From Caldisericaceae bacterium (GTDB lineage Bacteria > Caldisericota > Caldisericia > Caldisericales > Caldisericaceae), in contig JALVXB010000005.1 of the NCBI GenBank assembly GCA_027023025.1, positions 1 through 60,564 on the forward strand: a DNA stretch of 60,564 bases, given 5' to 3'. This document shows, in pieces, positions 1 to 60,564 of this stretch (position 1 is its first letter; every line of letters begins with the position of its first letter). The position numbers and the translations under genes are program-made. The notes beneath the pieces are model-generated. The model saw only the letters and a list, made by a program, of their open reading frames with translations. It did not search any database and was not told the origin of the DNA.

Positions 1-979
1 CGCTTTTGTGCAGAATTTTTCCAACTGCGCCTGCGATTGCAGCAAGCATTATTCGAAAAACACCAGACTCTCTAATTGCAATTTCCATTGCTGCAGGATT
101 CACCAGCGGAGCAGCGCCTCCGAATGGGACATCTTTGTGCGATACAAAGCGCGACAGGAATTTTGCAAGTTTGGATGGAAAAATCGTGTCCACTGTTACG
201 CTCCGCTCCTCGCACATTGCAGCCACGCAGGAGGAAACCGTTATGATGTCTCCGGGTTTTCTTATATCTTTTGTATACTTATCTACGATTGCGTAGAGGT
301 CGTCTCCCTCGCGGATAAGTGGCGTTTTAATAGGGATTTTTTTGACATCAGGGTACTTATTTGCACGGGCTTTTTTCTCTCTGTACGGAAATTCTTCTTC
401 GGGGAAGTTTGCTTTTGCAAAGTCGTATAGTTTCTTATATCCTGGGTGTGTTTTTATTCCCAGCGTAAGGATTTCTTTTGCTTTATCCTTTTCCCCCAAC
501 TTCAGCAGGACATCTGCGTACTTCAGAAAGTCTGATGCGTAAAAGTCGGACGGCTCAAGTGCAATGAAAAGTTCGTAATACTTCTCTGCTTCCTGTAAAT
601 TATCTTCGTCGTAAAAAATCGTCGTGAGCCTTTTCAGGAAGTATCTGTACGGCGACATCGTAGTTTTTACAGGGTGTGCGAATGTTGAAAGCCCTTCCTT
701 GTATACCTTTTTTGCGTTTTCACTATCTTTTAAGTCGAAGTAGAACAGGTCCCCCAGCATAAGGTAGAGCCACTTGTTGTCCGGGTTGTGTTTTAAGGCG
801 TTTTGCAGAGTTTCTATTGCCTTTTCGTTCTCTCCTTTTTTCAGGTATAAATCCGAAAGAAGTTTATGCGCGCCGATGCGCTCTTTTTTGTTTTCCTTTA
901 CGAAGTTCTCAAGCAGTGCAATTACTTCGTCTATTTTACCTTCGTTTTTTAATACTCTTGCTTTTTCCACTGCGTTCAT
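1..979 (-). CDS. TPR protein fused to CofE-like (F420 glutamyl ligase-like) domain, C-terminus off window
   Basis: Open frame of 326 codons with no stop, running off the left edge. Residues 1-205 are helical tetratricopeptide-type repeats (for example HNPDNKWLYLMLGDLF, followed by another repeat around LEPSDFYASDFLKYADVLL). From about residue 211 the sequence changes to IPIKTPLIREGDDL, then KPGDIITVSSCVAAM and AAIAGAVGKIL. This matches the N-terminal part of F420-0:gamma-glutamyl ligase-like proteins, which occur in bacteria that do not make F420. The ATG overlaps the TGA of the upstream HD-domain gene by 4 nt, so the two are probably translationally coupled. The substrate of the ligase-like domain is unknown. 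The family call rests on recalled motifs; the fusion itself is directly visible because the frame is continuous. Confidence 0.7.
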   Translation of the reverse strand, partial: MNAVEKARVLKNEGKIDEVIALLENFVKENKKERIGAHKLLSDLYLKKGENEKAIETLQNALKHNPDNKWLYLMLGDLFYFDLKDSENAKKVYKEGLSTFAHPVKTTMSPYRYFLKRLTTIFYDEDNLQEAEKYYELFIALEPSDFYASDFLKYADVLLKLGEKDKAKEILTLGIKTHPGYKKLYDFAKANFPEEEFPYREKKARANKYPDVKKIPIKTPLIREGDDLYAIVDKYTKDIRKPGDIITVSSCVAAMCEERSVTVDTIFPSKLAKFLSRFVSHKDVPFGGAAPLVNPAAMEIAIRESGVFRIMLAAIAGAVGKILHKS

Positions 980-1524
980 AGTCCAAGCTCCTTAGAAATA
1001 TTTTTCATTGCATTTAGTGAAATATCTGTGAATTCTTCAAGTGTTAATCCCATTTCTCTGCAGGAAGCGATCTGTTCTCTGTTTGCACCTTTTGCAAAGC
1101 GTTTTTCCTTAAAGCGTTTCAGTACAAACTTTGCATCCACATTTGCAAGTTTTTTACCTTTTACGAGTGCGCAGGCGGTGATCAAACCGCTCATAGGGTC
1201 CGCTGCATAAAGCGCTTTATCAAGAAGCGTTTTTCTTGGCAGGTTGTGGATGGGGTTGTGTACCTTAACTGCATAAACTACATCTTCAGGAAGTCCTAAC
1301 TTCTCAAGCATTTCAGCGCCTATTATACTGTGTTTTTTAGGCATATTGCGCGTTTTATCGAGATCTATGTCGTGCATTAAACCTGCAATACCCCACTTTT
1401 CTACATCTTCCCCAAAGTGCTCTGCGAGTTTCCTCATAATTGCTTCTACCGCAAGCATGTGCTTTATCAAGTTTTCTTCTTTTACATTCTTTTTTAATTC
1501 TTCAAAAAGTTTTTCCCTGTCCAT
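976..1524 (-). CDS. HD-domain phosphohydrolase
   Basis: About 182 residues. The HD signature is visible: KHMLAVEAIM supplies the first histidine, GLMHDIDLDK the HD pair, and KKHSIIGAEML a further metal-ligand histidine, with YAADPMSGLI near the end of the domain. These are small metal-dependent HDIG-type phosphohydrolases, commonly cytoplasmic and acting on nucleotides or other phosphoesters; the substrate here is unknown. I place the start at the ATG at 1524, preceded by a GGAG ribosome site about 8 nt upstream, rather than at an upstream in-frame start at 1566 that would add 14 residues. The gene overlaps the TPR/CofE-like gene by 4 nt and appears to be first in that short operon. Confidence 0.8.
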   Translation of the reverse strand: MDREKLFEELKKNVKEENLIKHMLAVEAIMRKLAEHFGEDVEKWGIAGLMHDIDLDKTRNMPKKHSIIGAEMLEKLGLPEDVVYAVKVHNPIHNLPRKTLLDKALYAADPMSGLITACALVKGKKLANVDAKFVLKRFKEKRFAKGANREQIASCREMGLTLEEFTDISLNAMKNISKELGL

Positions 1525-1577
1525 TTTTACTCTCCACTTTTGAATTGGGTATTTTACTATTTTCACTTTTACGCACT

Positions 1578-1604
1578 ATTATACGGGAAATAAGGAGTTA
1601 TCAA
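1578..1604 (-). promoter_or_regulatory. Predicted promoter of the HD-hydrolase operon
   Basis: On the minus strand TTGATA (1604-1599) and TATAAT (1583-1578) are separated by 15 bp, about 55 nt upstream of the HD gene start. Predicted from sequence only. Confidence 0.45.
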
Positions 1605-1805
1605 AATGTTGAGTCGATTTAAAAACTTCCGGTTGATTGTAAGTATAAATATGCTTTTGCTTTACGGATTATCCTATGAACCTGCAAAAAGCACGAAGCA
1701 TAAAACTCCGCGGTAAAATACCTTTCAGTAAAAACTGTATTTTTCTGGCGTGTAAATTTTAAGTGGTTTTGTTGTGTTTTTACTTTTTGCGTAAATGCAA
1801 GATTT

Positions 1806-1991
1806 CTACTTCAGTGTGGAGCCGTCAGGCATAAGGTCTGCAGGCGGCATTTTTCCGCTATCTTTTATCTTTTTCCTTGCGCAGTTTTCAAAGTTGCCTT
1901 TGCAGTAATTTTTAATAACGACTTCTTTTTGCTCATCTGAAAGTTTTGGCAGCAAAGGGCACTTTTCAAACATCGGGCATACTTTTTCCAC
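1806..1991 (-). CDS. Small four-cysteine protein of unknown function
   Basis: 61 residues, GTG start with a strong GGAGGT ribosome site 5 nt upstream. The first half contains CPMFEKCPLL and the middle NYCKGNFENCARKK, giving two cysteine pairs that could bind a metal or an iron-sulfur cluster. Similar short proteins with a CxxxxxCP...YCxGNFxxCAR pattern occur in many anaerobes and have no assigned function as far as I know. It stands alone between the HD-hydrolase gene and the pentapeptide/channel pair. The coding call is supported by the ribosome site and the cysteine pattern; no function is proposed. Confidence 0.7.
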   Translation of the reverse strand: MEKVCPMFEKCPLLPKLSDEQKEVVIKNYCKGNFENCARKKIKDSGKMPPADLMPDGSTLK

Positions 1992-2068
1992 TTTTCACCT
2001 CCGTAAAAAGTTTTTATAATTGTAGCACAATTTTGGAGAATTTTCGAAGGAGTCTTTAACCAATCTTA

Positions 2069-2629
2069 CTAAAAATGTTCTGAGATGTCCTTGTATAGCT
2101 TGTTCCACCGGCTAAATCGAAGAATTAATAACGCTATCATGGAGTAAGATAACAAAATGATGTTTGCATTCTGAAAATAATACTTTGTATGAATTAGTGC
2201 CTCTACAAGAAATACGATAATAAGGTAAAAGTACGAGTCTTTAAAAAGCATAGTGGTGATTTTTGTTACAAAATTCCATGCGAGTGCTAAAGTGTAGAAA
2301 ATTGATAATAGAAAGAAGTATGTTGTTAATTGTCCTGGTTTTGTGATTGCAGAAAGATTCCATACAAGTAGCATAGATACATCGATTGCAAAAGTAAGCA
2401 AAAACATTTTTGCATTCATTGACTTTATTTCAAAGGAAAGGCTAATGTGATAGTCAAGCCAGTCGTCTATTAGGATAAGCAAAGCGATAAGCAGCATATA
2501 ATTTTGTGTGTTAAGCTTCAGGGAAATTCTTGTAATTGCTATCGATATTACGACTCCGTATAGAATATCGGTAAAGCTCAACTTTCTTGAAAAAGCGTTT
2601 TTATTCTCGATATTATTCTGCTTGCTCAT
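2069..2629 (-). CDS. Multi-pass membrane protein, TMEM175-like N-terminal motif
   Basis: 186 residues with about five hydrophobic segments. Near the N-terminus KLSFTDILYGVVISIAIT resembles the FSDGxFAIxIT signature in the first helix of TMEM175/DUF1211 potassium channels, although serine is replaced by threonine and the rest is divergent. The start is one nucleotide after the stop of the pentapeptide-repeat potassium channel gene, within the same minus-strand transcript, and the GAGGT upstream of the ATG lies inside the end of that gene. Tight coupling to a channel gene makes a membrane partner or second channel plausible. The TMEM175 resemblance is weak and is inference; the membrane nature is clear. 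Confidence 0.6.
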   Translation of the reverse strand: MSKQNNIENKNAFSRKLSFTDILYGVVISIAITRISLKLNTQNYMLLIALLILIDDWLDYHISLSFEIKSMNAKMFLLTFAIDVSMLLVWNLSAITKPGQLTTYFFLLSIFYTLALAWNFVTKITTMLFKDSYFYLIIVFLVEALIHTKYYFQNANIILLSYSMIALLILRFSRWNKLYKDISEHF

Positions 2630-2630
2630 T

Positions 2631-4256
2631 TTACCTCATTATCTTACGGCTTACGACAACGACGAAGTATGCAAGGATAAAAGCACCCAAGAATGCTTCG
2701 CTGCCTGCAAGGAGTCTTATACCTATACTCGAAATAGGATGTAGGTCACCATATCCAAGTGTTGTAAATGTTACTATACTGAAATAAAGATTAGTCCAGA
2801 AGTTATGAACAGGCACTGCTGTGTCCGTTCCAATGATACTGCCTCTTAACGAATAAATGCCTGCGTAAATAAGAATTATCGAATCTGCGGTGAAAAAGAC
2901 TCTCCATGCACTTTCACCATATAGTGAAATAATGGATAATATCCGATTCATTGAAAATAAAAAGTAATTTGTTAATACATCGCCTATTAATACCCAAAAT
3001 TTTTTGCTTTTCTGTAGATCATTTTTTGGTTGAAATGGTTCTGGTTCTTTATAATTTTTCCAGAAAACAAGTTTGTTAAAAAATTGTTTTACTTTGAATT
3101 TCCTTACTCTATTAAGTAATTCATAAAAAGCTATATCACCTGAGAGCTTATTGATTTTTCCCTTCACTCTGTATTCTCCGATAAAATATGTACCTGATTT
3201 GTCGTACCACCCAATATTTTTAAAATAATTTTTCAGACTTATGTAAACATAACGGGAGTGGCTGTATAAATTAAACCGATACTGGAGAATATCAAGTTTT
3301 GGTACATTATTTCTTTCATCGTAAAGTTCTTTTAGCGTTTTGGATATTTCAGAATCTGATGTTTTTAGATAAATCTTTGCTTTAGATGTGAGTTGTCCAA
3401 TCTCGTTTTCTTTTAGATTTAATCTTTTAAGAGATACATATAAAAATTCTTTTACCGCTGTTTCATATTTACTGTTTGCTTTTAAAATTTTGTGTAGGTT
3501 GTCTCCTATAATTTCTTCTATGTACTTATCGCCTATTTCTGCGTGTTGTAGATCTTTTGACTCTCTGAGATTTGTGCCATATAAAAAAGCAGTTCTTAAA
3601 TCGGTGTAAGCCAGATCTGCTTTTTCTAAATTTCCATAAGAGAAATTTGCTCCTTGAAGATTGGTTTCTCTAAGATTTGCTTTTTGAAGATTTGCATGTT
3701 CTAAGTATGCTTCTTTGAGATTACTAGATCTTAAGTTTGCCTCTTGAAGATTGGTATACATCAAATATGCCCCTTGAAGATTAGCATTCTGCAAATACGC
3801 CTTTTGTAGTTTTGTAAACCACAAATATGCTTCTTTAAGATTAGCACCTACCAGAATTGCCCCATGAAGGTTAGCACGTTCCAGAATTGCCCCATGAAGG
3901 TTAGCACGTTCCAGAATTGCCACTTGGAGCTCGGCTTTCCACAAATTTGCTCCTTGAAGACTCGCAAATCCAAAATTTGCTCCTTGAAGTTTGGCTGATC
4001 TCAAGCCTGTCTCCCGAAGATTAGCACCTACCAAATTTGCTCCTTGAAGGTAAGTGCCTTCCTTAAATTTCGTTCCTTCAAGGTTTGCTTCTACTAGATA
4101 TGCTTCAATTAAATTTGTTTCTTCAATTTTCTGTCCGGAAAAATCTTTTCCGTCTTTTTTCTGATGCCAGATGCAATAATTAGAACCAGGCATGGCATCA
4201 TGCGGGCAACTTTTATCTTCGTAAAGCTTACTTTTATACTTGTATTTACATTTCAT
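2631..4256 (-). CDS. Pentapeptide-repeat protein with C-terminal two-helix K+ channel
   Basis: 541 residues with three parts. Residues 1-32 have a Cys/His cluster (C3, CPHD at 17, YCIWH at 27-31) that could bind zinc. Residues about 40-232 are roughly 38 pentapeptide repeats of A(N/D)Lxx type (for example LQGANLVGANLRETG), expected to form a right-handed quadrilateral beta-helix. Residues 235-400 are mainly helical and include a segment, YISLKNYFKNIGWYDKSGTY, seen in other pentapeptide-ion channel proteins. The C-terminus has two membrane helices flanking the pore loop TFTTLGYGDLHP, whose GYG is the potassium selectivity filter. It is probably a potassium channel with a large cytoplasmic sensor. 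There is no Shine-Dalgarno site; a TATAAT box ends 7 nt before the ATG. Confidence 0.88.
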   Translation of the reverse strand: MKCKYKYKSKLYEDKSCPHDAMPGSNYCIWHQKKDGKDFSGQKIEETNLIEAYLVEANLEGTKFKEGTYLQGANLVGANLRETGLRSAKLQGANFGFASLQGANLWKAELQVAILERANLHGAILERANLHGAILVGANLKEAYLWFTKLQKAYLQNANLQGAYLMYTNLQEANLRSSNLKEAYLEHANLQKANLRETNLQGANFSYGNLEKADLAYTDLRTAFLYGTNLRESKDLQHAEIGDKYIEEIIGDNLHKILKANSKYETAVKEFLYVSLKRLNLKENEIGQLTSKAKIYLKTSDSEISKTLKELYDERNNVPKLDILQYRFNLYSHSRYVYISLKNYFKNIGWYDKSGTYFIGEYRVKGKINKLSGDIAFYELLNRVRKFKVKQFFNKLVFWKNYKEPEPFQPKNDLQKSKKFWVLIGDVLTNYFLFSMNRILSIISLYGESAWRVFFTADSIILIYAGIYSLRGSIIGTDTAVPVHNFWTNLYFSIVTFTTLGYGDLHPISSIGIRLLAGSEAFLGAFILAYFVVVVSRKIMR

Positions 4257-4462
4257 TTAAAAAATTATATACCGAACGAAGAAATTTCAAAAAGAAAAAC
4301 ATTAATCAATTTATATTGAAATGCTATAACTAATGTGCTCTAAAAGTGAATTTATAATTTATCTCCTTCTGTTTGTTTTATCGTATGAGTATTTAATTGT
4401 GCTGTAGAAGCATTTTGTAAAAGTCGAAAAATATGCTTTTTTCCTCAATCAAAATGCTTCGG

Positions 4463-4490
4463 TTGAAATTTATTCGCAAAATGCTAAAAT
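4463..4490 (+). promoter_or_regulatory. Predicted promoter of structured RNA
   Basis: TTGAAA (4463-4468) and TAAAAT (4485-4490) with a 16-bp spacer. The predicted start at about 4497 coincides with the first base-paired positions of the RNA candidate that follows. Confidence 0.6.
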
Positions 4491-4496
4491 AGTATT

Positions 4497-4668
4497 GAGC
4501 CCTGCGGAGTGCGTGCAGCCTTTAGCGGTTTTGGGCCAACACATATTTATTGGGGATGGATGTACATCGTAAGTTGAAGCACTTGGTGCTTCCCGTAGAT
4601 GTAACAAAGTCTCCGCCTTGTCCTTCGGGACCCAAGAAAACGCCTAAAGTCACGGCTCGCGCGGGGCC
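4497..4668 (+). ncRNA. Candidate structured RNA, possibly 6S-like
   Basis: About 172 nt, more GC-rich than its surroundings, starting where a near-consensus promoter predicts. The ends pair: 4499-4506 with 4660-4667 (GCCCTGCG/CGCGGGGC, one G-U). Inner helices are GTG 4513-4515 with CAC 4651-4653, CTTTAG 4520-4525 with CTAAAG 4644-4649, and TTGGG 4531-4535 with CCCAA 4631-4635. An apical arm pairs TACATC 4563-4568 with GATGTA 4598-4603 and contains the hairpin GAAGCAC/GTGCTTC (4576-4592). A UUCG hairpin (4620-4631) sits on the 3' side of the central open region. A closing stem, open centre with small 3' hairpin and terminal stem, at this length, is the architecture of 6S RNA. I see no diagnostic 6S sequence, so the identity is tentative. 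No terminator is obvious. Confidence 0.5.
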
Positions 4669-4687
4669 TGTAAAAATGGAGGTGCTT

Positions 4688-5179
4688 ATGAGTTCTATTG
4701 AGGTAGCATTGTGGGTTATTGCAGTTGAGATTGCAGTGGTCGTGATTGGCGGAATATTTTTCCTTTTGAAGTTTTTCAAAAGGACGGATGCTACTCTCTC
4801 TGAGACCCAGAACCTCGTAAAAAACCTTGAAGAAAAAGTTGACAGTATTGGCAAAGAACTTGAGGATACGGTAAAAAACGCGACCGGGGCAACGGTGCAT
4901 TTAAAAAAAACTCTCGAAAATACTGAGAAGGCAACGCGATTTTTGAATACCGCTTTACCGATTATATCGCTCGTACTTTTGTGGAGAGGTATTTCCATTC
5001 CTTTGCCTTCAAAAGTTTCTGTGGGGAGTAGCAATTCAGGCAAAAAAGAAGGCGGAGTGATGAATACGCTGAATAGTATTGGCAAACTTGCATTAGGTAT
5101 AACGCAGGGATACTCGATTTATAAAAAATACTTCAGAAGTAGAGGAGGCGAGAGAAATGAGCGAAGAAAGAAGCAGTAG
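4688..5179 (+). CDS. DUF948-like membrane-anchored coiled-coil protein
   Basis: About 163 residues from the ATG at 4688, which has GGAGGT 4 nt upstream. A longer in-frame reading from 4550 would run through the structured RNA and is rejected. One membrane helix near the N-terminus (VALWVIAVEIAVVVIGGIFF) is followed by a heptad-rich segment (LSETQNLVKNLEEKVDSIG) and a second hydrophobic patch around residues 95-103. This arrangement is typical of DUF948 general-stress/envelope proteins, whose function is unclear. Its 3' end overlaps the YtxH-like gene by 23 nt, a common pairing of the two families, and the pair may be read through from the RNA promoter. Confidence 0.7.
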   Translation: MSSIEVALWVIAVEIAVVVIGGIFFLLKFFKRTDATLSETQNLVKNLEEKVDSIGKELEDTVKNATGATVHLKKTLENTEKATRFLNTALPIISLVLLWRGISIPLPSKVSVGSSNSGKKEGGVMNTLNSIGKLALGITQGYSIYKKYFRSRGGERNERRKKQ

Positions 5180-5390
5180 CTTTTTTAGTGGTTTTCTTTG
5201 GGGTGCAGTGGTAGGTTTTGTTTTAGGTGTTCTTTATGCGCCGCGTTCTGGTGTTGAAACGAGAGAAATTCTTAAAGAAAAAACGAAAGAGTTAGGCACG
5301 ATTACGAAAGACAAACTGGAAGACATTAAGTCACACGGGCGTGACTTACTTACCGGGAAAGGTATTGAAATTCAGGAAGAAGAAGAGTAA
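5157..5390 (+). CDS. YtxH-like small membrane protein
   Basis: 77 residues, ATG preceded by GAGGAGG. It has a glycine-rich membrane helix (GFLWGAVVGFVLGVLYAP) directly followed by RSGVETREILKEK, the conserved junction of the YtxH family, then a charged amphipathic helix ending in a glutamate-rich tail. Members are linked to general stress in Firmicutes; the molecular role is unknown. It overlaps the upstream DUF948-like gene and is followed within 15 nt by the first tRNA-Gln. Confidence 0.78.
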   Translation: MSEERSSSFFSGFLWGAVVGFVLGVLYAPRSGVETREILKEKTKELGTITKDKLEDIKSHGRDLLTGKGIEIQEEEE

Positions 5391-5404
5391 AATGTAAAAG
5401 CGCT

Positions 5405-5478
5405 TGGGAAGTCGTCTAATGGTAGGACAGGGGACTCTGGATCCTCTAATGATGGTTCGAATCCATCCTTCCCAGCCA
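5405..5478 (+). tRNA. tRNA-Gln (CUG), copy 1
   Basis: Cloverleaf visible: acceptor TGGGAAG/CTTCCCA, D stem GTCT/GGAC, anticodon loop CTCTGGA (anticodon CTG), T arm ATGGTTCGAATCCAT, discriminator G and encoded CCA. Identical in sequence to the copy starting at 5527. Confidence 0.95.
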
Positions 5479-5526
5479 TACTTTGTGTGTTGAAATTTTT
5501 TTCTAATTCTGTATAATATCACCGCT

Positions 5527-5600
5527 TGGGAAGTCGTCTAATGGTAGGACAGGGGACTCTGGATCCTCTAATGATGGTTCGAATCCATCCTTCCCAGCCA
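5527..5600 (+). tRNA. tRNA-Gln (CUG), copy 2
   Basis: Exact repeat of the 5405-5478 tRNA, including CCA, after a 48-bp spacer. The same anticodon CTG appears in both copies; a UUG-reading tRNA-Gln must be elsewhere in the genome. Confidence 0.95.
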
Positions 5601-5605
5601 TAGGT

Positions 5606-5680
5606 GGCGTAGTAGAACAGTGGTTAGTTCAGGGGGCTCTCAATCCCCAGACCAGGGTTCGATTCCCTGCTACGCTACCA
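5606..5680 (+). tRNA. tRNA-Glu (CUC)
   Basis: Acceptor GGCGTAG/CTACGCT (first pair G-U), D stem GAAC/GTTC, anticodon loop CTCTCAA (anticodon CTC), T loop TTCGATT, encoded CCA. It lies 5 nt after the second tRNA-Gln, probably in one transcript. Confidence 0.93.
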
Positions 5681-5702
5681 TTATTTATTTTAGGAGGAAA
5701 GC

Positions 5703-6743
5703 GTGAAGGTAGGAATAACAGGTTTACAGTCATCTGGAAAAACAACATTATTCAAAGCACTTACGGGAAATGAGGGAAGCGTTTCTTTTGATAAGCCAAA
5801 CATAGGAAGCGTAAAAGTTATAGATCCAAATTTAGATGAACTTTCGGAAGCATTTCATCCTAAAAAAACGACGCCCGCCGAAGTAACTTTTGTGGATATT
5901 CCTGGACTTCCTTCCGGATTTGAAAATAAAAAGAGGAGAAACGAGCTTTTCTCTGCAATCAGGAAAGTAGATGCACTAGTGGAAGTGGTCGATGCATTTT
6001 CGGACACTGTGGATGTGGAAGACGCAATAAAGTCGTTTGATAACGAGTTGTACTTAATGGACCTCGAAGTCATCGAGAAACGCCTTGAGCGTATTAAAAA
6101 AGAAAAGAAAGACCAGAAAACAAAACACGAAGAGGGAATCCTATTAAAGTGCAGAGAAGCGCTGGAGAACGAAAAACCCCTAATTTCTGTTGGCCTTGAC
6201 GAAAACGAAGTAACTGCAATAAAGTCGTTTGAATTCTTTACATTAAAACCTATTCTTTATGTGATAAACACATCGGATAAGGATTTAGATAGAAAAGAAG
6301 AATTAAAGGCGAAAGTCAAAGGCATAATTGATCCGACTTCAGAAGTAATTATTGTGCCAGTTAATCTTGAGTATGAGCTTTCTGAACTTAGCGACGAGGA
6401 AAAAGCAGAATTCCTTGCATCTTACGGATTGGAAAAACCAATCCTTCCTGAATTTATTGAAGCGGCATACCGCTTGCTTGGCTACGAAACATTTTATACT
6501 GTGGGTGAAGACGAAGTGAAAGCGTGGACGATTAAAAAGGGCACAAATGCCAGGAAGGCAGCAGGACGCATCCACAGTGACATTGAAAGGGGTTTTATTG
6601 CAGCAGAAGTCATTTCTTTTAAAGACTTTGAATCGGTAAACTTCTCTTTCAAAGAAGCAAAGGCAAAAGGACTTCTAAGGATTGAGGGTGAAAGTTACAT
6701 CGTTCAGGACAGAGACATCGTGCACTTCCGTTTTAATGTGTAA
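5703..6743 (+). CDS. ychF: YchF/OLA1-family P-loop NTPase
   Basis: 346 residues, GTG start 6 nt after AGGAGG. Motifs: P-loop GLQSSGKTTLF at the N-terminus, switch region DIPGLPSGFENKKRRN, and a C-terminal TGS domain (FYTVGEDEVKAWTIKKGT, then GRIHSDIERGFIAAEV). YchF proteins bind ribosomes and hydrolyse ATP, sometimes GTP, and act in translation and stress control. The specificity segment normally NKxD reads NTSDKD here, in keeping with the relaxed base recognition of the family. It is slightly shorter than the usual 360 or so residues. It follows the tRNA cluster directly and is followed by a 380-bp AT-rich gap. Confidence 0.92.
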   Translation: MKVGITGLQSSGKTTLFKALTGNEGSVSFDKPNIGSVKVIDPNLDELSEAFHPKKTTPAEVTFVDIPGLPSGFENKKRRNELFSAIRKVDALVEVVDAFSDTVDVEDAIKSFDNELYLMDLEVIEKRLERIKKEKKDQKTKHEEGILLKCREALENEKPLISVGLDENEVTAIKSFEFFTLKPILYVINTSDKDLDRKEELKAKVKGIIDPTSEVIIVPVNLEYELSELSDEEKAEFLASYGLEKPILPEFIEAAYRLLGYETFYTVGEDEVKAWTIKKGTNARKAAGRIHSDIERGFIAAEVISFKDFESVNFSFKEAKAKGLLRIEGESYIVQDRDIVHFRFNV

Positions 6744-6921
6744 CTTTTGCTGTTTTTACTTGTGCGGTGGAATTTTACTTTTGCTATACGAAACTGCAAG
6801 TTTCTCCGTAAACTTACTCGTTCTAAGCAAACTTTCCTGGTAAATTTTACATCGTAAACGAATTTTTATAGGGATTTGCGCATCTCGATCTATTGAGCAA
6901 TGCAATGTCCCCCTGTTCTAA

Positions 6922-6942
6922 TAAACTGGACTCTCCAGTTTA
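6922..6942. repeat. Short perfect inverted repeat in a gene-free stretch
   Basis: TAAACTGGA and TCCAGTTTA flank the 3-nt loop CTC. It is the only strong structure in the AT-rich 6744-7126 interval. No T-tract follows, so it could be a protein-binding palindrome or a weak terminator. I see no gene in this interval. Confidence 0.5.
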
Positions 6943-7070
6943 AACTTCTGAATTATCAAGAGATTTTTTCAAAATACTATTTAGAATTTATCCGTTAATT
7001 CCTCAGTTTTATCGATTTGTTAATTTTTAATAACTTCTTATAATAAACTCTTGCCGTCAGGTAAAGTATT

Positions 7071-7098
7071 TTGTAATTGTTTTAAATAGTGTTAGAAT
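7071..7098 (+). promoter_or_regulatory. Predicted promoter of the diguanylate cyclase gene
   Basis: TTGTAA (7071-7076), 16-bp spacer, TAGAAT (7093-7098), 28 nt before the GTG start. Fits the promoter pattern seen elsewhere in the window but is weaker. Confidence 0.4.
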
Positions 7099-7126
7099 AA
7101 ACGAAATTTTTTAAAAGGAGTATTGT

Positions 7127-8752
7127 GTGTTGGGCAACTTTGTGAGAGGTTTTAAGAAATTTTTTAATTGCTGCTACATTGCAATTATAGTTGTTACTGT
7201 TACTATGTTGTTTGTTATTCTTTATTTTACATACGATAGTGCTGCGTATGCTTCGAGCGGATCGTACCAAAAATATTTTTTATATCGTGCTATCATCGTA
7301 ATTTCTTTTTCTGTTTTTGTTGTACTTGGTGGTATTATTTCCACATTTATGCGGATTAGAAGAATGCGCAGAGAAGAACGATTTAAAGAAGAATACTTTA
7401 TCGAAAAAATATTAATAGAAGTTGCTTCCAAAGAAGAACTAAAGTCGAAAGTCAATGTAGCATTGAACGGGATTGTAAGATCTCTCAAGTTTAACAAAGC
7501 GATAATGTTTATTGGAAAAAGCAGAGATAGTCTTGAAATTCTTTATAATTATAACCTTAGCCAGAAGGAAACAAATCTACTTCGAAGTATGATTATGCTC
7601 GAAACAAAAAACATTAAAGTTCTGCGGGAAAGATATACATTGGCTTTTCACTTTCAAATTTACGGCATTCTAATGTACATTTTTCTTGAAAGAAACACGC
7701 CTCTTTCTAAAAAGGAACTTAACTTCTTAAAAAAGTATGCACGGGCAATGCGTCCAATATTCACACATTCGTTACTCCTCAACCTGATGATTGACTTTAT
7801 GGTGGAGCTTCAAAAGGTGGGTACCGTATACAGTGCCTATTGGAAAATGTTGGACATGGCTGTAAGAGTGTTTAATGCAGATTCTGGAGCCGTTCTGGAT
7901 GTGAGTAAGGGCAAAGGCAATTGGACGCACATTGCAGTAAAAAATATTTCCGGAAGAGATGTTGAGATCATAGAACAAATGATGAACCAAGGGGATTATA
8001 ATGGTCCTGTAATTGACATCGTGAAAAATAAAAAAGTTTTATACATAAATGATACAGCAGAGTATAAAACATGGGTGTATACTAAAAATATGCCTCGCTC
8101 TTACATAGGTATTCCTTTTATAGTAGAGAATAAAGTGGTAGCTGTGTTAAGTATTCATGGCGACAAACCTAACAAGTTTGGCGTATATGATGTAAACCTT
8201 GCAAAAGCAATAATGGATATGGGAAGTGCTATACTGGAGCGTGTTCTATACCTTGAGCGGCTTGGTATTTATTCGTCTATTGACGAAATGACGAAACTCT
8301 TTAATAAAAGGGAGTTTATGCAGCGTATTAAGGAAGAAGTAGATATAGCTCAGCGCTACGGGAGAAAACTTTCTATTCTTATTTTTGACCTGGACAACTT
8401 TAAGGAGTGGAACGATACATTTGGGCATCTTGCAGGTGACAGGCTACTGAGAGAAATTGGAGAAATTGTCAAGGGCTCTATAAGAAGTACAGATCTTGCA
8501 TTTCGCTTTGGCGGTGACGAGTTTGTCGTTCTTTTCCCTGAAACTTCCCTTGACGGGGCATTTATTACGGCGCGAAAGATTCTTGAGAACATTTCCAGGC
8601 GTTTTAATGTAGGTAATGTGAAACTATCTGCATCTGCAGGAATTGCAGAATATAAGCCAGGTGAAACTCCCGAAGAATTTATTAATAGAGCGGATAGAGC
8701 ACTTTACGCGGCAAAAAATAGTGGTAAAAATGAAATATACATTGCAAGTTAG
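7127..8752 (+). CDS. Membrane diguanylate cyclase with GAF-like sensor
   Basis: 541 residues; GTG start with AAAAGGAG 6 nt upstream. Two N-terminal membrane helices (about residues 14-35 and 50-70) are followed by a regulatory stretch (about 90-370) with GAF-like features (YIGIPFIVENKVVAVLSIHG), and by a GGDEF domain (about 380-541). The active site is intact (RFGGDEFVVLF) and an allosteric inhibitory site RSTD lies exactly five residues before GGDEF, so it should make c-di-GMP and be feedback inhibited. The GAF ligand is unknown. It is isolated, followed 20 nt later by a convergent gene. Confidence 0.93.
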   Translation: MLGNFVRGFKKFFNCCYIAIIVVTVTMLFVILYFTYDSAAYASSGSYQKYFLYRAIIVISFSVFVVLGGIISTFMRIRRMRREERFKEEYFIEKILIEVASKEELKSKVNVALNGIVRSLKFNKAIMFIGKSRDSLEILYNYNLSQKETNLLRSMIMLETKNIKVLRERYTLAFHFQIYGILMYIFLERNTPLSKKELNFLKKYARAMRPIFTHSLLLNLMIDFMVELQKVGTVYSAYWKMLDMAVRVFNADSGAVLDVSKGKGNWTHIAVKNISGRDVEIIEQMMNQGDYNGPVIDIVKNKKVLYINDTAEYKTWVYTKNMPRSYIGIPFIVENKVVAVLSIHGDKPNKFGVYDVNLAKAIMDMGSAILERVLYLERLGIYSSIDEMTKLFNKREFMQRIKEEVDIAQRYGRKLSILIFDLDNFKEWNDTFGHLAGDRLLREIGEIVKGSIRSTDLAFRFGGDEFVVLFPETSLDGAFITARKILENISRRFNVGNVKLSASAGIAEYKPGETPEEFINRADRALYAAKNSGKNEIYIAS

Positions 8753-8772
8753 TTTTTTAGTAAATTAGAATT

Positions 8773-10419
8773 TTATTTGTCTATTCTTGAAAGGCCCTCT
8801 ATTGTAACTTTTCTTTCAGTTGCATCCCACTGCACACTAAATCCTAAATTTTCTGCAACGAAACGAATTGGCACAAATGTCCTATTGTCTTTTATGAAAG
8901 GTGCAGTATCCATTGATTTTTTAATACCGTTTTTGTAAATCGTCCTGCTTCCTATTTTCATCTCAAGCGTTAAGCCGTTTTCCTCTATTGTAACTTTTCT
9001 TTCAGTTGCATCCCACTGCACACTAAATCCTAAATTTTCTGCAACGAAACGAATTGGCACAAATGTCCTATTGTCTTTTATGAAAGGTGCAGTATCCATT
9101 CTGGATGTAACGAAATCTTTACTTAATAAGTTGTATTTGTATAATGTGAGCTTCCCTATGTAGAGTAGTATTTTTTTGAATGCGTAATATTCCTGAACGA
9201 AAACAGCATCTGAGTAGTCTGGTATAAAGGAATGTTCATCTGTGTTCACTTTAACTTCTTTCTTTACTCCGGTTGAAGTTTCAACTGTGCAATTAACTTC
9301 TGAATTTGGCTTTGGAGCTTCTTTAAATTCTGTTTTTCCTATGTTAAATAAAGGATATCTAAACAGCACAGCGCCGTTCCCAAAAGCATAAGAGTAGAAG
9401 ACTTCTTTATTTGTTTCGTCTGTAGAAATATTATATGGATTTACTCCTATGTAAACCTCTTTTGCGCCGTTCTCTTTTAATTTTTTGGCTGCTGAAACTG
9501 CATATTCTGCGTTCTCGTCTATTGACTTTAAGTACACCATAGGGACTTCAAAGTCGAGATTTGAAAATGTGCCGTAACCCTGAGAAAAGTTTACCATCTG
9601 GTAAGCGTGCGTTTTTTTAATGTCGGTGCTTTCTTCAAATCCGCGCGCGACCATAAAAGCGCCTACTCTTACATTAGGGTTAATGTTTTTAATGTATTCT
9701 TTAAGGATTTCAGCTTCGTTTCTTATGATTTGCTCTCTGAGGTTTACCCACTTAGTTACCTGTGGGTCTGTTCCGTAAGAGAGAAACATCGTTTTCCAAT
9801 CCGCAGGATAAACGAATGTTTTGTATGCAACTTCCTTTACATAGGTAAAAGAAATGCCTTCGGACTTTGCGTAACTTTCGAAGTACGGCGAGAAGTCGTA
9901 GTTCCCGTTTGGAAACCTGATGTAGTCAAATACTACACCGTCAATGTTATACCTGAGCAGTTCTCCAAGGAACAACTTTATATATTGGAAGTATTTATCG
10001 CTGAGCAGAGAAATATAGTATGGGTTCGTTTTGCCGTCAGAACTTACCATCCGTTCACTTTTGTGTAGTTCTCCGTAGTGCCTGTCCATAAACAGTGGGA
10101 AGTATACATAGAGTTTTAAGCCAAGTGAATGTGCCTCCTCGAGAGTTTCTTTTAAAACAGGTACTTCCACCGGCATAAAACTACTATTGTAGTACACCTC
10201 TCCTTGCGGGTTTTTAATTAGCAAGAATACGGTGTTGTATCCGTAACTTTTGATTTCCGTAAGAACTTTCTTTGCCCCGTATTTTGCAATGTCTTCTCCG
10301 TGGACGCAGATACCCCTCATTTTTGCAGAGGAACCTGTATATCCCGATAGCGTATTTAAATTGTAAAGCCCTGCTAATAGAGTAATTATCAGCAGGACCG
10401 AAAGCAGAAACTTTTTCAT
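8773..10419 (-). CDS. Secreted GHL10-type glycosidase-like protein with two stalk domains
   Basis: About 548 residues from the ATG at 10419; the TTG at 10428 would add three residues. A signal peptide or anchor (FLLSVLLIITLLAGLYNL) opens the protein. Residues 35-340 resemble a DUF4015/GHL10-type TIM-barrel: GYNTVFLLIKNPQGEVYY, LGLKLYVYFPLF, and IDGVVFDYIRFPNGNYDF, which resembles the catalytic strand of the family. The C-terminus has two copies of the copper-amine-oxidase-N-like stalk domain (DTAPFIKDNRTFVPIRFVAE), used in clostridial and thermophilic surface proteins. The two copies are identical in DNA. It ends the minus-strand operon, 22 nt after gatB, with no functional link to it. Probably extracytoplasmic polysaccharide processing. 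Confidence 0.78.
   Translation of the reverse strand: MKKFLLSVLLIITLLAGLYNLNTLSGYTGSSAKMRGICVHGEDIAKYGAKKVLTEIKSYGYNTVFLLIKNPQGEVYYNSSFMPVEVPVLKETLEEAHSLGLKLYVYFPLFMDRHYGELHKSERMVSSDGKTNPYYISLLSDKYFQYIKLFLGELLRYNIDGVVFDYIRFPNGNYDFSPYFESYAKSEGISFTYVKEVAYKTFVYPADWKTMFLSYGTDPQVTKWVNLREQIIRNEAEILKEYIKNINPNVRVGAFMVARGFEESTDIKKTHAYQMVNFSQGYGTFSNLDFEVPMVYLKSIDENAEYAVSAAKKLKENGAKEVYIGVNPYNISTDETNKEVFYSYAFGNGAVLFRYPLFNIGKTEFKEAPKPNSEVNCTVETSTGVKKEVKVNTDEHSFIPDYSDAVFVQEYYAFKKILLYIGKLTLYKYNLLSKDFVTSRMDTAPFIKDNRTFVPIRFVAENLGFSVQWDATERKVTIEENGLTLEMKIGSRTIYKNGIKKSMDTAPFIKDNRTFVPIRFVAENLGFSVQWDATERKVTIEGLSRIDK
8796..8914. repeat. Exact 119-bp direct repeat, copy A (stalk domain)
   Basis: Identical base for base to 8982-9100, offset 186 bp (62 codons, in frame). 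It encodes the 39-residue core of the second stalk domain. Confidence 0.95.
8982..9100. repeat. Exact 119-bp direct repeat, copy B (stalk domain)
   Basis: Partner of 8796-8914. It encodes the first of the two stalk domains of the glycosidase-like protein. Confidence 0.95.
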
Positions 10420-10441
10420 TGTGCGCAATTCATTTAGTAAT

Positions 10442-11881
10442 TTACTTCAATGCGTTGAGTTTTTCGATTAATATTTTAGATGCGATTTTCGGGTTTGCCT
10501 TTCCTCTCGTTTTTTTCATTATCTGTCCGATAAGGAAACCCATTACCTGCTTTTTGCCCTCAAGGTATTGAGAAACGGGTTTCGGATTTTCTTTTATTAC
10601 TTCGTCAATGACTTTCTCTATTTCTCCTGTATCCGTAATCTGCTTAAGCCCTTTTTCCTCAACGATTTGTGAAGGCGTCTTTCCACTGCTCAGCGATTCT
10701 TCAAGCACGCTCTTTGCAATATTTTTAGAAATGGTTTTACTGTCTATAAGGTCGAGAAGTTCCTTGAATTCTTTTGCCCCAAAAGTAATTTCTTTGATGC
10801 TTTTTCCGTTTTCGTTGATAAACTTCATAATGTTTACCATAAGGTAGTTTGAAACTTCTTTTGGTTTACCTGTAAGTTTTGCTGCTTCTTCAAAGTATTC
10901 TGCAACTTCTATAGATGCAGCAATTTCGTGTGCATAGTCTTCGCTTATCCCATATTCTTTTATGAACCTCTCCTCTTTTTCATTGGGGAGTTCTGGTATC
11001 GTTTCTTTGATTTTTTCTATGTATTCGTCTGTTAGAGTAAGCGGCGGCAGGTCTGGCTCTGGGAAGTATCTGTAGTCGTTAAGTTCTTCTTTTGTACGCA
11101 TCGGTTTTGTTTCTCCTGTGCGCTCGTCGAGGTGGCGCGTTTCCTGTACGATTTTTCCGCCTTTTTTCAGCGTTTCTATCTGTCTGTTTATTTCAAATTC
11201 CAGTGCTCTGCGCACGCTTCTGAACGAGTTTAAATTTTTTATTTCTACTTTTGTCCCCAGCGTTTCGCCTTTTGAAACGGAAATGTTTACATCGCAGCGC
11301 AAGGCGCCTTTTTCCATATCCCCACTTGAAACGCCTAAGTAACGCACCGTTTTTCGTAATAGCACGAGAAATTCGTATGCTTCTTCTGCTGTTTCAATGT
11401 CCGGGTATGTAACGATTTCCATTAACGGGACACCAGAACGGTTAAAGTCTATGTAGGAGTATTCTGATTCTGTTATGTCTCCTGTGTGTATAGACTTTCC
11501 AGAGTCTTCTTCTATGTGCCCCCTTAGAATGCGGATTTTCTTTTTGCCTTTCGAAGTTTTTACTTCTAAAAAGCCTTCAGACGCAATAGGGATAGAATAC
11601 TGAGTGATCTGGTATCCCTTTGGAAGGTCCGGGTAGAAGTAATTTTTCCTGTAAAATGTGGAGGTTTTGTTAATGCGCATGTTTAGCGCAAGCCCTAATT
11701 TTGTTCCGTATTCTACGACTTTTTCGTTAAGTACGGGAAGTGCGCCTGGAAGTCCCAGACAGACAGGGCACACATTCGTGTTTGGCTCTGCGCCAAATTC
11801 TGTAGAACAACCACAGAATATTTTCGTTTTCGTTGCAAGCTGCACATGTATTTCAAGCCCAATTGTCGGTTTATATTCCAT
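10442..11881 (-). CDS. gatB: Asp/Glu-tRNA amidotransferase subunit B
   Basis: 479 residues, the normal length. Family landmarks: [19 protein letters not shown] near the N-terminus with the zinc cysteines (CGCS, then CPVCLG), [11 protein letters not shown], the [13 protein letters not shown] segment, and a C-terminal YqeY-like tail ([14 protein letters not shown]). With GatA and GatC it converts misacylated Glu-tRNA(Gln), and often Asp-tRNA(Asn), to the amide form in the cytoplasm. The ATG has GGGAGG upstream and overlaps the end of gatA by 11 nt. Two tRNA-Gln genes lie 5 kb away. Confident assignment. Confidence 0.97.
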
Positions 11882-13307
11882 TTTTTCCTCCCAATTCCTG
11901 CTCTACTGTATAGGCAATCTGCAAAAGCTCTTTTTCTGCAAACCACTTCCCTACAAGCTGCATACCTATCGGCAGTCCTTTTTTATCTGTACCTGTCGGG
12001 ATGGAGATTGCAGGCAACCCTGCAAGGCTTATAGGTATCGTAAAGATGTCGTTCATATACATTTGCAGTGGGTTTGTTATGGAGCCAAGTTTGAATGCCG
12101 TGGTAGAGGTTGTAGGAAGAACAAGCGCATCCACTTTACTGAATGCTTTCTCGAAGTCGTTTGATATAAGCCTTCTTACTTTTGATGCCTTGAGGTAGTA
12201 TGCATCGTAGTAGCCTGCAGAAAGCGTAAATGTGCCTATTAAGATTCTCCGCTTTACTTCCGTTCCGAAACCTTCCGTGCGAGTTTTCTCGTATGTTTCT
12301 TTGAGGTCTTTTCCTTCTACTCTTAGTCCGTAGCGGACTCCGTCAAATCTGGCAAGATTTGCTGAAGCTTCGGCTGGTGCAATGATGTAGTACACGGGTA
12401 GTGCGTACTTTAAGTGTGGAATTGAAACTTCTTCCACAACTGCTCCTGCATTTTGCAACGCCTTTACGGTATCGTTAAAGCTGTTCTTTACTTCTTCCTG
12501 TAATTTGAAATCCTGAACTTCCTTTATTACTCCTATTTTCTTTCCCTTTATGTTTTTTCCGATTAGTGCGGTGAAATCTTCTTTTTCTGTTTGGACGCTC
12601 GTTTCGTCGCGTGGGTCAAAACCTGCAATTGCGTTGAGCATAATTGCCGTATCTTTCACCGTTTTTCCGAACGGTCCGATCTGGTCAAGTGACGAAGCAA
12701 ATGCGATAAGTCCGTAACGGGACACCCTGCCGTATGTGGGCTTTAACCCGGTTACTCCGCAAAATGCAGCAGGCTCTCGTATGGAGCCGCCCGTATCCGA
12801 ACCGAGTGATGCAATAACTTCGTTTGCTTTCACTGCAGCGGCTGAACCTCCAGAGGAACCTCCAGGTACATATTCTGGGTTAACGGGATTGTGTGTGTTA
12901 AAAAATGCAGAATTTTCTGTAGACGAGCCCATTGCAAATTCGTCCATATTTGTTTTTCCAACGATTAACGCACCTGCATTTTTGAGTTTTTCCACTACGG
13001 TCGCATCGTACGGAGAGGTGTAGCCTGAAAGAATTTTTGAGCCAGCAGTCGTTTCCGTGTTCTTCATATTCATATTGTCTTTTATCGCAATGGGCACTCC
13101 GAATAAAACGCCTGACTTATCTTTTTTTGTATCAAGTTCTTCGGCGCGCTTTATGACGGCATCGAAGTCTATGTGAATGAAGGCTTTTATTTTTGAATCT
13201 TTTTGCTTTATTGCATTAATCATTTGCTCTGCGATTTCCTTTACAGAAACTTCTCCACTTCTTGCGATTGATGCAACTTCTTCGGCAGTTTTGTTCAGTA
13301 TGTCCAT
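11871..13307 (-). CDS. gatA: Asp/Glu-tRNA amidotransferase subunit A
   Basis: 478 residues of the amidase-signature family. The Ser-cisSer-Lys triad is visible: the lysine in [15 protein letters not shown], the cis serine in [11 protein letters not shown] and the nucleophile region in [14 protein letters not shown]. It releases ammonia from glutamine or asparagine for transfer to mischarged tRNA through GatB. The start is one nucleotide after the gatC stop, with GGAG just upstream, and the end overlaps gatB by 11 nt, so ligA-gatC-gatA-gatB are translated from one message. Confidence 0.97.
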
Positions 13308-13308
13308 T

Positions 13309-16738
<3,430 letters not shown>

Positions 16739-16747
16739 TTCAATTCA

Positions 16748-16775
16748 ATTGTAGTAAGAATATCCTTTCTGTCAA
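16748..16775 (-). promoter_or_regulatory. Predicted promoter of the ligA-gatCAB operon
   Basis: Minus-strand TTGACA (16775-16770), 16-bp spacer, TACAAT (16753-16748). The predicted start lies at or next to the start codon of the beta-propeller gene. Confidence 0.65.
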
Positions 16776-16825
16776 TAACTGTTGCATTTTTTGTTGCATT
16801 TTTCGTATAATAAAAAGAAGTTAAG

Positions 16826-17485
16826 ATACGAAAAATTGCTGTTGTAGATAACGAAGAAGACATTATAAGGATCGTCTCATTTTATCTTTAGCGTAAGGGA
16901 TTTTTGATAGAAGGCTTCTCAAAAGAGGACTGCTTCTAAAAGCAATGAATAGTGAGATATCTGACTGTATAGTGTTGGTCCTTATTTTTCTGGAGACTGG
17001 TGGAGGAGATTTGCTGAAAATGCTTCGAAAAGACGAAAAGCAGCCTCTGTGCCTATCGTAGTACTTATTGCAAAATGCGAGAAAACAGACATCGTATCCG
17101 TATTTAAAATGGGCGCTAACGATTATGTGACAAGGTCTTTTAAGGGTGTATTCTTGCTGCAGGAGTGAAAGCATTACTGAGAAGAAAAAAAGTTCTGCAG
17201 CGCCGTTGCGCAGTGGCGGCCTTATCCTTAATCCTGAAAAAGTTTAAGGTATTTTGCAACGAAAGAGAAGTACCTCTTACTTCTACGGAATTTGAAATCT
17301 TACGCCTCTTAATGTCAAAAAATATGTTTTTAATAGGGACAAAATTCTGAACTATGTATGGACGGAAAGGACGGACGAGTCATTCGACCGCGTGATAAAT
17401 GTCCACATCAGACACATAAGGGAAAAATTGGGAGAGTGCGAAAATAAGATAAGAACAGTCAGAGGAGTTGGCTACAAATTTTCTG

Positions 17486-17493
<8 letters not shown>
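16826..17493 (+). pseudogene. Decayed OmpR/PhoB-family response regulator
   Basis: Fragments in several frames align in order with a response regulator. KIAVVDNEEDIIRIVSFYL (first acidic pair altered to DN) is followed at once by a stop. The segment that should hold the phospho-acceptor reads CIVLVLIFLETGG, so the aspartate is lost. Then come VVLIAKCEKTDIVSVFKMG and ANDYVTRSF, the linker KALLRRKK, and a winged-helix domain split in two (PLTSTEFEILRLL, then ILNYVWTERTDESFDRVINV and VRGVGYKF). The start codon is ATA and there are several frameshifts and stops. It overlaps the following kinase relic by the usual few bases. Clearly non-functional as read. Confidence 0.85.
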
Positions 17494-19120
<1,627 letters not shown>

Positions 19121-19147
19121 TTGATATGTTCGCTTTATTGGTATAAT
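19121..19147 (+). promoter_or_regulatory. Predicted promoter of tldD-tldE
   Basis: TTGATA (19121-19126), 15-bp spacer, TATAAT (19142-19147), 25 nt before the tldD ATG. Confidence 0.5.
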
Positions 19148-19172
19148 TACCTTGAATATAAGGAGGCATTCT

Positions 19173-20612
19173 ATGCAAGATATTGTTGAAAGTGCTTTAC
19201 TCTCAGCAAAAAGAGCCGGCGCGTCCTATGCGGATGTGCGCATTGTGGAGCAGGAAGTCGAAGAAATTTCCACAAAGAACGGTAGTGTGGACGCGCTAAA
19301 GCGGTCCTATACGAGAGGTTTTGGGGTAAGAGTCATTTTTAACGGTGCTTGGGGTTTTTCTTCCTCGTTTAGGATGACGAATGACGAAGCTGAGAAGATT
19401 GCCGAAGAGGCCGTGGCTATTGCTAAGGCAAGCAGTATGACGAAAATTGAAGATGTTACACTTGCAAATATCGAGATCTTTCAGGACGATGTAAAACAAC
19501 CTGTAAAAATTAACCCCTTTTCTGTTTCTCTGTCTAAAAAAATCAACTTATTGCTTGAGGCAGACAAACTAATGAAAATTCCTGGCGTAATTGTTAGAAG
19601 TGGCAGTATGTATTTTCTGCGTGAAATCAAAACATTTGCATCCTCTGAAGGCTCTTACATAAAACAGGAGCGAATAGTGAGTGGCGCTGGTATTTCATCC
19701 ATTGCAACTAACAGGAATGAAATCCAGGTCCGAAGTTACCCAAGCAGTTTTGGTGGAGATTATCAGCGCAAAGGATACGAACTCGTTGAAGAATATAAAT
19801 TTCTTGATAACGCAGAGCGCATTGCGAAAGAGTCTGTTGCTTTACTTAAGGCAAAACCGTGCCCTTCTGGAGTGATGGATATAGTTTTGGGAGGTGCTCA
19901 ACTTGCCTTGCAGGTTCACGAAAGCGCAGGACATCCCACAGAATTAGATAGAGTTTTAGGAGAGGAAGCTTCATTTGCTGGGACTTCTTTCCTTACCCCT
20001 GATAAGTTAGGTAAATTTCGTTACGGTTCTGATGTAGTAAACATTACTGCAGATGCAACGATACCAGAAGCGCTTGGTGGGTTTGCATACGACGACGAAG
20101 GAGTGAAAGCAAAGAGAATATATCTCGTGAAGAATGGTTTGTTTGTAGGGTATTTAAACTCGCGTGAAACTGCAAAAAAATTGAAACTGGAGCCAATGGG
20201 TGCTATGCGTGCCCAGAGCTGGAACTTTATGCCTATTATCAGAATGACGAGCATAAATCTTGAACCCGGAGACAAGACACTTGACGAACTTATTGCGGGT
20301 GTTGATCGCGGTATTTATATGGATACGAATAAAAGCTGGAGCATTGACCAGAATAGACTAAATTTCCAGTTTGGAACTGAAATAGGTTGGGAGATTAAAA
20401 ATGGAAAAATCCAGGATATGGTAAAAAATCCCACTTATACTGGTATTACTTATGAATTCTGGAGGAGCTGCGATGCGATAGCAAACAAAAACTTCTGGCA
20501 TGTATGGGGTGTTCCAAATTGCGGAAAAGGTGAACCGATGCAAACGATGCAGGTAAGCCATGGAGTTGCCCCTGCGCGCTTCAGAAATGTGAAGGTGGGG
20601 GTGCTGAAATGA
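19173..20612 (+). CDS. tldD: TldD metalloprotease subunit
   Basis: About 479 residues from the ATG at 19173, which has AAGGAGG 6 nt upstream; an in-frame TTG at 19152 precedes the ribosome site and is rejected. The metal-binding motif HESAGHPTELD (HExxxH) identifies the catalytic subunit of the TldD/TldE protease, which removes leader peptides from modified peptides or degrades unfolded ones. Other family features: ADVRIVEQEVEEI near the N-terminus and the C-terminal NPTYTGITYEFW. The end overlaps tldE by 4 nt (ATGA), matching the obligatory heterodimer. Confidence 0.94.
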   Translation: MQDIVESALLSAKRAGASYADVRIVEQEVEEISTKNGSVDALKRSYTRGFGVRVIFNGAWGFSSSFRMTNDEAEKIAEEAVAIAKASSMTKIEDVTLANIEIFQDDVKQPVKINPFSVSLSKKINLLLEADKLMKIPGVIVRSGSMYFLREIKTFASSEGSYIKQERIVSGAGISSIATNRNEIQVRSYPSSFGGDYQRKGYELVEEYKFLDNAERIAKESVALLKAKPCPSGVMDIVLGGAQLALQVHESAGHPTELDRVLGEEASFAGTSFLTPDKLGKFRYGSDVVNITADATIPEALGGFAYDDEGVKAKRIYLVKNGLFVGYLNSRETAKKLKLEPMGAMRAQSWNFMPIIRMTSINLEPGDKTLDELIAGVDRGIYMDTNKSWSIDQNRLNFQFGTEIGWEIKNGKIQDMVKNPTYTGITYEFWRSCDAIANKNFWHVWGVPNCGKGEPMQTMQVSHGVAPARFRNVKVGVLK

Positions 20613-21949
20613 TTGGTAAAGAAAAGGCATTAGAAATATTAAAAAAAGCGTTGTCTTATTCCCAGGCAGACCAGACTGAAGCTGTACTCCTTGGGGAACG
20701 CTCGTATCTTACGGGTTTTGCTAATAACTATATTCATAGGAATGTAGGAAGCGAAAATTACCAACTCAATGTAAGAGTTGCATTTGGCAAAAAGATAGGT
20801 GCAGCAAGTGCTAATGTTTCTGATGAAGAATCAATTCAAAAAGTAGTAAAAGATGCAGAAATGCTTGCAAAGTTCCAGAAGGAAAATCCAGACTTTGTTT
20901 CGTTTGCAAAGAAAGAAGAAGCTAAGTTTGACAGCAATCTTGGCTATGCCGAATCTACGGCAGAGTGTAATGCTGAAAAGCGTGCGATGCTTGCAAAGAA
21001 AATTATTGACCGCTCTAAAAAGTTTGATTTTAATGCGTCTGGAACTGTAGAGACGGCAACGCAAGAACTTGCCGTTATGAACTCTCTTGGGGTGGAACGC
21101 TATGCCGTGCGGACTGTTGCATCAGTAAAAGGCGTTATTATGGGGAGTACATCAAGCGGTTATTCTAAGGAGAGCAATGTAGATATTGATAAAATAGATG
21201 TAAATAAAGTTGCTGAGGAAAGCGTAAGCATTGCAGATAAGGGCAGAAATCCTGAACCAATTGAACCGGGTAAATACGAAGTAATACTTACTCCTTATGC
21301 TGTTGCAGAGTTTATCTCTCACATGCTATATTTGTCCTTAAATGCTCGTGCGTTAAAAGAAGGTTCAAGTTTTCTTATAAATAATTTTGGTAAAAAACTC
21401 TTAGGTGACAACATTACGATGTTTGACGACGGATTTTCCAAACTTACGATACCAATGCCTTTTGACTTTGAAGGTGTTCCTAAAAAGAAGGTCGTATTTT
21501 TTGAGAATGGGGTTGCAAAAGAAGTTGTATACGATACCTTAACTGCTTATAAAGAAGGAAAAGAGTCTACCGGCCATTCGTTGCCGCAGCCAAACCCTTA
21601 CAGCCCATACCCGATGAACTTTATAATGCAGGGTGGGGAAAGCAATGTAGAAGGTATGATATCTAATGTAAAACGCGGACTTTTTGTTCAAAGATTCTGG
21701 TATACTAATGTAATGGATCCAAGAAATCTCGTTATTACGGGAATGACGAGAGACGGGCTATTTTTAATAGAAGACGGAAAAATTACGCGATCGCTTCAGA
21801 ACATGCGTTTTACTGAAAGTATAATTACTGCTTTAAATAGTGTCTCTGAAATTAGCGAATTAGTAAAAGTTATATACGATATGACGCCAATAACCGTCCC
21901 ATACTTGAGAATTAGTAATTTTACTTTTACTGGAAAAACAGAATTCTGA
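20609..21949 (+). CDS. tldE: TldE/PmbA metalloprotease partner
   Basis: 446 residues, coupled to tldD by a 4-nt overlap. It has the same fold as TldD but lacks the HExxxH motif, as expected for the non-catalytic partner. Landmarks: DQTEAVLLGERSYLTGFAN, a central GTVETATQELAVMNSLGV, PGKYEVILTPYAVAEFISHM and, near the C-terminus, FVQRFWYTNVMDPRNLVITG. TldD and TldE together form a barrel-like protease. No modified-peptide gene is visible nearby, so the substrate is unknown. Confidence 0.92.
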   Translation: MIGKEKALEILKKALSYSQADQTEAVLLGERSYLTGFANNYIHRNVGSENYQLNVRVAFGKKIGAASANVSDEESIQKVVKDAEMLAKFQKENPDFVSFAKKEEAKFDSNLGYAESTAECNAEKRAMLAKKIIDRSKKFDFNASGTVETATQELAVMNSLGVERYAVRTVASVKGVIMGSTSSGYSKESNVDIDKIDVNKVAEESVSIADKGRNPEPIEPGKYEVILTPYAVAEFISHMLYLSLNARALKEGSSFLINNFGKKLLGDNITMFDDGFSKLTIPMPFDFEGVPKKKVVFFENGVAKEVVYDTLTAYKEGKESTGHSLPQPNPYSPYPMNFIMQGGESNVEGMISNVKRGLFVQRFWYTNVMDPRNLVITGMTRDGLFLIEDGKITRSLQNMRFTESIITALNSVSEISELVKVIYDMTPITVPYLRISNFTFTGKTEF

Positions 21950-21982
21950 TATAATAAATAAATTTTGGAAGGAGGTTGTAAT

Positions 21983-23008
21983 ATGAAAAGATACGGGATT
22001 TTGTGTGATGGAGGAGATGCTCCTGGAATTAATGCAGCAATAAGAGCAATTGCAAGAACTGCATTTGAAAAAGAGGACGAGGTGTTAGGCTTTCAAGACG
22101 GTTTTTTTGGCCTCGTTAATAACGATGTAAAAATCATAACTAAGCACAGCGTTTCTGGTATCCTTCCATCTGGAGGCTCTATACTCGGTATATCTCGGTT
22201 TAATCCTTTTAAGGACCCCAAGTACATTCAGGCAATAAAGGAAAATTTTAAAAAGAATGCATTAACTATGCTTATTTTTATAGGCGATAGAGATACAATT
22301 AATATTGCTAATAGTCTTTCTAAAGAAGGAATTCCCTCAATTGTCGTCCCTAAGACGATTGACAACGACATTTGGGGCACGGATTTTTCAATTGGCTTTG
22401 ACAGTGCCGTTGGAATTATCAGTTATGCATTGGACAACTTGCACTCTACTGCTTCTTCTCACCATAGAGTTATGGTTGTAGAAACAATGGGGAGGGAAAC
22501 AGGCTGGCTTGCCTTATTTGGTGGACTTGCAGGCGGTGCTGACTACATCATCATTCCTGAAGTGCCATACGACATAAAGGATGTTGCAGCACACATTGAA
22601 AAGCGCAAGAGAGAAGGTAAGAATTTCAGTATCGTTGTAGTTGCTGAAGGAGCGCCACTACCAGCAGGAAAAGAGGAAAATGTGGAAAAGGATGACTTTG
22701 GGCATCCTATTAATAGAAAGCGTAGGGTTGGATATACGATTATGGAAGAGCTAGAGAAACTTACAGGCATAAAGTCTAGAACTACGGTACTTGGGTACAT
22801 ACAGAGAGGAGGTATGCCTACGACTTCTGACAGAATTCTTGCAACGAGATTAGGAAATGCAGCAGTAGAGTTTGCAGACGAAGGCAAATTTAACGGAGTG
22901 GTAGGCGTTAAAGGGGGCAAAATTCAATTTACTCCTCTTGAAGAGTCGGCTGGAAAAATCCACAAGGCAGATACAAAATTCTACGAGTTAGCGAGGATAT
23001 TCTTCTAA
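21983..23008 (+). CDS. 6-phosphofructokinase, probably PPi-dependent
   Basis: 341 residues from the ATG at 21983 (GGAGG 7 nt upstream); an earlier TTG at 21965 precedes the ribosome site. Family motifs: GDAPGINAAIRAI, PSGGSILGISR, VPKTIDNDIWGTD and ETMGRETGWLALFGG. ATP-dependent enzymes have glycine before TIDND; the lysine here, together with the aspartate in GDRDT, marks the pyrophosphate-using group. Oddly, the usual GGD(D/G) loop reads GDRDT, so arginine falls where the magnesium-binding aspartate is normally placed, unless the loop is shifted. It works in glycolysis/gluconeogenesis. Follows tldE by 33 nt and precedes the DUF4388 gene by one nucleotide. Confidence 0.87.
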   Translation: MKRYGILCDGGDAPGINAAIRAIARTAFEKEDEVLGFQDGFFGLVNNDVKIITKHSVSGILPSGGSILGISRFNPFKDPKYIQAIKENFKKNALTMLIFIGDRDTINIANSLSKEGIPSIVVPKTIDNDIWGTDFSIGFDSAVGIISYALDNLHSTASSHHRVMVVETMGRETGWLALFGGLAGGADYIIIPEVPYDIKDVAAHIEKRKREGKNFSIVVVAEGAPLPAGKEENVEKDDFGHPINRKRRVGYTIMEELEKLTGIKSRTTVLGYIQRGGMPTTSDRILATRLGNAAVEFADEGKFNGVVGVKGGKIQFTPLEESAGKIHKADTKFYELARIFF

Positions 23009-23009
23009 C

Positions 23010-23645
23010 ATGCTTGAAGGCAGCTTAAAAGATTTTACACTTGACGAAGTACTTCAAATTATTTCAATGGGTGAGAAGACCGGTCGCCTTATTCTTAAAG
23101 GTGAAACTCCGTTTGGGAAGAAGGAAGGAGCAATATTCTTTGAAAGAGGGCAGGTAAAAGATGCTGAAACTGAGCAGTATCGAGGTGAACCTGCGGTAGT
23201 GGACTTATTGAGTATTAAAGAGGGATATTTTAAATTTGTACCTGAAGATGTTTCTCATATTAAGCAGTCTATAAATAAATCCATTCCAGACCTCGTTCTC
23301 CTTGCTACATCTAAGTTAGACGAATGGGATAGAATTAAGAATAAAATATCTTCAGTGGACTCTGTTTTTAAACTTTCCTCTGATGGAATTCCTGAACGCA
23401 TTCACCTTACCCCTACCCAGTGGAGAATTATTTCTTTACTTAGTAAGGGGCTTACAATAAGGCAGATTGCATTAAAACTTAATATGACCGTGATTGATGT
23501 ATCAAAAGATGTTTATGGGTTAGTAGCGCTTAAGATCGTAAGAGAAGTGGGTCAAAAGGATGCAGAAGGAAAGAGATTCGTTAAGAGGAGAGGTGCCTCT
23601 CGTAATTTTATAATAAGATTAATAGAAAGGTTGAAACGAGTATGA
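23010..23645 (+). CDS. DUF4388 (PATAN-like) protein with C-terminal helix-turn-helix
   Basis: 211 residues. The N-terminal 100 residues match DUF4388: MLEGSLKDFTLDEVLQII, TGRLILKGE, GAIFFERGQVKDAE and an EGYFKF strand. Residues 130-185 look like a winged or LuxR-like helix-turn-helix (LTPTQWRIISLLSKGLTIRQ, then MTVIDVSKDVYGLVALKIV). DUF4388 proteins are found beside response regulators and small GTPases in signalling and motility systems. The stop overlaps the start of the following GTPase by 4 nt, so the two are almost certainly partners. DNA binding is inference. Confidence 0.75.
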   Translation: MLEGSLKDFTLDEVLQIISMGEKTGRLILKGETPFGKKEGAIFFERGQVKDAETEQYRGEPAVVDLLSIKEGYFKFVPEDVSHIKQSINKSIPDLVLLATSKLDEWDRIKNKISSVDSVFKLSSDGIPERIHLTPTQWRIISLLSKGLTIRQIALKLNMTVIDVSKDVYGLVALKIVREVGQKDAEGKRFVKRRGASRNFIIRLIERLKRV

Positions 23646-24178
23646 ATAGATACAAAATCGTTATTTCAGGTCCGTTTGCTGCCGGGAAAACTACTTTTAT
23701 TAATACTGTTACAGAAATAGATCCGGTAAATACGGAAGCAAAAACGACGCATACAAATGAAGCTGGAATTAAAGATTCCACCACAGTTGCCATGGATTTT
23801 GGCAGAATAACACTTGATGGGGAGAATGTACTTCACATTTTTGGGACACCAGGACAGTTTAGATTTAATTATATGTGGAGTATACTCGGGAAAGATGCAC
23901 TGGGTATTATCGTAGTGGTAGACTCTGGAGAGAAAGATAAGTTCGACGAAGCAAGGGACATGATTAACTTCTTTAGAGTAAAGACAGACGCTCCTCTCGT
24001 AGTTGCATTAAACCAGTTTGAGAACAAAAATGGACTTACCGAAGACGAAGCGCGAAAGTTACTGGGGTTGCCCAATAAAATACCGATTATAAGTTGTGAT
24101 GCAAGAAATAAGGAGAGCGTTAAACATGTTTTACTCGAGTTGTTGCGGTTAATACTTGCACGCGGGGATACTTATTGA
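23642..24178 (+). CDS. Small Ras-like GTPase of the MglA/COG2229 type
   Basis: 178 residues. P-loop SGPFAAGKTTFINTV, switch threonines (DSTTVAMDFGRI), G3-like motif IFGTPGQFRF and a specificity segment NQFENK instead of NKxD, all usual in the COG2229 group of bacterial Ras-like GTPases. Such proteins act as polarity or signalling switches, often with a roadblock-domain activator; none is visible here. It is translationally coupled (4-nt overlap) to the DUF4388 protein, which is the likely effector or regulator. It ends a run of four closely spaced genes. Confidence 0.82.
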   Translation: MNRYKIVISGPFAAGKTTFINTVTEIDPVNTEAKTTHTNEAGIKDSTTVAMDFGRITLDGENVLHIFGTPGQFRFNYMWSILGKDALGIIVVVDSGEKDKFDEARDMINFFRVKTDAPLVVALNQFENKNGLTEDEARKLLGLPNKIPIISCDARNKESVKHVLLELLRLILARGDTY

Positions 24179-24194
24179 GTGCATAAGTCAAAGT

Positions 24195-24222
24195 TTGACA
24201 AAAAATTTTTGTAGTTTATAAT
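24195..24222 (+). promoter_or_regulatory. Strong predicted promoter of nucleoside transporter operon
   Basis: TTGACA (24195-24200), 16-bp spacer, TATAAT (24217-24222): both boxes match consensus. The transporter lipoprotein starts 33 nt downstream. Confidence 0.75.
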
Positions 24223-24255
24223 TTTTATAATAAATATGAGAAAGGAGGCTTTTTA

Positions 24256-26526
24256 ATGAAAGCAAAGAAGATTCTAGTAATCTTGATTGCAGTCTTAATG
24301 ATTGCAACCGTATTTGCAGGTTGTGCTCCTAAACAGAAACCTTCAGAAGGTGGCGGACAAAAACCTGCTGAAACGAAGATCAAAATCGGTCTCGTAACAG
24401 ATGTAGGTGGAAGAGGAGATAGGTCGTTTAACGATTCTGCTCTTAGAGGCCTTGAAATGTGGGCAGCAAAGGTGAAGTATGTAAAAGGTGGCGGATACCA
24501 ACCGCTGACTGATGCTGAGTACGAAGCAAGTATTCCTGACGACCTGAAGGATAAAGACATTCACCCTTTAAACATCACACCCGTCGTTCTTGAATCTAAA
24601 GCAAAGGAAGACTATGTTCCTAACCTTACGACACTTGCAGAACAAGAACATTGCGACCTCGTAATAGGCGTTGGGTTTATGCTTGCTGGTGCAGTTGGTG
24701 AAGTTGCAGCAAAACACCCAAATACAAAGTTTATGCTTATTGATGCCTTACCAGTTGATTCACAGGGTAAGGTCGTAAATCTTCCCAATGTCGTAAGTTA
24801 CTTGTTTAAAGAAAATCAGTGCGGATTCCTCGTAGGTGCAATTGCAGGTTATGCTACGAAAACGAACAAAATTGGTTACATCGGTGGAATGAAGATTCCT
24901 CCAGTGCTTAGATATCAGGCTGGATTTGAAGCAGGTGTAAAGACTACAAATCCTAAAGCAAAGATTATCTCTCAGTATGCTGGTAGTTTTACTGAACCTG
25001 CAAAAGGTAAAGCATCTGCAGAGTCTATGATTGCACAGGGTGCAGATATTCTCTTCCATGCGGCAGGTGCAACTGGCAACGGTATGTTCCAGGCACTTTG
25101 CGAAAAGAACGATCCAAACCTCTGGGGTATTGGCGTAGATGTAGACATGGGTAAAGATCCTAACCTCTGCCCTGACAGAACTCTCACATCTGCTCTTAAA
25201 CATGTCGATTATGCAACCTATCTTGCAATTAAGAGTGTGGTTGACGGTACATTCAAAGGCGGAGTAGTTACTATGTCACTTAAGGACGGTGGCGTAGGTT
25301 ATGCTCCTGACCATGTAAAAGATGTACTTAGTGCAGAACAGATTAAGAAAGTAAACGAACTTGCAGATCTTATAAAAGAAGGAAAAGTTATTGTTCCAGA
25401 GGATCCGTCCCAGGTTAAAGATTGGGTTGCCCCAACTGCTCTTCTTAAGGGCAAGGTGATCAAAATCGGTCTCGTAACAGATGTAGGTGGAAGAGGAGAT
25501 AGGTCGTTTAACGATTCTGCTCTTAGAGGCCTTGAAATGTGGGCAGCAAAGGTGAAGTATGTAAAAGGTGGCGGATACCAGGTTCTTTCAGATGCTGATT
25601 ACGAAGCAAGTATACCGGACGACCTGAAAGATAAGCCGATATTCCCGTTGTATATAAAACCCGTCGTTCTTGAATCTAAAGCAAAGGAAGACTATGTTCC
25701 TAACCTTACGACACTTGCAGAACAAGAACATTGCGACCTCGTAATAGGCGTTGGGTTTATGCTTGCTGGTGCAGTTGGTGAAGTTGCAGCAAAACACCCA
25801 AATACAAAGTTTATGCTTATTGATGCCTTACCAGTTGATTCACAGGGTAAGGTCGTAAATCTTCCCAATGTCGTAAGTTACTTGTTTAAAGAAAATCAGT
25901 GCGGATTCCTCGTAGGTGCAATTGCAGGTTATGCTACGAAAACGAACAAAATTGGTTACATCGGTGGAATGAAGATTCCTCCAGTGCTTAGATATCAGGC
26001 TGGATTTGAAGCAGGTGTAAAGACTACAAATCCTAAAGCAAAGATTATCTCTCAGTATGCTGGTAGTTTTACTGAACCTGCAAAAGGTAAAGCATCTGCA
26101 GAGTCTATGATTGCACAGGGTGCAGATATTCTCTTCCATGCGGCAGGTGCAACTGGCAACGGTATGTTCCAGGCACTTTGCGAAAAGAACGATCCAAACC
26201 TCTGGGGTATTGGCGTAGATGTAGACATGGGTAAAGATCCTAACCTCTGCCCTGACAGAACTCTCACATCTGCTCTTAAACATGTCGATTATGCAACCTA
26301 TCTTGCAATTAAGAGTGTGGTTGACGGTACATTCAAAGGCGGAGTAGTTACTATGTCACTTAAGGACGGTGGCGTAGGTTATGCTCCTGACCATGTAAAA
26401 GATGTACTTAGTGCAGAACAGATTAAGAAAGTAAACGAACTTGCAGATCTTATAAAAGAAGGAAAAGTTATTGTTCCAGAGGATCCGAGTAAAGTTAGCA
26501 GCTGGACACCTCCATCTAACTTTTAA
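24256..26526 (+). CDS. BMP-family substrate-binding lipoprotein, tandemly duplicated
   Basis: 756 residues, about twice the usual length. Signal peptide with lipobox VFAGC (Cys23), so a lipoprotein. Two BMP (Med/PnrA-like) domains follow, beginning near residues 41 and 401, each with KIGLVTDVGGRGDRSFNDSA and a C-terminal CPDRTLTSALKHVDYATY. BMP proteins deliver nucleosides to RbsA-like ABC importers, which agrees with the three genes downstream. The two domains are almost identical in DNA: 123 bp at the front and 829 bp at the back match exactly, differing only in a 78-bp patch and the ends. ATG with AAAGGAGG upstream. Confidence 0.9.
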   Translation: MKAKKILVILIAVLMIATVFAGCAPKQKPSEGGGQKPAETKIKIGLVTDVGGRGDRSFNDSALRGLEMWAAKVKYVKGGGYQPLTDAEYEASIPDDLKDKDIHPLNITPVVLESKAKEDYVPNLTTLAEQEHCDLVIGVGFMLAGAVGEVAAKHPNTKFMLIDALPVDSQGKVVNLPNVVSYLFKENQCGFLVGAIAGYATKTNKIGYIGGMKIPPVLRYQAGFEAGVKTTNPKAKIISQYAGSFTEPAKGKASAESMIAQGADILFHAAGATGNGMFQALCEKNDPNLWGIGVDVDMGKDPNLCPDRTLTSALKHVDYATYLAIKSVVDGTFKGGVVTMSLKDGGVGYAPDHVKDVLSAEQIKKVNELADLIKEGKVIVPEDPSQVKDWVAPTALLKGKVIKIGLVTDVGGRGDRSFNDSALRGLEMWAAKVKYVKGGGYQVLSDADYEASIPDDLKDKPIFPLYIKPVVLESKAKEDYVPNLTTLAEQEHCDLVIGVGFMLAGAVGEVAAKHPNTKFMLIDALPVDSQGKVVNLPNVVSYLFKENQCGFLVGAIAGYATKTNKIGYIGGMKIPPVLRYQAGFEAGVKTTNPKAKIISQYAGSFTEPAKGKASAESMIAQGADILFHAAGATGNGMFQALCEKNDPNLWGIGVDVDMGKDPNLCPDRTLTSALKHVDYATYLAIKSVVDGTFKGGVVTMSLKDGGVGYAPDHVKDVLSAEQIKKVNELADLIKEGKVIVPEDPSKVSSWTPPSNF
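24378..25407. repeat. Large tandem repeat, unit A (BMP domain 1)
   Basis: Repeats at 25458-26487, offset 1080 bp (360 codons). Segments 24378-24500 and 24579-25407 are identical to the second unit; only 24501-24578 diverges. Confidence 0.95.
25458..26487. repeat. Large tandem repeat, unit B (BMP domain 2)
   Basis: Second unit of the in-frame duplication in the lipoprotein gene; the divergent patch lies at 25581-25658. Confidence 0.95.
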
Positions 26527-26549
26527 TAGATAGATTATATTGGCATAAA

Positions 26550-26576
26550 CAGGGCGGGATGGACTTCCCCGCCCTG
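26550..26576 (+). terminator. GC-rich hairpin between lipoprotein and ATPase genes
   Basis: CAGGGCGGG pairs perfectly with CCCGCCCTG around a 9-nt loop; the tail (AATTTAT) is a poor T-run. It probably stabilises the lipoprotein message or attenuates read-through to the transporter genes. Confidence 0.6.
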
Positions 26577-26600
26577 AATTTATAAATGAGAGGTGAAGAT

Positions 26601-28124
26601 GTGAAAGCATTAGAGTTAAAGGGTATAACAAAACAGTTTCCAAGGGTTCTTGCAAATGATCACATAAATCTTTCTATAGAAAAAGGAGAGATTTTTTCTA
26701 TAGTAGGCGAAAATGGAGCAGGTAAGTCTACTCTGATGAAAATCGTTTATGGGCTTTATACACCGACATCAGGTGAAATATATGTATTCGGAAAGAAAGT
26801 TAACATGAAAAGCCCTCACGATGCAATAAAGCTAAAAATAGGAATGGTACATCAGGAATTTATGCTTATTCCCAGGTTTACTGTTACGGAGAATATAGTA
26901 CTTGGGGACGAACCTCGAAAGGGCATAGTATTTGACTTTAAACGAGCAGTAAAAGAAATAAGGGAAATTTCGGAGAAGTTTGGTTTAAAAGTAGATCCAC
27001 TTGAGAAAGTTGCGAATTTACCTGTAGGAATACAACAGAGAGTAGAAATTTTGAAGATTTTAAGGCGCGGTGCAGAAATTCTTATTTTCGATGAGCCTAC
27101 TGCAGTCCTTACTCCAGAGGAAACAGAGGACTTATTTAAGACATTAAGGGCTCTTAAAAAAGACGGGAAGACGATTTTATTTATATCGCATAAGTTGAAA
27201 GAAGTTATGGAAATTTCAGATAGAATTGCCGTGTTAAGGCGCGGTAAATTGCAGGGTGTTGTTAAAAAAGAGGAAACGAACGAACGGGAATTAGCGCGTA
27301 TGATGGTGGGAAGGGAAGTGGTGCTTGAGATTCCTAGAGTTAAGGTTGAAAAAGGGCCAGTTGTGCTTTCAGTCCGCGACCTTGCAGCAAAAGATCACAG
27401 GGGCATTTTGAAGTTAAAAGGTGTTTCTTTTGATGTGCATGCGGGTGAGATTGTTGCTATTGCAGGCGTTGAAGGAAATGGCCAGATGGAGTTAGTCAAT
27501 TCACTAATTGGTTTTACCAGGCCCGTTAAAGGTAAGATCGTCTTAAATGGTGAAGAGATGAAGCTAATTACGCCTTACAATGTGAGAAGAAAAGGGATGG
27601 CTTACATTCCTGAAGACAGGAAACGAAGGGGCCTTGTTTTACCTTTTAAAATCAGAGAAAATATTATTATGGGACAGCATACACTCTATCCATTTTCAAA
27701 AGGAGGCATTTTAAACGATAAGGTAATTAACGAATTTGCTACCAAACAGGTAGAGGAATTCGACATAAGGCCGCGTGATATTTATATAAACGCTGGAAAC
27801 CTCTCGGGCGGTAACCAGCAAAAGGTAATTCTTGCAAGAGAAATGGCTATGAAACACAACTTCCTGCTTGCTTCTCAGCCTACTAGAGGACTTGACATTG
27901 GTGCTATGGAATTTGTTTATAAACATCTAATAGAGGAGAAAAAGAAAGGTATAGCAATATTGCTTATATCTCTTGAACTTTCTGAAGTGCTGGGACTTGC
28001 AGATAGAATTCTCGTAATGTACGAAGGTGAGATCGTTGGAGAAACAGTTCCTGAAGAAACAAATGAAGAAGAATTGGGTATGATGATGCTTGGTATTAAA
28101 CGCAAGGAAAGGCTGGTGCAATGA
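26601..28124 (+). CDS. Nucleoside ABC importer, double ATPase subunit
   Basis: 507 residues from the GTG at 26601, preceded by GAGGTG; an ATG at 26586 lies on the ribosome site. Two ABC domains in one chain as in RbsA/MglA-type sugar and nucleoside importers. Domain 1 has Walker A GENGAGKSTLMK and Walker B ILIFDEPTAVLTP. Domain 2 has a degenerate Walker A (GVEGNGQMEL), signature NLSGGNQQKV and SQPTRGLDIGA, as is normal for this family. It is the second gene of the BMP-lipoprotein operon and overlaps the first permease by 4 nt. Confidence 0.93.
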   Translation: MKALELKGITKQFPRVLANDHINLSIEKGEIFSIVGENGAGKSTLMKIVYGLYTPTSGEIYVFGKKVNMKSPHDAIKLKIGMVHQEFMLIPRFTVTENIVLGDEPRKGIVFDFKRAVKEIREISEKFGLKVDPLEKVANLPVGIQQRVEILKILRRGAEILIFDEPTAVLTPEETEDLFKTLRALKKDGKTILFISHKLKEVMEISDRIAVLRRGKLQGVVKKEETNERELARMMVGREVVLEIPRVKVEKGPVVLSVRDLAAKDHRGILKLKGVSFDVHAGEIVAIAGVEGNGQMELVNSLIGFTRPVKGKIVLNGEEMKLITPYNVRRKGMAYIPEDRKRRGLVLPFKIRENIIMGQHTLYPFSKGGILNDKVINEFATKQVEEFDIRPRDIYINAGNLSGGNQQKVILAREMAMKHNFLLASQPTRGLDIGAMEFVYKHLIEEKKKGIAILLISLELSEVLGLADRILVMYEGEIVGETVPEETNEEELGMMMLGIKRKERLVQ

Positions 28125-29296
28125 TGGCTATGGATATTTTCCGCAGGATTTTTTTTGGTCGTAAAGAAGAATACTGGTGGATGAAGATTCTCGTTCCTAT
28201 TACTTCCATCTTTGTAGCACTTATTGTAGGTGCTATTTTTATCTGGTCGACTGGAAGGAGCCCTGTGCTTGCATATAAGTATCTGTTTGGTGCTTCAGGA
28301 TTGGTTCCAGGTCCTTACTTTAAGCAACACTTTGCAGAGATGCTTTTATCTTCCAGTATGTTTATTGCAACGGGACTTGCTTTTGCAATTGCAGCAAAAG
28401 GCGGATTGTTTAGTATAGGTGCAGAAGGGCAATTCCTCGTAGGCGCAATTACAGCTGCATACTTTGGTTATGCAAAACCTTTTGCTTCGATGCCAACCTT
28501 AATCCACCTGACGGTAATTTTTGTAATGGTAATGTTAGCGGGAGGTATCTGGGGTGCAATTGCTGGCTGGCTGAAGGCAAAAATGGGTATACACGAAGTT
28601 ATTACTACAATTATGTTGAACTGGATTGCGTTATATCTAATCGAAGACTGGCTTGTTACAGGACCAATGAAAGCGAATGTGGAAACCGGGGTTTCCGGTA
28701 CTCCATATGTGAGTGAAACTGCAAAACTTCCTATCATACTTAAAGGAACGAGGCTTAACATTAGTATTCTTATTATAATCGTCGTTGCATATCTTACCTG
28801 GTTCTTGCTTTATAGAACGACATTTGGTTTTGAAATCAGGGCTATGGGATATACGCTTATATACAATATGGATGCGCCTCGTGCGGCAGGTGTCAGTGTT
28901 GATGCGCGTATTACTCAAACGATGTTTGTGTCTGGGGCTGTTGCGGCACTTGGTGGTGCATTTATTATTTTAGGTGTATTGTTCCAGTTCCCTCCAGTCT
29001 TCGAAGGTGGATATGGGTTTGACGGCATTGCTGTGTCGTTAATTGGACAAAATGAGCCTTTAGGTGTATTTCTTGCAGGAATTCTTATAGGTGGGTTAAG
29101 AACTGGTGCGACGGCAGTTCAGCTTGCGCACATTCCAAAGACATTTCCATCGATTATTGAGGGGCTAATTGTTGCCTTTATCGCACTTCAGGAACTTATA
29201 AGATACCTGCTTATGAAATTGCTTGTACATAAGAAAAACAATACTGTTTCTGGTGGGAGTGACGAGAAAGCAGTGAGCGGAGGTGTTGCTAAATGA
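28121..29296 (+). CDS. Nucleoside ABC importer permease 1
   Basis: 391 residues, multi-spanning, belonging to the BPD_transp_2 family (NupP-like). Typical segments: LAFAIAAKGGLFSIGAEGQFLVG in the central region and MGYTLIYNMDAPRAAGVSVD, the cytoplasmic loop that contacts the ATPase. C-terminal tail is hydrophilic (lysine/serine-rich). Overlaps the ATPase gene by 4 nt upstream and the second permease by 4 nt downstream, so expression is coupled. With the BMP lipoprotein it indicates uptake of purine or other nucleosides. Confidence 0.9.
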   Translation: MMAMDIFRRIFFGRKEEYWWMKILVPITSIFVALIVGAIFIWSTGRSPVLAYKYLFGASGLVPGPYFKQHFAEMLLSSSMFIATGLAFAIAAKGGLFSIGAEGQFLVGAITAAYFGYAKPFASMPTLIHLTVIFVMVMLAGGIWGAIAGWLKAKMGIHEVITTIMLNWIALYLIEDWLVTGPMKANVETGVSGTPYVSETAKLPIILKGTRLNISILIIIVVAYLTWFLLYRTTFGFEIRAMGYTLIYNMDAPRAAGVSVDARITQTMFVSGAVAALGGAFIILGVLFQFPPVFEGGYGFDGIAVSLIGQNEPLGVFLAGILIGGLRTGATAVQLAHIPKTFPSIIEGLIVAFIALQELIRYLLMKLLVHKKNNTVSGGSDEKAVSGGVAK

Positions 29297-30234
29297 ACCT
29301 GTTAAACTTATCGATTGCTCAGATGTTTGACTTTGCTGCTCCAATTTTGTTTGCGGCACTTGGTGGTGTAGTTTCAGAAAATGCAGGAGTCGTAAATATT
29401 GCACTTGAGGGTATTATGCGTTTTGCTGCATTCTTTGGCGTGTGGGGTGCATTTATTGGAAAGAATCCCTGGATGGGTTTGCTCTGGGGGCTTTTAATCG
29501 GTGCTGCAGTTGGAGCATTGCACGGTTATATATCTGTTACATGGGCAGGTGACCAGATCGTTTCGGGTGTTGCAATCAATGTCGTTGCGATGGGTATTAT
29601 TACTTATCTGCTTGAATTTGTGTTTAAAACAACGGGGTATTCTCCTCCAGTTCCTTACTTTGGTGCTGCCCACTACAGAGTGCACATTTCGTTTATTTCA
29701 AAAATACCTATTCTTGGCGCATTTTCTAACTTAACATTGCTCGTGTGGTTTTCGTTGATTGCCGTAGGTTTAATTCACTTTATGCTTTATCATACCGTAC
29801 TTGGTTTGAGAATTCGTGCTGTGGGAGAAAATCCTCATGCTGCAGAGACGCTTGGCGTAAATGTTATGAAGATAAAGTGGTTTGCTACAATTTTAGGAAG
29901 CGTGCTTGCTGCTTTTGGTGGAATATCTCTTTCATTGGGAACTCTATCGTCTTTTACCAATGCGATGCCTATGGGTAAAGGATTTATTGGACTTGCTGCG
30001 ATGATATTCGGGAAGTGGACACCTATCGGTGCGCTTCTTGCATCGCTCGTATTTGCTTCTGCTCAGATTGTGCAATTACTGCTTCAGGGCATGGCTTCTG
30101 GTATTGCAAAGCAGATTCCATTAGGTTTTTACCTTGCTTTACCGTACTTACTTACGATAGGTGCCTTAATTGGTGTTGTGGGAAGGGCGGTACCGCCTGC
30201 ATCTGACGGAATTCCATATAAGAAGGAGGGATGA
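29293..30234 (+). CDS. Nucleoside ABC importer permease 2
   Basis: 313 residues, the shorter of the two permeases (NupQ-like). Signature stretch [20 protein letters not shown] near the N-terminus and the ATPase-contact loop [17 protein letters not shown]. About eight hydrophobic segments. Ends 1 nt before the YbjQ-family gene. It completes a lipoprotein-ATPase-permease-permease operon of the same order as the Bacillus nup genes. Confidence 0.9.
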
Positions 30235-30235
30235 T

Positions 30236-30556
30236 ATGTTACTCACTACGACTCCGAGCGTGGAGGGAAAGACTATTAAGAAATACATTGGAATTGTAAC
30301 TGGTGAAACTATTATGGGTGCAAATTTCTTAAAAGACATTGCTGCAAGCTTTAGCGACTTCTTTGGTGGTCGTGCATCTTCTTACGAGCAGGAATTAATA
30401 AAAGCGAAAGAGATTGCGTTAAACGAAATGAAAGAACGCGCTGAGCGTATGGGTGCGAATGCTATTGTTGGAATTGATCTGGATTACGAAACTGTAGGTG
30501 CAAACGGTAGTATGTTAATGGTAAGTGTTAGCGGTACGGCTGTAATAATAGAATAA
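30236..30556 (+). CDS. YbjQ/UPF0145-family protein
   Basis: 106 residues from the ATG at 30236, with AAGGAGGG 5 nt upstream; a longer frame from 30170 overlaps the permease and is rejected. Landmarks of the family: [39 protein letters not shown] and [14 protein letters not shown]. Members form pentamers; their function is unknown. It is last in the nucleoside-transport operon and is followed by a strong terminator. Confidence 0.88.
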
Positions 30557-30585
30557 CATTTTATCTTTTATAGATTTTTGATTTT

Positions 30586-30614
30586 CCCCTGCTTTTTAAA
30601 AGCAGGGGTTTTTT
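30586..30614 (+). terminator. Intrinsic terminator of the nucleoside-transport operon
   Basis: CCCCTGCTTTT and AAAAGCAGGGG form a hairpin followed by six T. Located 30 nt after the YbjQ-family gene. Confidence 0.92.
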
Positions 30615-30636
30615 CTTTATAGAATGTGTAGTGTGT

Positions 30637-30664
30637 TTGACTGCTTTGCTTTTATTAATATAAT
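30637..30664 (+). promoter_or_regulatory. Predicted promoter of the PPC-domain gene and valS
   Basis: TTGACT (30637-30642), 16-bp spacer, TATAAT (30659-30664), directly after the terminator and 38 nt before the next gene. Confidence 0.7.
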
Positions 30665-30701
30665 AAGGTGGAAATTTTTGTAAATAACAGGAGGTTAAAC
30701 T

Positions 30702-31127
30702 ATGATAATCAAGGAAGGTAACGGTCTCATTGCTATAAGAATGGAAGACGGAGAAGACTTTTTTGAATCGATAAAAACGGTTTGTAGAAATTACAATGTT
30801 GAGTCAGGAGTAGTTATTAACGGTATTGGCATGCTAAGGGATTTAAAAATAGGCTACTGGGACGGCAAAGAATATAAAGTTGATGAGATAGAAGTTCCAG
30901 TCGAGCTCGTTTCTATGCAGGGGAACATAGGGACTTCAGAGAACGACGGTGATCCAATTGTTCACATTCACATAGCCGTAGCGAAACCAGATCATACAGT
31001 AGTAGGAGGTCACTTCGTGTCGGGTATTGTAAACAACACAGGAGAGATATTTTTGCAGAAACTTGAAAATATTACTTTACTCAGGCGTAAAGATCCGAAT
31101 GGTTTACTCGGATTGTATCCTGCATAG
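30702..31127 (+). CDS. PPC/DUF296-domain protein
   Basis: 141 residues; ATG after CAGGAGG. Single PPC (plants and prokaryotes conserved) domain: EDFFESIKTVCRNYNVESGV, VVINGIGMLRDLKIGYWDG, PIVHIHIAVAKPDHTVVGGH with histidines that may bind a metal. In plants the domain sits beside AT-hooks; bacterial stand-alone versions form trimers and have no established function, though DNA-binding roles have been suggested. First gene of a transcript leading into valS, 9 nt away. Confidence 0.85.
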   Translation: MIIKEGNGLIAIRMEDGEDFFESIKTVCRNYNVESGVVINGIGMLRDLKIGYWDGKEYKVDEIEVPVELVSMQGNIGTSENDGDPIVHIHIAVAKPDHTVVGGHFVSGIVNNTGEIFLQKLENITLLRRKDPNGLLGLYPA

Positions 31128-31136
31128 GTGGTTACT

Positions 31137-33770
31137 ATGGAAAAGGCATATAACCCTGCAAATGTAGAAAATCGTATCTATAAATTCTGGGAGGAGGGTA
31201 ATTTTTTCTCTTCAAAGCCTAATCCTGCAAAAGAAAAGTTTGTCGTAATGATGCCCCCTCCAAATGTTACGGGCAAACTCCATACAGGCCATGCTTTGAA
31301 TTTCACTTTACAGGATGTATTTGTTCGTTTTAACCGTATGCTTGGAAAAGAAACGCTGTGGCTTCCTGGTATAGACCACGCAGGTATTGCGACGCAATCA
31401 GTTGTTGAAAGAGAACTCCTTAAAAAGGGTATAAAGCGTGAAGAATTGGGTAGAGAAAGATTTCTCGAAGAAGTGTGGAAGTGGAAAGAAAAGTACGGGA
31501 ATACCATCGTAAATCAGTTGAAGAAACTGGGTGTTTCTGCTGATTGGTCGAGGCTGCGTTTCACTCTGGACGAGGGCTATGTTAAGGCCGTAAAAGAAGC
31601 ATTTGTGCGCTATTACGAAGAGGGTTATCTATACAAAGATAAAAGGATTATCAACTGGTGCCCACACTGCCATACGGCACTTTCTGACATTGAAGTAGAA
31701 TACATTCCCACGAAGAGTAAACTTTATCATATTAAGTATCCCTTTAAAGACGACCCTTCTAATTATATCGTTGTTGCTACTACGAGGCCCGAGACGATGC
31801 TGGGAGATACGGCAGTTGCCGTACACCCAGATGATAGGCGTTATAAAGAGTTCGTCGGTAAAAAACTTATACTTCCCATCGTAAACAGAGAGATTCCAGT
31901 GGTTGTAGACGAGGCAGTGGATCCTGAATTTGGTACTGGTGCCGTAAAGGTGACTCCGGCACACTCCGCTGACGACTTCGAGATTGCAAAAAGACACAAT
32001 CTTGAATTTATTACGGTTATAGACGACCATGCAAAGATGGTGAATGTGCCTGATAAGTACAAAGGCATAAGTTCTATGGAGTGTAGAGAAACAATTGTTA
32101 AAGACCTAAAGGCAGAAGGCTATTTATTAAAGGAAGAGGACTACGAAAACTCTGTTGGGCATTGCTCACGATGTGGTACCGTGATTGAACCGCTTCTCTC
32201 TGACCAGTGGTTTGTCCGAATGAGGGAACTTGCAGATGCTGCGATAAAGGCGGTAGAAAAGGGTGAGGTAAAAATTACTCCCAAAAAGTGGGAAAAGGTT
32301 TACTACGATTGGCTAAAAAACATAAGAGATTGGTGTGTAAGCAGACAACTCTGGTGGGGACATAGAATTCCTGTCTATTACTGTAAGGACTGTGGAGCAA
32401 CGATCGTTTCTCGTGAAGATGTTAAGAAGTGTCCGAAGTGTGGAAGTGCTAATATTGTGCAGGATGAAGATGTGCTTGATACCTGGTTCTCCTCTGCATT
32501 GTGGCCGTTTGCTACACTTGGATGGCCCGACGAAACTGAGGACTTAAAATATTACTACCCTACCACGCTGCTTATCACGGGTTACGACATCTTATTTTTC
32601 TGGGTTGCAAGAATGATTATGAGCGGCCTTCACTTTATGCACGAAAAACCGTTTGACACGGTAATGTTGCACGGTCTCGTCCGGGACGAAAAAGGCAGGA
32701 AGATGAGTAAGTCGTTAAAGAATATCATCGATCCCGTCGATGTAATAAACGAGTACGGCACGGATGCAATGCGCTTTACACTTTCTTATCTCAGTACTGT
32801 AGGCGGACAGGATATAAATCTTTCAAAAGATAAGCTCACTGCAAGTAGAAATTTCGTAAACAAGGTATGGAATGCTTCTCGATTCGTTATTATGAATTTA
32901 GGTGATTTTGACCCGTTCTCTTACGATTCGAGCAGTATTGAATACGAACTTGAGGATAGGTGGTTTTTAAGTAAGCTAAACAGAATGATAAAACGAGAAA
33001 AAGAATTGCTTAAGGAATACGATTTAGGAGAAGCATCAAGAGAGATTTACGATTTTGTGTGGAAGGAGTTCTGTGATTGGTATATAGAACTTTCTAAAGT
33101 GCGTTTATACGGTGAAGACGAGAAAAAGAAAAACGATGTGAAGTATCTTTTATGGAATGCACTGGATAAAATATTGAGAATGTTACATCCGTTTATTCCT
33201 TTCGTTACGGAAGAAATTTTCTCTTACTTCCCTCGTAAAGAAAGAGCATTAATCGTAGCAAAGTTTCCTGAGGTAAAAGAGGAATTTATAAGTGAAACGG
33301 TGGAAAAAGAGGCAGAGTATGTGTTTGATGTTATTCGTGCAATAAGGAGCATGAAGTCGGATTTCAATATTCCGATAGTTAAGAAACTCAAAGGTTTTGC
33401 AACTACGCAGAACGAAAAAGAAAAGACACTCATTTTGCAGGAAAAGGACAAAATAGAGAAAATAGCTTTTCTTGAAAGCCTGAATATTACCAAATCTAAA
33501 CCGAAAAATACGATAAAGAGCGTCGTTTCTGAAACTGCAATTTATGTAGATCTTGGCGGTACAGTAGACATTAATAAAGAAAAGGCACGCCTGGAGAAAA
33601 AACTTGCTACGCTTGTGAACGAAATTAAAAAGTTAAGAAGCAGGTTGCAGAATAAACGATATCTGGAAAGAGCTCCAAAGGAGGTAATTGAAAAAGATAA
33701 GGCAAAACTTGAAGAAGCAGAAAAAGAAGCTCTTATTGTGTCAGGGCATCTTCAAGATCTTAGTGAATAA
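31137..33770 (+). CDS. valS: Valyl-tRNA synthetase
   Basis: 877 residues from the ATG at 31137 (GGTGG 5 nt upstream); the GTG at 31128 is on the ribosome site. Class I signatures: PPPNVTGKLHTGHALN (HIGH box region) and GRKMSKSLKNIIDP (KMSKS). Editing (CP1) domain at about residues 190-330, anticodon-binding domain after residue 600, and a C-terminal coiled coil (ARLEKKLATLVNEIKKLRSR) usual for bacterial ValS. A zinc-finger pair (CPKCGSANIV) lies in the catalytic core insert. It charges tRNA-Val. The stop overlaps folC by one base. Confidence 0.97.
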   Translation: MEKAYNPANVENRIYKFWEEGNFFSSKPNPAKEKFVVMMPPPNVTGKLHTGHALNFTLQDVFVRFNRMLGKETLWLPGIDHAGIATQSVVERELLKKGIKREELGRERFLEEVWKWKEKYGNTIVNQLKKLGVSADWSRLRFTLDEGYVKAVKEAFVRYYEEGYLYKDKRIINWCPHCHTALSDIEVEYIPTKSKLYHIKYPFKDDPSNYIVVATTRPETMLGDTAVAVHPDDRRYKEFVGKKLILPIVNREIPVVVDEAVDPEFGTGAVKVTPAHSADDFEIAKRHNLEFITVIDDHAKMVNVPDKYKGISSMECRETIVKDLKAEGYLLKEEDYENSVGHCSRCGTVIEPLLSDQWFVRMRELADAAIKAVEKGEVKITPKKWEKVYYDWLKNIRDWCVSRQLWWGHRIPVYYCKDCGATIVSREDVKKCPKCGSANIVQDEDVLDTWFSSALWPFATLGWPDETEDLKYYYPTTLLITGYDILFFWVARMIMSGLHFMHEKPFDTVMLHGLVRDEKGRKMSKSLKNIIDPVDVINEYGTDAMRFTLSYLSTVGGQDINLSKDKLTASRNFVNKVWNASRFVIMNLGDFDPFSYDSSSIEYELEDRWFLSKLNRMIKREKELLKEYDLGEASREIYDFVWKEFCDWYIELSKVRLYGEDEKKKNDVKYLLWNALDKILRMLHPFIPFVTEEIFSYFPRKERALIVAKFPEVKEEFISETVEKEAEYVFDVIRAIRSMKSDFNIPIVKKLKGFATTQNEKEKTLILQEKDKIEKIAFLESLNITKSKPKNTIKSVVSETAIYVDLGGTVDINKEKARLEKKLATLVNEIKKLRSRLQNKRYLERAPKEVIEKDKAKLEEAEKEALIVSGHLQDLSE

Positions 33771-35119
33771 TGCTTCAGTATTTTACAAATTACGAAAAGG
33801 CACTTAACTATATTTTCGGTTTAAACAGAAATCGTAAAATTTTTTGGGAGTTTGGCTTTGATAGGATGAAGGCCATCCTTGAAAAGATTAAAAATCCACA
33901 GAATGACTTAAAAATTGTGCATGTTGCAGGCACAAAAGGGAAGGGGTCTACCATCTCCTTCCTTTCTTTTATTTTACGGCAATCTTACAAAACAGGATTA
34001 TTTACTTCGCCTTCTCTTATTAATACCAGTGAAAGAATTTCGATAAATGGAGCACTTATATCCCCTAAGGAATTTCTTGAAGTTTTTAACGAAGTGTTGC
34101 CTATTTATAAAAAACTGCCAGAAAAACTAACTCCATCTACATTTGAAACATTTACAATTATTGCGTTTGAATACTTTAGAAGGCAGAAAGTAGATGTTGC
34201 ACTTTTTGAAGTAGGTATGGGTGGGCGGCTTGATGCAACAAACATAATAAAGCGACCACTCGTTTCAGTTATTACTCCGATTAGTTACGACCATCAGAAG
34301 GCATTAGGCAATACACTTGAAGAAATTGCATACGAGAAAGCTGGAATAATTAAAAATAACGGTATTGTGGTCGTAGGAAAGCAGAAGGCCGAAGCAAGAA
34401 AAGTAATTTTAGATGTTGCTAAGTCTCACAATGCAAATGTTCTTTTGTACGGTAGAGATTTTTATGTAGATAGCATCAGACAGGAGAGCGGTAGAACGCT
34501 GTTCAACTTTTATTCTCGTATAGGGGACATTGTTTTCGAGAATCTCGAAATTCCTCTTTTAGGTATACACCAGGCTGAAAATGCAAGTATTAGTATTCAG
34601 GCAGCGCTTTTACTTAACAAGAGTGGAATAGAAGTTTCTTCTTTTATGATTCGTCACGGGCTTCAAAATAGTTTTTGGCCGGGGAGAACTGAAATTGTTG
34701 GAAATGATCCCCTCGTACTTCTTGACGGTGCACATAACGGTGCTTCTGCTCTCGCCCTTGATAATACGCTGAAATTGTTCAGAGGAAGAAGAATCATTTT
34801 TTTATTTGGCATTTTAAAAGATAAGAATATAGATTCGGTTCTTTCCGTACTCTCCCGTAATAAAGATGCTATTTTCGTACTTACTGAAGTCCCATTTTCT
34901 AATAGGAGAAGGCTTGATGTTATACAGCTCAAAAAGTATGCTGAACAATTTATCTCTAAAGATCGTATTTTTTATTTTCACGATTTTTTGAAAGCATTTG
35001 AATTTACCCGTAAAATTGCAAAGAAAAAAGATATCATATGTGTGACCGGTTCTCTTTATCTCGTTTCTTCTGTGAGAAAATTGACGAATCATTTTGTTTT
35101 TTCACTTAATATACTATAA
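33770..35119 (+). CDS. folC: Folylpolyglutamate/dihydrofolate synthase
   Basis: 449 residues, Mur-ligase superfamily. Motifs: P-loop VHVAGTKGKGSTISFLS, TSPSLINTSERISING, VGMGGRLDATNII and SYDHQKALGNTLEEIAYEKAG, all characteristic of FolC. C-terminal domain has LLDGAHNGASAL. It adds glutamate to folates. The start overlaps the end of valS by one base; valS-folC adjacency is common in bacteria. The C-terminal end reads close to a short zinc-ribbon gene, 10 nt downstream. Confidence 0.94.
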   Translation: MLQYFTNYEKALNYIFGLNRNRKIFWEFGFDRMKAILEKIKNPQNDLKIVHVAGTKGKGSTISFLSFILRQSYKTGLFTSPSLINTSERISINGALISPKEFLEVFNEVLPIYKKLPEKLTPSTFETFTIIAFEYFRRQKVDVALFEVGMGGRLDATNIIKRPLVSVITPISYDHQKALGNTLEEIAYEKAGIIKNNGIVVVGKQKAEARKVILDVAKSHNANVLLYGRDFYVDSIRQESGRTLFNFYSRIGDIVFENLEIPLLGIHQAENASISIQAALLLNKSGIEVSSFMIRHGLQNSFWPGRTEIVGNDPLVLLDGAHNGASALALDNTLKLFRGRRIIFLFGILKDKNIDSVLSVLSRNKDAIFVLTEVPFSNRRRLDVIQLKKYAEQFISKDRIFYFHDFLKAFEFTRKIAKKKDIICVTGSLYLVSSVRKLTNHFVFSLNIL

Positions 35120-35129
35120 TTTTGTTGAG

Positions 35130-35618
35130 ATGAATAATATTATTCTTGTGTTAAAAACAATTTTCCCGTGGCTCACGGTAACTGACTTTTGGGTTATCGT
35201 ATTTTTGTATTTAATTATAGACATTGCGCTGTCTATATTCGTTTACAATGACAGTAAATCTCGAGGAGGGCATGCACTTTCCTGGGCGATCTGGTGTTTT
35301 ATACTTGGTGGAATTCTTCCGTTTCTTTTTTATTTAATTGTTCGTTCCCCTTATACTCTGGACGAGATAAATGAAGAAGAAGCAGAAAAGGAGGTGGTGG
35401 AGCTTCAAAAGAAGTATTACGAAGTGCAGATAGCAAAAGAAGTTCAGGTTTGTCCTGTCTGTGGTGAAGAAATAAAGTCTGATTATATGTACTGTCCTTA
35501 TTGCTTTACGCAGTTGAAAAAGAAGTGTCCTGAATGCGGCAGGCTCGTTGATAAAGACTTTAAAATTTGCCCATACTGTGGACACATATTCGACGAAGAG
35601 AAAGGAGTGATTAGATGA
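35130..35618 (+). CDS. Membrane protein with double zinc ribbon
   Basis: 162 residues from the ATG at 35130; a TTG at 35094 would overlap folC and lacks a ribosome site. Two membrane helices (VIVFLYLIIDIALSIFVY and SWAIWCFILGGILPFLFYLI) are followed by an acidic helix and two tandem zinc ribbons: CPVCGEEIKSDYMYCPYC and CPECGRLVDKDFKICPYC. Double zinc ribbons mediate protein or nucleic-acid contacts. The last 4 nt overlap rnfC, so it is at the head of, or coupled to, the rnf operon. Function unknown. Confidence 0.75.
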   Translation: MNNIILVLKTIFPWLTVTDFWVIVFLYLIIDIALSIFVYNDSKSRGGHALSWAIWCFILGGILPFLFYLIVRSPYTLDEINEEEAEKEVVELQKKYYEVQIAKEVQVCPVCGEEIKSDYMYCPYCFTQLKKKCPECGRLVDKDFKICPYCGHIFDEEKGVIR

Positions 35619-37066
35619 AACTGTTTACATTTAAACCCGGTGGCGTGCATCCTGACGAGATGAAGATCACAAAAGACAGGCCGTTTGTTCAAATGTCAGT
35701 TCCTGCCGTAGTTGTGGTGCCTCTATCTCAACACATTGGTGCGCCAAACACGCCAACTGTCAAAGTGGGGGACCATGTGAAGATTGGCCAGGTAATCGGC
35801 TCTTCTACTGCATTCGTTTCTGCTCCTGTTCACGCAACAGTTTCTGGTGAAGTAGTTGCAATTGAGCCAAGGCCTCACCCACTTGGGAAAAATGTTCAAG
35901 CGGTCGTAATAAAAAACGATTTTAAGGATGAATGGTTTGAGCCTCCACAGAAAAGAGACCTCGATTCTTTAACGAAAGACGATATATTAAAAATTATTAG
36001 AGAAAAAGGTATCGTAGGTATGGGGGGTGCAACTTTTCCTACAGCTGTAAAGCTTTCTCCTCCAAAAGGTAAAACAATAGAAACTTTAATAGCAAATGGC
36101 GCGGAGTGTGAACCGTATCTTACTACAGACTACAGAACGATGCTGGAGTTTACTGATAAGGTAATTGACGGTTTCCTTGTGGAGATGAAAGCAAGCGGAG
36201 CAAAGCAGGGTTTTATTGCAGTGGAAGACAATAAGAGTGATGCAGCTGAGAAGTTAGAAAATAGATTGAAAGAGCGTGGCGTTAAAAATGTTGAAGTCGT
36301 ATTAGTGAAAACAAAATATCCTCAGGGCGGCGAAAAGCAGTTAATTAAGGCTGTTATGGGAAAGGAAGTCCCTGCAGGTGGTTTGCCACTTGATGTAGGT
36401 GTCGTCGTGCAAAATGTTGGGACTTTAAAGGCTATTGCGGAAGCCGTTCTTGAAGATAAACCTCTTATAGAACGGGGCACTACAGTATCTGGGACGGCAA
36501 TTAAAAATCCTGGGAATTACATTATAAGAATTGGTACTCCTATAACGCACATTATAGAACAAACGGGAGGACTTACAAGGAAATTAAGAAAACTTATTTT
36601 TGGCGGCCCTATGATGGGACTTGCTCAATCTACTGTGGAGGTGCCCGTAATAAAAGGTACTTCTGGAATATTGTTCTTTGGGGAAGAAGCGTTGGAAATG
36701 GCGCCTCAGGATGAATCTCCGTGCATAAGGTGTTCTCGTTGCGTGGATCATTGTCCTATCGGGCTTATGCCGCTTCTTATTGACCATGCATGGAGAAGGA
36801 AGGATATGAAACTTGCAGAATCTCTTAATGCTACAGACTGTATAGAATGTGGCGTATGTTCGTATGTGTGCCCTTCTAAACGGCATCTTACGGAAAACAT
36901 AAGATTTGCGAAACAGGCTATTATTAAACAGAGAAAGATAGAAGCTGCAAAGCAAGCTGCTTTTGAGAAATTGAAAGCATTAAGAGAAAAGCAGGAAAAA
37001 GAAGCTGCTGAAAAGGCAAAGAGTGCTTCGCCTTCTAAAGAAAAGGGAGGTAAAGAAAATGGATGA
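35615..37066 (+). CDS. rnfC: Rnf complex subunit C
   Basis: 483 residues. N-terminal biotin-like sandwich (HIGAPNTPTVKVGDHVKIGQ), NADH/FMN-binding domain (GIVGMGGATFPTAVKLSPP), SLBB region (FGGPMMGLAQST) and two 4Fe-4S clusters (CIRCSRCVDHCP and CIECGVCSYVCP). A lysine/alanine-rich C-terminal tail is typical of RnfC. It is the peripheral, NADH-binding subunit of the ion-translocating ferredoxin:NAD+ oxidoreductase. The operon order rnfCDGEAB is standard. Confidence 0.96.
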   Translation: MKLFTFKPGGVHPDEMKITKDRPFVQMSVPAVVVVPLSQHIGAPNTPTVKVGDHVKIGQVIGSSTAFVSAPVHATVSGEVVAIEPRPHPLGKNVQAVVIKNDFKDEWFEPPQKRDLDSLTKDDILKIIREKGIVGMGGATFPTAVKLSPPKGKTIETLIANGAECEPYLTTDYRTMLEFTDKVIDGFLVEMKASGAKQGFIAVEDNKSDAAEKLENRLKERGVKNVEVVLVKTKYPQGGEKQLIKAVMGKEVPAGGLPLDVGVVVQNVGTLKAIAEAVLEDKPLIERGTTVSGTAIKNPGNYIIRIGTPITHIIEQTGGLTRKLRKLIFGGPMMGLAQSTVEVPVIKGTSGILFFGEEALEMAPQDESPCIRCSRCVDHCPIGLMPLLIDHAWRRKDMKLAESLNATDCIECGVCSYVCPSKRHLTENIRFAKQAIIKQRKIEAAKQAAFEKLKALREKQEKEAAEKAKSASPSKEKGGKENG

Positions 37067-38054
37067 TAAAATGATTGATCTGGTAGTTACTTCCTCTCCT
37101 CACATCAGAGATAAAGTAAAGGTTTCCTCAATAATGTGGGATGTGGTGATTGCTTTGCTCCCTGCTCTGGTTGCAGGTTTATACTTTTTCTGGTCGTTAC
37201 ATACATTGGGTATTGTTATTGTTTCAATAATTAGTGCGGAACTTGCAGAAATTCTTGGCGCCTGGATGTTTAGAAAGCCCGTATCTTTAAAAGATTTTTC
37301 GGCTGTTGTTACGGGTGTATTGTTTGTAATGGTGATGCCGCCATCTTCTCCTTATTGGCTGATTATCGTAGGTGCGTTTACGGCAATAATCCTAGGTAAG
37401 TGGATATTTGGAGGTATAGGTTCCAATCCGTTTAACCCTGCACTCGTTGGAAGGGCAGTCTTGATGATTTCGTGGCCTGCCTTGATGACTACATGGAAGG
37501 TATTTCCGCATATCATCCCCCCGCACGGAGTAAGCGCTAATGCCGTCACTATGGCTACGCCTTTGAATGTGGTGAAGTTGCACGGTTTTTCACAGTTAAT
37601 AGCGGAATACGGAACAAAAGCGGCACTTTATAAAGCGTTATTTTTAGGTAATGTAGGTGGTTCGTTGGGAGAAACATCTGCTCTTCTCTTGTTGATTGGT
37701 GGTCTTTACCTAATTCTTAAAGGTATTATCGATTGGAAGATTCCTACTGCTTACATTACAACTGTATTCGTTCTTTCTCCAATCTTTGGAAGAGATCCGC
37801 TATTTTCTATCTTAGCAGGCGGATTATTCCTTGGTGCGTTCTTTATGGCTACAGACTACAGCTCTTCACCTATTACTTCAAAGGGAAGACTTTGGTACGG
37901 CATCTCACTTGGATTTATTACTGTTATGATTCGAGTTTTTGGAGCGTATCCAGAAGGCGTTATGTTCTCTATTCTAATTGTACAGCTGTTTGTCCCGTTC
38001 TTTGATAAAATTTTACCTCATGTATATGGTCATGGAAAAGAGGTGAAGTCATGA
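37059..38054 (+). CDS. rnfD: Rnf complex subunit D
   Basis: 331 residues from the ATG at 37059 with GGGAGG upstream; overlaps rnfC by 8 nt. Multi-spanning NqrB/RnfD family. The periplasmic flavinylation region is visible as FMATDYSSSPITSKGRLWYG, with SSPIT matching the site where FMN is esterified to threonine. Other landmarks: GGIGSNPFNPALVGRAVLMISWPA. It is a core membrane subunit of the Rnf ion pump. The end overlaps rnfG by 4 nt. Confidence 0.95.
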   Translation: MDDKMIDLVVTSSPHIRDKVKVSSIMWDVVIALLPALVAGLYFFWSLHTLGIVIVSIISAELAEILGAWMFRKPVSLKDFSAVVTGVLFVMVMPPSSPYWLIIVGAFTAIILGKWIFGGIGSNPFNPALVGRAVLMISWPALMTTWKVFPHIIPPHGVSANAVTMATPLNVVKLHGFSQLIAEYGTKAALYKALFLGNVGGSLGETSALLLLIGGLYLILKGIIDWKIPTAYITTVFVLSPIFGRDPLFSILAGGLFLGAFFMATDYSSSPITSKGRLWYGISLGFITVMIRVFGAYPEGVMFSILIVQLFVPFFDKILPHVYGHGKEVKS

Positions 38055-38647
38055 ATAAAATCGTGAAACTTGCGGTGGTTCTTGGTGTAATCAGTGCAAT
38101 TGCAGGTGGAATACTAGCAGGTGTATACCAGTTTACTGCTCCGGTAATAGAGGCACGAAACCAAGCCGCTCTGAAAGCAGGACTTTTGGAAGTATTTCCT
38201 GGAAATTATAAATTCTCTGAATTAAAGATCAAGTTAAAATCTCCAGATCCTGCAGTGACATTTGGAAAGATTTATAAAGTTGAAGATAGTAGCGGGAATC
38301 TTGTGGGAATGATACTGGATGTAACTACGCCAGGCGATCAGGCGCCTATCGAGATGCTCGTTGGGGTAAACAGGAATGGTACTATTAATGGCGTAAAAAT
38401 CTTAAAAAGTTTGGAAACTCCGGGCCTTGGTGCGAATGCAAGTAACCCCCACTACTATGTGGACAAGAAAAAGAAAATTACTTTTCTTGGGCAGTTTAAA
38501 GGTAAGAAGGTAACAGACCCGTTTATACCAAAGAAAGATGTAATAGCAATTACAGGAGCAACTATTACATCTGCTGCTGTTTCAAGGGGAGTAAAAGCTG
38601 CGGGTATAGCGGCTTATGAATACATGCAAAAGGCAGGTGGTTCGTAA
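38051..38647 (+). CDS. rnfG: Rnf complex subunit G
   Basis: 198 residues. One N-terminal membrane helix (VVLGVISAIAGGILAGVYQF) and an FMN-binding domain with ETPGLGANAS and the covalent FMN motif ITGATITSAAVSRGV, in which the second threonine is esterified. It carries electrons on the outer face of the membrane between RnfD and the rest of the complex. Coupled by overlaps of 4 nt to rnfD and 1 nt to rnfE. Confidence 0.95.
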   Translation: MNKIVKLAVVLGVISAIAGGILAGVYQFTAPVIEARNQAALKAGLLEVFPGNYKFSELKIKLKSPDPAVTFGKIYKVEDSSGNLVGMILDVTTPGDQAPIEMLVGVNRNGTINGVKILKSLETPGLGANASNPHYYVDKKKKITFLGQFKGKKVTDPFIPKKDVIAITGATITSAAVSRGVKAAGIAAYEYMQKAGGS

Positions 38648-39255
38648 TGAAGGATAAATTAAAAATCATCTGGAATGGTATTGTACCCTCTAACCCGGTG
38701 TTAATTCTTGCAATCGGACTTTGCTCTGTCGTTGCCGTAACGAATTTCGTAAAAAATGCTTTGCTTATGTCGTTTGCATTTAGTTTTGTTTTAATTCTTT
38801 CTGAAGTGATCGTTTCGTCAATTCGGAAGTGGATACCGGACGAAATCAGAGTGCCTATTTTCGTCGTAGTAATTGCAACATTTACGACCATTGCGGCACT
38901 TTTGTCCCATGCATATTTTCCAAGTGTTTACGATGCGATCAAACTTTACATACTTCTCGTGGTCGTGAATTGTATTATTATTGGACGCGCTGAAGCGTTT
39001 GCGTACAAGAACGGCGTTTTTGATTCTCTACTTGACGGAATCGGAATGAGTTTGGGATATAGCTGGGTTATTATAACTATTGCTATTATAAGGGAACTTT
39101 TTGGTAATGGAACAATTGCGAACATAAGAGTAATGCCACACATTTATCAACCTGCTCTGATAATGGTACTACCTCCTGCTGGTTTCCTCGTATTGGGCGT
39201 GCTTGTTGGGTGGCTTGAGTGGAGTTTAAAGAGAAAGAAGGAGGCTAAAAAATGA
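38647..39255 (+). CDS. rnfE: Rnf complex subunit E
   Basis: 202 residues, about six membrane helices, RnfE/NqrD family. Landmarks: WNGIVPSNPVLILAIGLCS and a conserved cysteine in its first helix, NCIIIGRAEAFA in the middle, DGIGMSLGYSW. The paired subunits RnfA and RnfE form the ion channel with a buried 2Fe-2S cluster ligated by cysteines of both; one cysteine from each half (GLCS and NCII) is present. The end overlaps rnfA by 4 nt. Confidence 0.95.
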   Translation: MKDKLKIIWNGIVPSNPVLILAIGLCSVVAVTNFVKNALLMSFAFSFVLILSEVIVSSIRKWIPDEIRVPIFVVVIATFTTIAALLSHAYFPSVYDAIKLYILLVVVNCIIIGRAEAFAYKNGVFDSLLDGIGMSLGYSWVIITIAIIRELFGNGTIANIRVMPHIYQPALIMVLPPAGFLVLGVLVGWLEWSLKRKKEAKK

Positions 39256-39842
39256 GTTACCTTACTGACCTTCTCAAAATATTTATTGCATCGATGGTTG
39301 TAAACAACATTATATTGATGCAATTCCTTGGCCTTTGCTCATACATAGGGCTTACGGATAATATGAGCGCCTCTATTGGTATGGGCTATGCTGTAACTTT
39401 TGTTACTGTGCTTGCAGCAGCGGTTACATGGATTATTGATCACTGGATTTTAATTCCGTTTAACTTACAGCCTTTTTTAGAAATAGTCTCTTTTATTCTA
39501 GTTATTGGGTCTCTTGTGAGCCTTGTAGAAATTTACCTTAAAAAGATGTCCCCGAACCTCTACAAGGCAATGGGTATCTACTTGCCGCTTATTGCAACCA
39601 ATTGTTTAATTTTGGGAGTAACATTTGTTATTTCAATGCACAAGTTAGACTTTATACAGGCATTAGTAGAAGCAATTGGAACTGCCCTTGGATACTTTAT
39701 GGCAATGCTTATTTTAGCAGGTATCAGAGAGAGGTTGCGTGATTCAGAACTTCCGGAGTTTTTCCAGGGAAAGGCAATTGCTTACATCGTTTCTGGAATT
39801 GCGGCACTTGCTTTTATGGGTTTCCAGGGTATGATAAAGTAG
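39252..39842 (+). CDS. rnfA: Rnf complex subunit A
   Basis: 196 residues, homologous to RnfE with inverted membrane topology. Landmarks: MVVNNIILMQFLGLCSYIGL near the N-terminus, LIATNCLILGVTF in the middle, and GIRERLRDSELPEFFQGKAI near the C-terminus. The cysteines in GLCS and TNCL are the expected half of the interfacial iron-sulfur site. Followed after 13 nt by the short rnfB. Confidence 0.95.
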   Translation: MSYLTDLLKIFIASMVVNNIILMQFLGLCSYIGLTDNMSASIGMGYAVTFVTVLAAAVTWIIDHWILIPFNLQPFLEIVSFILVIGSLVSLVEIYLKKMSPNLYKAMGIYLPLIATNCLILGVTFVISMHKLDFIQALVEAIGTALGYFMAMLILAGIRERLRDSELPEFFQGKAIAYIVSGIAALAFMGFQGMIK

Positions 39843-39855
39843 GCGAGGTGAAGAT

Positions 39856-40152
39856 ATGAGGTCGATAATTATTTCGATTGTTGCCGTTGGAGGATTTGGG
39901 GCATTATTTGGAGCGTTGCTTGGATATTTTGCTGAAAAGTATAAAGTTGAAGAAGACCCTCTTGCTATTGCAATATACGAAGTACTTCCTCACGGTGACT
40001 GTGGTGCCTGCGGGTATCCTGGATGTAAAGCGTGTGCAGAGGCCATTGCAAGGGGCGAGGCGCCAGTAGATGCTTGTGTTGTTGGTGGTGCTGCAACGAC
40101 TGCAAAGATTAAAAAGGTTATAGAAGAGTTCAAATCAAAAGATAAAAGTTAG
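39856..40152 (+). CDS. rnfB: Rnf complex subunit B, short form lacking ferredoxin domain
   Basis: 98 residues, compared with roughly 260-330 in characterised RnfB proteins. It keeps the N-terminal membrane helix (IISIVAVGGFGALFGALLGYF) and the four-cysteine cluster domain CGACGYPGCKAC ... DACVVGG. It ends at a TAG soon after a lysine-rich helix, without the two 4Fe-4S ferredoxin-like modules that normally follow. The downstream sequence has no continuation in any frame, only a promoter and a different gene. RnfB is where ferredoxin delivers electrons, so this complex must receive electrons differently or use a separate protein. GAGGTG ribosome site at the ATG. Confidence 0.9.
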   Translation: MRSIIISIVAVGGFGALFGALLGYFAEKYKVEEDPLAIAIYEVLPHGDCGACGYPGCKACAEAIARGEAPVDACVVGGAATTAKIKKVIEEFKSKDKS

Positions 40153-40159
40153 TTGAGTG

Positions 40160-40187
40160 TTGAAACTTTTCCGAAATTGTATAAAAT
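40160..40187 (+). promoter_or_regulatory. Predicted promoter of the 1134-residue protein
   Basis: TTGAAA (40160-40165), 16-bp spacer, TAAAAT (40182-40187), 20 nt before the ATG and directly after rnfB. Confidence 0.55.
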
Positions 40188-40207
40188 AAGAGGAAGGGGA
40201 GCTTGGA

Positions 40208-43200
40208 ATGAATAAAAAAATTATAGTAATAATTTTAGTAATTGCTTTTGTTTTGTCTGGAGTATCCGTTGCGGATGCTTCTGATAGTGGTTCTGTGCCA
40301 ATAAGCATTACTAATTCCCTTCCTCTACCTGTTTATAAAAAGGTAGACATTTCAGTTAGTATTCCAAAGATTAAAAGTAACGATAAAGTAGCCGTTTTTT
40401 TAAAAGGGAAAAGGATTCCTATACAGATACTCAGTAGAGGTGCTAATTCACTTCGTTTTTCTACTATTCTATCTTTTGCGCCCAATGAAACGAAAATTCT
40501 TATTTTAAAGTATGGAAAAGGTGTTATTCCAAGTAAAACTCAGATTCTTTATAAGCCCAATTTTTCAGGGACTTACTTTGCTGGAATAGGGAGTGGTAAG
40601 TTATATATAGCATCCCTTGCAGACGATAATAATATTTCTGTAAAATCGAATAACGGCGATGCATTATTTTCTGGTGTACTAAATAAAAAGGAATTCAAAA
40701 TTATTTCTCTTTCTCGTGATCAAGTATTTACGATTCAATCAAAAAAGCCTATATTCGCAGAAGTTAGCTCTCTTAAAGCAAATTGTCTGAAGAATAGTTC
40801 AGACGATGTTTCTTCTGTCTATGGGACTTACTTTTTGCTGTTTATCCCAAGAGAGATTATCGTTTCTTCGTATACTTCTACAAAGCTTACGATAAAATCC
40901 TTAAGTGGAAATACTATATATACTATATATTCAGGTACTTTGCCGCCGCGTGGGCAGTACAAAAACTTTTCATTAAAGCCGGGACTTTACGAAATTTCCG
41001 CTGATTATCCAGTAACAGTCCAGTTTGGCTGTGAAGATGATAATATTTATTCTATAAACTATGGAGCACCTAATGAATTTAAAGGCGTTTCGTATGGTAA
41101 TGTAGTGTGCTCTGCGCTTTTCTCAAATACGAAAGTCCAGATTAAAACCCCGTTTAAAACTTATCCGTATGTAAACCTTGAAAATCCAGGAGATTACATC
41201 TATAAAACTGTAATTACTAAGTATAAAGATAGTTATACGGAGACAATCCCCATATTTATCCAGTATAGCAAACCTATTCTTATCTATTCGGATTCCAATC
41301 ATGGGAACATTGGCGGGGAGCAAATTCCTTCGCTTTTTGGTCATAATGAACACTATGTATTTCTTACCGGCAAAATATTTAACTTTAACGGTCTCGTTCA
41401 TCGAAGGAAAGTAGTGGTAATTCCTATGTTTTCGGATACTACAATAAAATTAAATGGAAAGCAGTATGTATTAAAAGGCGCCCTTATGCCAAAGACTTTT
41501 CTTTTTGGAAAAAGCTATACTTCTGTAAAAATTGATTCTAACAAGCCTATTTCTGTTTTTGATGTTGGGCTTACTACTTCAATAGAATTTCTTTCTATGC
41601 TTTTACCATTGAAAGATAATAGTGTTTCTTATGTCGTAGGAGCTATACCTCCAAAAACTTCAACTCAAAATAACAATGGTGGAACACAGGAACCAAATGT
41701 AGGCATATTATCACGGTATATTACGCCGATTGCAGGATTTTTTGGTTCAGTGTGGAGCGGGATAGAAAAAACCTCTGTATACAAAAGCGTTAGTAATACA
41801 TTATCGCAGTTCTGGCAGACTATATCGCCTTCTTTAAATAATTTATCCAGGCAAATTATTGCACTTTTTATACCCGTTGCGCAGATGGTTTATCCTTATG
41901 TGCATCCTTACTTTGCCAACCTTACCGTAAGTGAACTTGCTGCTATTTTGTTTTATCTTTTAATTGCGCTTATTATTATCTTGCTTATACCTAAAAGAAG
42001 GAAAAAACAAATACCTGTAGAAAAGGTTACAGAAGCCGAATTAAAGAAAAAAGGCAATGTGGCATTTAATGTAAAGACTATTGAAGAAAAAGGTATTAGT
42101 GGTATTAAAGCGGCGCCTACGGGAAAGCCTAAAGTGCTCGTTTCGAAGTATAGTAAAAAACAGGAGAGTGTAGTTCCTAAGAAGAATAAGCCCGTAAAAG
42201 TTGAGCGGAAGTCAATAACTTTAGGTGGACACAAGTCATCAGAGGAGAAAAAGGCTGCCGTTAAGACTACTAAACAGCCTTTGCAAATCTTTAAACATCC
42301 AACAAAAGTGAAAGAGACGAAAAAGATCGAGAAGAAAGTCTCGGAGAAATTACCCACGACAGGTCCATTACAGGTAAAGGGGAAAACTGCTCCATTGGAG
42401 AAGTCGATTGGAAATGTGCCTTCAGGCCAGATAAAAAGTAAAACAGAAATTTCTCAAGGGGGCGCTCAGCAGATAAGTAAGGAATTAGCGCTTAAAAAAA
42501 TTCTAAATAAAAATTTAAACCTTACTCAACAAGAGGGGGTAAAAAAGCCGTTAACAGAGAAACCCTCTACAACGGCAAAAGAAGTAGTTATAAAAGGCAG
42601 GTCCCTTTCTGAAACGAGATCGCCTGAAGCAGCTATTGAATCTGGAAGGATTGCCGAAGTCCTTAAAAAGTTAAAGGAAACTACTGCAAAAATCTCCGAG
42701 CAATCTAAAAAGCTGGAGGAGACTGGCGGAATAGAAAAGAAACCCGTAATACCTGTAAACACTGTGTCTTCTAATGTTCGGCCTACCGTTAAGTCGAATG
42801 CTGACGAAACGGGTATTATTAAAAATAAAGAGAAGCCCGTTATTGAAGAAACACCTACGGAAGCAGAGGAATCTAAATCTGCCGGCCACAAAGCTTTTGG
42901 TGTGGGGCGGTTGTTTAGGAGAAAGAAGATTGAAGTATCTGGGCCTACTGAAAAAGAGGAGTCTGCCGTTTCTGGTGTTAGCAAAGTAGAAAAGATTTCT
43001 GAAGAACCTGTAAAAGAGAAAGTTAAACCAGAGGAGATCTCTATCAGTAAAGTTAAGGAAGAAAGTCTCGAAGTTAATAGTAAGCAAATTGAGGAAGAAA
43101 TCTCCAAAGAAGAGAAACTTCATACATCTCTTTCTGAGTTAATAGAAAAAGTAAGAAGGGAACCACAGGCAGAGGAGAACATCAGTGCTTCTGCTGGGAT

Positions 43201-43612
43201 CCAGGTAGGTAAAGAAGCAATAGAAAATGTTAGCACTAAAGGTAAAGTCGAACAGCCTGCTGGTATTTTAATTTCAGGTTCTGCGGCCATTGATAGTGGT
43301 TCTTTGTCTGAACTTTATAGGCTTCGTGCACTTGAGCATCTTAGCAGGATTATAATTTCGGCAAAGGATCAACCTAATGTTGATCCGGATATTAAAACGA
43401 AGTATAGAATTTCCGTTATTTCACTTACCGGTATAGAGTTGCGTATTGCTGAGGATCTTGCACGAAGAATTGGAGCAAAGAAAAGTACGGGAGAATTGTT
43501 GCTAATTGCTAAAAAGACGCGAATAAGTAAAATAATTGTTGACGACCATCCAAAGATTACGAATTATCAGGGCATAAAGATCGTGAATATAAGTGAACTA
43601 ACCAGTAAATAA
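40208..43612 (+). CDS. Large single-pass membrane protein with disordered cytoplasmic region
   Basis: 1134 residues, not recognised as a named family. A signal peptide (IIVIILVIAFVLSGVSVADA) is followed by a beta-rich extracellular region (about residues 30-490) in which a short motif recurs: SKKPIFAEVSS, DYPVTVQFGC, SKPILIYSDSNHGN and NKPISVFDVGL, reminiscent of IgGFc-binding-like repeats. One membrane helix lies at about 575-597 (LFYLLIALIIILLIPKRRKKQ starts its end), then roughly 420 residues of low-complexity Lys/Glu/Ser/Pro sequence, and a compact C-terminal domain (about 1030-1134) ending VDDHPKITNYQGIKIVNISEL. The last part recalls PIN-like folds only weakly. It has its own promoter. 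Function not proposed. Confidence 0.75.
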   Translation: MNKKIIVIILVIAFVLSGVSVADASDSGSVPISITNSLPLPVYKKVDISVSIPKIKSNDKVAVFLKGKRIPIQILSRGANSLRFSTILSFAPNETKILILKYGKGVIPSKTQILYKPNFSGTYFAGIGSGKLYIASLADDNNISVKSNNGDALFSGVLNKKEFKIISLSRDQVFTIQSKKPIFAEVSSLKANCLKNSSDDVSSVYGTYFLLFIPREIIVSSYTSTKLTIKSLSGNTIYTIYSGTLPPRGQYKNFSLKPGLYEISADYPVTVQFGCEDDNIYSINYGAPNEFKGVSYGNVVCSALFSNTKVQIKTPFKTYPYVNLENPGDYIYKTVITKYKDSYTETIPIFIQYSKPILIYSDSNHGNIGGEQIPSLFGHNEHYVFLTGKIFNFNGLVHRRKVVVIPMFSDTTIKLNGKQYVLKGALMPKTFLFGKSYTSVKIDSNKPISVFDVGLTTSIEFLSMLLPLKDNSVSYVVGAIPPKTSTQNNNGGTQEPNVGILSRYITPIAGFFGSVWSGIEKTSVYKSVSNTLSQFWQTISPSLNNLSRQIIALFIPVAQMVYPYVHPYFANLTVSELAAILFYLLIALIIILLIPKRRKKQIPVEKVTEAELKKKGNVAFNVKTIEEKGISGIKAAPTGKPKVLVSKYSKKQESVVPKKNKPVKVERKSITLGGHKSSEEKKAAVKTTKQPLQIFKHPTKVKETKKIEKKVSEKLPTTGPLQVKGKTAPLEKSIGNVPSGQIKSKTEISQGGAQQISKELALKKILNKNLNLTQQEGVKKPLTEKPSTTAKEVVIKGRSLSETRSPEAAIESGRIAEVLKKLKETTAKISEQSKKLEETGGIEKKPVIPVNTVSSNVRPTVKSNADETGIIKNKEKPVIEETPTEAEESKSAGHKAFGVGRLFRRKKIEVSGPTEKEESAVSGVSKVEKISEEPVKEKVKPEEISISKVKEESLEVNSKQIEEEISKEEKLHTSLSELIEKVRREPQAEENISASAGIQVGKEAIENVSTKGKVEQPAGILISGSAAIDSGSLSELYRLRALEHLSRIIISAKDQPNVDPDIKTKYRISVISLTGIELRIAEDLARRIGAKKSTGELLLIAKKTRISKIIVDDHPKITNYQGIKIVNISELTSK

Positions 43613-43635
43613 TGGATAAGATTCTATTTTTAGTA

Positions 43636-43848
43636 CTATTTCCTAAGAAATAAGTTCAGTATGATAGTTAGTAAAATGCTTAAAATTATACTCGTTACTA
43701 TGGGAAAGTAAAATACAAAGTTTCCTTTTTTAATAACTATATCGCCGGATAGTCTAAGAAAGCCAACCCTGTCAAATAGAAAAAATAATCCTCCCATTAA
43801 AATAAACAAAATACCTATTTCTATTAAAATCTTGCCCAATTTATCCAT
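43636..43848 (-). CDS. DUF2905-family small membrane protein
   Basis: 70 residues from the ATG at 43848; an upstream in-frame start at 43923 would overlap the promoter. Two membrane helices and the family motif GFLRLSGDIVIKKGNFVFYFP between them identify DUF2905, usually found near ruvB or queA in other bacteria, function unknown. There is no ribosome site: a TATAAT box (43860-43855) ends 6 nt before the ATG, pointing to a leaderless message. Convergent with the large membrane protein gene. Confidence 0.85.
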   Translation of the reverse strand: MDKLGKILIEIGILFILMGGLFFLFDRVGFLRLSGDIVIKKGNFVFYFPIVTSIILSILLTIILNLFLRK

Positions 43849-43854
43849 GTATAA

Positions 43855-43883
43855 ATTATAACTAATTTTTTGTCCAATGACAA
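43855..43883 (-). promoter_or_regulatory. Predicted promoter of leaderless DUF2905 gene
   Basis: Minus-strand TTGTCA (43883-43878), 17-bp spacer, TATAAT (43860-43855). Transcription would begin at or within one base of the start codon. Confidence 0.6.
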
Positions 43884-43956
43884 TTTTCTTTATTTTTGCA
43901 AATGTGTTAGAATTTAAACACATTAGTTTTTTAGTGGCAAAAGGAGATGCATAAAT

Positions 43957-44346
43957 ATGGAATCATTGCATTCTATTGAGGATCTTGACGCGTTCAGAGA
44001 AGCTGTAAAAAAGTTGTTTGAAACAAAAAGGTGTGACGACTCGAAGGTAAAGATTATAGTGAGTGAAAGAAATAGTTAAATTGCATCTGAAGTGGAAGAA
44101 ATTTTAAGTATAATTCGTACCGAACTGAGTAAAAACAATCCAGCGGATATTCCTATTGAAAAGTGTTGCTGTCTGGGTGTGGATAGCGAGATGCCAATTC
44201 TCGTCGTGTAGTCCCATTGTGAGTATTTTTGTTATGGGCGGGTAACTCCGGAGTTTGTTATTCGTATTATAAGGAAACATATTCTTGGAGGTAAACCCAT
44301 TTTCGAGCGTGTTATTGTAAGAGGAGAAATTTGCGAGGAGGCATAA
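43957..44346 (+). pseudogene. Relic of thioredoxin-like [2Fe-2S] protein (HndB / NuoF N-terminal type)
   Basis: The ATG has AAGGAG upstream and the reading frame is conserved for its whole length, but is broken by in-frame stops (after VKIIVSERNS and after MPILVV). The translation follows the pattern of the thioredoxin-like iron-sulfur domain that precedes NuoF/HydB or stands alone as HndB: SLHSIEDLDAFREAVKKLF, IASEVEEILSIIRTELSKNN, YGRVTPEFVIRIIRKHILGG and KPIFERVIVRGEI. Cluster cysteines are partly lost (SERNS in place of the CGTC-like pair). A once-functional electron-transfer subunit that has decayed by substitution. It lies upstream of a formate dehydrogenase, its probable former partner. 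Confidence 0.75.
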
Positions 44347-44610
44347 ACGAAAAAGACATCTATACTTGAAGACCTTTAAAGTACAAAAAACAGCAGAGAA
44401 GGAAACTATATTTCTTTTAAAGATGCAGCAAAGATTTCTGAGGATAAAAAAGTTTCTCTATCTAAAATATACGGAGTGGGTACATTCTACTCGATGCTCT
44501 CATTTAAGCCGAGAGGGAAACGCATTATTAGAGTGTGTGGAGGTCTTGCCTGCCATCTTGCTAATGGAAGTAGAGTATTGGACAAGGTGAAGGTGCCCTG
44601 CTCCCCAAAT
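44347..44610 (+). pseudogene. Relic of NuoE-type [2Fe-2S] subunit
   Basis: Pieces in more than one frame fit the NuoE/HydC family in order: YISFKDAAKISEDKKVSLSK, IYGVGTFYSMLSFKPRGKR, then IIRVCGGLACHLANGSRVLD with the first two cluster cysteines. The start codon reads ACG, a stop follows TSILEDL, and a frame change joins the pieces. The C-terminal half with the second cysteine pair is missing; the sequence is cut by the IS element beginning at 44611. Confidence 0.75.
44607..44610. repeat. Left target-site duplication (AAAT)
   Basis: AAAT just outside the left IS end, repeated at 45874-45877 outside the right end. A 4-bp duplication suits IS3-family elements of the IS407 group. Confidence 0.65.
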
Positions 44611-44624
44611 CTGAGACAAATGCA

Positions 44625-44966
44625 ATGAGAGTGTTTTGTACTCAGGTTATGGAAGTATTAAAATTAAATTGGCAAGGAAAGGAGAGTGGTTGGACAATTA
44701 AGAAAAGAAAGTTTACAGTAGAACAGATAATTCAGATCCTTGCAGAAGGGGAGAAGGGCAATGGTACAGTTGCATCTGTATGTAGAAAGTATGGAATAGG
44801 ACAAGCTACATACTACAGATGGAGGAGAGAATACAAAGACTTCTCTATACCAGAAGCAAAGAATCTAAAGATGCTCATAGAAGAGAGCAAGAGACTAAAG
44901 AAACTACTTGCAGAAAGAGACCTTGAGAACTATGCATTGAAAGAAATAGTAAAAGACTCTTTTTGA
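44625..44966 (+). CDS. IS3-family transposase OrfA
   Basis: Up to 113 residues. Helix-turn-helix of the Tnp_1/IS3 OrfA type: KRKFTVEQIIQILAEGEKG, SVCRKYGIGQATYYRWRREY, then a leucine zipper (RLKKLLAERDLENYALKEIV). It binds the element ends. The true start is uncertain: the ATG at 44625 lies within the terminal repeat, and the conserved part begins only at about residue 26. It ends in a T-rich stretch (TCTTTTTGA) where a -1 frameshift could fuse it to OrfB. Confidence 0.85.
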   Translation: MRVFCTQVMEVLKLNWQGKESGWTIKKRKFTVEQIIQILAEGEKGNGTVASVCRKYGIGQATYYRWRREYKDFSIPEAKNLKMLIEESKRLKKLLAERDLENYALKEIVKDSF

Positions 44967-45841
44967 AGTGGGAGGAAGGGCGGAAGATGAAGGCAGTGCT
45001 ATTTATGAAAGAACTTGGTATAAAGATGAAAAGAATAGTAGAACTGTTATCTATATCTAAGAGTACAATATACAGGAAACAGAAACTAATGAACCATTCA
45101 TCTGAAAGCAGCAATGTTGATGGTCTTAATAACCTTCTTAGACAAAGAATAAGTGAGATAGCACTTAAGTATCCCTTCTATGGCTACAGAAGGATATATG
45201 CACTATTAAGAAGGAAAGGCATACTGGTTAACCATAAGAAAGTATACAGGATATACAGAGAGCTTAATTTGCAGAGGCCTAAGAGGAAAAAGAAGATAAG
45301 AGTAAAAAACAGTTTAATTGAAAGTATGCCTGCTCTAAAACTAACTAAACTCATTTATCCTAATGCTGTATGGGTAACAGGCTTTATTCATGATTCATTA
45401 ACAAACAACAGAGTATTAAGAATTCTTATCATACAGGATGCATATACAAAGAAGGTAGTGGGATACAGAATAGGTAGAAGCATTACTGCAGAGGAAGTAA
45501 CAGATACACTTAAAGAAGCAATATCAGTATACGGTAAACCTCATATACTACATTCAGACAATGGACCAGAGTTTGAGTTTAAACTATTAAACTCATTCCT
45601 CAATACAAACAGAATCACACGTGAGTTCATAGAGAAAGGCAAACCATATCAGAATGGCATTGCTGAATCATTTATGGATAAATTTAGAGATGAATGCTTA
45701 AACTTAAACATGTTTAAAAGCATAGAAGAAGCTAAAGAGGTAATAGAAAACTACATTAACTTCTATAACAAAGAAAGGCCTCATAGCAGTTTAAACTACA
45801 AGACACCTATTGAGTTTGAAAGGAGCCTTGCTATAATATGA
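44963..45841 (+). CDS. IS3-family transposase OrfB, first catalytic Asp replaced
   Basis: 292 residues. An N-terminal HTH_21 region (YPFYGYRRIYALLRRKGILV) is followed by an rve integrase core. The second aspartate is in LHSDNGPEFEF and the glutamate in NGIAESFMDKFRDECLN. The first aspartate, normally within W(A/S)MDF, is replaced by glycine in VWVTGFIHDSL, so the DDE triad looks incomplete. Overlaps orfA by 4 nt in the -1 frame. The frame is otherwise intact, implying recent arrival or maintenance by other copies. Confidence 0.88.
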   Translation: MKWEEGRKMKAVLFMKELGIKMKRIVELLSISKSTIYRKQKLMNHSSESSNVDGLNNLLRQRISEIALKYPFYGYRRIYALLRRKGILVNHKKVYRIYRELNLQRPKRKKKIRVKNSLIESMPALKLTKLIYPNAVWVTGFIHDSLTNNRVLRILIIQDAYTKKVVGYRIGRSITAEEVTDTLKEAISVYGKPHILHSDNGPEFEFKLLNSFLNTNRITREFIEKGKPYQNGIAESFMDKFRDECLNLNMFKSIEEAKEVIENYINFYNKERPHSSLNYKTPIEFERSLAII

Positions 45842-45926
45842 TTAAACACATACTCTCATTAAAAAAGTCTCACAAATGGGGGTAAGGCAGCTGTCCTGCA
45901 GATGTTTGCAGTATGGAGGGATAGTT

Positions 45927-48647
45927 ATGGAAGAAAAAACCGTTAAAGTAAAAATAAATGGCGAAGAATATGAATTTCCGTCAGGCACTACTATATTAAA
46001 AGCCTGTGAAAAAGTAGGCATCCACATTCCTACACTTTGCTATCTTGAAGGAATTTCTGAAGAGGGGAGTTGCGGCGTGTGCGTGGTGGAAGTAAAAGGT
46101 GTAAAAACTCTTCAGCGTTCCTGTATTACAGAGATTAAGGAAGGCATGGAAATTTATACGGATACACCTCTCGTAAGGGAAGCAAGGGAGTTGAATGTAG
46201 AGCTCGCACTTGCACACCACCCGCTTGATTGTATGACCTGTGATAAAAACGGCGATTGCTTACTGCAGGACCTTGCTTACGAATTTAATGTAAAAAAGAG
46301 TGTGTTTTTAGACGAAAATGAAGTATACGAGAAGGAAAAACAAACAGCCTGGGACACTAATCCATTTATACAATTCGACCCGCAAAAATGTGTGTTGTGC
46401 AGAAGATGCGTTGACGCGTGTGAAAACCAGGCAATAATTGAAGCAATTGGTATTGCAATGAGAGGAATGAATGGAAAAGTAACTACCCCGTTTAATTTGC
46501 CGCTTGAGCAAACAAACTGTCAGTTCTGTGGTGAGTGCGTTCAAGCATGCCCTACGGGTGCTTTAATAGAAAAACCGCGTATTGGCAAAGGCAGAATATA
46601 CGATTTTAAGGCAACGGATACCGTATGCTCTTACTGTGGGGTAGGATGCAATATAAGGCTCTATACGGATAAAAATAACGATGTAGTAATGGCCAAAGGA
46701 TTGCCGAACAAACTTGTAAACGATACACGAACATGCGTTAAAGGCAGGTTTGGTTTTGAGTATGTAAATAGCAAAGACAGATTAACATCGCCTCTTATAA
46801 AGGAAAACGGAGCATTCAGGAAGGCGTCTTGGGACGAAGCAATCAAGTATGTAGCAAAAAAACTTACAGAGGTTAAAAATAAGTACGGACCTAATTCTAT
46901 AGGTGTCCTTGGTTCTTCGCGTTGCACGAATGAAGATAACTATGTTATCCAGAAGTTTGCTCGTGCCGTAATAGGCACAAACAACGTGGATAATTGCGCA
47001 AGGCTTTGCCATTCTTCTACTGTAACTGGCTTAAAAATGGCACTCGGAGCAGGTGCTGCAACAAATTCGATTGACGACATAAAAGATGCTGATGTAATGT
47101 TTATTATCGGCTCTAATATGACTGAAACACATCCTGTTATCGCACAGATTGTAAAAAAACACCAGAAGAATGACGGAGCAAAAATTATCGTGTGCGATCC
47201 GCGGAGAACTGACATTGCAAAAGTTGCCGATGTATTTATACAGCACAATCCCGGGACTGATGTTGCCTTGCTCAATGCAATTATGAAGATAATTATTGAT
47301 GAAGATTTAATAGACAAAGAGTTTATAAAAGAGCACACCGTAGGCTTTGAGGACTTAAAGGAAGAATTGAAAAATTTCGACCTGAGTGAGGCATCTAAAA
47401 TAACGGGCGTCGATTTAAGCCTTATTAAACAGGCTGCAGAGATTTACGGGCGTGCGAAAAATGCAACGATTTTCTACACGATGGGAATTACGCAGCATAC
47501 GACTGGAACGGACAATGTATTAAGTATGGCAAATCTTGCACTAATTACCGGAAATTTAGGGCGTGAAGGTGCCGGGATTAATCCGCTTCGCGGTCAGGCG
47601 AATGTACAGGGTGCGTGTGATCTGGGAGCGCTTCCCAATGTTTTCCCAGGGTATCAGAGCGTTACAGATGATTCTGTGCGTGAAAAATTTGAACAGGCAT
47701 GGGGCGTAAAACTTCCTAAAGATATAGGTTTGCCTGTTTCAAAGTTTGGCGAAGCAGCGTTAAGCGGCAAATTAAAAGCAGTGTATATAATGGGTGAGAA
47801 TCCTCTTATGAGTGAGCCTGATATAAATAGAGTGCGTGAAGGTTTCGAAAAATTGGAATTCATAGTTGTTCAGGATATTTTTCTCTCTGAAACTGCGCAA
47901 GTTGCGGATGTCGTGCTGCCTGCAGCAGCTGCATACGAAAAAGACGGTACATTTACAAATACCGAGCGCAGGGTACAGCTTTTAAGGATTGCAAAAGAAA
48001 AACCAGAAGGTACCAAATTCGATTGGGAGATTGTCTCAGAAGTTGCAACTGCAATGGGGTATCCAATGCACTATAATAATAGTGCAGAGATTATGGATGA
48101 AGCAGCATCCCTTACGCCTTCTTATGCAGGCATCCACCATTACCGGCTGGAGAAGCAGGGAATTCAGTGGCCCTGCAAGGACGACAACGACCCTGGAACA
48201 AAAATATTGCACAGAAATGGTTACTTTAATGAACCCGATGGAAAGGGCGTTATCCATGCTGTGAAGTTTAAGCCGCCTGCTGAACTCCCCGACGAGAACT
48301 ATCCGTTTGTCCTTACGACAGGTAGGATTCTCTACCACTATCACACGGGCAACGAGTCAAGAAGGGTTAAAGTATTAGATGAGTTTGTCCCCGAGAATTA
48401 CATTGAAATCTCAAAAAAAGATGCAGAGAAATTGAATTTGAAAGACGGAGAAATTGTAAAGGTTACTACGCGCAGGGGAAGTATAAAGGTTAAAACGCGT
48501 ATTTCTGATAGGCCTAAAGAAGGTGTGGTTTTTGTGTCGTTTCACTTCCACGAAGCGGCTGCAAATGTGTTAACGAACCCTGCACTTGATCCGATTGCAA
48601 ACATACCAGAATACAAAGTCGCAGCATGCAAAATAGAAAAAGTGTAG
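45927..48647 (+). CDS. fdhA: Formate dehydrogenase alpha subunit (Cys form) with NuoG-like N-terminus
   Basis: 906 residues from the ATG at 45927, with GGAGGG 6 nt upstream. Domains: 2Fe-2S ferredoxin (ISEEGSCGVCVVEV), His-Cys cluster (HHPLDCMTCDKNGDC), two 4Fe-4S clusters (CVLCRRCVDAC and CQFCGECVQAC), a further 4Fe-4S site (CSYCGVGCNI), then the bis-MGD molybdo/tungsto core. The catalytic residue, selenocysteine in many homologues, is cysteine in NCARLCHSSTVTGL. The C-terminal domain carries YHYHTGNESRRVK. It oxidises formate or reduces CO2, with electrons passing to NuoE/NuoF-like partners. Those partner genes are decayed immediately upstream, so the redox partner must be encoded elsewhere. 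Overlaps mobA by 22 nt. Confidence 0.93.
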   Translation: MEEKTVKVKINGEEYEFPSGTTILKACEKVGIHIPTLCYLEGISEEGSCGVCVVEVKGVKTLQRSCITEIKEGMEIYTDTPLVREARELNVELALAHHPLDCMTCDKNGDCLLQDLAYEFNVKKSVFLDENEVYEKEKQTAWDTNPFIQFDPQKCVLCRRCVDACENQAIIEAIGIAMRGMNGKVTTPFNLPLEQTNCQFCGECVQACPTGALIEKPRIGKGRIYDFKATDTVCSYCGVGCNIRLYTDKNNDVVMAKGLPNKLVNDTRTCVKGRFGFEYVNSKDRLTSPLIKENGAFRKASWDEAIKYVAKKLTEVKNKYGPNSIGVLGSSRCTNEDNYVIQKFARAVIGTNNVDNCARLCHSSTVTGLKMALGAGAATNSIDDIKDADVMFIIGSNMTETHPVIAQIVKKHQKNDGAKIIVCDPRRTDIAKVADVFIQHNPGTDVALLNAIMKIIIDEDLIDKEFIKEHTVGFEDLKEELKNFDLSEASKITGVDLSLIKQAAEIYGRAKNATIFYTMGITQHTTGTDNVLSMANLALITGNLGREGAGINPLRGQANVQGACDLGALPNVFPGYQSVTDDSVREKFEQAWGVKLPKDIGLPVSKFGEAALSGKLKAVYIMGENPLMSEPDINRVREGFEKLEFIVVQDIFLSETAQVADVVLPAAAAYEKDGTFTNTERRVQLLRIAKEKPEGTKFDWEIVSEVATAMGYPMHYNNSAEIMDEAASLTPSYAGIHHYRLEKQGIQWPCKDDNDPGTKILHRNGYFNEPDGKGVIHAVKFKPPAELPDENYPFVLTTGRILYHYHTGNESRRVKVLDEFVPENYIEISKKDAEKLNLKDGEIVKVTTRRGSIKVKTRISDRPKEGVVFVSFHFHEAAANVLTNPALDPIANIPEYKVAACKIEKV

Positions 48648-49228
48648 TACCGGTAATTCTCGTGGGCGGCAAAGGCCGCAGGCTTGGTAAGGATAAAACT
48701 AAACTTTCTATAAACGGAAAGCGTATTCTAGAAAGGACTTTCTTCATTCTTGAAAGAGTTTTCGCAATAGAGCCTTTGCTTGTAGGAGATAAACGGATAA
48801 ACGGTTTTAATACTATAAACGATGTCGTGAAGGATGCAGGGCCTTTGGGTGGTTTATACACGGCATTTCTCAATACGAAGGGACAATTTGTGTTTCTGAC
48901 TGCCTGCGACATGCCTTTTATTAATGAACAACTTCTTGTGTACATGTGTAGTAATTTGGACAAAAGTGTGGAGATTTACATTCCCCGTATAGGAAGTTAT
49001 ATTGAACCGCTTTTTGCATTTTACAACAGGCGTCTTTTTACAAAAGTCAAACAAAATCTCGAATTAAAAAAGTTCCCTCTGCGGCTGCTTTTAAGAGATA
49101 GCAAGGTGCAGTATCTAAAGGAGAGCGAAATTGTGCGTTTTGATAGGGAACTGACGACTTTCTTTAATGTAAATACCAAGGAGGACGAGGTAAAATTAGA
49201 TTTACTTGCGAAACTGCATAATAAATGA
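48626..49228 (+). CDS. mobA: Molybdenum cofactor guanylyltransferase
   Basis: 200 residues. Nucleotidyltransferase signature VILVGGKGRRLGKDKTKLSI, DAGPLGGLYTAF and FLTACDMPFINEQ. MobA attaches GMP to molybdopterin, producing the bis-MGD cofactor required by the formate dehydrogenase encoded just upstream. The start lies 22 nt inside the fdhA 3' end, so production of enzyme and cofactor is coupled. Moco genes moaD and moaE are found 10 kb further on. Confidence 0.93.
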   Translation: MQNRKSVVPVILVGGKGRRLGKDKTKLSINGKRILERTFFILERVFAIEPLLVGDKRINGFNTINDVVKDAGPLGGLYTAFLNTKGQFVFLTACDMPFINEQLLVYMCSNLDKSVEIYIPRIGSYIEPLFAFYNRRLFTKVKQNLELKKFPLRLLLRDSKVQYLKESEIVRFDRELTTFFNVNTKEDEVKLDLLAKLHNK

Positions 49229-49243
49229 AAGGCGTTTCCAGGG

Positions 49244-49271
49244 TTGATTTTTTCGTTTTTTCCAGTAGAAT
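49244..49271 (+). promoter_or_regulatory. Predicted promoter of leaderless PHP gene
   Basis: TTGATT (49244-49249), 16-bp spacer, TAGAAT (49266-49271). The -10 box ends 6 nt before the ATG and no ribosome site is present. Confidence 0.6.
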
Positions 49272-49277
49272 TACCCT

Positions 49278-50129
49278 ATGAGAATAATAGAAGATTTACA
49301 TCTTCATACGCGTGTTTCTAAAGATTCTGTGCAAGATCCTGAGGTATACGCAATTGAAGCAATAAAACGCAACATCAAATATTTGGGATTTACGGATCAT
49401 CTGGATCTGGATCCGGTGGATAAGGATTACGGTTATTACAGGTATAATGATGCTGCAAAAGATATTACAATGCTTCGCAATAAATATGGCAATAAGTTGA
49501 ATTTGCTTTTTGGCGTTGAAGTAACTTATCAGAAAGGGCTTGAAAATAGTATTTTGAATACTACATTAGATAAGGACTACGACTTTTTGATGGGCTCTGT
49601 CCACAGACTTGAAGGTTTTACTATAGCAGGTGCAAGCGGCCTTCCGTTTTTTGAAGGTAAGGACGAAGGAACTTCTTACAGAATGTATTTTGAGGAGATG
49701 AAAAATCTTGTAGATGTGAAATACTTTCAAGTTGTAGGCCACTTTGATGTAATAAAACGATATGGAGTACAATTTTACGGCTCCTTCTATGCTGAGCGCT
49801 ATAAAGAAATTATTCTACCAATCCTTTCTGAAATCGTGAAAAACGGTATGGTGCTTGAGGTCAATAGTTCTGGTTTCAGGCAGTTGCCGGGTGAGCCGTA
49901 TCCTTCGAAAGAAATTTTGTCTTATTATGCATCTGTTGGTGGAACTGAAATCACTATTGGATCAGATGCACATTCCATAAAACAATTTAACTTTGGTTTA
50001 AAAGAAGCGCTTGACTACGCGTTAAAGGTATTCGATTTTGAACTTGTTGCTTTTATAAGAAAAAAGAAAATTCGACTTGGAAAGATAAGTTCTTTTGCTG
50101 AGGAATATTCGTTTAACAATAATTCGTAA
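49278..50129 (+). CDS. PHP-domain phosphoesterase, histidinol-phosphatase-like
   Basis: 283 residues. Metal-binding motifs of the PHP superfamily: DLHLHTRVSKDS, LGFTDHLDLD, LLFGVEVTYQ, FLMGSVH, VGHFDVIKRY and ITIGSDAHSI. The layout corresponds to HisK/HisJ histidinol-phosphatase-type proteins of Firmicutes and Thermotogales. No other histidine-synthesis genes are present, so another phosphate ester may be the substrate. The gene has no Shine-Dalgarno sequence and a promoter ends 6 nt before the start, implying a leaderless mRNA. Confidence 0.88.
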   Translation: MRIIEDLHLHTRVSKDSVQDPEVYAIEAIKRNIKYLGFTDHLDLDPVDKDYGYYRYNDAAKDITMLRNKYGNKLNLLFGVEVTYQKGLENSILNTTLDKDYDFLMGSVHRLEGFTIAGASGLPFFEGKDEGTSYRMYFEEMKNLVDVKYFQVVGHFDVIKRYGVQFYGSFYAERYKEIILPILSEIVKNGMVLEVNSSGFRQLPGEPYPSKEILSYYASVGGTEITIGSDAHSIKQFNFGLKEALDYALKVFDFELVAFIRKKKIRLGKISSFAEEYSFNNNS

Positions 50130-50151
50130 AAGCGCCCTACTAATAATTGTC

Positions 50152-50179
50152 TTGACAAAAAAAAGTGTGCGTATAAAAT
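50152..50179 (+). promoter_or_regulatory. Predicted promoter of the PLP-enzyme gene
   Basis: TTGACA (50152-50157), 16-bp spacer, TAAAAT (50174-50179), 44 nt upstream of the ATG. Confidence 0.6.
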
Positions 50180-50223
50180 AGTTGCTAAAAAATTGCAAAT
50201 AAATTATTACAAGGAGGTATGGG

Positions 50224-51702
50224 ATGTCTAAAAATGACATAGTTAACGAGGAGGTTCTTGAGAGAACTATCCAGAGAGCACGAGAAAGAAACATTATTAT
50301 TCCTACTTACGAGCAGATGCGTGATCCTACAAAAATTCCAGAGAAAATAAAAGAAGAATTAAAACACATTGGTTTGTGGGATCTTCATCCAAGAAATTTA
50401 TTCAGAATTACCTGGAAAAACGAGCCAGTAAAGTTTGGTGGCGGTTTTGACGGCGTAAATTATGTAGAAATTCCTCCAGAATTAAGTGGAGTAAAGGCAA
50501 GGATTTTCGTTTTAATTGGTAAATACTTCCCGACAGGTTCTCACAAAGTCGGTGCAACATTTGGTCCGCTCGTGGAAAAACTTACCAGGGGCGCATTTGA
50601 TCCGACCAGGCAGAAAGCACTCTGGCCGTCTACCGGAAATTACTGCAGGGGTGGTGCATACGATTCTGCACTACTTGCTTGCCAGGCAATTGCAGTACTT
50701 CCTGAAGGGATGTCCAAAGAAAGATTCGAGTGGCTTAAGAGTATTGGTGCAGAAGTGTATGCTACACCTGGCGTTGAAAGCAATGTAAAAGAGGTTTTTG
50801 ATAAAACAAAAGAACTCAAACAGCAAAGGCCGGATGAAATCGTCGTGTTGAACCAGTTTGAGGAGTTTGGAAACCCGATCTGGCACTATGCCGTAACAGG
50901 ACCTGCAATGGAAGAAGTATTTAACAAAGAGAAAAAGGAAGGCCAGAGAATGACTGCTTTGTTCCTCACTCAGGGTTCTGCTGGTACACTTGGTAGTGGT
51001 AACTACTTAAGAAAGAAATTCCCTACGATTAAGATTGGCGCAGGCGAAGCACTTCAGTGCCCCACACTTCTTTACAATGGTTATGGTGGACACAGAATCG
51101 AAGGTATTGGAGACAAGCATGTTCCGTGGATTTTTGATGTGAAAAATATTGATATGGTTGTGGACATTGACGACGAAGCTTGCATGCACTTAATCAGATT
51201 ATTTAATGAGCCTGCTGGCAGAAAGTATCTTAAAGAAGCCGGTGTAGACCCTGCATTTGTTGATAAACTTGACCTCTTTGGCATTTCCTCTGCTGCAAAT
51301 ATTCTTGGTGCAATCAAGATGGCGAAGTACTACGAAATGACAGACAAAGATGTGATATTTACTGTCGCAACTGATTCTATGGAACTCTATCAGTCTAGAC
51401 TCCAGGAACTTAGAGATCAATACGGGGAATATACTGAAATGGATGCTGCAAAAGACTTTGAGCGCTACTTACTTGGTGCAACGACTGACTGGATGCTAGA
51501 ACTCAGGTACTATGATAAAAAGAGAATGCATAACTTAAAGTACTTTACATGGATTGAACAACAAGGCAAAGAACTTGCAGAGCTTAACGCACAGTGGTAC
51601 GACGACAATTACTGGGACGAAAAGTTTGAATCCTACAAAGAATGGGACGAAAGAATAAAAGAATTTAACGAAAGAGTAGGGTTAATTAAAAAATATCTGT
51701 AA
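50224..51702 (+). CDS. Fold-type II PLP-dependent enzyme (cysteine-synthase-like)
   Basis: 492 residues; ATG after AAGGAGG. The Schiff-base lysine is in GKYFPTGSHKVGATFGPLVE; substrate/phosphate-binding elements include WPSTGNYCRGGAYDSALLA, LTQGSAGTLGSGNYL and, near the C-terminus, IFTVATDSMELYQSRLQEL. It resembles a group of roughly 490-residue proteins labelled PLP-dependent beta-subunit or cysteine synthase in anaerobes, longer than true CysK (about 310). The reaction is not established; a lyase or beta-replacement reaction is expected from the fold. It stands alone with its own promoter and a bidirectional terminator. Confidence 0.85.
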   Translation: MSKNDIVNEEVLERTIQRARERNIIIPTYEQMRDPTKIPEKIKEELKHIGLWDLHPRNLFRITWKNEPVKFGGGFDGVNYVEIPPELSGVKARIFVLIGKYFPTGSHKVGATFGPLVEKLTRGAFDPTRQKALWPSTGNYCRGGAYDSALLACQAIAVLPEGMSKERFEWLKSIGAEVYATPGVESNVKEVFDKTKELKQQRPDEIVVLNQFEEFGNPIWHYAVTGPAMEEVFNKEKKEGQRMTALFLTQGSAGTLGSGNYLRKKFPTIKIGAGEALQCPTLLYNGYGGHRIEGIGDKHVPWIFDVKNIDMVVDIDDEACMHLIRLFNEPAGRKYLKEAGVDPAFVDKLDLFGISSAANILGAIKMAKYYEMTDKDVIFTVATDSMELYQSRLQELRDQYGEYTEMDAAKDFERYLLGATTDWMLELRYYDKKRMHNLKYFTWIEQQGKELAELNAQWYDDNYWDEKFESYKEWDERIKEFNERVGLIKKYL

Positions 51703-51727
51703 AAGAAAGTTGTTTTGGGTAATTATG

Positions 51728-51758
51728 AACTGCCCGTCTTTTTTAAAGACGGGCAGTT
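51728..51758. terminator. Bidirectional terminator between PLP-enzyme gene and dtxR
   Basis: AACTGCCCGTCTTT and AAAGACGGGCAGTT form a perfect hairpin; T-rich on the plus side (TTTTTATTTATTTTT) and A-rich before it, so it can end both converging transcripts. Confidence 0.9.
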
Positions 51759-51759
51759 T

Positions 51760-52143
51760 TTATTTATTTTTGTGCCTCTTCAGGAATTGTTTAATTTTTT
51801 CTTCAGTTTCTTTAGATATGAAATGTTCTATTAAACATGCCTCTTTGTAGGCTGTGTTTTCCGATATTCCAATGATGTCGTGGAGTAATGCAAATAAAAG
51901 TTTGTGTTTTTCCCATGTTTCTTTTGCTATTTTCTCTCCATTTTCCGTTAATTCTATCTCGCCGTAGGAAGTATGCTTTACTAATCCTTTCTCGCTAAGT
52001 TTTTTTAGAGCACCTGTTACTGATGGCAGTGTTACTGAGAGGCACCTTGCAACATCGATTACTCTAACAATTCGTTTTTTTTGCTTTATTAGATATATTG
52101 TTTCAAGATAATCTTCACTGCTTTTTGTCGTTTTATTCTTCAT
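51760..52143 (-). CDS. DtxR/MntR-family metal-dependent repressor
   Basis: 127 residues. Winged helix-turn-helix (SSEDYLETIYLIKQ, DVARCLSVTLPSVTGALKKL, GLVKHTSYGEIELTENG) followed by the metal-binding dimerisation domain (HKLLFALLHDII then ACLIEHFISKETEEKI). The C-terminal SH3-like domain of DtxR is missing, as in MntR-type members. It lies last in the feoA-feoB operon, so it probably senses Fe2+ and represses iron uptake. A matching palindrome overlaps the predicted feoA promoter. Confidence 0.9.
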   Translation of the reverse strand: MKNKTTKSSEDYLETIYLIKQKKRIVRVIDVARCLSVTLPSVTGALKKLSEKGLVKHTSYGEIELTENGEKIAKETWEKHKLLFALLHDIIGISENTAYKEACLIEHFISKETEEKIKQFLKRHKNK

Positions 52144-52153
52144 TTTTTGAAAC

Positions 52154-54091
52154 TTACGGCATAAATAGTTTTAATACCTGGTTGAATAACCCGCCCAGTA
52201 TAATTGCTCCTGCAAGTTCCCCAACTACGATTATCGTGGTGCGTTTCCAGCCAAACTCTCTTTTTAATGCTGCCATCGTGGCAACGCAAGGAATGTAAAT
52301 CATCGTGACAAACCCATAAACAAAAATTTGCCTTGGTGTCATAATAGATGCGAAGTTTGTCGTGTGATAGATCCCTGCAAGCATTACGAGTGTAAGTTCT
52401 TTTCTTAATGCTCCGAATATGAGCGTAACACCTGCAAGCGGTGGCAGGCCGATGAAATTAGTTACAACGGGCTTTAAAAAATTTGCAACAGGATTTAACC
52501 AGTTCAGTAGTGCAAAGAGTTCTATTACGACATTTGCTATAATGATAATAGGAAATGCAATGTAAACAAATTCCTTTAGTCTAACCCATGTTTGTTTTAA
52601 AATTATGCGCATTACTGGTTTCCTGTATCTGGGCATTTCCATTATAAGTCCAGATGGTGTCCCCTTTATGAATTTATTCAGAATGCGTCCAACAATTACA
52701 ATGAGAATGAAGTCTAATACATATATAATGAATGCATATACTGGCCCTAAGAATGCAGCGACAAGTCCGAGTATAATAACTGTCCGTGCTGAGCACGGAA
52801 CGAGTGTTACGAGTATTGCTGCAAGGAATCTATCTCTATCGCGTTCCATAATTCTTGTGCCGAGGACTGCCGGAACATTACATCCAAATCCCTCAATTAA
52901 CGGCATAAACGCTTTACCGTGAAGACCCATTTTGTGCATTAAATTATCCGTTAAAAATGCAATCCTTGCCAGATATCCGCTGTCCTCTAAGAATGCAAGG
53001 AGTAGATAAAATGGCGCAATGTACGGAAGTATTATGCCTATCCCTGCTATTACTCCTTCCATTACACCGTCCCACAGGATTCTATCCCAGAATGGAGAGA
53101 GAGGTATCCGCATAAATGTAGGTTTAAATGCTTCAAGCCAATTACTTAGAAGATCCGAAAAGTAACTTCCGAATTTGAATACTGTGTAGAATATACCTAT
53201 TGTTATAAGTATAAAGAATACATATCCCCAGAACTTGTCTAAAGCGATTTTGTCGAACCAGTCTCCAATGCTGGCCTTTACCGTGTACCTTCTCGTGATT
53301 ACGGACTCTGCTATGCGTGATGCAATGGCGTACCTCTCTGAAATTATTACTGTTTCGGCGTCTTCTCCGTGTATTTCCTTTAGCTCTTCCTGGAGTTTTT
53401 TAACTATAGAAAGTATTTCAGGATCGTTCACTTCTTTTTTTATCAAAGGATCGTTTTCCAGTAATTTTATTGCAGTGAATCTGTATGGATACGAAAGCAC
53501 AATACTTTTGCTTTTAAGTTTTTCAACGAGGATCTCAATTCTTGATTCTACTTCTTTACCGTACTTTATGTGTGGCACTTTTTTCTCTTCTGAGAGCAGT
53601 GTGTCTTTTATTACTTTAAATAAGTCTTTTAGTCCTTTGTTCTGGACTGCAATTGTTTTTACTACTGGTGCATCAAGTAACTTGGAAAGTTTATTCTCAT
53701 CTATGTGTAGTCCTTTATTCTCCAATATGTCGTATTGATTTAGTGCGACTACGAGAGGTACTTCAAGATCGATTAACTGTAAAGTAAAGAATAAGTTTCT
53801 TTCTAAGTTGGATGCGTCCACGACATTTACGACAAGGTCTGGGTGCTCTTTTGCGATGAATTCCCTTGAAACAATTTCTTCTTCAGAATAGGTAGAAAGT
53901 GAGTATATTCCTGGTAGGTCTACGATGTGGAGCCTAATTCCTTCCTGCTCAAGAAAACCTTCTGCTTTTTCTACGGTTTTTCCCGGCCAGTTCCCTATAA
54001 TTTGGTTTCCACCAGTTAATTGATTGAATATTACACTTTTACCTACATTTGCATTACCTGCAAGGGCAACGGTAAATTCTTTTTTATTCAT
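52154..54091 (-). CDS. feoB: Ferrous iron transporter B
   Basis: 645 residues. N-terminal GTPase ([53 protein letters not shown]) with helical spacer, then the membrane part with Gate/nucleoside-recognition modules ([31 protein letters not shown]) and a C-terminal helix bundle. Cysteines in GCNVPA and VPCSAR are those proposed to line the iron path. It imports Fe2+. The start overlaps feoA by 8 nt and the end is 10 nt before the dtxR-type gene. Confidence 0.96.
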
Positions 54092-54326
54092 ATAGTACTT
54101 TTACGAGGATTTTTGATGCAATTCCTCTACCTATTGCAAGATTAGAGCCCATGACAGATACTTCTACCGGGCCAACCTTAGAGTTTCTTATTATTTTGGC
54201 AATTTGTCCAGGCACGAGTCCCATTTCCTGTAATCTTCTTACGAAGTTATAACCTCCAGAGAAACTTACAATTTGTACTTTTGTGTTCTCCGGAACATCT
54301 ACCAGGGGCATTATCTCGTTAAACAT
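54084..54326 (-). CDS. feoA: FeoA, ferrous iron transport accessory protein
   Basis: 80 residues, SH3-like FeoA domain: VQIVSFSGGYNFVRRLQEMG, LVPGQIAKIIRNSKVGPVEV and LAIGRGIASKILVKV. FeoA assists FeoB GTPase/transport at the inner membrane face. It is the first gene of feoA-feoB-dtxR, has GAGGTG before the ATG, and is preceded by a promoter with an overlapping palindrome. Confidence 0.94.
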   Translation of the reverse strand: MFNEIMPLVDVPENTKVQIVSFSGGYNFVRRLQEMGLVPGQIAKIIRNSKVGPVEVSVMGSNLAIGRGIASKILVKVLYE

Positions 54327-54351
54327 TATTCACCTCATTTCTTTTTCAAAG

Positions 54352-54365
54352 TTAGTTATGACTAA
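54352..54365. promoter_or_regulatory. Candidate DtxR-type operator at feoA promoter
   Basis: TTAGT-TATG-ACTAA is a perfect inverted repeat, similar in its TTAG...CTAA ends to DtxR/IdeR/MntR boxes. It covers the predicted transcription start of feoA, which suits repression by the operon's own DtxR-type protein. Confidence 0.6.
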
Positions 54366-54368
54366 GTT

Positions 54369-54396
54369 AGTATATTGAATAGTGGGCAAAAGTCAA
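54369..54396 (-). promoter_or_regulatory. Predicted promoter of feoA-feoB-dtxR
   Basis: Minus-strand TTGACT (54396-54391), 16-bp spacer, TATACT (54374-54369). The remaining sequence up to the ferritin promoter (54397-54624) is AT-rich with no gene seen. Confidence 0.65.
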
Positions 54397-54624
54397 GCAT
54401 TTGCTTTTTGAGAAAGACTTTTCTGTATCTTTATATAAAGTTTCTCTCTACATATTTTGGTGCAGAAATTTAATAATTTTAATTATTTAATGACGAGTTT
54501 TTAGGATTTTTAAGAATGAAAAAATGTTGAAATAATTACTTTTTAGTTTTATAATATAATAACTTCTTGGAGTATTGTGGCTTGAATTTCCGAATATTTC
54601 TGATAGGCTTCTGAAAAGATGTGG

Positions 54625-54652
54625 TTGACAGATTTCAAAAAAGATTTATAAT
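54625..54652 (+). promoter_or_regulatory. Consensus promoter of oxygen-defence cluster
   Basis: TTGACA (54625-54630) and TATAAT (54647-54652), both perfect, with a 16-bp spacer, 39 nt before the ferritin ATG. Confidence 0.8.
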
Positions 54653-54691
54653 AAAACTAAAATGATTTTAAAAAAGAAAGGGGTGTAGGCA

Positions 54692-55207
54692 ATGCTTGAC
54701 GAAAAGATGAAGAAGGCTTTAATTGACCAGGTAAACGAAGAATTTTATTCTGCTTATCTCTACTTATCGATGTCTGCTTATTTTAGCAAAATTGGATTGA
54801 AGGGTTTTGCGAATTGGATGACGGTCCAATACAAGGAAGAAGTGGATCACGGTATGAAAATGTTTAACTACATCTTATCGAGAGGCGAAGAGGTTAAATT
54901 ACAGACGATAAAAGAACCCCCAAGTGAATGGGATTCTCCGTTGCAGGTATTTGAAGAAACACTAAAGCACGAGCAGCACATTACTGAGCGTATTAATTAT
55001 TTGATTGATATTGCGGAGGAAGTGAAAGACAGGGCAACTTACAATTTCCTCCAGTGGTTTATTGACGAACAGGTGGAAGAGGAGGAAAACGATAGGGAGA
55101 TAATTGACAGATTAAAACTTATTGGTGATAATAGAAATGGTTTATTTATGCTTGATAGAGATTTGGCAGCTCGCACATATACTCCTTTAACAAATGAGGA
55201 GGTATAA
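54692..55207 (+). CDS. Bacterial non-heme ferritin
   Basis: 171 residues; AAAGGGGTG before the ATG. Four-helix bundle with ferroxidase-centre ligands: NEEFYSAYLYLSMSAYF (Glu17, Tyr), QYKEEVDHGMKMF (Glu/His) and LKHEQHITERINYLI, with QWFIDEQVEEEEN completing the site. It oxidises Fe2+ and stores iron as a mineral, limiting Fenton chemistry. First gene of the cluster ferritin - flavodiiron protein - superoxide reductase - peroxiredoxin, driven by a consensus promoter; it is contiguous with the next gene. Confidence 0.94.
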   Translation: MLDEKMKKALIDQVNEEFYSAYLYLSMSAYFSKIGLKGFANWMTVQYKEEVDHGMKMFNYILSRGEEVKLQTIKEPPSEWDSPLQVFEETLKHEQHITERINYLIDIAEEVKDRATYNFLQWFIDEQVEEEENDREIIDRLKLIGDNRNGLFMLDRDLAARTYTPLTNEEV

Positions 55208-56389
55208 ATGGCTGTAAGAAAATTGGTGGATAAAGTTTATGAAGTTGGTGCAATAGATTGGGATAGAAAAATATTCGACGATCTTATTCCACTTCCAGAC
55301 GGAACGAGTTATAATTCGTATATTATTTTTGGAAAGGAAAAGACAGCTTTAATAGATACAGTTGAACCCGAGAAAAAAGAAATTTTATTGGATAATTTAA
55401 AGACGCTTGGAGTGAAAAGGATCGACTACATTATCTCAAGCCATGCGGAACAGGACCACTCGGGTAGTATTCCTGATGTATTAAAACTTTATCCAGATGC
55501 AAAGGTAGTTACGAATGCAAAGTGCAAGTCATTCCTCAAAGAGTTTTTACTGTTAAAAGACGATGTCTTTATTGAAATAACCGACGGTGAAGAACTACCT
55601 CTTGGAGGAAAAACGCTAAAGTTTATATTTACACCGTGGGTGCACTGGCCTGAAACGATGTCTACTTACCTGATGGAGGATAAAGTTTTGTTTTCCTGCG
55701 ACTTCTTTGGGTCGCACAGAGCAGCAAGTCATCTGTTTGTGGAAAATGAACACAGGGTAATAGTTGACGCAAAGAGGTACTATGCAGAAATAATGATGCC
55801 GTTCAGGACACAAATAAAAAAGAATATAGAAAAGTTAAGACAGTACGATATAAAGTACATTGCTCCAAGCCATGGACCAGTATACCCAAACCCGGAAATT
55901 ATTATAAAGGCTTACGAAGACTGGATATCCGATAATGTGGAAAATAAGGTTTTAATTCCGTATGTTTCAATGCACGGAAGCACGAAAAAGATCGTCGAGT
56001 TTTTGACTGATAAGTTTATAGAAAAGAATGTTGAAGTCGTGCCTATAAATTTGACTACTGCTGATATAGGGCAAATAGCGATGGAACTCGTAGATACGGC
56101 AGGTGTAATTTTTGCAAGTCCGTATGTGCTTGCAGGTGCACATCCTTCAGTTGTTTCTACTGCGTATCTTGCAAATGCACTTCGCCCAAAGGTAAAAGTT
56201 GCATCAATTGTTGTATCTTACGGATGGGGCGGTTTAGGAGTAAAGCAAATTCAAGGGATGCTTTCTAATTTAAAAGTTGATTTTGTAGAGCCTGTTATGG
56301 TAAAGGGATATCCAAAACCAGCTGATTTCGAAAAGTTAGACAGCTTTGTAACTGAATTTTCAAATAAGTTAAAAGAAAAAATTTCATAA
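55208..56389 (+). CDS. Flavodiiron protein (oxygen or NO reductase)
   Basis: 393 residues. N-terminal metallo-beta-lactamase domain with diiron ligands HAEQDHSGS (HxExDH), a second histidine in [11 protein letters not shown], aspartate in [11 protein letters not shown] and histidine in [10 protein letters not shown]-terminal flavodoxin domain ([17 protein letters not shown], then [16 protein letters not shown]). It reduces O2 to water, or NO to N2O, with electrons from rubredoxin or a similar donor. No rubredoxin gene is seen in the window. It follows the ferritin stop without a gap. Confidence 0.95.
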
Positions 56390-56400
56390 GGAGGTGCAGT

Positions 56401-56790
56401 ATGACGAAGAAATTGGAGATTTACAAGTGTGAAGTATGTGGAAACATCGTTGAGGTGACACACCCAGGTGCAGGGCAACTCGTTTGCTGTGGTCAGCCAA
56501 TGAGTCTCTTAGAGGAAAAAACTGCTGATTCCTCTACAGAAAAGCATGTGCCGTTTATTAAGAGGGAAGGTAATGCTTATGTGGTAAAAGTAGGTGAAAA
56601 TACAGCTCATCCTATGGAAGAAAAACACTACATTGAGTGGATTGAACTTATAGTTGACGGAGCAGTGTATAGAAAATTCCTCAATCCTGGGGATAAACCA
56701 GAAGTAGTTTTTGAAGTGCCTGAGGGAAAAGAGGTATATGCAAGAGAATACTGCAGCGTCCACGGTCTTTGGAAGGGTACATTAAAATAA
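56401..56790 (+). CDS. Desulfoferrodoxin-type superoxide reductase
   Basis: 129 residues; AAGGAGGTG before the ATG. Class I form with an N-terminal desulforedoxin-like Cys4 site ([12 protein letters not shown] and LVCCGQPM) and the superoxide reductase domain: histidines in [20 protein letters not shown], and the C-terminal [10 protein letters not shown] that gives the Cys and last His of the catalytic iron centre. It reduces superoxide to peroxide without releasing oxygen. Positioned between flavodiiron protein and peroxiredoxin genes. Confidence 0.95.
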
Positions 56791-56822
56791 TCCATTAAAA
56801 TAAATTTTAAGGAGGTGGTATT

Positions 56823-57416
56823 ATGTTGATGGTGGGGAAAGAAGTACCAGATTTTGAAACCGATGCATTCTTCCCAACTGATGGGAGCATCGACAAGATT
56901 AAACTCTCTGATTACAGAGGCAAATGGGTAGTGCTCTGTTTCTATCCTGCCGATTTTACCTTTGTTTGCCCTACGGAGATTAATGCGATGGCAAGGGCTT
57001 ACGGTGAGTTAAAAAAGATGGGCGTTGAGGTCATTTCTATGAGCACAGATACGGTGTTCTCCCACAAAGTGTGGCATGAAACATCCGAGCTAATTAAACC
57101 GGTAAAATTTGCAATGGGCGCAGACCCAACAGGGAAAGTTTCGCGTCTTTATGAGGTTTACGATGAAGAGAGCGGAACGGCAGTAAGAGGCAGATTTATT
57201 ATTGACCCTGATGGAATTTTAAGAGGTTTTGAAGTTCTTTATCCGAATGTAGGAAGAAATGTGAAGGAGCTTATCCGCCAGATTCAGGCATTCCAGTATG
57301 TCCGTGAGCATCCTGATCAGGTTGCCCCAGCAGGATGGGAACCTGGTAAGAAGACATTTGCTCCTGACATAAAGATTGCAGGTAAGGTTTATACGGTTTG
57401 GAAACCTGGTGAATAA
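56823..57416 (+). CDS. AhpC/Prx-family peroxiredoxin without the usual resolving Cys
   Basis: 197 residues; AAGGAGGTGG before the ATG. Peroxidatic cysteine in PADFTFVCPTEINAMA; arginine-containing RGRFIIDPDGILRG; dimer tail with FQYVREHPDQVAPAGWEPG. In typical 2-Cys enzymes that C-terminal segment reads VCPAGW; here the cysteine is alanine, so no C-terminal resolving cysteine exists. An additional cysteine at VVLCFYP could take part, or an external thiol is used. It removes the peroxide generated by superoxide reductase. Two nucleotides separate it from the wHTH gene. Confidence 0.92.
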   Translation: MLMVGKEVPDFETDAFFPTDGSIDKIKLSDYRGKWVVLCFYPADFTFVCPTEINAMARAYGELKKMGVEVISMSTDTVFSHKVWHETSELIKPVKFAMGADPTGKVSRLYEVYDEESGTAVRGRFIIDPDGILRGFEVLYPNVGRNVKELIRQIQAFQYVREHPDQVAPAGWEPGKKTFAPDIKIAGKVYTVWKPGE

Positions 57417-57418
57417 AA

Positions 57419-57652
57419 ATGCCGTGTCTCGAACCAAACAAAAATCTTTCTGAACAAGCAAAAATAATTTTGAAGTTGCTTGCAGAAGTGGGTAAAGCAA
57501 CAAAGCAGGAGATTGCCGAGAAAAGTGGGTTTGATACTCCGCTTGTCGCACGAAAATTAAGAGAATTAATTGGAAAGAGTGCTGCTAAGGAACAGGATGG
57601 TGTATTTATTATCACGGATTCTGGTAGGGAAGCAGCAGAAAAGTTAAAGTAG
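57419..57652 (+). CDS. Small winged-helix protein
   Basis: 77 residues, ATG 2 nt after the peroxiredoxin stop. The sequence is mostly a winged helix: QAKIILKLLAEVGKATKQEI, AEKSGFDTPLVARKLREL, and a wing ending GVFIITDSGREAAEKL. A cysteine is present at position 3 (MPCLEP). It may be a transcriptional regulator of the oxygen-defence cluster or a protein-interaction module; there is no direct evidence. The terminator that follows ends the cluster. Confidence 0.78.
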   Translation: MPCLEPNKNLSEQAKIILKLLAEVGKATKQEIAEKSGFDTPLVARKLRELIGKSAAKEQDGVFIITDSGREAAEKLK

Positions 57653-57671
57653 TTGTAGAATAAAATGCTTG

Positions 57672-57711
57672 GGCTCCCTCGAGTTTTGCTTATACTTGCG
57701 ATGAGGGAGCC
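57672..57711 (+). terminator. Likely terminator of the oxygen-defence cluster
   Basis: GGCTCCCTC pairs with GAGGGAGCC across a 22-nt loop, followed by TTTCCGTT. The loop is long and the T-run short, so efficiency is uncertain. Confidence 0.65.
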
Positions 57712-57720
57712 TTTCCGTTA

Positions 57721-57748
57721 TTGCAAAACTTATTAAAATTGTTATAAT
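57721..57748 (+). promoter_or_regulatory. Predicted promoter with PerR-like box
   Basis: TTGCAA (57721-57726), 16-bp spacer, TATAAT (57743-57748). Overlapping it, 57733-57747 matches 12 of 14 defined positions of the PerR consensus TTATAATnATTATAA, implying autoregulation of the downstream gene. Confidence 0.55.
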
Positions 57749-57774
57749 TTAAACAAAAATTGGGAGTGGTTAAA

Positions 57775-58194
57775 ATGGAAGAAAAAATTAAAGAAATCTT
57801 ACGGGCAAATGGTTTAAAAGTAACAAAAACGAGGATTGAAATATATAAGTATCTGGTGAATACGCGTAGTCACCCGACAGCTGAAATGGTCTATAACGAT
57901 ATTAAAGAAAAGTTGCCTGGGGTTAGCTTTGCAACAGTTTACAATGTTTTAAATAAACTCGTTGAATTGGGATTAGCAAAAGAATTTTCGATAAATAAAA
58001 GCAAACACTTCGACGGCAGGATAGTGCCACACATCCACTTCGTTTGTATAAATTGCGGTAAGATAGAGGATGCAGAACTTCCGGATTATAACGATGTCAT
58101 AAGAGTTGCAAGAGAAAAAGGCTGGGACATTAAAGAATTTTCCCTATTCGTTTACGGGGTTTGTCCTGAATGTAAAAGAAAAAGCAATAGTTAA
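57775..58194 (+). CDS. perR: PerR-like Fur-family regulator
   Basis: 139 residues from the ATG at 57775 (GGGAGTGG upstream); a TTG at 57760 precedes the ribosome site. Winged helix (VTKTRIEIYKYLVNTRSHPT, GVSFATVYNVLNKLVELGL) and dimerisation domain with two CxxC pairs (CINCGK and CPECKR) for structural zinc. Regulatory-site residues resemble PerR: HFDG, PHIHF and an aspartate in KIEDAELP, the position where PerR has Asp and Fur has Glu. Lying next to the oxygen-defence cluster supports peroxide sensing. Zur or Fur function is not excluded. Confidence 0.85.
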   Translation: MEEKIKEILRANGLKVTKTRIEIYKYLVNTRSHPTAEMVYNDIKEKLPGVSFATVYNVLNKLVELGLAKEFSINKSKHFDGRIVPHIHFVCINCGKIEDAELPDYNDVIRVAREKGWDIKEFSLFVYGVCPECKRKSNS

Positions 58195-58773
58195 TTAGGG
58201 TTTTTGTTTTTCAAACCTTTCCTCTTTGTAAATATCGGCCGATCTACTGTAACCCCGTGTTTCCCAATATCCAGGAATGTCTTTATCCACAATCTCAAAT
58301 CCGTTTACCCACTTCGCGTCTTTGTATGCATATTTACCGTCTACGATAAGTCTTAAAGGATAACCGTGTTCGAAGGAAAGTTTCTCGCCGTTTACTTTAT
58401 ATGTAAGTAATACATTTTCGCTTAAAAGAAAGTCAAGCGGCAAATCTGTGGTGTATCCTTCAACTGTGTGCACTATAACAAATTTTCCGTTGTCCTTTAT
58501 TTTTACATCCTTAAAGAGCTCTTTTGGATAAATCCCTTCAAAAATTGTGCTCAGATAACTCCAGCCATCAACACAATGCATGTCTATTTCTTTTTTCATC
58601 GTAGGAAGCGAGAAAATGTATTTTAAGGGAATTGTTTTCTCTTTTTCTACGAGCCCAAATATTTTAACGGTGTAATTTTCAATATTTATTTCTTCAGGTT
58701 TCCCCAGTGAAGATATTGCATACCATCTGCTTGTTATTCTTTGCCTTGGAGGCATAGTAAACTTTTTCTTCAT
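58195..58773 (-). CDS. Sulfite-oxidase-fold molybdopterin oxidoreductase
   Basis: 192 residues. Oxidoreductase molybdopterin-binding domain: MPPRQRITSRWYAISS at the start, EIDMHCVDGWSYLSTIFEG with the cysteine that should coordinate molybdenum, LPLDFLLSENVLLTYKVNGE, EHGYPLRLIVDGKYAYKDAKWV, and the conserved GYWETRGYS near the end. It resembles short YedY-like proteins but has no Tat signal or other export signal, so it is probably cytoplasmic. The substrate is unknown. It is divergent from moaD-moaE, which supply the cofactor, and ends next to the perR gene. Confidence 0.9.
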   Translation of the reverse strand: MKKKFTMPPRQRITSRWYAISSLGKPEEINIENYTVKIFGLVEKEKTIPLKYIFSLPTMKKEIDMHCVDGWSYLSTIFEGIYPKELFKDVKIKDNGKFVIVHTVEGYTTDLPLDFLLSENVLLTYKVNGEKLSFEHGYPLRLIVDGKYAYKDAKWVNGFEIVDKDIPGYWETRGYSRSADIYKEERFEKQKP

Positions 58774-58814
58774 GACTCATATTGTAGACAAAAACTGATT
58801 TGCTGCAATACATT

Positions 58815-58841
58815 TTTACAAACTCTCTATTGTGATATAAT
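58815..58841 (+). promoter_or_regulatory. Predicted promoter of leaderless moaD-moaE
   Basis: TTTACA (58815-58820), 15-bp spacer, TATAAT (58836-58841). The -10 box ends 6 nt before the moaD ATG, which has no ribosome site. Confidence 0.55.
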
Positions 58842-58847
58842 TCAAAA

Positions 58848-59090
58848 ATGAAAATAAAAGTACTTTATTTTGCCGAGGCTGAAAGGATTGTTGGGGTGCG
58901 CGAAGAAATAGTAGAATTTAGTGGGAAGAGCGTTGGTGAGCTTCTGGATTATTTAGTTAGTAAACATCCTAATTTAGATGTACTGGTTAACAAAATTGCC
59001 GTTGCAGTCAACATGGAATATGTAGATAAAGATGCTCTTTTAAAAAGTGGCGATACTCTGGCAATTATACCACCTGTGCAGGGAGGATAA
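58848..59090 (+). CDS. moaD: Molybdopterin synthase sulfur-carrier subunit
   Basis: 80 residues, ubiquitin fold. It starts MKIKVLYFAEAERIVGVREE, typical of MoaD, and ends PPVQGG, where the C-terminal di-glycine is thiocarboxylated. It supplies sulfur for the conversion of precursor Z to molybdopterin. Directly adjacent to moaE. The start has a -10 box 6 nt upstream and no Shine-Dalgarno site, so the message is probably leaderless. Confidence 0.93.
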   Translation: MKIKVLYFAEAERIVGVREEIVEFSGKSVGELLDYLVSKHPNLDVLVNKIAVAVNMEYVDKDALLKSGDTLAIIPPVQGG

Positions 59091-59486
59091 ATGGTTTTCG
59101 TTAGCAAAGACAAAATTCCCGTAGAAAAATTCGAGACTATGCTTAAAGAGGAAAGTGCAGGAGGTATTGTGGTTTTTTTGGGTGAGCCGCGCAGGAGTGA
59201 AGAAGATGGTCCTGTAATATCTATTAACTATACGGCCTACAGAGAAATGGCCGAAAAGGAGATGCTAAAAATAGAAAAGAGAGCAAGGGAGCGTTTTGGA
59301 GTAAAAAGTATTATAATTGCCCACAGGCTTGGCAATGTGCCCTTAAAAACGGTTTCATTCTTTGTGGGTGTTTCTGCCCTGCATAGAAAAGAATGTTTTG
59401 AGGCGTGTGCCTGGATCGTAGATCAGGTAAAATTGCTCGTCCCGATATGGAAGGAGATTAAGTATGAAGGAAGTAGGGATAGTTAA
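59091..59486 (+). CDS. moaE: Molybdopterin synthase catalytic subunit
   Basis: 131 residues; GGAGG overlapping the moaD end. Landmarks: SAGGIVVFLGEPR, INYTAYREMAEKEM, IIIAHRLGNVPL and HRKECFEACAWIVDQVK followed by PIWKEI. The lysines in DQVK and WKE correspond to catalytic residues that attack precursor Z and accept sulfur from MoaD. Its last 23 nt overlap the RseC-like gene. Supplies cofactor to the molybdo-enzyme upstream and to formate dehydrogenase. Confidence 0.94.
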   Translation: MVFVSKDKIPVEKFETMLKEESAGGIVVFLGEPRRSEEDGPVISINYTAYREMAEKEMLKIEKRARERFGVKSIIIAHRLGNVPLKTVSFFVGVSALHRKECFEACAWIVDQVKLLVPIWKEIKYEGSRDS

Positions 59487-59946
59487 TAAATTAGTAGACA
59501 AAGAAATTGCGGAAATCCGTGCCGCAACTCAGGAAGAGTGTGCAAGTTGTCCTTTAAGTGAGAGTTGTCCTACGCACCTTTCCGGTTCTAAAAACGATAC
59601 TATTCTTGCGTGGAATCGTGTAGGTGCCGAAAAAGGTGATCTCGTCGAATTTGAATACGAAGAGAAAGACATCGTAAAAGGTATATTTTCTATATATATG
59701 GTGCCATTTTTCTTTTTCGTTGCAGGGCTTGTGGTAGGTGCTGTTCTCGAGAAGGGTTTTAACATCCACATTGGCAGGTTACCTAATTTACTTACGGTGA
59801 TTTCAACTATCGTATTTCTTGCCGTGGGTGTTATTTATGTGAAAGAGAAAGACAAAAACTTTAAAATTCCATCAGAAATTACTCGCGTTCTGGTGAAAGC
59901 TTCTTATTTTGACAATTTAAATATTACCTTACAAACTAAAAAGTAA
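59464..59946 (+). CDS. RseC/MucC-family membrane protein
   Basis: 160 residues; ATG after AAGGAG, inside moaE. Cysteine-rich N-terminal segment (EECASCPLSESCPTHL) that could bind a cluster, a small beta domain (GDLVEFEYEEKDIVKGI), then two membrane helices (FSIYMVPFFFFVAGLVVGAV and LLTVISTIVFLAVGVIYV). This is the layout of RseC, linked in other bacteria to Rnf-dependent reduction of SoxR and to sigma-E. An rnf operon occurs 20 kb upstream in the same window, but the immediate neighbours are Moco genes. Probable role in membrane redox chemistry. Confidence 0.85.
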   Translation: MKEVGIVNKLVDKEIAEIRAATQEECASCPLSESCPTHLSGSKNDTILAWNRVGAEKGDLVEFEYEEKDIVKGIFSIYMVPFFFFVAGLVVGAVLEKGFNIHIGRLPNLLTVISTIVFLAVGVIYVKEKDKNFKIPSEITRVLVKASYFDNLNITLQTKK

Positions 59947-59962
59947 GTAACCATCTTTTACT

Positions 59963-60388
59963 TCAACTATTTTTCATTGCTTTGAAAAAGTTTTTTATTG
60001 ATTCTACTTTAGATGTTTCGTCAATTGGTATTTCTATTGTTTTCTCATTTGTTTTAATAAAGATTGCCTGTTTTTTGTTTGCTGTATTTACCTGTAGAAT
60101 AATTGAAATAATCACTATTACCGAAATAGCAGTTGCTATGTTGGCAGTGGAGATACTTTTAAACAGTATTTTTACGATACCTATTGAAATTGCAGTGCTG
60201 AGTATTGCATAGCCTACGAAAAATGTGTCTGGTTTGAACTTGCTTTTTCGTCTGTCAATTTTTATATTTACTAATTTCGAGACTGGCAAAGTTTCGTTTA
60301 TATTTCCATGGATGATTTCTATGTTACCGTCTTTAATATTTATTTTTACTAACTTACCGTCGCTGTGAAATGAAATTGTCTTTTCCAT
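59963..60388 (-). CDS. Small membrane protein, unknown function
   Basis: 141 residues from the ATG at 60388 (GGGAGG upstream); an earlier start at 60406 overlaps the ribosome site. N-terminal soluble beta-type region (DGKLVKINIKDGNIEIIHGN), two membrane helices (FFVGYAILSTAISIGIVKIL and IATAISVIVIISIILQV), and a soluble tail. This resembles PH-like or DUF-type membrane proteins, but I do not recognise the family. Convergent with the RseC-like gene at a 16-bp gap, and divergent from the tRNA at the right edge. Confidence 0.65.
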   Translation of the reverse strand: MEKTISFHSDGKLVKINIKDGNIEIIHGNINETLPVSKLVNIKIDRRKSKFKPDTFFVGYAILSTAISIGIVKILFKSISTANIATAISVIVIISIILQVNTANKKQAIFIKTNEKTIEIPIDETSKVESIKNFFKAMKNS

Positions 60389-60447
60389 ATCGCCTCCCAG
60401 TTGCATTATATACTAAAAATTTATTTTTGTGTATGCAAATATTCCGC

Positions 60448-60475
60448 TTGACTTTAATTTAATCTTGTATAAAAT
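60448..60475 (+). promoter_or_regulatory. Predicted tRNA promoter
   Basis: TTGACT (60448-60453), 16-bp spacer, TAAAAT (60470-60475), 18 nt before the tRNA. Confidence 0.6.
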
Positions 60476-60493
60476 ATTACAGCAAATAAGGAG

Positions 60494-60564
60494 GGGCCTG
60501 TAGCTCAACGGTAGAGCAGTTGGCTCATAACCAATTGGTTCCTGGTTCGAATCCGGGCGGGCCC
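60494..60564 (+). tRNA. tRNA with CAU anticodon (elongator Met or Ile2), 3' end off window
   Basis: Acceptor GGGCCTG/CGGGCCC, D stem GCTC/GAGC, anticodon stem GTTGG/CCAAT with loop CTCATAA (anticodon CAT), T arm CCTGGTTCGAATCCGGG. The paired first position (G-C) argues against initiator tRNA. Discriminator and CCA lie beyond the edge. Met and lysidine-modified Ile cannot be told apart by eye. Confidence 0.9.

Follow-up and report, generated by a model that had tools for sequence, protein, structure and literature searches.

Nucleoside importers of the PnrA/BMP type are customarily encoded by an operon comprising a lipoprotein, a double ATPase, and two permeases. The pocket of one such lipoprotein, BmpA, involves Phe27, Asp98, Val224, Asp225, and Lys242 (PMC13325309). 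Substrate-binding domains arranged in tandem are found in GlnPQ, where they act independently and are connected by a 14-residue linker (PMC8025302). Tandem BMP proteins were not found in our literature searches. Related copies can also evolve in concert (defined in PMC2720389), and a paralogue or segment may escape such concerted evolution by gene conversion, as in CEACAM1 paralogues (PMC7042247). The window analyzed here, a stretch of 60,564 nucleotides from a Caldisericaceae bacterium (contig JALVXB010000005.1), contains an unusual two-domain BMP lipoprotein, for which real intragenic concerted evolution is well supported. Its best overall explanation, which we regard as probable, combines an old duplication, recombinational homogenization, escape of one loop by divergence, and two equal nucleoside cups.

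Domain layout, binding pocket, and operon

The gene (24256–26526, + strand) encodes a BMP/PnrA-like protein of 756 amino acids, which matches the PF02608 profile in two stretches (422.5 bits against a cut-off of 24.1) and is present once in a genome of 1.66 Mb (43 contigs, 99.9% complete). Its translation, read by eye, starts with a hydrophobic leader, a signal peptide (24256–24321) with the lipobox VFAG↓C at its end (Cys22), typical of a lipoprotein. The leaders of the corresponding proteins in two other genomes, G001 and G002, closely resemble it. The two PF02608 units, domain 1 (D1) and domain 2 (D2), are offset by 1080 bp (360 codons). In D1, a first homogenized tract of 123 bp (24378–24500) is identical to 25458–25580 in D2, and a second of 829 bp (24579–25407) is identical to 25659–26487. 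Between them lies a divergent patch of 78 bp, at 24501–24578 in D1 (residues 83–108, PLTDAEYEASIPDDLKDKDIHPLNIT) and at 25581–25658 in D2 (VLSDADYEASIPDDLKDKPIFPLYIK), with 24 mismatches and no indels. Under an even distribution over 1030 bp, the chance of all 24 differences falling within these 78 bp is about 10^-27 by our own arithmetic. The two near-identical domains with exact identities of 829 and 123 bp, as given in the preliminary description, were therefore recovered. Its statement that only the patch differs holds inside the domain but not beyond it, since the leader (before 24378), the linker (after 25407), and the tail (after 26487) differ as well. The interdomain linker (25408–25457, about residues 384–400, i.e., ~17 residues, SQVKDWVAPTALLKGKV) has diverged from the C-terminal tail of D2, which, as delimited by comparison in the repeat register, occupies 26488–26526 together with the stop codon. 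A few single-base differences in the 829-bp tract could be hidden by short-read bubble removal, because the read depth and platform of the window assembly are unstated. On the − strand, two identical ORFs of 147 amino acids (24760–25203 and 25840–26283) are a mechanical by-product of the repeat.

The patch forms the connection between helix 1 and strand 2. In an alignment to solved nucleoside receptors, residues ~82–112 face three residues of pneumococcal PnrA, and residues 69–111 face about 11 residues of Lbp; from these gaps, the patch sits in an insertion without a counterpart in the solved proteins. The earlier placement of the patch near the N-terminal lobe was correct, and the alignment refines it to the helix1–strand2 connection within this lineage-specific insertion. 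The helix1-to-strand2 edge of a β-α-β Rossmann unit points away from the ligand cleft. The pocket residues of BmpA map to Phe58, Asp163, Val294, Asp295, and Lys315 by motif, BmpA itself not being shown in the alignment, and all five lie outside the patch and are identical in D1 and D2. Indeed, the motifs SFN, LID, GVD, and SALK align with the solved chains and are invariant in alignment A1, with variation only around them. According to the alignment, the first homogenized tract of D1 includes the predicted base-specificity loop as well as Phe58 and Asn59. A single-sequence AlphaFold2 model of the whole protein (mean pLDDT of 40.6) gave a weak hint of a helix-loop-strand at the patch.

Directly downstream, on the + strand, are genes for an ABC ATPase with two nucleotide-binding domains, the importer partner (26586–28124, PF00005 twice), and two BPD_transp_2 permeases (28121–29296 and 29293–30234, both PF02653), which is the operon type of PF02608 proteins. 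This set of one ATPase and two permeases fits the previously suggested two-site feeder for one ABC importer, although the feeding itself is something we infer. Both cups would bind the same nucleosides and pass them to the single downstream importer, and the second cup would provide each lipid anchor with more binding sites. Judging from the operon and the pocket identity, the most likely arrangement is a pair of equal nucleoside sites that share a lipid anchor and serve one ABC importer; the nucleoside ligand, the equal affinities, and delivery by both domains are all predictions from sequence. Against NF047927, the model for putative substrate-binding proteins of B6 ABC transporters, the protein scores 144.6 bits, below the equivalog cut-off of 400. 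The upstream DNA (19152–24178) encodes two TldD/PmbA-type peptidases, a phosphofructokinase, a DUF4388 protein, and a small Ras-like GTPase, and is collinear in G001 and largely so in G002.

History of the two domains

The sole other sequenced genome of the genus, G001, shares ~91% DNA identity with the window genome (G000). Over the comparable flanks (275 bp from the two tracts), D1 and D2 show no differences, whereas the window genome and G001 differ at 17 positions. In the patch, 6 differences separate D1 from G001, 24 separate D1 from D2, and 27 separate D2 from G001. The tree topologies are consequently in conflict, with ((D1,D2),G001) for the flanks and ((D1,G001),D2) for the patch, where support is modest (0.59–0.93) given only 78 bp. 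These contradictory trees support the gene conversion proposed at the outset, or an equivalent recombination between the copies. The domains have been homogenized in the window species: the tracts of D1 and D2 show 0 changes at 218 synonymous sites, compared with pS values of 0.21–0.28 against G001, indicating that the last homogenization took place long after the species split. The divergence of the patch, in turn, predates that split. Paralogues within the genome are thus closer than orthologues, and the boundaries are mosaic, as in concerted evolution. These sequence patterns reflect concerted evolution through homologous recombination, with conversion and unequal exchange being indistinguishable.

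The following course of events would account for the locus. An ancient in-frame tandem duplication of the PnrA/BMP domain would have preceded the split of the two sequenced species of the genus. Recombination between the 1080-bp units, by gene conversion or unequal exchange, would then repeatedly overwrite one unit with the other, holding both binding pockets and docking faces identical. The helix1–strand2 loop, a fast-evolving lineage-specific insertion, would have diverged (~30% over 78 bp) enough to halt the conversion tracts, which would leave the loop with its two old versions. That mismatch is what stops conversion, and that G001 was homogenized as well, the latter from its contig ends, are steps that we infer.

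Both domains lie on one contig in the window genome only, and the second domain of G001 is deduced from contig ends. The contigs of G001, which carry MEGAHIT-style names with k151 (k151_313263), break inside the gene from both sides: in window coordinates, the 5′ contig runs up to 24730 and the 3′ contig starts from 26297. The 5′ contig stops 152 bp beyond the patch, an end observed at 24730 and expected near 24729, as results from k = 151 assembly of a repeat whose copies turn identical after the patch (24579). By the same reasoning, the identical tract in G001 should end near 26447, ~40 bp short of its end in the window, so that this species would have undergone a homogenization event of its own. 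This second species very likely has the repeat too, bounded on the left at the same place, and, given these contig ends, the duplication is not confined to a single assembly. A 23S search of the window genome itself, gauging the resolution of long repeats, gave one copy. Contigs of G002 (end of C13, L041), G049 (end of C105, L062), and G050 (end of C238 and start of C259, L058 and L057) also break in this gene near the loop and were not counted as evidence. Duplicated or strain-variable copies are possible at these breaks; those of G049 and G050 may reflect mixed strains, and that of G002 is not interpretable by k-mer distance, as the k of its assembler is not known.

Of the 54 Caldisericota genomes searched, the window genome was the only one with both domains in one ORF, with G001 as the deduced second case, and one domain is present in most of the family, including the single-contig genome G007. 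At the threshold used, none of 146 genomes with BMP genes from another phylum gave a two-domain match. The N-terminal anchors of BMP proteins vary in the phylum (L042, L054, L077), with a Cu_amine_oxidN1 stalk in g10 and three SLH domains in f7, and a BMP protein of 452 amino acids in f3 has an additional N-terminal segment. A search of viral contigs gave a single distant BMP gene (L088), a complete lipoprotein gene at 1429–2521 that is 31% identical and lies on the 105-kb viral-classed contig IMGVR_UViG_3300005714_000005, which may represent host DNA among the viral sequences.

Divergence of the loop and its recurrence in a sister family

Between the patches of D1 and D2, pS is 0.76 and pN is 0.17; with pS near saturation, a test for dN excess leaves room for weak positive selection at single codons. 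For the same 26 codons in single-domain orthologues, the pS/pN values are 0.73/0.195 (G007–G003) and 0.55/0.193 (G007–G013), and D1–G007 gives 1.10/0.178. By comparison, pN is at most about 0.06 in residues 42–81. Only one nonsynonymous change in the 26 codons separates the D1 patch from that of G001. The diversifying selection initially proposed for the patch is not borne out, since synonymous differences exceed nonsynonymous ones just as in single-domain orthologues across genera; the equal divergence of those orthologues makes it unnecessary, and it was dropped. The loop is the least constrained segment of the domain, in single-domain orthologues too, and its divergence between D1 and D2 is the amount expected from free evolution since roughly genus-level times.

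A parallel is provided by the sister family (g10), which has two adjacent BMP genes, of which A includes a Cu_amine_oxidN1 stalk and B encodes a lipoprotein. Four genomes with both genes were compared, the tandem loci being L042 (2033–5185, G022), L043 (G043), L044 (G038), and L045 (G042). The core of these genes (alignment columns 150–285) clusters by genome, with support of 0.97–0.995 for three of the four pairs, and its pS is 0.14 within genomes versus 0.45 between them. The helix1–strand2 loop, on the other hand, splits A from B, the A group having a support of 0.99. The loop is not the sole escaping region there, as the final 85 codons are likewise paralogue-specific. In G038, A and B resemble each other over the 3′ portion of the loop, which suggests a conversion tract ending inside it. 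A tree of the patch places D1 with D2 (0.93) and A with B (0.997), suggesting that the duplications of the window and of the sister family are independent.

This recurrence bears on the possibility that selection keeps the patches apart, i.e., that the two domains have different partners through the loop, such as a permease docking site or an inter-cup contact, and that overwriting conversions are lost. The same loop escapes in a second family, apparently after an independent duplication, and there it carries class-fixed amino acids (pN of 0.26 between classes and 0.09–0.14 within them, at similar pS). Yet, a nonsynonymous excess is absent, and the divergence between the D1 and D2 loops is at the ordinary orthologue level. 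Moreover, the likeness of A and B in G038 looks as if converted, meaning that conversion is not forbidden there, and the intrinsically fast evolution of the loop accounts for its recurrence without selection. We therefore regard selective maintenance as a doubtful explanation. Its stricter form, in which the loop of Caldisericota BMP proteins is a paralogue-specific contact with the permease, the sister domain, or another partner, kept distinct despite conversion in two independent duplications, seems unlikely; if true, it would mean one lipoprotein with two cups that share the same pocket and dock differently. Fast evolution that blocks conversion is the simpler account of the recurrent escape, although the data do not decide.

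A recent duplication, followed by replacement of the 78-bp patch of one copy with DNA of another species, would explain why the patch shows divergence at the between-genera level next to identical flanks. Against this, the orthologous D1 patches match, and the D2 patch clusters with the D1 patches of its own genus (0.86–0.93), not with another genus. The G001 contig end at the k-mer distance also means that the patch-bounded repeat predates the split or arose twice, and homogenization would be required in both species anyway. Disfavored by the patch tree, such an import is improbable. An assembly artefact, in which a single real domain was duplicated or chimerically joined, is highly improbable and was rejected on the contig ends of G001: an exact 829-bp repeat is difficult for short reads, and the window genome is a 43-contig draft of unstated assembly method, but the patches, linker, and tail all differ in frame, so that the second copy does not consist of the same reads, and the independent assembly of G001 breaks in the same gene from both sides.

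Comparison with known systems

PnrA/TmpC, BmpA/BmpD, Lbp, and pneumococcal PnrA belong to the same PF02608 fold family and operon type, and their pocket residues align with those of the window protein. However, the solved members found contain one domain, whereas the window protein has two per chain, and each of its domains adds a helix1–strand2 insertion of ~28–32 residues. GlnPQ is similar in its serial substrate-binding domains, its short linker (14 residues there and ~17 here), and its single importer. Its domains, by contrast, fall into a different structural cluster, are joined to the permease in one chain, and have distinct specificities and affinities; in the window, the substrate-binding ORF is separate from the permease genes and encodes a free lipoprotein with identical pockets.

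A tandem BMP protein with pockets held equal by recombination makes it possible to test cleanly how a second cup on a shared anchor contributes to an ABC importer. In addition, an unconverted loop that recurs in the tandem genes of a sister family constitutes a natural experiment on divergence versus selection as the cause of escape. The A and B genes of that family resemble the window in having neighboring BMP domains, a homogenized core, and an unconverted loop at the same place, but they are separate genes, A is stalked (Cu_amine_oxidN1) and B is a lipoprotein, and their C-terminal part escapes too. Concerted evolution of the CEACAM1 type likewise shows paralogues closer than orthologues and an escape from homogenization. 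Unlike those paralogues, the window copies share one bacterial ORF, and their escaping segment bears no sign of positive selection. In all, the locus illustrates neatly how gene conversion acts within one gene in nature, and it is not a novel kind of system.
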